Position numbers and translations under genes: made by a program. A stretch of 30,070 nucleotides of DNA from a virus. This document shows positions 1-30,070 of the stretch, piece after piece. Positions within the stretch are counted from its first letter, which is position 1. The number at the start of each line of letters is the position of its first letter. The stretch is taken from positions 1 through 30,070 of the IMG/VR virus record IMGVR_UViG_3300025073_000133; one strand, written 5' to 3'. Under the pieces are notes generated by a model. That model saw nothing but the letters and a program-made list of their open reading frames with translations, had not been told where the DNA came from and did not search any database.

Positions 1-2
1 CC

Positions 3-623
3 GGCGCCGACGCGATGGTGCGGGACGACGTCGTGAACGCCATGCGGGTCCGCGAGGACGCGGCCTTCATCCGGGACGACGGCACGCAGTCGACGCCGCG
101 CGGCCTCCGGTACTGGGCGCACGCCGATAACATCTTGGCGGCGAACGGTACCGCGTCGGTGGCGAACACGTTCAGCGACATCGGGAGCCTGATCCTCAAG
201 CTCCTGGAGGCCAACATCCCGATGATTGCGCCCGGCTGGGTGTGGGCGCCGCGCACCGAGATGTACCTCCGGACGCTCCAGAACACGAACGGCTTCTCGG
301 TCTTCCGCGACGAGATGGCGACCGGCCGGTTCTTCGGCTTCCCGTTCGCCGCGACGACCGGCGTCCCGGTCAACGTCGGGACCAGCAGCAACAAGTCCGA
401 GATCTACCTGGTGGACTTCGCCCAGGTGGTGATCGGGGAGGCGATGAACCTGATCGTGGACGCCTCGCAGGAAGCGGCCTACCACGACGGCTCGAGCGTC
501 ATCGCCGCGTACTCGCAGGACCAGACGGTCGTGCGGGCGATCGCGGAGCACGACCTCGGGCTCCGGCACGACAAGGCGGTCGCGGTCCTGACGCAGGTCG
601 CCTGGCAGCCGGGCAGCGTGTAA
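3..623 (+). CDS. Phage major capsid protein, HK97 fold (5' end outside window)
   Basis: This is the C-terminal 206 residues of a major capsid protein; the frame is open through the left edge of the window, so the real start lies upstream. In HK97-type coats this part forms the end of the P-domain and the A-domain that meets at capsomer centres. Visible family signs are the block with APGWVWAPRTEMYLRTL, a later GRFFGFPFAATTGVP stretch (the usual site-specific 'G-x-P-V' loop region), and the acidic FAQVVIGEAMNLIVD strand followed by a closing segment rich in V, A and L. The visible part contains no cysteine, unlike most of the structural proteins that follow. It is followed by a strong hairpin and then by head accessory genes, as is usual for capsid operons. 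Assignment rests on recognised sequence style and position. Confidence 0.85.
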   Translation, partial: GADAMVRDDVVNAMRVREDAAFIRDDGTQSTPRGLRYWAHADNILAANGTASVANTFSDIGSLILKLLEANIPMIAPGWVWAPRTEMYLRTLQNTNGFSVFRDEMATGRFFGFPFAATTGVPVNVGTSSNKSEIYLVDFAQVVIGEAMNLIVDASQEAAYHDGSSVIAAYSQDQTVVRAIAEHDLGLRHDKAVAVLTQVAWQPGSV

Positions 624-653
624 GAGACCTGAGCTGAGGTGAGCGAGAGAAAC

Positions 654-677
654 GCCCGGGGCGGGGACGCCCCGGGC
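654..677 (+). other. Strong GC hairpin behind the capsid gene
   Basis: A perfect 10-bp stem (GCCCGGGGCG with CGCCCCGGGC) closes a four-base loop GGGA, 30 bases after the capsid stop codon and 26 bases before the next start. There is no T tract after it, so it does not look like a normal intrinsic terminator. It could end some transcripts, or protect the 3' end of an abundant capsid mRNA while letting downstream genes be read at a lower level. Confidence 0.6.
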
Positions 678-703
678 ACGAACACGGAGCGGAGGGGGAG
701 CAG

Positions 704-1441
704 ATGATCACTCGAGACGCACACCAGATGCAGGTGGTGCCAGGCTTCACGCACGGCGCCAAGATCTACTCCTGCGCGATCGACACCTACACCTGCGCGG
801 AAGCCGGTCAGACCTCGGCGCTCGGTGACTCGGGCTGGTTCCCTGGCCACATCATCGATCGGCTCGGGCTCCAGCGGCAGTACAATTCTCTCCTAATCGC
901 GCCGGTCGCCGTTGGGCAGGTCGTGGCGTGCAGCACCGCCACGAAGCTCGTGACCTACATGGCGCTCTCGGCGGGCGTCCAGCACGCTTCGGCGTCGGGC
1001 GGGACCTTCACTGCGTACTCGACCCAGGACTTCCTGACCAATTCGGGGTTCTGGCGCCAGACAACCAGCACCTCGACCGGCGGCCTGTTCTACACCGAGG
1101 TCCAGCGCGACGTCGGGAACAGCACCGAGATCGGGCACGGCGCCGTCCTGGCGTCGACCGCGACCTCGACGTCGGCAGGCGAGTCGATCGTGTCGGGCAC
1201 CACGTCCTCGGGCATCGCCTATTACGCGGGCCCCGGCGCGGTGTTCGACCTCTCGGGCGCCAAGCGGTACCTCCGGCCGATCCTCCGGTTCCACACCTGG
1301 TCGACCGGCGGGAGCACGGACGTGAACGGTGTCTCACACATCAACCTCTCGGCCGCTGCGATCTTCGGCGAGCCGGGCGAGGCGCCCGCCTCGACGAGCC
1401 CGAGCAAGCGGATCCTCGTCACCTCGGGCTGCGCGACGTAG
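704..1441 (+). CDS. Probable head accessory (decoration-like) protein
   Basis: A 245-residue protein of unknown exact function. It sits directly behind the capsid gene, where decoration or capsid-stabilising proteins are usual. The sequence is rich in S, T, G and A with alternating hydrophobics, typical of beta-sandwich virion proteins. The segment around residues 187-222 (AKRYLRPILRFHTW, then HINLSAAAIFGEP) resembles the closing strands of small phage head accessory proteins. There are four cysteines (YSC, YTC, VAC, SGC), none in a zinc-like pair. The start ATG follows GGAGGGGGAG at good spacing. No signal peptide or membrane segment is visible. Placement and composition support a virion role; the particular role is inference. 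Confidence 0.6.
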   Translation: MITRDAHQMQVVPGFTHGAKIYSCAIDTYTCAEAGQTSALGDSGWFPGHIIDRLGLQRQYNSLLIAPVAVGQVVACSTATKLVTYMALSAGVQHASASGGTFTAYSTQDFLTNSGFWRQTTSTSTGGLFYTEVQRDVGNSTEIGHGAVLASTATSTSAGESIVSGTTSSGIAYYAGPGAVFDLSGAKRYLRPILRFHTWSTGGSTDVNGVSHINLSAAAIFGEPGEAPASTSPSKRILVTSGCAT

Positions 1442-1442
1442 G

Positions 1443-1529
1443 ATGTCCGACTTCGTGAGGGCGGGCGGGTCCCATCTCTGGGGCCCGCTCGTCGGCATCG
1501 GCCTCAGGCGCAAGGCGTGGGCCGCGTGA
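1443..1529 (+). CDS. Possible 28-residue micro-ORF
   Basis: This short frame starts one base after the stop of the preceding gene. It ends in TGA overlapping the GTG start of the next gene (GTGA), which is the overlap style used across this genome. The peptide begins MSDFVRAGG and ends RRKAWAA, with a short hydrophobic stretch (LWGPLVGIGL). No good ribosome binding site precedes it, so any translation would depend on ribosomes finishing the upstream gene. It may be a real microprotein, a coupling leader for the next gene, or chance. Confidence 0.35.
   Translation: MSDFVRAGGSHLWGPLVGIGLRRKAWAA
1465..1488 (+). other. Hairpin upstream of a small head gene
   Basis: GCGGGTCCC and GGGGCCCGC form a nine-pair stem (one T-G wobble) around the loop ATCTCT. 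It lies inside the 28-residue micro-ORF, about 40 bases before the next start codon. No T run follows. It could modulate translation of the downstream gene, with ribosomes in the micro-ORF melting it; this is inference. Confidence 0.4.
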
Positions 1530-1732
1530 CGGAGGTCGTCCTCCTGCGGCGCCTGACGGACCCGCAGTCCGGTGCCCTCTGGCACCCGGGCGAGACGGCG
1601 TCGTTCGAGGACTGGATGGCGCGGGCGCTCGTCGAGCGCGGGGTGGCGAAGATGCCGCCCCTCGTCGAGGGGCCACCCGCCCACAAAATGGTGGCGCGTG
1701 CGCCGGCCAAGAAGGGCCGGAGCGAGCAGTGA
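1526..1732 (+). CDS. Small phage head-region protein, unknown function
   Basis: A 68-residue protein read from GTG. A second GTG nine bases upstream is also possible; the one chosen makes a GTGA overlap with the micro-ORF stop. The core holds strands and turns of a pattern I recognise from small proteins in phage head operons: a VVLLRRL strand, then GALWHPGETASF (a 'W-x-PGE' turn), then an acidic helix ending in an ALVERGVAK-type segment. The last 20 residues are basic and Ala/Pro-rich (ARAPAKKGR), probably disordered. The role is unknown. Its position between head accessory genes suggests a minor structural or assembly role. Confidence 0.6.
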   Translation: MTEVVLLRRLTDPQSGALWHPGETASFEDWMARALVERGVAKMPPLVEGPPAHKMVARAPAKKGRSEQ

Positions 1733-1763
1733 ACCCAGGAGACATCGAGGAGGCTCCGACCGT

Positions 1764-2795
1764 ATGTCTTCCCACAAGACCTTCGCAGAGCAGGCGCCGG
1801 GCGCGACCGGCGTAGACCCGAACCACTCCGCCGAGACCGGGTACAGGGTCTCGGTCGTCGACGGCCCGGACGGGGTCGTCAAGGTCCCGGAACCCGCGCG
1901 CAAGAAGATCGCGGTCTGCGGGTTCGCGGCTTCGAGCCGTAACCTCGCTCCGTTCGACGACCCCGAGTGGGAGGTGTGGGGCCTCAACCAGCTCTACCGC
2001 CACATCCCGCGCGCCACGCGATGGTTCGACATCCACGCGAACTGGCGCGAGGACAACGTCCCCGGGACCGACCACCCGGCGTGGCTCCAGCAGTGCGGCA
2101 TCCCGGTCTACATGTCGGGGCACGAGCCCTCGGTCCCGACCAGAGTCTGTTACCCGCTCGCGCGCGTGATCGAGCGCGTGGCGGGGGTCGACTACTTCAC
2201 CTCCACGGTCGCCTTCATGGTGGCGGCCGCGATCTACGAGTTCGACCGGCAGGTCGACGCCGAGGTCGAGGAGTTGGGGCGACGCGCGGCGGGCGAGGAG
2301 CCGCGGGTCGGGGCGCTGGGGGTCGTGGAGAACGATCTGCCGAACAACGGGCGCGGCGGCCTCGACAACGCGAGCGCGAAGTCCCTCATCGCGGACCCCG
2401 CGGCCTTCCGCCGCTGGCTGGCGGGCCGGTACGGCGTGCGGGAGCTCGGGATCTTCGGGATCGACCTCATCGTGGGGACCGAGTACGACTGGCAGAAGTC
2501 GTGCGTCGAGTATCTGCTGGGCGTCGCGCACGCGCGCGGCATCACGGTCAGGCTCCCGGAGCAGTGCGCGTTGCTGAAGCAGCGTTGGCGCTACGGATAC
2601 GAGACCGAGCCGAACGGCGGGCTCTTGCGGATGACGGAGCTCCGGAAGCGGGCCGAGGCCCTCACGACGCGGCGCAACGCCCTGATCGCCGAGCTCCAGA
2701 CGATTGACGGGGCGCTCCAGGAGAACGGGTACTGGGGGCAGGTGATGGACTTGCGGTCAAAAGGCGGGCGTGTCGTCCTGAACGAGGATACATGA
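1764..2795 (+). CDS. Rossmann-like protein of a widespread uncharacterised phage family
   Basis: A 343-residue protein; the ATG at 1764 follows GAGGAGG at 10 bases, which rules out the longer upstream frame. Residues 46-70 carry KKIAVCGFAASSRNLAPFDD and then WEVWGLNQLY, matching the N-terminal strand-loop of a common phage family (often '[AI]-x-G-x-[AG]-S-S... LAP-[YF]-D-D... W-E-[IV]-W'). This is followed by a WFDIH motif near residue 90. The second half has FGIDLIVGTEYDWQKSCVEYL and RGITVRLPEQCALL, the usual closing parts of that family. The last 60 residues (LRMTELRKRAEALTTRRNALIAEL) look like a coiled coil. The fold resembles nucleotide- or nucleotide-sugar-binding Rossmann proteins, but no catalytic residues can be named and no function is established. 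Its presence within the head operon is unexplained. Confidence 0.6.
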   Translation: MSSHKTFAEQAPGATGVDPNHSAETGYRVSVVDGPDGVVKVPEPARKKIAVCGFAASSRNLAPFDDPEWEVWGLNQLYRHIPRATRWFDIHANWREDNVPGTDHPAWLQQCGIPVYMSGHEPSVPTRVCYPLARVIERVAGVDYFTSTVAFMVAAAIYEFDRQVDAEVEELGRRAAGEEPRVGALGVVENDLPNNGRGGLDNASAKSLIADPAAFRRWLAGRYGVRELGIFGIDLIVGTEYDWQKSCVEYLLGVAHARGITVRLPEQCALLKQRWRYGYETEPNGGLLRMTELRKRAEALTTRRNALIAELQTIDGALQENGYWGQVMDLRSKGGRVVLNEDT

Positions 2796-2801
2796 CGTGC
2801 G

Positions 2802-2851
2802 CCCGTATTTCGGGACATGAGGGTGCAGCGTACAGTTGCCCGCATTTCGGG
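2802..2851 (+). repeat. Two near-identical tandem mini-hairpins
   Basis: Two copies of a 13-base hairpin, CCCG-TATTT-CGGG (2802-2814) and CCCG-CATTT-CGGG (2839-2851), lie 37 bases apart in the gap between the Rossmann-like gene and the next small gene. The second copy is followed by GCGGGAGG, the ribosome binding site of the gene at 2865. They could be RNA processing or protein-binding sites, or could tune access to that binding site. No known element is recognised. Confidence 0.45.
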
Positions 2852-2864
2852 GCGGGAGGCAGCG

Positions 2865-3080
2865 GTGACTGACGAGAAACGGCAGACGTTCCGGGTCGTG
2901 ATCGAGCTCGAGGCCCCGACCGACACGCTGGCGGTCGAGGCCGCGGGCGCGACGGTCGAGTACGGGCGAGCCCACGGGATCCTGGTGGTGGGGGCGCGGG
3001 TCGAGCAGCCGGGCGGGCCGCCGCTCGAGGTGCGGGGCGCCCCGCTCCTGGAGCCCGGGACCCGGCGCAGGGGGGAGTAG
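2865..3080 (+). CDS. Small beta-rich protein, unknown function
   Basis: A 71-residue protein. The GTG at 2865 was chosen because GGCGGGAGG lies six bases before it; an in-frame ATG at 2817 has no such site and would run across both mini-hairpins. The sequence starts with a charged TDEKRQTFRVVIELEAP strand and continues with alternating strands (TLAVEAAGATVEY, GILVVGARVE), ending in a Pro/Gly-rich, probably flexible tail. It has no cysteines or membrane segment. Position suggests a head or head-tail accessory role, but the protein is not recognised. Confidence 0.55.
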   Translation: MTDEKRQTFRVVIELEAPTDTLAVEAAGATVEYGRAHGILVVGARVEQPGGPPLEVRGAPLLEPGTRRRGE

Positions 3081-3082
3081 GC

Positions 3083-3382
3083 ATGCCTGAGTCGATGGGG
3101 TACTCGACGGCCCACTACATGGCGACGTGCGGGGACGCACCGGCCTCGTACCTGAGCTTCGGCTTCATGTCGGCCGGGGTTCGGCTCTACAACTCGTGCG
3201 GCCCGCGCCTGTTCTACGACCTCCAGGGGTGCGCCGCCACCACGAAGTGCGCGTTCCTGGCGTGCGCGGCCGTCGAGGTGTTCGTCGGCCTCAACGCCTG
3301 GGGCGTCAGCCTGAAGACCACGTCGACCGCCGACGCGGCGGCCCAGCCGCTCGTCGGGGTCTCGGCCTGGGCGTCGGCGTAG
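3083..3382 (+). CDS. Small Cys-rich probable virion protein
   Basis: A 99-residue protein starting at an ATG that follows a run of G and GAG two bases after the upstream stop. It has five cysteines (ATC, NSC, QGC, TKC, LAC) in under 100 residues, well separated rather than in CxxC pairs. The rest is Ala, Ser, Thr, Tyr and hydrophobic residues typical of beta-sandwich capsid proteins. There are no charged clusters, no signal peptide and no clear membrane span, although the C-terminal half is fairly hydrophobic. It lies in the head region and is probably structural. The family is not recognised. Confidence 0.5.
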   Translation: MPESMGYSTAHYMATCGDAPASYLSFGFMSAGVRLYNSCGPRLFYDLQGCAATTKCAFLACAAVEVFVGLNAWGVSLKTTSTADAAAQPLVGVSAWASA

Positions 3383-3392
3383 GGGGAGAGCG

Positions 3393-3908
3393 ATGGCGTA
3401 CGCGGGGTGGTGGAACCACGGAGCGCGGCCGGTCCTGAAGAGCGAGGGGGCGGTCAGCCAGGACGTCGCGGCCTGCGACATCGGGGACGGGGTCGTGTCG
3501 AGCGAGAAGGCGACCGCGAACCTCCGGAGCCGCTCGGTCCTGCTGTTCTGCGAGGCCGCGACCTCGACCGAGGCGGCGGGCGTCGCGGCGGCCGGCACGA
3601 CCGCGATCGTCGCGTGGCGCCCGGGCGTCAACATCAACGTGACGCGCATCGCGCACGTCACGCTCGGGGCCTGGCAGAACGCGACGTGCGATAACCTGAC
3701 GCTCTACGGGAACGCCGGGACCTGCATCGGGGACATCGGGCTCAAGGCCGCCAGCACCGCGATCGCGCGGGGCGTCCGGACGGCCGGGTCGGCGATCACG
3801 CAGGCGGCGCTCGCCGCGGGGACCGACGTGCTGCTCCAGCAGAACCTCTCGACCTGCTCGGTGTCGGCGCGCTCGGCCGTGCAGATCGACTACGAGACGA
3901 CGGGGTAG
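3393..3908 (+). CDS. Probable virion protein, Cys-rich, unknown family
   Basis: A 171-residue protein with a GGGGGAG ribosome binding site before its ATG. It opens MAYAGWWNHGARPV, then alternates short strands and loops rich in Ala, Thr and Gly. Residues 70-110 (AIVAWRPGVNINVTRIAHVTLG) look like beta-sheet edges of a jelly-roll or similar fold. Five cysteines (AAC, LFC, ATC, GTC, STC) continue the pattern of the neighbouring gene. It ends with VQIDYETTG just before the membrane cassette. A head-surface or fibre role is plausible from context; nothing in the sequence gives a specific activity. Confidence 0.5.
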   Translation: MAYAGWWNHGARPVLKSEGAVSQDVAACDIGDGVVSSEKATANLRSRSVLLFCEAATSTEAAGVAAAGTTAIVAWRPGVNINVTRIAHVTLGAWQNATCDNLTLYGNAGTCIGDIGLKAASTAIARGVRTAGSAITQAALAAGTDVLLQQNLSTCSVSARSAVQIDYETTG

Positions 3909-3912
3909 GGCG

Positions 3913-4350
3913 GTGCGACTTCGCGCGGGCGAGAGTCCGGGCGGGGCGAGGGCGGCGGCGGTCGGCCTCCGGAGCCGGCCGGCCGTCGCCGTCGGAGCGC
4001 TGTTGCTCCTCGCGGTCGCGGGGTGCGCCACGGTGCGGCCCGCGGCGGCGCCGTGCGCCCCTTCCGGGATGCCGCCCGTCGCCGAGTGGCGCGCCCTCGG
4101 GGCGCAGCCGGTCGTGCTCGAGGGCGCGGCAGGCGTCCCGCCGACCTACGGGGTGGTGGTCGACTACGCCGTGAACGCGCGGCGGGTGCGGGGCGTCTGG
4201 GTCGGGCGTGACCTCGTCGTCGTGGACCCGGACGCCGACGACCCGGGGCGCCCCGTCTGGCGCGACCGGGGCGCGCTGGGGGCCGACGGGCGCATGACCG
4301 GCCGAGCCCCGACGTGCGACTGGGTCGAGGACTCGGGGCGGCGCGCGTGA
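3913..4350 (+). CDS. Predicted phage lipoprotein
   Basis: A 145-residue protein from GTG. The N-terminus is basic (residues 1-22 hold five Arg), followed by a hydrophobic stretch and a lipobox, VAGC at residues 35-38, so signal peptidase II would leave a lipid-modified Cys38. The mature part has an Ala/Pro-rich linker, then mixed beta segments (GVVVDYAVNARRVRGVWVG, DLVVVDPDADD). It overlaps the next gene by four bases (GTGA). Phage lipoproteins include Rz1-type outer-membrane spanins and superinfection-exclusion proteins. This one is longer than a typical Rz1 and is not Pro-dominated, and it is 17 kb from the endolysin, so exclusion or envelope modification is at least as likely. Lipoprotein status is well supported; the role is open. 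Confidence 0.65.
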   Translation: MRLRAGESPGGARAAAVGLRSRPAVAVGALLLLAVAGCATVRPAAAPCAPSGMPPVAEWRALGAQPVVLEGAAGVPPTYGVVVDYAVNARRVRGVWVGRDLVVVDPDADDPGRPVWRDRGALGADGRMTGRAPTCDWVEDSGRRA

Positions 4351-4601
4351 TCGGCCTCGAGCGCCCGCGCCTGACGTTCGCGGTCCACGAGGACGGATCG
4401 CTCGAGGTGACGTCCCCGTGGTTCCCCGCGATCCTGATCCACCGGGACGTGGTGGCGACGGCGGACGGCCGGCGCCTCGCGCTGCGGGGCGACGACCTCG
4501 AGATCCGGTGCACGAACGGCGGCGCCCTCTACCAGCTCGGGGTCGAGAACCGGCAGGGTTTCCGGCGCGGGCGTCTGCTGAGGAGCTGGGGGGTCACGTG
4601 A
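4347..4601 (+). CDS. Small beta-rich protein in the membrane cassette
   Basis: An 84-residue protein. GTG at 4347 overlaps the lipoprotein stop by four bases and its own stop overlaps the next GTG, so the three genes are probably translated together. The predicted structure is mainly short strands: RLTFAVHEDGSLEVTS, ILIHRDVVATADG, RLALRGDDLEIRC, GALYQLGVE. It has no signal peptide, membrane segment or known motif. It may partner the lipoprotein or the coiled-coil membrane protein on either side; this is inferred only from coupling. Confidence 0.5.
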   Translation: MIGLERPRLTFAVHEDGSLEVTSPWFPAILIHRDVVATADGRRLALRGDDLEIRCTNGGALYQLGVENRQGFRRGRLLRSWGVT

Positions 4602-4942
4602 GCGAGATCGACCCGAAGGAGTTCGGCGAGGTCCGGGCGAACACGGCGGCGCTGCTCCGCCTCTACGAGGAGCACACCCGGGAGGAGCGCGAGTACCGCG
4701 CCGAGGACCGCGCTGTCCTTCGCGACCAAGCCAAGGCGTTCGACGCCCGGGTCGCGAAGCTGGCGGACGACCTCCGGGATGCGCTTGCTGGGCACGACAC
4801 CCGCCTCGGCGCCGTCGAGCGCTGGCAGGCGCGGATCCTCGGAGCTATCGCGCTGCTCAGCGCAGGGCTCGTCGCGGCGTCGGGACTCCTGCCCGGGCTG
4901 CTTAAGTTTGTCTGGGTCTGGACGCGCGGGGGCGGCGCCTGA
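4598..4942 (+). CDS. Coiled-coil protein with C-terminal membrane segment (XhlA/holin-like)
   Basis: A 114-residue protein from GTG, overlapping the upstream stop. Residues 8-75 are a highly charged helix (EEHTREEREYRAEDRAV and onward) likely to form a coiled coil. Residues 79-106 (RILGAIALLSAGLVAASGLL and onward) form one transmembrane helix. The C-terminus is short (TRGGGA). This layout, a cytoplasmic coiled coil followed by a single membrane span, is that of XhlA-like haemolysin/holin-associated proteins of phages. Its place between head and head-tail genes rather than beside the endolysin is unusual. It could be a holin-like lysis protein or part of an exclusion device with the adjacent lipoprotein. 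The membrane topology is clear; the function is not. Confidence 0.6.
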   Translation: MSEIDPKEFGEVRANTAALLRLYEEHTREEREYRAEDRAVLRDQAKAFDARVAKLADDLRDALAGHDTRLGAVERWQARILGAIALLSAGLVAASGLLPGLLKFVWVWTRGGGA

Positions 4943-5643
4943 TGCTCTGGGTGTGCGCGACCGCCAGCAGCACATCGGGCGCGAGCCTGACGTGCGAGCT
5001 CCGGGACGCGCTCGGTACGACCGCGACCTCCGAGGACGAGCGCCACCGGAGTCTCCTGCTCCGCGCCACCGCGTGGGCTGAGGCCGTGGTGGGGCGCCCG
5101 CTGCTCGCACAGGTCTACAGCGAATCGGTGGCGGCGTACGGGGGCCGGCGCCTCGCGCTCTCGCGCTACCCGCTCCGGGCCGTGCTCCGGATGTTCGACA
5201 GCACGGCGACCTGCGACGCGACGGAGTTCTGCTCGACCGACTACGTGATCGAAGACGCGGAGGCCGGTCTGCTGGCGCGCGACGCCGGCTGGTCGTGGAC
5301 CAACCGTGGGGCGGCAGCCGAGACATGTTTCAGCCTGGGGCTGACGCGCTCGTACCTGCCGGGCCGCGAGGAGCGCCCGTGGCTGGTCGAGTACGTGGCG
5401 GGGTACGTGTTCCCGGAGGCCGCCACCTGCTCGGAGGTCTGGACCACGGCCGGGGGCACCACCTCGACGGCGCGCTCGCTCCCGTACGACCTCGAGCAGG
5501 CGGTGCTCCTGAAGGCCCAACGCTGGGTCGGAGGCGGGCAGGACGTCACGTCGCGGCGCGTCGGGGACCTGGGGGTCACGTACGCGGGACCGGGCGAGCG
5601 CGAGGAGGAGCACCTCCTCGAGCGGTACCGGAGCGCGGTGTGA
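4942..5643 (+). CDS. Head-tail connector (adaptor) protein, gp6-like
   Basis: A 233-residue protein whose ATG overlaps the upstream stop (TGATG). The N-terminal part (EDERHRSLLLRATAWAEAVVGRPLL) is the helical opening of gp6/YqbG-type adaptor proteins, which form a ring under the portal. It is followed by strands ending in SRYPLRAVLRMFD and DYVIED.EAGLL, the usual beta-hairpin insert. Near the end, SLPYDLEQAVLLKAQRW is the characteristic closing helix, followed by RRVGDLGVTY. Its position before a head-closure gene and a gp10-like gene matches the adaptor slot. The beta insert contains six cysteines, unusual for this family. Confidence 0.7.
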   Translation: MLWVCATASSTSGASLTCELRDALGTTATSEDERHRSLLLRATAWAEAVVGRPLLAQVYSESVAAYGGRRLALSRYPLRAVLRMFDSTATCDATEFCSTDYVIEDAEAGLLARDAGWSWTNRGAAAETCFSLGLTRSYLPGREERPWLVEYVAGYVFPEAATCSEVWTTAGGTTSTARSLPYDLEQAVLLKAQRWVGGGQDVTSRRVGDLGVTYAGPGEREEEHLLERYRSAV

Positions 5644-5655
5644 CGGGAGGCTAAC

Positions 5656-5727
5656 ATGGACTCGCTGAGGCGGATGGAGGAGCTGGGGGCGCGCGTGCGG
5701 CTGCGCCTGCAGGTGCGGAGCGCGTAA
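5656..5727 (+). CDS. Possible 23-residue coupling peptide before the head-closure gene
   Basis: A short frame with a well-placed ribosome binding site (CGGGAGG, five bases before ATG). Its TAA stop overlaps the ATG of the next gene (TAATG). The peptide is MDSLRRMEELGARVRLRL with a QVRSA ending: an amphipathic, Arg- and Leu-rich helix. The downstream head-closure gene has no ribosome binding site of its own other than this frame, so the short frame may serve to deliver ribosomes to it. It may also be a true microprotein. It is too short for family recognition. Confidence 0.5.
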   Translation: MDSLRRMEELGARVRLRLQVRSA

Positions 5728-6068
5728 TGCTGCGCGAGCTCCGCGCCCTCTGCCGCCAGACCGTCCAAGTCGCGCCGCGCACGGGCGTCGACGGGTACGG
5801 CGAGCCGACCTACGGGGCGGACGTCGCCCACACGGCGCGGGTCGCGGGGCGCCATCGCTTGGTGCGGGACGCGCGGGGCGAGCAGGTGCTCTCGACCCGG
5901 ACGGTCTGGTTCGTCGACATCGTCGAGCTCGACGTCCACGACCGCGTCACGCTCTCGACCGACGACGTTCGGTCGACCGAGGAGACGGTGCGGCGGCCGG
6001 GGCTCCTCGATGTCCAGCGCCTGCCGGACGACCTCGGGGGCGTCACGGTGGTGGCGTACCTGGCGTGA
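5727..6068 (+). CDS. Head-closure / head-tail joining protein
   Basis: A 113-residue protein starting at the ATG of a TAATG overlap. Size, order and sequence style fit the head-tail joining (head-completion, SPP1 gp16-like or minor capsid) group. The N-terminal RELRALCRQTVQVAPRTGVDGYGEPTYG opening is typical ('...V-x-V...G.DG.G.P.YG'). Next come strands HTARVAGRHRLVRDARGEQ and a VWFVDIVELDVHDRVTL hairpin, then a C-terminal GVTVVAYL strand. These proteins plug the connector after DNA packaging and accept the tail. The sequence between residues 75-100 is less typical. Assignment relies on pattern and gene order. Confidence 0.65.
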   Translation: MLRELRALCRQTVQVAPRTGVDGYGEPTYGADVAHTARVAGRHRLVRDARGEQVLSTRTVWFVDIVELDVHDRVTLSTDDVRSTEETVRRPGLLDVQRLPDDLGGVTVVAYLA

Positions 6069-6097
6069 GGCCCCTTCGGGACCGGCCGCGGCCCCAG

Positions 6098-6116
6098 CGC
6101 CCCGGGGCGGTAGAAT
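6098..6116 (+). promoter_or_regulatory. Weak promoter or operator candidate
   Basis: In the 54-base gap before the DUF1353 gene, a perfect 12-base palindrome CGCCCCGGGGCG (6098-6109) is followed one base later by TAGAAT, a fair match to a -10 box, ending six bases before the GTG start. No -35-like hexamer is visible at the right distance. It may be a protein-binding palindrome, a promoter for a leaderless-type transcript, or chance in GC-rich DNA. Confidence 0.25.
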
Positions 6117-6122
6117 AGAGCC

Positions 6123-6599
6123 GTGGCGAGCGGGTTCCTCAGCGACCTCGACGTCCGGCAGGTCGGGTGGGCGCGGCGCCGCGCGGTCTGGATGACGCTC
6201 GCGCCCCTCCGGTACCGGAGCGAGGCGCTGGGCGGCCGGGTCGTGCTGGTGCCGGCGGAGTTCGTCACAGACCTCGCGTCGGTCCCGCGCGCGCCGCTCG
6301 CGTACCTGCTGGCGGGCGGGCGCGGAAACCGGGGCGCGGTCGTGCACGACTTCCCGTACCAGTTCGGGTACTGGCTGCTAGACGACGGGTCGCGGCTCGA
6401 GGTCGGAGAGAAGAAGATGGCGGACGACGTGTTCCGCGAGAGCCTGCTGGCAGACCCGATGAGCGGCGTGGAGTCCGGGGCGCTGGCCGGCGTGATGTGG
6501 GCGTTCGTGCGGGGCTTCGGGCGCGGGGTCTGGGCCGACGACGGGCGCGCCGTGCGGCTGAACCCCGAGTGGTCGGCCAACGGCGGGCCGGAGGCGTAG
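6123..6599 (+). CDS. DUF1353 family protein
   Basis: A 158-residue protein from GTG. The core matches DUF1353: a strand LVPAEFVTDLASVPRAPLAYLL (the family signature 'V-P-x-G-F-x-T-D-x-A-S-[IV]-P'), then GAVVHDFPYQ (the 'A-[AV]-V-H-D-x-x-Y' motif), then an acidic helix EKKMADDVFRESLL. Family members are common in tailed phages near head-tail or tail genes. Their molecular role is not established, and the conserved Asp and His residues suggest metal or ligand binding. It sits between head closure and tail completion genes, so a virion or assembly role is possible. The C-terminal 25 residues look flexible. Confidence 0.8.
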   Translation: MASGFLSDLDVRQVGWARRRAVWMTLAPLRYRSEALGGRVVLVPAEFVTDLASVPRAPLAYLLAGGRGNRGAVVHDFPYQFGYWLLDDGSRLEVGEKKMADDVFRESLLADPMSGVESGALAGVMWAFVRGFGRGVWADDGRAVRLNPEWSANGGPEA

Positions 6600-6600
6600 G

Positions 6601-7113
6601 GTGGCGGAGACCAGGACGGTGCTGGTGGGGGGCGAGAGGCTCCGGGCCGCGCTCAGGCGCGCCAGGGCCGCGGGCCCGAAGCTCGCGGGCTCCGCCCTGT
6701 ACCGCGAGGGCGAGCGCGTAATGACGCGCTCGAAGCGCGAGTTCGTGCCGGTCGACATGGGGGTCCTGCGGGCGAGCGGGCACGTCCAGGCCCCGAAGGC
6801 CGACGCCCTGGGGGTCGTCGTGACGCTCGGGTACGGGGGCGCGGCCCAGCGGTACGCGCTGTACGTGCACGAGGGGACGGGCCCGGCGGTCGGGCGTCCG
6901 CCCTTCATGCCGCCGCCCGAGGCGCTACAGGGCTGGGCGCGCCGGCACGGCATCCCGGAGGACGCCCTCTACCCGCTCGCGCGCGCGATCGGGCGCCGAG
7001 GGCTGCGGCCCCTCAAGTACCTGGAGAAGCCGCTCCTCGAGGCGGTGCCCGGCATGGGCGTGAGGCTCGCGGCCGACGTGCAGCGGGAGGTCAAGGCGCT
7101 TGCTGCTCGATGA
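6601..7113 (+). CDS. HK97 gp10-like tail completion protein
   Basis: A 170-residue protein from GTG, one base after the upstream stop. The sequence shows the gp10/minor tail pattern: an N-terminal helix (LRAALRRARAAGPKLAGSALYREGERVMTRSKREFVPVD), the motif MGVLRASGHV (family 'TG.LR.S'), then a strand pair around VVVTLGYGGAAQRYALYVHEGT (family 'Y...vE.GT'), followed by the 'R.PF..P' motif in GRPPFMPPPEAL. Such proteins sit at the head-tail interface or on the tail tube top. The C-terminal extension of about 60 residues (after the PPF motif) is longer than usual and helical. Confidence 0.75.
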   Translation: MAETRTVLVGGERLRAALRRARAAGPKLAGSALYREGERVMTRSKREFVPVDMGVLRASGHVQAPKADALGVVVTLGYGGAAQRYALYVHEGTGPAVGRPPFMPPPEALQGWARRHGIPEDALYPLARAIGRRGLRPLKYLEKPLLEAVPGMGVRLAADVQREVKALAAR

Positions 7114-7504
7114 CGTGGCGGACCTCATCTCGACGGGCGGGCACGGGACGCTCGGGACCGACCTCTTCAAGGGGATGCTGCCGAGCGACCCGGACGAGGC
7201 GGTGGCCGTGATCCACTACGGAGGGCTCGAGCCCGTGCGCGCGATGGCGGCGTCCGCGGGCCAGATGCTGGCGGAGGTCGAGCGCGTCCAGGTGCTGGCG
7301 CGGGCTCCGCGCCTCGACTCGGCGCTCAAGAAGTCGCGCGACATCTTCTACGCGCTCGACGGCGCGAGCAGAGCGGTCAACGGAATCCAGCTCCGGTGGG
7401 TCCAGGCCCTCCAGTCGCCGTTCGACCTCGGGCCGGACGCCGGCGGGCGGGCGGTCGTGGGGTGCAACTACCAGGTCGTGCGGGACGCGGCGACGTCGTC
7501 GTGA
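7100..7504 (+). CDS. Tail terminator-like (minor capsid) protein
   Basis: A 134-residue protein read from TTG at 7100, with GGGAGG ten bases before it; it overlaps the preceding gene by 14 bases. N-terminal residues (LLDDVADLISTGGHGTLGTDLFKGMLP) followed by EAVAVIHYGGLEPV match the start of phage tail terminator / minor capsid proteins ('L...i...g.......g.mp..pd..v.v...gG.p'). A central helix precedes YALDGASRAVNGIQLRWVQALQSPFDLG, the usual substrate loop and strand. The final strand GRAVVGCNYQVVRD closes the fold. These proteins cap the tail tube and join it to the head. Position immediately before tail tube genes agrees. Confidence 0.7.
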   Translation: MLLDDVADLISTGGHGTLGTDLFKGMLPSDPDEAVAVIHYGGLEPVRAMAASAGQMLAEVERVQVLARAPRLDSALKKSRDIFYALDGASRAVNGIQLRWVQALQSPFDLGPDAGGRAVVGCNYQVVRDAATSS

Positions 7505-7716
7505 CGCTCGAGCAACTGGTCGCGATCCGGGCCCAGGCCGTGGCGATCGTCGCGGGGGCCGACGCCCTGCTGCGGGAGCTCGAGGGCGCGGCGGCGCCGG
7601 AGCCCGCGGCGGCGCAGGACGACGAGGCGCACCGGCACGCCTGGATCGAGGCCCCCCGGATGGGGGCGCCGGGCGGCCGGGTCTGCGCGGGGTGCGGCGA
7701 GGAGGGGAGTCTATGA
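7501..7716 (+). CDS. Small protein with a C-terminal Cys/His cluster
   Basis: A 71-residue protein from GTG, overlapping the tail-terminator stop (GTGA) and the next start (ATGA). The N-terminal half is a helix (EQLVAIRAQAVAIVAGADALLREL), followed by an Ala/Pro linker. The C-terminal part holds HRHAW and, near the end, CAGCGEEG, so two His and two Cys could bind zinc. The domain order resembles small phage proteins of unknown role found next to tail genes. Translation is clearly coupled to both neighbours. Function is not recognised. Confidence 0.55.
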   Translation: MTLEQLVAIRAQAVAIVAGADALLRELEGAAAPEPAAAQDDEAHRHAWIEAPRMGAPGGRVCAGCGEEGSL

Positions 7717-8105
7717 GCGTGGTGCTGAAGGACGCGCAGGTGTTCACCGCGGGGTACGACCTCAGCGGCCAGATGAACCAGGTGGCGGTCGACAAGGAGG
7801 CCGAGTCGCTGGACGCGACGGTGTTCGGGAACGCCTCCCGCGTGCGGCGCGGCGGCCTCAAGATGGGGCGCATCACGGGGAGCGGGTTCCTCCGGCAGGG
7901 GGTGGGCGAGGTCGATCCCGTGCTGTTCGACAACGTGGCGGTCTCGGACGTCGCGGTGGTGGTGCTGCCCGAGACGATCGCCGAGGGCTCGACCTCCACG
8001 GGGTCCGGCTACATGACGAAGGCCGAGGTCCTGCGCCTCCAGCTCGGGGGCGCGGTGGGGGACATCGCGCCGTTCTCGTTCGAGGCCGTGGGGCGGGGGG
8101 TCTAG
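7713..8105 (+). CDS. Tail tube-like protein, paralogue 1
   Basis: A 130-residue protein. The start ATG at 7713 overlaps the upstream stop and has GGAGGGGAG in front. The sequence contains KDAQVFTAGYDLSG at the start, then DKEAESLDATVFG, then RVRRGGLKMGRITGSG, then EVDPVLFDNV. Nearly the same series (EAESLDETAMG, KRRGGLKSQGLD, CVDALLFPAV) occurs in the protein at 8532-8936, so the two are related. The mix of strands and one helix, the size, and the place between tail terminator and tail chaperones fit a major tail tube subunit. It has no cysteine, unlike its paralogue. Which copy makes the tube is unknown. Confidence 0.6.
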   Translation: MSVVLKDAQVFTAGYDLSGQMNQVAVDKEAESLDATVFGNASRVRRGGLKMGRITGSGFLRQGVGEVDPVLFDNVAVSDVAVVVLPETIAEGSTSTGSGYMTKAEVLRLQLGGAVGDIAPFSFEAVGRGV

Positions 8106-8107
8106 CC

Positions 8108-8521
8108 ATGATCGTCAGGGCGATCGTGCTGAAGGACGGCACCACGCGCGGGGTCGGGAACGACGCCGGGACGGCCGGGACGGTCTGCGCCTGCACGGGG
8201 CCAGGCGCCGGCATCGTGGCGGACCTCGGGGGCCGGGCGTGCGACGTCGCGCTGTACGCGGCGCTCCAGGTCCTGAGCTCGACGGCCGGGGGGATCAAGG
8301 CCCTGGTCCAGGCCAACAGCTCGAGCGGCTACACGGCGCTCAATACCGGGACCGACCTGGTGGCGTTCACGAGCCGCGCGTGCCGGGACTCGCAGTGGGC
8401 GAACATCCCGTGGAACTGCGCGTCGGCGACCAGCACGGACCGGCGGTACTACCGCGGCGCTTGGTCCCAGACCTGCGGGCAGACGAACTACTGGCTCACC
8501 GCCGTGTCGGTGGGCGACTGA
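8108..8521 (+). CDS. Cys-rich tail-region protein between the two tube-like genes
   Basis: A 137-residue protein whose ATG lies two bases after the upstream stop. It begins with a strand MIVRAIVLKDGTTRG and continues with beta segments rich in Ala, Ser, Thr and Gly (ADLGGRACDVALYAALQVL, DLVAFTSRAC). It has six cysteines (TVCAC, RAC twice, WNC, QTC). I see no convincing match to either flanking tube-like protein. Position suggests a tail accessory or tube-decorating protein; it could also be a minor tube or surface protein. The family is not recognised. Confidence 0.5.
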   Translation: MIVRAIVLKDGTTRGVGNDAGTAGTVCACTGPGAGIVADLGGRACDVALYAALQVLSSTAGGIKALVQANSSSGYTALNTGTDLVAFTSRACRDSQWANIPWNCASATSTDRRYYRGAWSQTCGQTNYWLTAVSVGD

Positions 8522-8531
8522 GGAGGGCGCT

Positions 8532-8936
8532 GTGGCGACTTTTGTTTGGAAAAACGCGATGTTCCTGTTCAATGGCGAGACGCTCTCGTGCCACGTCTCG
8601 TCCCTGTCGTTGACGTACGAGGCCGAGTCGCTGGACGAGACCGCGATGGGCGACGACACCCGGAAGCGGCGCGGTGGCCTGAAGTCGCAGGGCCTGGACG
8701 TGATGTTCCACCAGAACTTCTCCTGCGTGGACGCGCTCCTGTTCCCGGCGGTCGGGTGCCAGAGCTGCATCGAGATCCGGGCGTGCTACGCCTGCTCGGC
8801 GGCCGCGAACCCGCGGTACCAGGGGACGTGGCACCTGCCGCGCTACTCGCCCGTGTCGGGCGGGGTCGGGTCGCTCCTGGACGCGACCGTGACGTTCGAG
8901 CCGGCGGGCGACCTGAGCCGGTCGATCACGACGTAG
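8532..8936 (+). CDS. Tail tube-like protein, paralogue 2 (Cys-rich)
   Basis: A 134-residue protein from GTG with GGAGGG before it. It shares an ordered series of motifs with the product of 7713-8105: the opening KNAMFLFNGETLS, then YEAESLDETAMGDD, then RKRRGGLKSQGLD, then SCVDALLFPAV. This copy carries six cysteines, including VGCQSC and RACYAC, which are absent from the other. The C-terminal part (GVGSLLDATVTFEPAGDLSR) is the kind of final strand seen in tail tube proteins, where the last segment contacts the next subunit. It could be the major tube protein, with the other copy acting as a minor ring or extension protein. Confidence 0.6.
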   Translation: MATFVWKNAMFLFNGETLSCHVSSLSLTYEAESLDETAMGDDTRKRRGGLKSQGLDVMFHQNFSCVDALLFPAVGCQSCIEIRACYACSAAANPRYQGTWHLPRYSPVSGGVGSLLDATVTFEPAGDLSRSITT

Positions 8937-8997
8937 ACGTAGTGGGTCAGAAACCCGTGGTGGGGACGACGGTACCCAGAGAGGGGAGGCTCCGGAG

Positions 8998-9333
8998 ATG
9001 ACGAGCGGCGTCGAGATCACGCTGGACCGGGTGCGGAGGATCAAGTTCACGTTCGCGGACCTGAAGGCGATGGAGGGGCGGCTCGGGAAGCCGATGGGCG
9101 AGATCGTGGGCGACCTCACGCGGCTCTCGGTCAACACCCTCCAGCACGCGCTCTACGCGGGGCTGCGGTCGGACGACAAGCGGCTGCGGTTCGAGGACGT
9201 CGAGCGGCTGCTGACCGAGTACGTGGACAGCGGGCGGGGGGCGCTCAACGACGTCCTGTACCTGCTCAACGAGGCCTTCACGGAGTCGGGGTACTTCGGG
9301 CGGGGGGCGGGGGACAAGGCGGCCGCCGAGTAG
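8998..9333 (+). CDS. Tail assembly chaperone, gpG-like
   Basis: A 111-residue protein; ATG at 8998 follows GGGGAGG. The opening strand EITLDRVRRIKFTFADLKAMEGRLG fits the small first chaperone of siphovirus tails, as does the following helical region (LRFEDVERLLTEYVDS and DVLYLLNEAF). It is acidic at the C-terminus and located just before the tape measure gene, where these chaperones bind. The G-rich 3' end (CGGGGGGCGGGGG at 9301-9313) lies just before the stop. A -1 shift there would be free of stops and join the next frame, as in many phages that make a G-GT fusion. The DUF family relation is inferred from pattern and place. Confidence 0.65.
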   Translation: MTSGVEITLDRVRRIKFTFADLKAMEGRLGKPMGEIVGDLTRLSVNTLQHALYAGLRSDDKRLRFEDVERLLTEYVDSGRGALNDVLYLLNEAFTESGYFGRGAGDKAAAE

Positions 9334-9335
9334 AG

Positions 9336-9629
9336 ATGGCGGTCGGGTACGAGGAGGCCGAGGCGCTGGCGTACGAGCAGCTCGGCCTCGAGCCTCGCCA
9401 GCTCTCGCGCCTCACGCCCGCCGAGCTGGTGGCGATGGCGGTCGGGCGCCAGCGCCGGGACGAGCGCGAGATGTGGCGCCTCGCCTGGCTGGTGGCGCGC
9501 GTGACGGCCGCGACCGGGATGCTGAAGCAGGCGCCGCGGGTCTCGGACCTGATGCAGGAGCTGGTGGGCGAGGACCGCATGGCGCAGATCCTCTCCGAGG
9601 AGATGCGCCGGCACAGGAGAGAGGGCTAG
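9336..9629 (+). CDS. Tail assembly chaperone, second component
   Basis: A 97-residue protein starting two bases after the gpG-like stop. It is mainly helical: EEAEALAYEQLGLEP, then LSRLTPAELVAMAVGRQRRDEREMW, then RLAWLVARVTAATGML, ending in a charged tail (EEMRRHRREG). In this slot tailed phages usually encode the T domain of the tail assembly chaperone pair, or an equivalent. The pattern 'LTP.El..m......r.......laWl.A....A' fits that group. The upstream ribosome binding site is weak, so coupling or a -1 frameshift from the previous gene may be used. See the separate finding on the frameshift geometry. Confidence 0.6.
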   Translation: MAVGYEEAEALAYEQLGLEPRQLSRLTPAELVAMAVGRQRRDEREMWRLAWLVARVTAATGMLKQAPRVSDLMQELVGEDRMAQILSEEMRRHRREG

Positions 9630-9633
9630 GCGC

Positions 9634-12600
9634 GTGGCGGGCGAGGTCAACGTCGGGGAACTGGTCGCGAAGCTCCGCCTCGACATGGCGGAGTGGAAGC
9701 GGGGGTTCGACGAGGCGGCGCGCGGCCAGCAGCAGTTCGGCCGGGACTTCGAGCGGCAGTCGCAGAAGGTCTCCCTCGCGTTCGGCGGCCTGGTCAAGGG
9801 GGCGCTCGCGTTCTCGGCCGCGATGGTCGGGTTCCGGGGCGTCACCGGGACGCTGGCGGCCGCCAAGAACGCCGTCATCGGGATGAACTCGACGCTTGAG
9901 ACCGCCCAGCTCCAATTCAAGGCCCTGCTCAAGTCCGGGGACGCCGCCAAGGAGCACGTCCGGTCGCTGTTCGACTTCGCGGCCAAGACGCCGTTCGAGA
10001 CGGGCCCGATCCTCCAGGCCTCGCGCCTGCTCCTCACGTTCGGGGTCAGCGCCCAGAAGGCGCGCGAGTCCCTGACGCTGGTGGGGGACGCGGCCGCGGT
10101 CTCGGGGCGCGGCATCCAGGACGTCGCGTTCTGGTTCGGGCGCGCCTACAGCATGATCCAGGGCGGGCGCCCATTCGGCGAGGCCGCGATGCGGCTCCAG
10201 GAGATGGGGATCCTGTCGGCCGAGGGCCGGACCAAGATCGAGAAGCTCCAGGAGGCGGGCGCCAGCGCGAAGGAGACGTTCGCGGCTCTCGAGTCCGAGT
10301 TCCGCCGGTTCGGGGGCTCGATGGTCGAGATGGCCGGCACCTGGACCGGCCTGACGAGCACGATCTCGGACAACGTCCAGCTCGCGCTCGCCGAGGGGTT
10401 CCGCCCGCTCTTCGACGCCCTCAAGGCCCTCGCGAAGGAGGTCGCGGACTTCGTCCAGACCGAGGGGTTCACGCAGTGGGTGCGGAACACCGCGGAGCTG
10501 ATGGCGGGCGCCGTCACGGGGACGCGCGACCTCGCCGCCGGGGTGGCGGACCTGTACCGCGAGCTGGACGCCCAGGCGCGGCGGCACGAGGATGGCCCGT
10601 TCAGCAAGTGGCTGACGAGGTTCCTGAACTTCGTTGGCCGGAACATCAGCGCCGTGCCGTTCCGGTTCGCCGAGACCGCGGCGGAGGAGCGGCAGCGCGC
10701 CGACCTCGAGGCCGCGCTGGCGCGCGAGCCCACGATGGGGCCGCCCGTCGTGCTACCGGCCGCGATGCCGGCCGCGAAGGAGGAGCCGCTGCCCGTGTGG
10801 GGCGGCAGGGAGTTCACCGGGGTGCTCTCGACCGCGGAGGTCCTGCGGGACCGCGCCGCGGCGCTCGAGGCGTTCGCCCGGGCGGGCGACGAGGCGGCCG
10901 AGTCGCTCTCCGAGGTCGAGGCCGCGGCCGACGACCTCTCCCAGGCGCTGTCCGACTGGCCGGCGTTCTTCGCCGGGCTCTCGGACGGGATGGAGGAGGT
11001 CGACAGCGACCTCCGGCGGATCTCCGCGGACCAGATCGTGCTCACGGAGAAGAGCGCCGGGGCCGAGGAGGCGATCAAAGCCGCGCAGGTCGAGCTCCGG
11101 GCCGGGATGGCGGAGACCGCGCAGGCGGCGGACGAGATGCGCTCAGCCTGGACGCTGTTCGGGCGGTCGCTCGACGAGCTGGGCCCGAAGGAGCGCGAGC
11201 AGGTCCAGCGCCTCGCGGCGATCCGCGAGGAGGCGCGACGGTTCGGCGAGATCCGGGGCTTCTACCTCGACGTCTTCGGGGCGGTCGGCGGCGCGTTCGA
11301 GAAGCTGGCGACCGGCATCATCCAGGGGACCCAGACCGTGAAGGCGGCGTTCGCGAACCTGGGGCAGTACATCATCGTGGAGTTCGCCCAGCGCGTGATC
11401 CGCCAGGCGCTGGCGCCGCTGATCAATTCCCTGGCGACGCTCGCGGCGGGCCTCACGATGCAGTTCCTCGGGGGCGGCGGAGGGGCGGGGGGCGGGTTCC
11501 TCGGGGGCGCCGCGCAGGCCGCGGGCTCGGCCCTCGTGAGCGGCGGAGTCGGGGCCGGCGCGAACGCGGCCGGGGGGTTCGGCGGGGTCGGGACGTTCCA
11601 GGCCGGGCTCGGGTTCGCGAACGCCTTCCCCGGGATCTACAATCTCCCGAGCAACTACGCGCTCGGCGGCCTGAGCGGCGCCGCGTTCGGGCTCCCGGCG
11701 AGCGTGTCGTTCGGGACCGGGGCACTCGAGCTCGGCGCCGGGGTCGGGGCGATCGGCGGGGCCGCGACGGCGCCGACATCCGGGCTCCTCGGAAGCGCGG
11801 GGATGATCTCGTCCTTCGCGCCCTACCTCGCGGCGGCCGGCATCGCGCTGAACCTCGGGTCCGCGATCTTCGGCGGCGACCCGACCGGGCCCGCGGCGAT
11901 CGGGACGTACGCCGGGACGGGCATCGGCGCCGGGATCGGCGCCGGGATCGGCTTCGCGATCGGCAACGTCCCGGGCGCGATCATCGGGGCCCTCCTGGGC
12001 GGGGCACTCGGGGGTTCGGGCGGGGGCTTCCTCGGTGGGATGTTCGGTGGCAAGAAGAAGACGCGGGCGCAGCGGAACGCAGAGAGCCGCGCGCAGCAGG
12101 TCCAGCTCTTCAACGAGTTCGGCGGGGCCCTGGGCGGGGTCCAGAGCCTCCGCGATCTCTACGACGCGATCGCGGCGTTCCAGCCCGGCGCGATGGGCGG
12201 GGGGCGGAACCCGGTCGCCAGCACGTTCTTCTCGCCGGAGGACTTCGGGGCCGTCGGGCAGGCGATCGGGCCCCCGGTCGCGCCGCCGGGCTTCCAGTTC
12301 CCGTTCGCCTTCACGCCGGCGACTGCGCCCCGGCCGACCGACCTGTACCCCGGCGCCAGCGGCGTCTACATCGGCAAGGGCCCGAACTCGCTCGAGGCCA
12401 CCCTGACGTACGAGCAGTTCGCCAGCGCGGTGCGGCAGGACCCCGACCTGATCAAGAAGGTCCGCACCCTCCTCTGGGCCGGCCCAACGCAGGACACCGG
12501 GATGAACCAGGGAATCTCGGACCAGATCGCGGCGCTCGTCGAGGCGCTGGTGGAGCTCGACGCGCAGCAGATCACCGCGGCGCGCTCGGCGCTCGAGCAG

Positions 12601-13776
12601 CTCCGGAACGCCGTGCGGGAGTTCCGGAAGGAGGTCGGCGAGGCGGCCGGCATCACGACGGAGTCCGCGGCGGACTTCGCGGCGTTCCGCACCCAGCTCG
12701 ACGCTTTGGTGTCGGACTTCGCGGACGAGATCGCCGGCGCGCGCCAGGCCATCGCCGAGGCCCCGGACCTCGCGACCGCCATCGCGCTGACGGACGACCT
12801 CCGGACGACGATCGCCCAGCGGTACCAGGAGGAGCTGGCCTACATCCAGCAGGTGGTGGGGGCGTGGGTCGGGGCCCAGACGCTCGTCGACGCGGCGGTC
12901 CAGGGCCTGCGCGCGAGCGAGCTCGCGAGCACGAACCCGTCGGAGATCTACGGGGCGCGCCGGGCCGACTTCCAGGAGCTGCTGGACACGTTCTTCGCGG
13001 CGCCGGATCCCGGTATGGCGCAGGCGATCGTGGCGGGCGCCCAGGGGGTGCTCGAGGCCGGGCAGCTCCTGTGGGACCGCCCGAGCGCGGCCTTCCAGGC
13101 GCTGTTCGAGGACGTGGCCATGACGCTCGAGAGCGTGAGTGCCGCGCTCGGCGCGCGCGTCGCGGAGTTCACGGGTGGCGCGCCGTTCGAGGACTTCATG
13201 CGCGAGAAGCAGCAGGCCGTCGTTGACGAGCTCGCGCTCCTCCACGCGGACCTCCAGTTGGTGATCGACCGCCTCGACCCCTCGATGGGGCCCGAGGCGG
13301 CGCTCGAGTTGCTGGGCCGGCTCAGCGAGGAGGCGAACGCGCGGGCCTCGCAGAGCCTCACGATCGACCAGGTGGCGGTCGGGTACCTCGCGCAGATCGC
13401 GGCCAACACGGCGGGGCTCGGCGGCAACGGCTCAGCGCGGGGGCCCTGGGCGACGCTCGCGCAGGTCCCGGCCGGGGTCAGCACGTACCCGGACCCTACG
13501 ACGGGGCTCTTCTACCCCACCGCGCCGGTCGCGGGAAGCTACGCCGGCGGGACGGACTACGTGCCGCGCACCGCCCCGTACCTTCTGCACATGGGCGAGG
13601 CTGTCTCGCGCGGCGGCGGTGGCGCGGTCTCGGTTCAGTTCGGGGACATCGTCGTGCAGGGCGGGGGCCGAGATCCCGAGGCCCAGGCTCGGGCGTTCGC
13701 GGACGCGCTCGAGCGCATGATCCGGACCTCGCCCCGGATGCGGGCGGCCGTCCAAGCTGCGGCTCGGGGGATGTAG
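9634..13776 (+). CDS. Tail tape measure protein
   Basis: A 1380-residue protein from GTG. It sets tail length and is threaded into the tail tube. Residues about 95-205 form the typical tape-measure domain (helical, with FDFAAKTPFETGPILQASRLLLTFG and SGRGIQDVAFWFGRAYSMIQGG). After alternating helical and coiled-coil stretches, residues about 600-815 are Gly/Ala-rich and hydrophobic (FLGGGGGAGGGFLGG, GTGIGAGIGAGIGF), as expected for the membrane-inserting part. The end carries GGTDYVPRTAPYLLHMGEAV, the usual 'G-T-x-Y-V-P-x-x-x-P-Y-L-L-H-x-G-E-x-V' motif. At about 1.5 angstrom per residue the tail would be near 200 nm. I see no cysteine in the whole protein. No lytic domain is visible. Confidence 0.92.
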   Translation: MAGEVNVGELVAKLRLDMAEWKRGFDEAARGQQQFGRDFERQSQKVSLAFGGLVKGALAFSAAMVGFRGVTGTLAAAKNAVIGMNSTLETAQLQFKALLKSGDAAKEHVRSLFDFAAKTPFETGPILQASRLLLTFGVSAQKARESLTLVGDAAAVSGRGIQDVAFWFGRAYSMIQGGRPFGEAAMRLQEMGILSAEGRTKIEKLQEAGASAKETFAALESEFRRFGGSMVEMAGTWTGLTSTISDNVQLALAEGFRPLFDALKALAKEVADFVQTEGFTQWVRNTAELMAGAVTGTRDLAAGVADLYRELDAQARRHEDGPFSKWLTRFLNFVGRNISAVPFRFAETAAEERQRADLEAALAREPTMGPPVVLPAAMPAAKEEPLPVWGGREFTGVLSTAEVLRDRAAALEAFARAGDEAAESLSEVEAAADDLSQALSDWPAFFAGLSDGMEEVDSDLRRISADQIVLTEKSAGAEEAIKAAQVELRAGMAETAQAADEMRSAWTLFGRSLDELGPKEREQVQRLAAIREEARRFGEIRGFYLDVFGAVGGAFEKLATGIIQGTQTVKAAFANLGQYIIVEFAQRVIRQALAPLINSLATLAAGLTMQFLGGGGGAGGGFLGGAAQAAGSALVSGGVGAGANAAGGFGGVGTFQAGLGFANAFPGIYNLPSNYALGGLSGAAFGLPASVSFGTGALELGAGVGAIGGAATAPTSGLLGSAGMISSFAPYLAAAGIALNLGSAIFGGDPTGPAAIGTYAGTGIGAGIGAGIGFAIGNVPGAIIGALLGGALGGSGGGFLGGMFGGKKKTRAQRNAESRAQQVQLFNEFGGALGGVQSLRDLYDAIAAFQPGAMGGGRNPVASTFFSPEDFGAVGQAIGPPVAPPGFQFPFAFTPATAPRPTDLYPGASGVYIGKGPNSLEATLTYEQFASAVRQDPDLIKKVRTLLWAGPTQDTGMNQGISDQIAALVEALVELDAQQITAARSALEQLRNAVREFRKEVGEAAGITTESAADFAAFRTQLDALVSDFADEIAGARQAIAEAPDLATAIALTDDLRTTIAQRYQEELAYIQQVVGAWVGAQTLVDAAVQGLRASELASTNPSEIYGARRADFQELLDTFFAAPDPGMAQAIVAGAQGVLEAGQLLWDRPSAAFQALFEDVAMTLESVSAALGARVAEFTGGAPFEDFMREKQQAVVDELALLHADLQLVIDRLDPSMGPEAALELLGRLSEEANARASQSLTIDQVAVGYLAQIAANTAGLGGNGSARGPWATLAQVPAGVSTYPDPTTGLFYPTAPVAGSYAGGTDYVPRTAPYLLHMGEAVSRGGGGAVSVQFGDIVVQGGGRDPEAQARAFADALERMIRTSPRMRAAVQAAARGM

Positions 13777-13778
13777 CC

Positions 13779-14603
13779 GTGCCCGTGATGCGCCTCTCGT
13801 TCGCCAACCTCGCGGAGGCCGACGCCGCGGTCGCCTACGGGTCCGGCCAGGCGTGCAACTACTGCTCGACCGAGGCCCAGCAGCCGCAGCGCCCGTTCCG
13901 CCCCTGGCGCTCCGCCGACACCCAGACCACGCAGGAGTGGCTGCTGGACCTCGGGAGCTCGCAGACGGTCGCGCTCGTGGGGCTGGTGAACGCCGGCTTC
14001 ACGTCCGCCACGATCCAGGGCGCCTCCTCGAGCGGGCTCTTCGCGGCCCCCACCTACAGCGAGGCCGTCGCGCTGACGTGCGACCCCCTCTCGTGGCGCC
14101 TCCAGCACGCGCACCTCGCGACGGGCTTCGGGTACCGGTGGCTGCGGATCAAGCTCGACCCCACCACCGCGACGTGCGCCGGCGGCCCGACGCTCGGCTC
14201 GACGTACTGGGAACTGGGCGGCGTCTGGGTGGCGGGCGCGCTGACCGACACCCCGGCCCACCTCCGGGTCCCGGCCGGGCTCCGGACCGTGCGGCCGCGG
14301 CTTGACGTCGGGCCCCCGCACGGCGGCTGGGGGCAGCGCCTCCGGATGGGGGAGCCGCGCGTCCAGATCCGGGGGTCGGTCAAGGCCTGCACGGACCCCG
14401 CGTCGCCCGGGCTCGGGGACGCGCTCGAGGACTGGCAGGACGTCGCGCGCCGCGCGTGGAGCGCCGACTATTTCTACGCCTACCTGAACCTCGGGGACCC
14501 GCGGCAGGGGTACGTGGTGCGGTGGGCCGAGGACCCCGACTGGCAGGCGGCCGGCGCGGAGGCCGAGACGATGATTACGCTCGACGAGGTGGTGGGGCCA
14601 TGA
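13779..14603 (+). CDS. Distal tail-like or minor tail protein
   Basis: A 274-residue protein from GTG (an in-frame ATG lies nine bases later). It directly follows the tape measure gene, where the distal tail protein that joins tube to tip is usual. Sequence features are strands around EWLLDLGSSQTVALVGLVNAGF, a jelly-roll-like segment FGYRWLRIKLDP, and a C-terminal part with YVVRWAEDPDWQ and a closing METMITLDE-like strand (AETMITLDEVV). The first half resembles discoidin/galactose-binding type sandwich domains ('LDLGSSQTV...' and 'YRWLRIKL'). Five cysteines are present. A role in host binding is possible. Start and stop overlap with the following gene (ATGA). Confidence 0.6.
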   Translation: MPVMRLSFANLAEADAAVAYGSGQACNYCSTEAQQPQRPFRPWRSADTQTTQEWLLDLGSSQTVALVGLVNAGFTSATIQGASSSGLFAAPTYSEAVALTCDPLSWRLQHAHLATGFGYRWLRIKLDPTTATCAGGPTLGSTYWELGGVWVAGALTDTPAHLRVPAGLRTVRPRLDVGPPHGGWGQRLRMGEPRVQIRGSVKACTDPASPGLGDALEDWQDVARRAWSADYFYAYLNLGDPRQGYVVRWAEDPDWQAAGAEAETMITLDEVVGP

Positions 14604-15274
14604 CCGACGCGATCATCACGCATACAGCGTGTTCGGCGGTGTCTGACCTCGGCGTGGCAGGCGAGATCGGGCCCGACGAGTGGAATGCCGCCCTCGTCCT
14701 GTCGGCGGGGAGCAGCGACGACGTCCTGGTCCGCGACCCGTCCTCCGGGACCGGCGCGAGCTGGGCCGCCCGCTTCGGCGTCCGCCGCCTCGAGATCAAC
14801 GTCGTCCAGCTCTCGACCGGAGAAGCCCCGGACGCGGCGTTCTTCGGGAACGCCCCGACGCTCGCGTTCTCGACGTGCAACGCCGCGAGCGTGCGGTGGT
14901 CGATCGAAGCACCGGCGGACATGAACGTCGAGCGGCCGTCGTACCTCTTCGCCGTCGTCGGCGGGTGCCAGGCGTCGACGCAGGACGTCCGGAGCGTCCT
15001 CGAGTACCTGGCGGCATGCCACGCCGGGGGCAACCCCGAGGCTGCGGCGGCATCGACGGCGAATCTCCTGACGGCGAGCACCACGACGGGGCGCCTCAGC
15101 GAGCAGCTCGTTGGAACGTTCACGAGCGGGCTGTTCACGCAGAACTCGGTCCTCTCGTTCCAGTGGAAGCGCGACTCGTGCTCGACGGCGGCAGGCGACG
15201 CGCACCCCGGGCGCATCCACGTCGTCGCGTTCCAGTTCCAGTACGCCGAGCGCCTCGCGGCGACGTCGACGTAG
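14600..15274 (+). CDS. Putative tail fibre-type protein, Cys-rich
   Basis: A 224-residue protein starting at the ATG of an ATGA overlap. It is rich in S, T, A and G with five separated cysteines. The segment after the start (AGEIGPDEWNAALVLSAGSS, then DDVLVRD) looks like a fibre shaft/knob start, as found in phage tail fibres. A later part (GTFTSGLFTQNSVLSFQWK) is beta-rich. It probably belongs to the tail tip or fibres, with the two proteins that follow. The exact fold is not recognised, and neither a trimerisation domain nor an enzymatic motif is visible. Confidence 0.5.
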   Translation: MTDAIITHTACSAVSDLGVAGEIGPDEWNAALVLSAGSSDDVLVRDPSSGTGASWAARFGVRRLEINVVQLSTGEAPDAAFFGNAPTLAFSTCNAASVRWSIEAPADMNVERPSYLFAVVGGCQASTQDVRSVLEYLAACHAGGNPEAAAASTANLLTASTTTGRLSEQLVGTFTSGLFTQNSVLSFQWKRDSCSTAAGDAHPGRIHVVAFQFQYAERLAATST

Positions 15275-15291
15275 AGAGGGGGGCCCAAGAG

Positions 15292-15834
15292 ATGATCGGC
15301 GTGGGCGCGGCAGCGGCAGCGGCAGCGGCGGGCGCAGCCTCGAAACCGCAGAAGCTCCTCCGCCCGACCGGCGCGGAGTTCGGGGCGGCTGCGTTCCCGC
15401 AGCTCCAGAAGATCGCGGGGACGGCGTGGCCCTACTACGTGCTCGACTTCGACGCCGCCGCGTCGGAGGCCGCCCACTGGTACGCCCAGGTCCCGCCGGG
15501 CTTCACGCCGGTGACGGCGAACCTCGAGGTCTACTGGCTCGCGCAGGTCGCGACGTCGTGCGGCGTCGTGGCGTGGACGGTGACGACGCGCGCTGTCCCC
15601 TCCGCCTCGTCCTGGGACGGCGCCGGGGGCGCCGCGGCGATCGCTGCGGGGTGCGCTACGTGCGCCGGGTACGTCCTCCGCCAGCAGGTCACGTCGGGGC
15701 ACATCCCGTGCTCGTCGGGGTGGGCCGGGAGTGACCTGATCCAGATCAAGATCGAGCGCGACGTCGCCACGGACACGCTCGGGACGGACGCCAGGTTCCT
15801 GATGGGCGTCCTGTCGATGTCGAGCAGCACGTAA
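15292..15834 (+). CDS. Putative tail adhesion protein with poly-Ala start
   Basis: A 180-residue protein. The ATG at 15292 follows GGGGGG at 13 bases, so the upstream part of the long frame is not used. It begins with a run of eight Ala (15307-15330) encoded largely by alternating GCG/GCA codons, in effect a GCGGCA tandem repeat. The rest is beta-rich, with GTAWPYYVLDFDAAASEAAHW, then NLEVYWLAQVA, GVVAWTVTT and a final RFLMGVLSMSSST strand. This pattern resembles jelly-roll virion proteins that bind glycans or decorate fibres. Four cysteines are present. Function is inferred from composition and from its place in the adhesion region. Confidence 0.45.
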   Translation: MIGVGAAAAAAAAGAASKPQKLLRPTGAEFGAAAFPQLQKIAGTAWPYYVLDFDAAASEAAHWYAQVPPGFTPVTANLEVYWLAQVATSCGVVAWTVTTRAVPSASSWDGAGGAAAIAAGCATCAGYVLRQQVTSGHIPCSSGWAGSDLIQIKIERDVATDTLGTDARFLMGVLSMSSST

Positions 15835-15835
15835 A

Positions 15836-16147
15836 ATGGCGTTCTGGCGGGTGAAGGCATTCGCGGTCTTCGACACGGCGGCACACCGCGACGCGGCGCG
15901 GGCGGCCGTCGAAGCCCGGGGCGGGAGCGCCACGCCGGGGACGGATGAGGAGGAGCGGCCGACGCTCCGGGCGGATATGGACCTCGCACGCGACGAGGCC
16001 AAGGCGCGCAACATCCGCGGCGCGCTGCGCGCCGCCCATCTGGCCGGGCGGATCGTTGCCGGAACGTTCACACTCCATCGGTGCACCCACGACGAAGGCC
16101 CGGCCGCGTGGCGCGACTGCAAGACGCTCTCCTACGAGGTCGGATGA
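15836..16147 (+). CDS. Small alpha/beta protein in the tail adhesion cluster
   Basis: A 103-residue protein whose ATG lies one base after the upstream stop. It opens FWRVKAFAVFDTAAHRDAARAAVEARGG, a strand-helix arrangement, and later has a strand after a helix (RIVAGTFTLHRCTHDE) and a Lys/Glu-rich end. The betaalphabeta-type layout resembles small ferredoxin-like proteins of unknown role near phage tails. Its stop overlaps the start of the LamG-like gene (ATGA), so they are coupled. It is not recognised as a known chaperone or fibre part. Confidence 0.45.
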   Translation: MAFWRVKAFAVFDTAAHRDAARAAVEARGGSATPGTDEEERPTLRADMDLARDEAKARNIRGALRAAHLAGRIVAGTFTLHRCTHDEGPAAWRDCKTLSYEVG

Positions 16148-16827
16148 TGGCGTTGTCCTTCGACGGCGTGGACGACAAGGTCGATTTCGGCGATATCAAC
16201 GCGATCGACGGCTCCTCGCTCCTCACGGTGTGCGTCTGGTACAAGCCGACGGCCGCCTCCGACGCCGCAGTCATCTGGGGCAAGGTCGCGTCGGTCGGCG
16301 GCGACGCGGCGGACCTCGTGCTGTGGCACGGCGTCGGCGACGGCAGCGTGGGCGCGGACTTCGCCTTCGTGATGGGCACGACCGCCCCGAAGGGTCGGGT
16401 CGCCGGCATCTTCTCGGCGGGGGTCTGGGTCCACCTCGCCATCGTCTACGACGGCGGCGGCGCGGCGAACGCGGACCGGTTGAAGCTCTACGTCAACGGG
16501 GTCGCCCAGACCGTGACGTTCAGCGGGACGATCCCGGCGTCGATCGGCAGCTCCGCCGACACCGTGACTATCGGCACGGACGGCGCCAACGCGTGGGACC
16601 TCGACGGCGTGCTCGCCCACCTCAAGGTCTGGACCGCGGCGCTCACAGCCGCGGAGGTCGCCCAGGAGATGGAGAGCGCACGGCCCGCGCGGACGGCGAA
16701 CCTCGTGCAGTGGTCGCCGCTCGACGACGGCGTGAGCGCCAAGGACTACTCGGGGAGCGGCAACCACGGCACCGTCACCGGCGCCGTCCAGATCGCAGGG
16801 CCACCGGTCAGCTACGGGAGCGAGTAG
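16144..16827 (+). CDS. LamG-like (concanavalin-type) lectin domain protein
   Basis: A 227-residue protein, starting at one of two adjacent ATG codons (16144 or 16147). The sequence is a classical laminin-G/concanavalin A-like domain: MALSFDGVDDKVDFGD ('s-L-x-F-D-G-x-D-D-x-V-x-x-G'), then VCVWYKP, WVHLAIVYDG (the 'W-x-H-[VL]-A-x-[VT]-[YF]-D' motif), LKLYVNGV, and LAHLKVWTAALTAAEV ('v-r-i-[WY]-x-x-a-L-s-x-x-E'). A closing DYSGSGNHGTVTG strand is also typical. The domain probably binds host surface carbohydrate. As a stand-alone tail-region protein it is a good candidate receptor-binding or accessory adhesin. Confidence 0.85.
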   Translation: MMALSFDGVDDKVDFGDINAIDGSSLLTVCVWYKPTAASDAAVIWGKVASVGGDAADLVLWHGVGDGSVGADFAFVMGTTAPKGRVAGIFSAGVWVHLAIVYDGGGAANADRLKLYVNGVAQTVTFSGTIPASIGSSADTVTIGTDGANAWDLDGVLAHLKVWTAALTAAEVAQEMESARPARTANLVQWSPLDDGVSAKDYSGSGNHGTVTGAVQIAGPPVSYGSE

Positions 16828-19230
16828 ATGACGGCACCAGACCGCCAGAAGATCTGGCGCCCCGTCTGGCTCGTGCGCCTTACGGGCGCGCAGTCCAGGA
16901 CCTGGGCGCAGGCCGGGCTGTTCCAGGCCTCCGCGATCCAGCGCGGAGTCGAGGACTCGGTCCCGCAGAACTTCGCCGGCCGCGACCTCGTGGTGTCGGG
17001 GGTCCGGTACGTCGGGCGGATCACGGAGGAGCCGGTCGTCGAGCGCTCGTACTTCGACGCCTTCTACGGGGTCACGGGCGCCACGTCCGTCTCGTTCCGG
17101 CTCGTGAACGCCGACGGCGCGCTCGACGCCCTCCACACCGCGGACCTGCGGGGCACGACCCTCACCCTGACGCGGTACGACGAGGAGAGCGGCACCGGCG
17201 TGACGGAGTTCACCGGCAAGGTCAGCACGACCGCGCTCGGCGAGGGGTGGGTCGAGGTGCGGGCCGTCGCCCCGGACCTCAGCGTCTTCGAGCAGCCGGT
17301 CCCGCTCGGGACCGTCCTGGCCTCGACGTTCCCGAACGCCCGCGACCTCGGGGTCCCGATCCCGGTGGTGTTCGGGAACATCGAGCGCCACCGATGCCCT
17401 TACGTGAACGACGACCGGACGAACGACCAGTACGACTACCTGGTGGGGCGCGGCGCCCTGACGGTCGACCAGATGTACCGGCTCGCAGGCGACGGCACGC
17501 TCCACAAGATCGAGACCAGCGAGTACACGGTCGAGACCACGCGGTACGCGGGCCTCACGACCGTGAGGTTCCCGCGCCGACAGGTGGACTGGCAGAACGC
17601 CCTCTTCCCGATCTACGCCGATGTCACGGGCCTCTCGGCCGAGCGGAACTTCGCGCGCGCCGTCCGAACGCTGCTGTCCGACACCACCTATGGACTGAGC
17701 CAGAGCGTCAACGCCGCGAGCTTCAACGCCGCCGAGGCGCAGCTCGACCCCACGACCGGGACCGAGGTCACGGGCCTCTACTGCGACGGCGTACTGGCGG
17801 AGCCGCGCGCGGCCCTCGACGTCCTGCGTGAACTGCTGCTCGTGCGCGGGATGCGGCTCGACGCCAACGCCTCGGGCGAGTGGATGGTCTCGGTTGACGC
17901 GCTCCAAGCCGACGTCAGGATGGCGGTGCGGGACGGCGCCGGGGCTGGGGAGCGCAACCTCCTGGCGGTGTTGACGCCGCGCGAGCGCCCGCCGCTCGAG
18001 AACACCGTCCGGGACTACCGCCTCGCGTACCGGTGGGACGCGCTGAGCGGGTACCGCCTGGAGGTGAAGCGCGCGGTCCACAAGGGGGTCGGGCGCGACG
18101 TCCTGCTCCAGCACCGGTTCTTGCGGGACTCGGGCGCGGCCGACAAGGTGGCGCACTACCTCTCGAGGCGGGAGATCCACGGGAACGAAGTCGTGGACGT
18201 CGCGGTCGCGCAGGAGGCGCGGCAGGCGGCGCCGGGCGACCGCGTGACGCTCACCTATGCGCCACTCGCCTACACGTGCGCCCCGATGGAGGTCCGGCAG
18301 ATCAGCAAGGCGCTGGACCGGATCTTGATGCGGCTCGCGCCCTGGTCGTGCGCGTTCTACAGCTACTCGTGCGGGACGCTGCCGGACGACCTCGCGTTCC
18401 CGACCGCGGAGTCGACCGAGATGCCGGCCCCGCTCCAGGTCCCAACCCCCGCGACTGTGCCCCCGAGCTTCGGAGTCCTGGCGGCCCCGACCGCCCTGAC
18501 GGCCGTGCAGGGGGGCGGGAAAGTGGTGGAGGTCAACGTCACGTACGCGGAGCCCGTGGATTGGGCCTCGATCGTCCTGTACCGCGCCTGCGGGTCCACC
18601 AGCACGGGCTCGGCGGTCGAGCACCGGCGCGCGAAGGCCAAGACGTTCCACGACGAGGACGTCGAGTACCTGACGTGCTACGCCTACTGGCCCGCGGCCC
18701 GGAGCCTCTCGTGCGCGGAGTCGAGCTTCGGGCCCGGCGAGGGGGTGCGCGTCATCCGGATCGTGACGGCGGACGTCGCCGAGCAGCAGATCTCGCGCGC
18801 CGCGATCACGAACAGCGTCGTGGCGTGTTACTTCTGCTCGACGGTGGAGTTCGAGATCCAGGCGGTGAGCAACTTCGTGCAGCTCCAGCGCGACACGGAC
18901 GTGATCCGGTCGTGGCTCGTCGCCCGCCTCCAGCTCGACGGGCCGAACGACGGGTCGGCCCGCACCGCGTACTACCGGCTCCTGCGCAACAGCACGACGA
19001 CGGGCGCCCCGTCGTGCGGCGAGGTCGTCTACTCGCAGTCCCTCTCGCTCGCGGGCGCCAAGGCCCCGAACGTGACGGCCGTGACCGTGTTCCGCTCCTT
19101 CCGGCTCGAGGAGCCGTGCAGCACCGGCTTCGTGTCGTACCACCTCCTCGGGCGCCTGTCCGACGTCTCGGGGGGCGCGGGCTACAAGGTCACGTCCTGG
19201 CGCTTCATGGCGGACGCGAAGTCGGCGTGA
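16828..19230 (+). CDS. Large tail tip / hub protein with Ig-like C-terminal region
   Basis: An 800-residue protein. The ATG begins directly after the upstream stop. The N-terminal half resembles central tail hub or tip-attachment proteins of siphoviruses: strands and loops (FYGVTGATSVSFRLVNADG, LTLTRYDEESGTGVTEFTGK, then VPIPVVFGNIERHRCP, a 'V-P-[IL]-x-[FY]-G' segment common in tip proteins). A Pro-rich linker lies near residues 531-548 (EMPAPLQVPTPATVPP). After it come two or three Ig/FN3-like sandwich segments (EVNVTYAEPVDWASIVLYRAC, FVQLQRDTDVIRSWLVARLQ). Twelve cysteines are present, mostly in this second part. It probably forms the baseplate tip and supports the adhesion proteins; receptor binding is inference. 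Confidence 0.6.
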   Translation: MTAPDRQKIWRPVWLVRLTGAQSRTWAQAGLFQASAIQRGVEDSVPQNFAGRDLVVSGVRYVGRITEEPVVERSYFDAFYGVTGATSVSFRLVNADGALDALHTADLRGTTLTLTRYDEESGTGVTEFTGKVSTTALGEGWVEVRAVAPDLSVFEQPVPLGTVLASTFPNARDLGVPIPVVFGNIERHRCPYVNDDRTNDQYDYLVGRGALTVDQMYRLAGDGTLHKIETSEYTVETTRYAGLTTVRFPRRQVDWQNALFPIYADVTGLSAERNFARAVRTLLSDTTYGLSQSVNAASFNAAEAQLDPTTGTEVTGLYCDGVLAEPRAALDVLRELLLVRGMRLDANASGEWMVSVDALQADVRMAVRDGAGAGERNLLAVLTPRERPPLENTVRDYRLAYRWDALSGYRLEVKRAVHKGVGRDVLLQHRFLRDSGAADKVAHYLSRREIHGNEVVDVAVAQEARQAAPGDRVTLTYAPLAYTCAPMEVRQISKALDRILMRLAPWSCAFYSYSCGTLPDDLAFPTAESTEMPAPLQVPTPATVPPSFGVLAAPTALTAVQGGGKVVEVNVTYAEPVDWASIVLYRACGSTSTGSAVEHRRAKAKTFHDEDVEYLTCYAYWPAARSLSCAESSFGPGEGVRVIRIVTADVAEQQISRAAITNSVVACYFCSTVEFEIQAVSNFVQLQRDTDVIRSWLVARLQLDGPNDGSARTAYYRLLRNSTTTGAPSCGEVVYSQSLSLAGAKAPNVTAVTVFRSFRLEEPCSTGFVSYHLLGRLSDVSGGAGYKVTSWRFMADAKSA

Positions 19231-20570
19231 GGCACGGGGTCGCGCTCGACGCCGGCGGGTGGGTGACGGCCGTGGTCTCGTCGGAGGTCGACGCCCCGCC
19301 CGGCGAGGTGCGGGTCACGGCGGCGGACGCCGAGCTGCTCCAGGGGCCGGACGTCCTGCCGGTCGCGCGGTGGACCGACCGGGGGCTCGCGCTCCCGCAC
19401 GACGACCGGGTCCTGTGGCGCGTCCTCCGGTCGCGCGGCTACAACGGGTACGAGGCCGTCGTCGAGGCCCGGGCGCACCGGCACCTCAAGGCGCGGTGGG
19501 CGGACAGCGGGGCCGCGACCCCGCCGCCCTCGACCGTGACGAGGTTCGACCCGCCCGACACGCCGGAGCACGAGTACCCGGATGTCCCGGGCCTGCGGCT
19601 GCGGCGCCTGACGGCCGACGACCTGGACGCCAGCGCGGCGGTCGGGGTGGAAGCGGGTATTTTCCCGGCCCGGTGCCCTGGCGACCCGCCGTGCTGCGAC
19701 CCGCCGGAGGCGCACGCGTGGTGCCAGCTCGCGGGCCGCGTCGACCAGCCCTCGACGTGGCAGCTCGCGCTCGAGTTCCGGGGCCGGCCGCTCCAGCACG
19801 AGCTCGTGTACCTGGACGACCGGCGCCCGACCGTGACGTGGACGATCCACTTCAACCGCGAGCGCCCCGCCTGGTTCTGGCGCGAGGCCGAGCGCCCGGT
19901 CTGGGGGGCGCTCCGCGCGATGGGGCACGGCGCGCTCCTGTCCCGCACGCGCGCCAACCGCCCGGACTGGATCGCGGGCCTCCGGGCCAACTACGGGGCC
20001 CGCGAGGTGGGGGCGTACCGCGCCGCGACGCTGCTGGAGTTCCCGCTCGACGACGCGGTGTTCCGCGGGTGGCCGGCGCGCCGGGCGGTGGGGGCGACGT
20101 TCGAGCGCGGCGGCTACGCGACCCGCGAGGCCCAGGAGGGCGAGGTCCCGGCGCTCGTCGAGCACGTCCGGGGGCGCTGGCGCGACGCCCCGGACCAGGC
20201 GCTGTACGCCCAGCGGTGCGAGGACCAGTACCACCTCGACCGCGCCACCCTGCTGGTGACCGAGCGCCCGGGCCGCGCCGGGAAGCCGGACGTCCGGGCG
20301 GTCAGGTTCCGGGCCGACCGCGGGGGCCGGCACCTCGGGAACATCGCGCTCCTGACCCCGATGCGCCAGGAGCCGATGGCGGACTCGCTTCATGCCACGA
20401 AGGCCTGGATGCTGGCGGCCGGGTACAGCGACGCCAGCATCTTCATGCCGACCGAGTACTGGGAGTCGCCCGTCATGCAGGAGCACGCGCGGGGCGCCGG
20501 CTGGGGGCTCAAGGTCCGGCACACGAAGTTCCGGCGCCCACTCGTGGAGCTGGAGATGCCGCTTGTCTGA
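19227..20570 (+). CDS. Two-domain protein with acyltransferase-like features, function unknown
   Basis: A 447-residue protein from GTG, overlapping the hub gene by four bases. I do not recognise it as a whole. Residues about 1-125 hold short strands and a Pro-rich linker. Residues about 205-280 (HFNRERPAWFWREAE, then ALRAMGHGALLSRTRA, then WIAGLRANYGAREVG) and the last part (SLHATKAWMLAAGYSDASIF, then MQEHARGAGW) resemble halves of GNAT-type folds, where a helix plus a G-[FW]-x pattern ends the acyl-CoA domain. No full acetyl-CoA loop can be pointed to. The next two genes belong with it in a coupled set, one of them more clearly GNAT-like. It may act on virion or host proteins. Confidence 0.45.
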   Translation: MRHGVALDAGGWVTAVVSSEVDAPPGEVRVTAADAELLQGPDVLPVARWTDRGLALPHDDRVLWRVLRSRGYNGYEAVVEARAHRHLKARWADSGAATPPPSTVTRFDPPDTPEHEYPDVPGLRLRRLTADDLDASAAVGVEAGIFPARCPGDPPCCDPPEAHAWCQLAGRVDQPSTWQLALEFRGRPLQHELVYLDDRRPTVTWTIHFNRERPAWFWREAERPVWGALRAMGHGALLSRTRANRPDWIAGLRANYGAREVGAYRAATLLEFPLDDAVFRGWPARRAVGATFERGGYATREAQEGEVPALVEHVRGRWRDAPDQALYAQRCEDQYHLDRATLLVTERPGRAGKPDVRAVRFRADRGGRHLGNIALLTPMRQEPMADSLHATKAWMLAAGYSDASIFMPTEYWESPVMQEHARGAGWGLKVRHTKFRRPLVELEMPLV

Positions 20571-20709
20571 CGCGTGCGCGATGGTCGAGCGGTGCGCGCG
20601 CCACCAGCTCTGGGAGACCCTGCGCCGAGACCCGGAGCCGCCGCAGGGCGGCGCGCCCGAGGAGCAGCTCGCCGACTATACGGTGCCATACCCGCAGGAC
20701 GCGGGATGA
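20563..20709 (+). CDS. 48-residue linker protein between acyltransferase-like genes
   Basis: A short protein read from TTG at 20563, overlapping the upstream gene by eight bases; an in-frame ATG is at 20581. The sequence is charged and polar (CARHQLWETLRRDPEPPQGG, then EEQLADYTVPYPQD). Its stop overlaps the next ATG (ATGA), which argues for real translation. It has two Cys and one His but no clear metal motif. Function unknown. Confidence 0.45.
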   Translation: MSDACAMVERCARHQLWETLRRDPEPPQGGAPEEQLADYTVPYPQDAG

Positions 20710-21164
20710 TATGGTTTCGGGAGGTCACGAGGCCGTGCGCCGAGGCGCTGTGGGGCCGCGCGATGGCGTCCCTGCCGGACCCCCAGGCGGCGTTCGGCCC
20801 GCGCTGGCGCGAGCGCCCGCGTCCCGGCGAGCGGACGTGGGCAGTGGTCGACGACCGCAGCAAGCTGCTGGGCGTCGGGTCCCTCGAGTCGGCGGGGTCG
20901 AACGCTGTGTCCTACTGCGTCTGCCTGCTGCCGGAGGCGCGGGGCTGCGGCGCCAGGCTGCGGGTGCGGGAGTACCTGGTGGACGAGGCGTTCCGCGACC
21001 CCGCGGTCCAGGAGGTGCGGGCCGCCATCCTGCTGTCCAACACCCGGCACCTCGACCAGCGGGTCCGGGAGCTGGCGGCCGGCCCGTGGGCCTGGGGCGG
21101 GATCTCGGGCGACCCTCCCGAGGCCGCGTTCACGGTCTCGCGCGCCGCCTGGGAGGCGCGGTGA
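20706..21164 (+). CDS. GNAT-like acetyltransferase candidate
   Basis: A 152-residue protein from ATG overlapping the upstream stop. It shows a GNAT-like order: N-terminal helices (FREVTRPCAEALWGRAM), a strand TWAVVDDRSKLLGVGSLES (the beta2-beta3 hairpin, 'G...l'), then SYCVCLLPEARGCGARLRVREYLVDEAF. In that last segment 'LLPEARGCGARLRV' sits where the acetyl-CoA pyrophosphate loop ('R-G-x-G-x-[GA]') is expected, followed by the helix. VRAAILLSNTRHLDQRVREL fits the later strand-helix with an 'N-x-x' motif. Such proteins in phages may modify host or phage proteins, or antibiotics. The G-C-G-A loop is a plausible but imperfect match. Family membership is likely; the substrate is unknown. Confidence 0.6.
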   Translation: MIWFREVTRPCAEALWGRAMASLPDPQAAFGPRWRERPRPGERTWAVVDDRSKLLGVGSLESAGSNAVSYCVCLLPEARGCGARLRVREYLVDEAFRDPAVQEVRAAILLSNTRHLDQRVRELAAGPWAWGGISGDPPEAAFTVSRAAWEAR

Positions 21165-21168
21165 CCCC

Positions 21169-21378
21169 TCAGCGGCGCTCGACACGCGCCAGCGGCCCGG
21201 GCTCGGGGGCGCCGCCCGGCAGGCACGCGCCGGGGCGGGGCGAGCGCTCGAGCGCCGCGAGGCACGCCTCCTGGTCCAGGAGCGCGACGCCCGCCCAGCC
21301 GGGTGTCATCGGGACGGGCCCGATGGCCCACGGGGTCGAGTACAGGAGCCAGAGCACGAAGAGCGCCGTCGGCGTCAT
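21169..21378 (-). CDS. Lone reverse-strand small exported protein
   Basis: A 69-residue protein, the only gene on the - strand in the window. Support: its ATG (21378) is preceded by AGGAGG at eight bases, a stronger ribosome site than most genes here have. The N-terminus (TALFVLWLLYSTPWAIG) is a clear hydrophobic signal or anchor. The remaining sequence follows the pattern of small exported phage proteins with a 'W-x-x-V...C-L-A-A...C-L-P' layout (WAGVALL, EACLAALE, GACLPGG), where two Cys may pair. It fills the space between the GNAT-like gene and the endolysin and is convergent with the former. It could be an envelope or exclusion factor, or a lysis accessory. Confidence 0.65.
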   Translation of the reverse strand: MTPTALFVLWLLYSTPWAIGPVPMTPGWAGVALLDQEACLAALERSPRPGACLPGGAPEPGPLARVERR

Positions 21379-21417
21379 GATGCGGTCCTCCTATAGGGTA
21401 TATCGCGGGGGCGCGGC
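21379..21417. promoter_or_regulatory. Divergent gap with AT-rich patch
   Basis: Forty bases separate the starts of the reverse-strand gene and the endolysin. It holds CCTCCT (the reverse gene's ribosome site) and TATAGGGTATAT (21392-21403), a rare AT-rich patch here, followed by GCGGGGGC before the endolysin ATG. On the + strand the AT patch could be a -10 box for the lysis gene with a very short leader; no -35 is obvious. On the - strand it lies too close to the ribosome site to be that gene's -10. Confidence 0.3.
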
Positions 21418-21915
21418 ATGAGTGTGGAGTGGGGGCGCGTCAGGCACTTCCGGCGCGAGGAGTGGGTGCACGACCCGGACCTCGTGGAGCCGGACGTCGT
21501 GTACCTGCTGGACGAGCAGCGGGCCGCGCATGGCGTGGCGCTGCCGGGCGTCCGGTACGTGATCCACGTCGCGTGGGACCGGCCCGGCAGCCACGACGCT
21601 GGGGACTCGAGCCACTACACGACCGCGCGCCCGCTCGCGACGGCGGTGGACTACCACGCCGAGGTCGTGCGCCAGGCTGGGGGCCGCCGCGTCGTGGAGC
21701 CCGTGCCGCTGGTCGACCTGTGGCTGTGGGCCGAGAGGTTCCCGTGGAACGGGGTCGGGCTCTACCCCAGGTGGAACACCCCGGGCCTTCACTGCGACCT
21801 CCGGCGCCTGGGGCGCGACCACCCGAACCTCGGGAAACGGTGGTGGCGGGACGGGAAGGCGTACAAGTCGTTTGACGAGGCAATGTTGAGACGGCTCCTC
21901 GGAGAGAAAGCATGA
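21418..21915 (+). CDS. Endolysin, M15-type peptidase (D-Ala-D-Ala carboxypeptidase-like)
   Basis: A 165-residue protein. It contains the zinc-binding residues of the peptidase M15 group: SSHYTTARPLATAVDYH with His66 and Asp78 (the 'S-x-H-x-x-G/R-x-A-x-D' motif), and a later His125 in the TPGLHCDLRR segment (the 'W-x-H-x-[DE]'-like motif). The opening HFRREEW fits the start of the family, and FPWNGVGLYPRWNTPGLH is typical of single-domain phage M15 endolysins. It would cut peptidoglycan cross-links or stem peptides late in infection. No signal peptide or cell-wall-binding domain is present, so it probably depends on a holin, most likely a membrane protein elsewhere in the genome. Confidence 0.85.
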   Translation: MSVEWGRVRHFRREEWVHDPDLVEPDVVYLLDEQRAAHGVALPGVRYVIHVAWDRPGSHDAGDSSHYTTARPLATAVDYHAEVVRQAGGRRVVEPVPLVDLWLWAERFPWNGVGLYPRWNTPGLHCDLRRLGRDHPNLGKRWWRDGKAYKSFDEAMLRRLLGEKA

Positions 21916-21993
21916 GCGGCGGCGAGAACGGGACGGAGCGGCTGGGGAGCTGCGGGCGGTGAGCCATCCGCCCGAGGCGCGATAAGGGAGGGC

Positions 21994-22407
21994 GTGGGAC
22001 TGTACGACCTGATGGCCGCCGAGGCGGCGGGCCGGAGACTGAGGCCCTGCCTCCTGAGGGACTTCTACCGGGCGCTCTCGCGCGATGACCGCGCCGACTT
22101 CCGGCGGGCGCTCGCCGACCCGGCGATCAGCCAAGAGGCGTTCTTGAGCGTCCTGCAAGCGCGCGGGTACGCCGGAACGAGTCCGACCACCGTCCACAAG
22201 CACCGCCGTCGAGAGTGCCCAACGTGCCGAGCGGACAATGCAAAGGGGATCTATGAAGACCACGATGCAGGACGCCGCGAAGCACGAAACGGCGATCCGA
22301 AAGCTCCAGGCGGACAACGCGAAGCTCTTACGCCAGCTCGACGAGGCCAAGTTGACGTCCCGCGATCTCGTCGACGCCGTGTACCGAGCCGCGCGGGAGG
22401 CCGCTGA
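21994..22407 (+). CDS. HTH-like phage protein, tail overlaps next gene
   Basis: A 137-residue frame from GTG with AAGGGAGG before it. The first 75 residues are a helical domain ending in the pattern SPTTVHKHRRRECPTC: 'LSRDDRADFRRALADPAIS', then 'FLSVLQARGYAGTSPTTV', where helices 2-3 look like a helix-turn-helix with a basic end and a terminal Cys pair. This small domain is common in phages of GC-rich hosts. After CPTC the frame continues in a different frame from the phosphoesterase gene for about 155 bases; codon use there favours the phosphoesterase frame, so the last ~50 residues are probably not conserved. A DNA-binding or regulatory role is inferred. Confidence 0.55.
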   Translation: MGLYDLMAAEAAGRRLRPCLLRDFYRALSRDDRADFRRALADPAISQEAFLSVLQARGYAGTSPTTVHKHRRRECPTCRADNAKGIYEDHDAGRREARNGDPKAPGGQREALTPARRGQVDVPRSRRRRVPSRAGGR

Positions 22408-23302
22408 CCAGGTCACGTACCGGCCGGTCGCCGCCCCGCGGGCGGAGCGCAGAAAGGATGACCCCGAGACCGCCATCCTACTGGTCTCGGACTGGCAGCT
22501 CGGGAAGCGGACCCCCACCTACAGCACCGAGGTCTGTGCCAAGCGCATCGCGCTGTACGCCGACCGCGTCCGGCGCCTCGTCGGCATCCAGCGGGCGGAC
22601 CGTCCAATCCGGAAGGCGGTCGTGTGCCTGCTCGGCGACCTCGTCGAGGGAGAGACCATCTTCCCGGGCCAGGCGTGGCGCGTCGACGCCTCGCTCTTCC
22701 GCCAAGTCCTGCTCGACGGTCCCGAGATCTTGGGGACTCTCCTGCGCGACCTCCTCAACTACTTTGAGGAGGTCGAGGTCCACGACGTTGTCGGGAACCA
22801 CGGGCGGATCGGGCGCCGTGGGGACTACCACCCCGAGACGAACGCCGACGCCATGCTCTATCACGCCACGCACCAGCAGCTCAGGGGCGAGGCACGCCTC
22901 CGGTGGTTGCCGAATTATCAACCCGGGGAGCGGGCCTGGTACCGCGTCTTCAGCGTGGGGCGGAACGCGTTCTTCTGCTTCCACGGCGACCAAATGCGGG
23001 GCGGGGGGTTCGCCGGCATCCCGATGTACGGCTTCATCCGGGCCATCATGTCGTGGGCCTCGGGCACGCTCCCGCAGCAGTTCCGGTACGGGCTCTGCGG
23101 TCACTGGCACTCGATGTGGTCGATCCCGGTCAACCAGACGCACGAGGGCCTTGCCCGCATCCTGTGGGTCAACGGGTCGACCGAGTCCGGCAACACCTGG
23201 CTCCAGGAAGAGATCAAGGCCCAGAACCCGCCCGGCCAGTGGCTCATGTTCGCACACGATCGCCGGGGGGTAACGGTCGAGCACCGAGTGTGGCTGGCGT
23301 AG
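22253..23302 (+). CDS. Calcineurin-like metallophosphoesterase
   Basis: A 349-residue protein. The ATG at 22253 follows AAAGGGG. An N-terminal helix or coiled coil (residues 1-55) precedes the phosphoesterase domain. Metal-binding motifs are LLVSDWQLG (D80, with Gln where His is usual in 'D-x-H'), LLGDLVEG (G128-D129), GNHGR (181-185), HGDQ (244-247) and GHWH (283-286). These are the five blocks of the calcineurin-like fold, giving a two-metal site. Targets in phages are usually nucleic acid or nucleotides. The Gln82 variant at the first metal is seen in some phage members but may alter metal use. It sits before the methyltransferase and may work in DNA metabolism; overlap with the HTH gene suggests coupled translation. 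Confidence 0.85.
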   Translation: MKTTMQDAAKHETAIRKLQADNAKLLRQLDEAKLTSRDLVDAVYRAAREAADQVTYRPVAAPRAERRKDDPETAILLVSDWQLGKRTPTYSTEVCAKRIALYADRVRRLVGIQRADRPIRKAVVCLLGDLVEGETIFPGQAWRVDASLFRQVLLDGPEILGTLLRDLLNYFEEVEVHDVVGNHGRIGRRGDYHPETNADAMLYHATHQQLRGEARLRWLPNYQPGERAWYRVFSVGRNAFFCFHGDQMRGGGFAGIPMYGFIRAIMSWASGTLPQQFRYGLCGHWHSMWSIPVNQTHEGLARILWVNGSTESGNTWLQEEIKAQNPPGQWLMFAHDRRGVTVEHRVWLA

Positions 23303-23336
23303 AGAGGGGTCCAGGCTGACTACCTGCGGGCAACGT

Positions 23337-23354
23337 CCCCGGCGCCGGCCGGGG
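23337..23354 (+). terminator. Candidate terminator-like hairpin before the methyltransferase
   Basis: CCCCGGC and GCCGGGG form a perfect seven-base-pair stem around the loop GCCG, 34 bases after the phosphoesterase stop. It is followed by AGCCCCTCCCTTCC without a T run, so an intrinsic terminator is uncertain. A TACGAT box lies at 23377-23382, between this stem and the methyltransferase ATG, and could be the -10 of a local promoter, but no -35 is seen. Confidence 0.35.
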
Positions 23355-23401
23355 AGCCCCTCCCTTCCGCCAGCGGTACGATATTACGCGACGGGGGACA
23401 G

Positions 23402-24388
23402 ATGAATGCGCTCTCGCTCTGCTCCGGGGTCGAAGGAATTGGATATGGACTCAAGCGGGTCGTGCCCGGCTACCGGACGGTCTGCTACGTCGAGGCGGAC
23501 CCGTACTGCCAGGACGTGCTCATTCGGCGCATGGAGGACGGATGGTTGGATTGTGCCCCGATCTGGCCCGACCTCCGGACCTTCGACGGACGCCCGTGGC
23601 GCGGCCGAATCGATCTTGTCCACGCTGGGTTTCCCTGTCAGCCCTTCTCCGTCGCGGGCAAGCGACGGGGGGCCGACGACGCCCGCAACCTCTGGCCTGA
23701 CGTGCGCCGGATCGTCGCTGAGTCCGATCCAAGAGTTGTGTTTCTCGAAAACGTTCCCGGTGCCTTGCCGTATTTCTTCCATGTCGTCCTGCCCGAGTTA
23801 CACGGCCTGGGCTACGTCACTGCGTGCCGACTCGTTACGGCGGCTGAAGTCGGCGCGCCGCACCGGAGGCAGCGAGTCTTCGTGCTGGCCCACCGCGAAC
23901 GTCCCGAATGGCGGGCGGAAGCCGAGGGGCGGAATGCCTCGGGCGGGCATGACACCGGACGGAAAGAAACGACAAGTTGGGCTTCACAATGTCGCGGAAC
24001 AGTTGTGGGCGAGCCCGAGCGCGCACGACGGAAGGCGCCCGGGGTCAGACGCGACGAGCATACAGGGAACAAACCTGAAACGGGACGCGGAGTTGTGGTC
24101 CACCCTGACGAGCCGCGACTGGCGGTCGGATTCCAGCCAGAAGTCGGATGCGGAGATTTACGGGACGAAGGGCCGCCCGCTTGGCCGCCAAGCCCCGAGG
24201 AGCGGGATCGGTGGGCCGCCGTCCTCGCCCGTTGGCCCGACCTCGCCCCCGCGACTGAGGCTCAACTCCCGCTTCGTCGAGTGGCTGATGGGCGTGCCCG
24301 TCGGGTGGACCGACTTCGCGCCCTTGGCAACGCCGTCGTGCCCGCCCAAGCCGCTAGAGCGTGGGAACTCCTAACTCGGTGTCAATGA
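23402..24388 (+). CDS. DNA cytosine-C5 methyltransferase with two overlapping C-terminal reading frames
   Basis: As read here the protein is 328 residues. N-terminal motifs are clear: ALSLCSGVEGIGYGLK (motif I, SAM binding), AGFPCQPFSVAGKRRG (motif IV, catalytic PCQ 78-80), LENVPG (motif VI, ENV 116-118), and VGAPHRRQRVFVLA (motif VIII). Near residue 163 (about base 23886) a second frame opens onto WPTANVPNGGR, then RKRQV-like and WASPSAHD / WSTLTSRDW blocks, ending FVEWLMGVPVGWTD; it stops at 24374. That frame has the high GC-third-position bias of real genes and looks like the target region of phage methylases. The first frame stays open too, and ends with motif X (RLRALGNAVVPAQAARAW). So the true product may need a +1 shift, or the gene is frameshifted. 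It would protect phage DNA from restriction. Confidence 0.75.
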   Translation: MNALSLCSGVEGIGYGLKRVVPGYRTVCYVEADPYCQDVLIRRMEDGWLDCAPIWPDLRTFDGRPWRGRIDLVHAGFPCQPFSVAGKRRGADDARNLWPDVRRIVAESDPRVVFLENVPGALPYFFHVVLPELHGLGYVTACRLVTAAEVGAPHRRQRVFVLAHRERPEWRAEAEGRNASGGHDTGRKETTSWASQCRGTVVGEPERARRKAPGVRRDEHTGNKPETGRGVVVHPDEPRLAVGFQPEVGCGDLRDEGPPAWPPSPEERDRWAAVLARWPDLAPATEAQLPLRRVADGRARRVDRLRALGNAVVPAQAARAWELLTRCQ

Positions 24389-25863
24389 GCGCTATCGCCG
24401 TCGTCCGCGTGCGGGGCCCGTGGGCCCGACTCGAGGGACCGCCAGAGGCCCGGGCCGCGGCGCGCGAGGCCTTGACCGCCGAAGTGCCGGGCGCGCGCCA
24501 CACGCGCGCCTACCAGAACGGCCGCTGGGACGGTACCAGATGTCTCGTCTCTGCGTCCGGCGCGTTCCCGTCCGGGCTCGCCGAGCGCGTGGCGGCGATC
24601 GTGGACGCGCGGATCCAGGTCGACGACGACCCCACGGCGCCGATGCCTTTCGCTGACCGGCTCGCGGGCGTCGAGCTGCGACCCTACCAGGTCACGGCCG
24701 CCGACGCGGCGGTCGAGAGGCGCCGGGTCTTGATCGAGTGCCCGACCGGGTCCGGGAAGACCGAGATCGGGGCCGAGGTGATCCGACGCGTCGGGGCCCC
24801 GGCCCTCTGGCTCACGCACCGGGCGGACCTCGCGCGCCAGACCGCCGAGCGCCTCCGCGCGCGGCTCGGGGTCGAGATTGGGCGTGTGGGGGCCGGGGCG
24901 GCCGACTGGCGGGCCGTGACGGTCGGGATGGTCCCGACCCTCGCCCGCCGCCTCGAGTCGCGCCACGCGGGCACGCTGGCCCGCCTGGGGGCCGTCAGGG
25001 TGCTGGTGCTCGATGAATGCCATCACGGAGCCGCCGACACGTGGAGACTCGTCGCCCAGGCCTGCGGGTCGGCCGCCTACAGGATCGGGCTCTCGGGCAC
25101 CGCCCCGCGGCGCGACCCGCTGACCGACCTCCTGCTCGAGGGCGTGTGCGGCCCGACTGTCGTGGCGGCCGAGACTGGCGTGCTCGAGGCCGCCGGGTTC
25201 CTGGCGCGCCCGACCGTGCGGCTGCTGGAGCCACCGCCCGCCAGCTACCCGTCCTACGAGGAGGTGCGGGAGGCCGTCCTGCCGGACTGGCGCCGCGACC
25301 CGAAGCGCCTCGCGCGCCTCGGGACCCGCCTCTTTGACGAGGCCCGACGGCGGGGGATCGTCGGGAACCGCGACCGGACCGAGGCCTTCGCCGCAGCGGC
25401 CGCGCGGCACGCGCTGGCGGGGGAGCGGGTCCTCGTGCTGTGCGAGCTCCGGCCCCACGCCGCGGCCCTCGAGGCGGCGGTCCGCCGGCGCGGGGTCGAG
25501 CGGACGTGGTGCCTGACGGGGGAGGATCGGGACCGGGAGGCGGCGCTCGGGCGCTACCGCTTACTCGCTGGGGGCGGCGTGCTGGTCGCGACGCCGTGGT
25601 TCCGCGAGGGGATGGACGTCCCGGAGATCGACGCTGGGCTTCTGGCGGGGGGCTCACTGAGCGAGATCGCGGTCCTCCAGGGGTTCGGCCGGATGCTGCG
25701 GCCGCGATCAGATAAGGCGGAGGTGCTGGTCTACGACGCCCTGGACGGCCGGGACCCAGGCGCCCGGAAGGACTACCTGGCCCAGCACGCGCTCGCGCGC
25801 CTGCGGGTCTACCGTGAGCGCGGCTGGGTGATCGAGCGGCAGCCCGCCGGGGGGTGGAGATGA
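24385..25863 (+). CDS. SF2 helicase (DEXH type)
   Basis: A 492-residue protein, ATG at 24385 overlapping the methyltransferase stop (ATGA); an in-frame GTG 24 bases upstream is possible. Domains: an N-terminal ~90-residue segment with NGRWDGTRCLV (a small fold seen before phage UvsW-like helicases), then motifs RPYQ (99-102), Walker A PTGSGKT (120-126), LDECHH (DECH 210-213), LSGTAPR (237-), and a second RecA domain with VLVATPWFREGMDVPE and QGFGRMLRP (motif VI, Arg436/439). These fit superfamily 2 helicases used in phage replication restart, branch migration or strand exchange. It opens the replication module, coupled to the initiator gene downstream (ATGA at 25860). Confidence 0.9.
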   Translation: MSAIAVVRVRGPWARLEGPPEARAAAREALTAEVPGARHTRAYQNGRWDGTRCLVSASGAFPSGLAERVAAIVDARIQVDDDPTAPMPFADRLAGVELRPYQVTAADAAVERRRVLIECPTGSGKTEIGAEVIRRVGAPALWLTHRADLARQTAERLRARLGVEIGRVGAGAADWRAVTVGMVPTLARRLESRHAGTLARLGAVRVLVLDECHHGAADTWRLVAQACGSAAYRIGLSGTAPRRDPLTDLLLEGVCGPTVVAAETGVLEAAGFLARPTVRLLEPPPASYPSYEEVREAVLPDWRRDPKRLARLGTRLFDEARRRGIVGNRDRTEAFAAAAARHALAGERVLVLCELRPHAAALEAAVRRRGVERTWCLTGEDRDREAALGRYRLLAGGGVLVATPWFREGMDVPEIDAGLLAGGSLSEIAVLQGFGRMLRPRSDKAEVLVYDALDGRDPGARKDYLAQHALARLRVYRERGWVIERQPAGGWR

Positions 25864-26846
25864 GGATTCCGAAGATTGAGGTTGGGCGAGATGTCCTTCA
25901 TCAGTATCGTGCGGCCGATCGGGCGGGCCGGCAAGCCATCCTGAACCGCGTCGCGGAGGCGAGTGGGGCGCACCGGAAGTCGGTGATCCGGGCGGTCAAC
26001 GACCTCGTGCGGGTCAACCTCGCGCTGGCCGAGAAGATCTCCCTCCGGCTCCAGGAGGTACGAAATGACCCGGCGCTTCCACCCTTCGTGGCGGCCATCC
26101 TCGACGAGGTTGAGTCGATGTGCGACGAGGCCTTCGCGGTGGAGAACATCGCCTCAAGAACCCACCCGCATCAGCGTCAAAATGGAGGCCAAAATGGACG
26201 GGGTTCGGTAACGAAGTCCGGCAATGGTAGCATGCGGGTAGCATCTAAGGAGCCCAATGATAGCGCCTGGGTAACGAAGTCACGTAAGTTGCAGCGCGCA
26301 AAGAAAAAAAGAGATGCTACCGAGACGTTACTTTCCTATACTAGTAGTAAGGAGTATAAAGTGATTAAGGATTCTAGTATTACTCCCCCAAAAAATCTGC
26401 CGGTAACCTTCGGCGGGAAGCCTGCGCCGCCTTCGGCGGCGCCTCGCGCTAGCGCGCGAGACACACTCGACGTCGTCCAGCTTCTCTCGGCCGTCGAGGG
26501 GATCCTCCACACCCAGTGCGGGCCAGAGACGTCGTACGGGGTCCGCGCCGCCGGCCTCGCCAGACTCCGGCTCTCGGAGGGCGCGGCGCTGGCGGACCTC
26601 CTGCGGGTCTGCCAGATCGGGATCGCCAGGTGGCGGCGGGAGAAGTTCCCCCCGCTCCGGAGCCTGTCGTACCTGTGGGGCTCCACGATGCGGGCGATCC
26701 TCGACGGGGGCGACGGCTCGGGGCCGGGTGGCGCCCGAGGCCAGGCCCCGGTCTTCCGCGAGGGCGAAGAGGCCGAGGCGTGGGCCCGGGGCTGCGAGGA
26801 GATGCCCACCGCGACCCGAGCCATCTTGCTGGGGCCGGATAGGTAG
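25860..26846 (+). CDS. Replication initiator, lambda O-like, containing an internal origin-like region
   Basis: A 328-residue protein; ATG at 25860 overlaps the helicase stop. Residues 1-60 form a helical HTH-like domain (EVGRDVLHQYRAADRAGR, then EASGAHRKSVIRAVNDLVR). Residues about 98-190 are a polar linker (HPHQRQNGGQNGRG, then low-complexity K/S/T) encoded by AT-rich DNA unlike the rest of the window. Residues about 200-285 (TLDVVQLLSAVEGILHTQCG and LARLRLSEGAALADLLRVC, then SLSYLWGSTM) form a second helical domain, the kind that binds a helicase loader. An N-terminal DNA-binding domain, a disordered middle coded by the origin and a C-terminal loader-binding domain is the lambda O layout. 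The gene for a DnaC-like loader follows at once. Function is inferred from this arrangement. Confidence 0.65.
   Translation: MRIPKIEVGRDVLHQYRAADRAGRQAILNRVAEASGAHRKSVIRAVNDLVRVNLALAEKISLRLQEVRNDPALPPFVAAILDEVESMCDEAFAVENIASRTHPHQRQNGGQNGRGSVTKSGNGSMRVASKEPNDSAWVTKSRKLQRAKKKRDATETLLSYTSSKEYKVIKDSSITPPKNLPVTFGGKPAPPSAAPRASARDTLDVVQLLSAVEGILHTQCGPETSYGVRAAGLARLRLSEGAALADLLRVCQIGIARWRREKFPPLRSLSYLWGSTMRAILDGGDGSGPGGARGQAPVFREGEEAEAWARGCEEMPTATRAILLGPDR
26207..26400. other. Putative replication origin inside the initiator gene
   Basis: Within the initiator's linker coding region: two identical GGTAACGAAGTC boxes (26207-26218, 26270-26281; 63 bases apart), two GGTAGCAT boxes (26226-26233, 26237-26244), the exact inverse GATGCTACC (26313-26321), and an inverse CGTTAC (26326-26331). 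Downstream lies an AT-rich stretch; 26281-26400 is about 39% G+C by hand count in a window near 70%, with AAAGAAAAAAAG and several TAGTA/TATA-type steps. Repeats beside an AT-rich unwinding segment inside an O-like gene match the lambda origin layout. No experimental evidence; this is inference from pattern. Confidence 0.55.
26424..26460. repeat. Two adjacent hairpins beside the putative origin
   Basis: GCGCCGCC-TTC-GGCGGCGC (26424-26442, perfect eight-base-pair stem) is followed directly by CTCGCGC-TAGC-GCGCGAG (26443-26460, perfect seven-base-pair stem). They lie just after the AT-rich segment. CCTTCGGCGG also occurs as a direct repeat (26408 and 26430 regions). They could be primosome-assembly or single-strand hairpin sites, or chance in GC-rich coding DNA. 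Confidence 0.45.
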
Positions 26847-26849
26847 CTA

Positions 26850-27572
26850 GTGGACGACCTCCTCCCGCCCGAGCTCGACGACCTCGAGCCCGAGGACGAC
26901 GCTGCGGCGCGGGTCCGGGCCTGCGGGGTCCCGTACCCGGAGTGGGGGTGGGGCAGTCTCCGGGAGTGGCGCGCCGAGGGGGTGTCGCCCGCCGACCTCC
27001 GGGATTGGGGGCGGGCCCCAGCGCCTGGGCGCTGGGGGCTCCTGCTTCACGGGGCGCCTGGGCTCGGGAAGACGGTCGCGGCCTGCTGCATGATCCGGGA
27101 CGCCGCCGAGCGCCGGGTCGGGTCCGCGGGGGCCTGGGTCATGGTGACGGCCCCCCGCACCCAGGAGGCGGTCGTGGCCGGGGCGTTTCGGCAGCGCCCG
27201 GCCCCGGCTCAGTTCTATCGGTGGCAGGGCCTCAAGGCGCGGCTCGACGCCGCCAAGACCGGGGCGTTGCCGTGGGGCGAGGAGCCGCCCCTGACGGCCG
27301 ACAAGCTGCTGGGCGAGATCGAGGGGCGGTGCGTGGTCCTGGCGCTCGACGACGTCGATGTCGACGCCCACACGCCCTGGAAAGAGGAGGTTCTCTTGCG
27401 CTTGCTTGAGATCCCGCTCCGGGGTCGGCGGTTGATTCTGACGACGAATCTCCTCCAAGACCGGATGCAGGCGCGGGACCGGCTCGGGGAGCGGGTGGTG
27501 GATCGCCTGATGGACCCATCGGTTTTCGCTCGCGTCCAGTTCTCGGGCGAGAGCCTCCGAAGGCGCCGGTAG
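26850..27572 (+). CDS. DnaC-like helicase loader, AAA+ ATPase
   Basis: A 240-residue protein from GTG, three bases after the initiator stop. It has Walker A (HGAPGLGKT, residues 67-75), Walker B (VLALDDVD, about 163-170), sensor I (ILTTN, 196-200) and a C-terminal helical lid with an ARLG-like arginine region (DRLGERVVDRLMD). The acidic N-terminal 20 residues (MDDLLPPELDDLEPEDD) could bind a partner. This matches helicase loaders of the DnaC/IstB-type AAA+ group, which place the replicative helicase on DNA. Gene order O-like initiator, loader, DnaB-like helicase supports this. It lacks the zinc-type N-terminal domain of lambda P and is instead closer to phage DnaC homologues. Confidence 0.85.
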   Translation: MDDLLPPELDDLEPEDDAAARVRACGVPYPEWGWGSLREWRAEGVSPADLRDWGRAPAPGRWGLLLHGAPGLGKTVAACCMIRDAAERRVGSAGAWVMVTAPRTQEAVVAGAFRQRPAPAQFYRWQGLKARLDAAKTGALPWGEEPPLTADKLLGEIEGRCVVLALDDVDVDAHTPWKEEVLLRLLEIPLRGRRLILTTNLLQDRMQARDRLGERVVDRLMDPSVFARVQFSGESLRRRR

Positions 27573-27578
27573 GCGTTC

Positions 27579-28934
27579 GTGAGCGACCCGCCCGCCTACG
27601 GGCAGAGCTTCGGCCCCGGGTTCCTGCGCAAGGTCCTGTCCCTGTGCATCAAGACCGGGCTCCACCGCCGGGTGCCGGGTGCCTGCGACCCGGACCACTT
27701 CGCCGAGGGGTCGGAGGGGCGTCTCGTGGGCCCGCGCCAGCGCCTGGCGCGCCTGGTCGAGCGGCACGGCGAGGCGGACCCCCGCGGGTGGCCGGGCCTC
27801 GAGTCGATGGACCACCTCGTGGAGGCAGAGGTCCGGCGCCTTCGGACCGACGAGGCGGTGGCCCTGCGCGAGGAGTGGGGCGCCGTCCGGGAGGCGGAGG
27901 TCCCGGACGCCGCGTATGTCGAGGGCGAGGTCCTGGAGTGGATCGGGCGCTCTCGGCTCCAGCGCGCGCTGCTCGGCGCGGCGGACCTCTACCAGCGGGG
28001 CGAGTCGGCGGCCGAGATCCGGAAGTACGTCACCCGCGCGATACGGGAGTCCGAGCCCGCGTCTTCCGGCCGCTCCGTGCCGCTGATCGCGACCTACGAG
28101 GAGCGGGTCGCGCTCTGGGAGCGGGGCGAGGACCTCGCGGGGCGTGTGCCGACCGGCTTCCCGAAGCTCGACCTCGCGCTCGGCTCCGGGGTCCGGCCCG
28201 GTGAGGTGATGTACTTCCTGGCGCCCCCGAAGGGGGCGAAGACGAGCGCGCTCCTGAACGTCGCACTCAACGCCGCGCGTCGGCGCCACGGGGTGGCGTT
28301 CTTCTCGTTCGAGATGGGCGCGATGCCGATGCTCATGCGAATGGACCGGAACGTGGCGCGCGCCACCAAGCAGGAATTGCGGGCCGACACCTCGGGGATG
28401 GCGCGCGCCTACCGGGGCCTGATCGCGGCGGGCGCCGGCGAGGTCCACCTCTGGACCGGCTCCCCGCGGGAGGCGGGGGTCGTGGACGCCGTGCAGCGGC
28501 ATGTGGAGGACCTGCGGCGCGAGGGCGAGCGCGTCGACCTCGTGGTGCTCGACTTCCTCAACATCATGGGGTCGGGGTCCGGCGAGCGCGAGCTCCGGCA
28601 CGAGCTCGCGGCCATCAGCCGGGAGATCGCGGCCGCCGCTCGTGCGCTCGGGGCGGCGGTCTGGTCGGCCGCGCTCGTGAAGCGCAGCGCGATCGCCAAG
28701 GCCAGGATCCGGAAGGACGATATCGCGGAGGCGTTCGAGGTCATCGCGGTGGGGGACGGGTTCGTCGGGATCTGCGCGTCCGAGGAGCTGGTGCAGGCCG
28801 GGATGCGGTCCCTCTACGTCGCGGCCCTGCGGGACGAGGCGGACGAGCAGTTCGCCGGGACCTACCGCGTGGACCTCGACCGGATGGCGTTCCGGAGCGT
28901 GAAGGACGAGGAGGTGCCGCATGGTGCTGCGTGA
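27579..28934 (+). CDS. DnaB-like replicative helicase (RecA-fold ATPase)
   Basis: A 451-residue protein from GTG. The N-terminal ~190 residues are helical and hold a LHRRVPGACDPDHF segment typical of phage DnaB-like proteins. The ATPase core begins RVPTGFPKLDLALGSGVRPGEVMYFLAPPKGAKT (residues 215-222 are the P-loop, APPKGAKT, where Gly before Lys is replaced by Ala). It continues with VAFFSFEMG (motif 1a with Glu and Met) and VDLVVLDFLNIM (Walker B), then a His/Glu-rich region and AVWSAALVKRS. It would unwind DNA at the fork after loading. Position next to the loader supports this. The altered P-loop occurs in some DnaB-like ATPases; activity should still be possible. Confidence 0.8.
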   Translation: MSDPPAYGQSFGPGFLRKVLSLCIKTGLHRRVPGACDPDHFAEGSEGRLVGPRQRLARLVERHGEADPRGWPGLESMDHLVEAEVRRLRTDEAVALREEWGAVREAEVPDAAYVEGEVLEWIGRSRLQRALLGAADLYQRGESAAEIRKYVTRAIRESEPASSGRSVPLIATYEERVALWERGEDLAGRVPTGFPKLDLALGSGVRPGEVMYFLAPPKGAKTSALLNVALNAARRRHGVAFFSFEMGAMPMLMRMDRNVARATKQELRADTSGMARAYRGLIAAGAGEVHLWTGSPREAGVVDAVQRHVEDLRREGERVDLVVLDFLNIMGSGSGERELRHELAAISREIAAAARALGAAVWSAALVKRSAIAKARIRKDDIAEAFEVIAVGDGFVGICASEELVQAGMRSLYVAALRDEADEQFAGTYRVDLDRMAFRSVKDEEVPHGAA

Positions 28935-29064
28935 CCCGCTCGAGGAGGAGATCGACGTGCTGGTGGGCCAGATCTGCGACCTGCGGGCGCAACTCCAGGA
29001 GCGCGAGTGGCGGCTCGGGGAGTTGCGCCGCAGCCTGTACGCGCGGATCAAAGAGCCGTCATGA
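28921..29064 (+). CDS. 47-residue coiled-coil protein
   Basis: A small protein with GAGGAGG seven bases before its ATG, overlapping the helicase gene by 14 bases. The whole sequence is one charged helix (DPLEEEIDVLVGQICDLR, AQLQEREWRLGELRRSL), which should form a coiled coil. It may be a replisome accessory or an interaction peptide for the helicase. Too short for family recognition. Confidence 0.6.
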   Translation: MVLRDPLEEEIDVLVGQICDLRAQLQEREWRLGELRRSLYARIKEPS

Positions 29065-29102
29065 CGGGGAGACTGGATAGAAGAAGGAGGGGGAGAAAAA
29101 CA

Positions 29103-29372
29103 ATGGCTGAGATCCGAGCGAGCTACAGGCGGACGTTTCAGGTCCGGCCGTACGAGACCGAGACCGTCGAGCTGTCGGTGGCGGACGAGGTGCCCGACGG
29201 CATCACCAACAAGGCCGATCTTGTGGGCCGCCTCCACGCCCAGCTCGCGGAGGTCGGGGACGCGGTGGTGCTGGACCGCATGGTGCGGGCTCCGCAGCAG
29301 AGGCCCGACGAGCGCACGTCAAGTTCTGGCCTCAATGACCGAACCGGTGATCCGTGGGCGGCGAATCCATGA
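29103..29372 (+). CDS. Conserved small phage protein, unknown function
   Basis: An 89-residue protein; ATG at 29103 follows AGAAGGAGGGGGAG. It opens MAEIRASYRRTFQVRPYETETVELSV, a strand pair with a 'Y-E-[PT]-x-x-[IV]-x-[LV]-x-V' pattern found in many small phage proteins placed near replication genes. A helix follows (KADLVGRLHAQLAEVGDAVVLDRM). The tail is polar and probably disordered. Context in the replication region suggests a DNA metabolism role, but none is demonstrated. The stop overlaps the next start (ATGA). Confidence 0.65.
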   Translation: MAEIRASYRRTFQVRPYETETVELSVADEVPDGITNKADLVGRLHAQLAEVGDAVVLDRMVRAPQQRPDERTSSSGLNDRTGDPWAANP

Positions 29373-29548
29373 CCGCGGTCCTCCACTGCTGGGCCGGGAA
29401 GCTGGACGGCCTCGAGGTCGGGACCGAGGCGTGGGCGGAGGCATATCACCGGGGCTTCGAGGGCGAGGGCACCTGCATGCTGGAGCACGGGCACGGCGGC
29501 CCGCATGAGTTCTGGCCCGATGGCGATATCGGGGTGGAGTTCCTGTGA
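29369..29548 (+). CDS. Small Cys/His-containing protein
   Basis: A 59-residue protein from ATG overlapping the upstream stop. The C-terminal part carries CMLEHGHGGPHEFWPDGD, matching the 'C-x-x-x-x-G-H-x-G-x-H-x-[FW]' pattern of small proteins found in phages and actinobacteria; Cys and His may bind zinc. There is one more Cys near the N-terminus (LHCWAGK). Role unknown; it is coupled to both neighbours. Confidence 0.6.
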   Translation: MTAVLHCWAGKLDGLEVGTEAWAEAYHRGFEGEGTCMLEHGHGGPHEFWPDGDIGVEFL

Positions 29549-29763
29549 GCTTCCGGCCCCACGAGGTGGACGACATGCTGGCGGCGCTCTGGGGCCCGTT
29601 CCGCCGGGCCCTCACGCTCTGGGAGAGCGACTTCGTGGCGTCCGTCCAAGCGCAGTGGAGCCGCAGCCGCTCACTCTCGTCACGCCAGGAGCGGAAGCTC
29701 GCGGAGGTCTGGGAGGGGTTCGCGAGCGGCCGCCGGCGCGCGGGGGATGAGCCGGAGGAGTAG
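29545..29763 (+). CDS. Small helical phage protein, replication region
   Basis: A 72-residue protein from GTG, overlapping the upstream stop (GTGA). It has two helices with the pattern ALTLWESDFVASVQAQW and RSLSSRQERKLAEVWEGF, the 'W-E-x-x-F-[VI]-x-S-[IV]-x-x-Q...[LS]-S-x-[KR]-Q-x-x-x-L' motif found in small phage and primase-associated proteins. This motif often sits beside replication genes. It may bind the primase or helicase. Function is not established. Confidence 0.6.
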   Translation: MSFRPHEVDDMLAALWGPFRRALTLWESDFVASVQAQWSRSRSLSSRQERKLAEVWEGFASGRRRAGDEPEE

Positions 29764-29767
29764 AGGT

Positions 29768-30070
29768 TTGGGGTCGCCGGACGCCGAGATTATCGACCTC
29801 GATACTTATCTCGCGGAGCACGCCGCGGTCCGGAACGCGGGGGGCGGGCGCGGGTACGACGAGGGGGTCCGGATCGTGGACTGCCCCTTCTGCGGCGAGC
29901 GCCGTGGGCGTGGGTGGCTCCAGGTCGAGGGGTTTGCGGCCGGGTGCTGGAACGCGGGCTGTGAGGCGGAGCCGCGCCTCGCGGGTGGCGCCGTCGAGTG
30001 GGTGCGGCGCCTCGAGGGCCTTCGGTCACGAGGCGAGGCGTGGGTCTTCCTGTTGCGCCACTACCCGCGC
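29768..30070 (+). CDS. DNA primase, zinc-binding N-terminal part (3' end outside window)
   Basis: The visible 101 residues are the start of a primase. The TTG at 29768 has GGAGGAG seven bases upstream; an in-frame ATG at 29747 is an alternative but would overlap the previous gene by 17 bases with no ribosome site. The zinc ribbon of the CHC2/phage primase type is clear: CPFCGE (Cys39, Cys42) and CWNAGC (Cys60, Cys65), with a WLQVEG strand between them. This domain recognises the template and guides primer synthesis. The catalytic TOPRIM-type domain, if present, lies beyond the window. Being next to the helicase and loader supports the call. Confidence 0.75.
   Translation, partial: MGSPDAEIIDLDTYLAEHAAVRNAGGGRGYDEGVRIVDCPFCGERRGRGWLQVEGFAAGCWNAGCEAEPRLAGGAVEWVRRLEGLRSRGEAWVFLLRHYPR

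Follow-up and report, generated by a model that had tools for sequence, protein, structure and literature searches.

A probable origin of replication within the initiator gene of a very GC-rich uncultivated phage

Where does a very GC-rich, uncultivated phage begin to replicate its DNA? The question is raised by a partial viral contig, 30070 bases long (the whole record, hereafter the window), in which the mean composition is 72% G+C, all genes lie on one strand, the head genes are cut off at the left end and the primase gene is cut off at the right end. The original prediction placed here a self-contained origin-initiator unit within a gene for a lambda O-like initiator. Such a unit proved to be the best explanation of the locus, as the origins that we used as yardsticks look alike, whereas the assignment of the initiator to the lambda O family is not supported; what remains of that label is an analogy in architecture. 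We consider it very probable that a phage replication origin is nested in the linker-coding part of its own initiator gene.

The candidate initiator gene lies on the plus strand at positions 25860–26846, starts with ATG at 25860 (alternatively with GTG at 25854) and encodes 328–330 amino acids that appear to be an orphan by sequence. Its start codon and the stop codon of the preceding helicase gene share an ATGA overlap. Along the frame, G+C at third codon positions (GC3) drops in the middle alone and is high towards either end, which argues for one continuous gene with an unusual middle portion. The genes following on the same strand were predicted to be those for a loader, a helicase and a primase, and family matches bear out all three: a DnaC-like helicase loader (26850–27572; phrog_3277, E = 9.5e-12; phrog_50, E = 1.4e-11), a DnaB-like replicative helicase (27579–28934; phrog_19, E = 4.3e-39; DnaB_C, E = 6.9e-17, 62.1 bits against a cut-off of 27) and the beginning of a DNA primase gene (29774–30070, with an approximate start and truncated by the end of the window). 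The full-length primase gene is found in a twin contig described below (L002, 10401–11432), and this copy matched phrog_47 (E = 1.5e-19). Upstream of the initiator gene are genes for a superfamily 2 helicase, a C5 methyltransferase and an exonuclease, and then the tail and head genes.

The middle of the initiator gene carries all of the repeats, boxes and inverted copies of the original prediction at the positions given there. The 12-base repeat GGTAACGAAGTC occurs as two exact copies, box A1 (26207–26218, plus strand) and box A2 (26270–26281, plus strand), the only perfect ones in the window. The spacing of the two copies, 63 bases, would correspond to six helical turns. Between them, the two GGTAGCAT boxes begin at 26226 and 26237, the first being box B1 (26226–26233, plus strand) and the second extending to box B2, GGTAGCATCT (26237–26246, plus strand). 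On the minus strand, box B3 (26312–26321) repeats GGTAGCATCT and is complementary to B2 at 10 of 10 bases, so that the two form an inverted pair; it includes the predicted inverted copy GATGCTACC (26313–26321). The other predicted inverted copy, CGTTAC (26326–26331), belongs to a partial box A3, GTAACGTC, on the minus strand (26324–26331). From left to right, the order is A1, B1, B2, A2, an A-rich tract, B3, A3, the AT-rich stretch and a GGTAAC (26402–26407, plus strand), an uncertain member of the set at the far edge of that stretch.

This clustering exceeds what composition or coding would produce. Positions 26151–26420 contain 13 identical 8-mer pairs, direct and inverted, compared with 1.1 expected from dinucleotide shuffles, 2.0 from synonymous codon permutation and 2.0 from codon resampling, and 13 pairs were reached in none of 2000 runs under any of the three null models. 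When the dinucleotide test was slid along the record in 333 windows, those ranking first to third by z-score all covered the origin region. Without this correction, repeats are more numerous in GC-rich coding stretches at 9.0–9.6 and 11.4–12.0 kb. These two stretches (9046–9630 and 11386–12000, the latter inside the tape measure gene) are rich in short repeats that are significant by shuffling, and probably reflect repetition at the protein level. The hexamer GGTARC is present in six copies as against 0.14 expected from the protein and the phage codon usage, albeit the motif was picked post hoc and its multiplicity is marginal when all one-degenerate hexamers are considered (p = 0.016–0.16). 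A simple protein-level repeat can be dismissed for the origin region, since B1 stands in a codon frame different from that of B2, and B3 and A3 are inverted; the repetition therefore lies at the DNA level. Judged from the arrangement of these copies, selection at the boxes acts on the DNA and not on the protein.

Next to the boxes is the AT-rich stretch, a candidate DNA unwinding element (26282–26400) with the A-rich tract GCAAAGAAAAAAAGAG on the plus strand (26300–26314). It had been described as about 120 bases of about 39% G+C, and we measured 38.3% in 26280–26399. The suggestion that local stability be profiled across the record was rewarded, as positions 26299–26398 are both the least stable and the lowest-GC 100-mer in the 30 kb (34% G+C, against 52% in the runner-up that does not overlap it). 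The origin region is unremarkable in DNA hairpin folding (z = −1.7), and the search for tRNAs and Rfam RNAs found none of relevance. GC3 in 26280–26399 is 0.375, while 0.921 is expected from the amino acids and the phage codon usage (z = −12.8); across 90 control windows taken from the other phage genes, the most extreme value was z = −7.5, in the methyltransferase gene. The amino acid sequence thus does not explain the AT-richness, and the signal at the DNA level is independent of the codons.

Low GC3 could also mark foreign DNA. If this is the case, the AT-rich linker was recently acquired or exchanged, still retains the composition of its donor and joins two domains, and the repeats are incidental. 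The phage probably does contain acquired DNA, as GC3 of the C5 methyltransferase gene (23402–24388) is markedly below that of the other phage genes (z down to −7.5), which suggests that this gene was acquired recently, and the N-terminal half of the initiator gene is mildly lower in GC3 than the C-terminal half (z = −3.8). Nevertheless, the initiator gene shows an abrupt dip (~250 bp) that sits precisely between its two domains, at the place of the top composition-corrected repeat excess of the record, and a donor composition would not give rise to repeat copies that are inverted or out of frame. We regard a foreign origin of the linker as quite unlikely.

The same elements might instead serve regulation, with the boxes as operators for the initiator or another phage regulator, the AT-rich stretch exposing an internal ribosome-binding site for a short C-terminal protein, or both. 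Autoregulation of initiators through iterons is well known in plasmids, and lends this idea some appeal. An in-frame AAGGAG-N6-GTG at about 26350–26363 could yield a separate C-terminal fragment of the initiator of ~160 amino acids, albeit AAGGAG stems from the commonest codons for K and E. No sigma-70-like promoter was detected in 25000–28000, and a regulatory role leaves unexplained why the anatomy resembles that of known nested origins. A regulatory region is, in our judgement, very unlikely.

It is also conceivable that replication initiates elsewhere, depending on the host DnaA or on transcription, and that the nested region is no origin or a secondary one, as in SPP1 with its oriL and oriR. 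The record is incomplete, and other origins could lie outside it. GC skew, proposed as a check of the original prediction, did not lend support: the cumulative curve makes no turn at 26.2–26.4 kb, though all genes of the record lie on one strand. On the other hand, the window contains no DnaA box TTATCCACA within one mismatch and no second AT-rich repeat cluster. Initiation elsewhere appears highly improbable to us, and we return to the nested origin as the preferred reading.

What kind of protein would act at this origin? None of the Pfam, NCBIfam and PHROG families matched the initiator above threshold, and tblastn against phages and plasmids gave no significant match. The N-terminal domain (25860–26150, plus strand) is presumed to bind DNA: its single-sequence model is entirely helical with moderate confidence (pLDDT 77), and a helix-turn-helix-like stretch resembles HTH_36 at E = 0.044, which is under the cut-off. 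The fold search with this model, which bears on whether the domain is a winged helix as in the lambda O family, returned no match. Our structural reading is confined to the N-terminal model, because the model of the full-length initiator was too poor for use. The absence of a significant homologue, together with a DNA-binding domain presumed from a sub-threshold motif and a single-sequence model, weighs against the preferred reading. BLASTP against lambda O found no match at E = 10, and with no PHROG match either, membership in the lambda O family is not supported.

The C-terminal domain (26421–26843, plus strand) bears a faint resemblance to PF09524 (Phg_2220_C) at residues ~235–261. The search with PF09524 gave no match to the initiator at E ≤ 10 (the 80alpha initiator scores 112 bits), which places it outside the family by the curated cut-off. 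A purpose-built PF09524-type profile gave the C-terminal fragment 5.8 bits, a score above the maximum of 3.1 from 2000 shuffles, and ranked the full-length initiator only fifth among 650 decoy frames. As both the domain boundary and the family were picked by eye, the tie to PF09524 is a lead only; the C-terminus may possibly be linked, weakly, to this initiator domain of SPP1 and 80alpha. Alternatively, the protein may represent an unrelated initiator family with an all-helical, non-winged DNA-binding domain, for which a nested origin evolved independently, with two partly inverted boxes (GGTAACGAAGTC and GGTAGCATCT) and no tandem iterons. We hold this to be a tentative possibility, rather doubtful at present. 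The sequence of the initiator and the set of boxes are new, and the design of a nested origin is already known.

Relatives could in principle reveal whether the boxes are conserved. Viral contigs were scanned with the initiator, its C-terminal part, the loader, DnaB, the upstream helicase, the primase, the exonuclease and the iteron pair as queries. The sole relative carrying the replication module was IMGVR_UViG_3300025121_000565, identical from 19854 to 27841; being identical across the region, this twin is uninformative on box conservation. Contigs related through the upstream helicase or the exonuclease (L006–L011 and L015–L087) carried neither this initiator nor this loader, and neither the scans of genome contigs nor the tblastn search of phages and plasmids found a relative. 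The twin also has ~490 extra bases (L002, 9921–10410, between window positions 29761 and 29778), which complete a frame of 250 amino acids matching phrog_24928, a family of unknown function (E = 9.4e-31). The flanks there have also diverged further (95.6%) than the remaining sequence, pointing to insertion, loss or recombination there. Among these relatives, the helicase gene of L008 (5938–8310) has an in-frame, intein-like insert (ECLDGDTQ...VVHNCHH) directly in a helicase motif, and L007 (20–874) is a near-identical helicase gene without it, so that the two form a natural pair for intein presence and absence.

In the mechanism that we propose by analogy with known systems, the initiator would bind the GGTARC-type boxes A1-B1-B2-A2, as well as the inverted B3 and A3. 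The bound protein may bend the DNA, or wrap it, and melt the neighbouring AT-rich stretch (26282–26400), whereupon the C-terminal domain of the initiator would recruit the DnaC-like loader encoded just downstream. The loader would deliver the phage's own DnaB-like helicase to the strands thus opened, to be followed by the phage primase and a host polymerase, and the region would thereby be active as an origin.

This work gives an uncultivated, very GC-rich phage without cultured relatives a candidate origin and initiator that can be put to the test. It also lends weight to the idea that an origin situated in the linker of the initiator gene is a general solution, found across initiators that share no detectable sequence. 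The signal is unusually clean owing to the GC-rich background. A composition-corrected repeat excess and a codon-corrected GC3 dip beside a loader gene, taken together, recover several known or likely nested origins, and could be used to scan phage genomes.

The likeness to such origins was gauged by running the same repeat statistic over other phage loci, with the SPP1-like Bacillus phage 049ML003 standing in for SPP1. The statistic peaks at lambda ori (z = 10.2), at the annotated rep_origin of 80alpha (z = 13.4) and inside the initiator genes of 049ML003 (z = 18.3), Tetrasphaera phage TJE1 (z = 21.7) and Streptococcus phage Javan272 (z = 17.1). Signals were weaker in YeP3 and a Vibrio phage, AQ113 had no clear peak, and the peak of TP-84 fell outside the initiator gene. 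As known origins peak in the same test, the window behaves like known nested origins, and it has the features of this class: a repeat cluster above chance, an AT-rich element of low stability, and loader and helicase genes downstream. The very strong clusters within the initiator genes of 049ML003 (L096, 1351–1710) and Javan272 (L101, 1171–1620) are likely nested origins themselves, left unmarked in the retrieved annotations.

The repeats of the present region are fewer and less regular than those of lambda or TJE1: its boxes are short, with cores of 6–12 bp, fall into two sub-types and do not share one orientation, while the iterons of lambda and TJE1 are near-perfect tandem copies, which counts against the preferred reading. 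TJE1 gp60 resembles our case in having an AT-rich repeat cluster in the initiator gene, at a locus of 58% G+C, but differs in its three long tandem CCTCCGGATnAAAAGTCGGA iterons and its PF09524-type initiator. These iterons (L093, 2762–2861) are nested in the gene and followed by a low-GC stretch with a local GC3 dip, and likely constitute an origin that is also unmarked in the retrieved annotation. In 80alpha, the annotated origin likewise lies inside the initiator gene (gp20), with a DnaC-like loader following, and its position in ORF20 was deduced from the failure of trans complementation to rescue the ORF20 mutant (PMC5499656). Unlike our phage, 80alpha has no helicase of its own, and the C-terminal domain of its initiator is a clear PF09524.

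Our data support the view that the region works like lambda ori and SPP1 oriL, and do not support an identity of the initiator as lambda O. Lambdoid origins lie in the middle of gene O, where iterons are bound by O and an AT-rich tract is needed for unwinding (PMC7466680). Our locus shares with lambda the succession of iteron-like repeats and an AT-rich tract in the linker-coding part, with the loader gene next (L088; PMC7466680), and lambda has a similar A-rich tract in its AT-rich region (CAAAAGAAAAAAGAAAAG). In contrast, neither O nor P of lambda is homologous to this initiator or loader, respectively, and lambda uses the host DnaB and has four tandem 18-bp iterons; such iterons are absent here, the boxes being unlike them and mixed in orientation, just as had been predicted of the repeats. 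The closest parallel in gene order is SPP1, whose oriL lies within gene 38 and depends for initiation on gp38 together with the gp39 loader and the gp40 helicase (PMC6316719). The two phages differ in that their initiators have no detectable homology, that of our phage not reaching PF09524, in that the loader here is a DnaC-like AAA+ protein, and in that the boxes here are shorter and of mixed orientation. What they share are direct repeats and an AT-rich unwinding element in the initiator gene (PMC6316719), and the order of initiator, loader and DnaB, which matches SPP1 genes 38-39-40 more exactly than it matches lambda (PMC6316719; 049ML003, L096).
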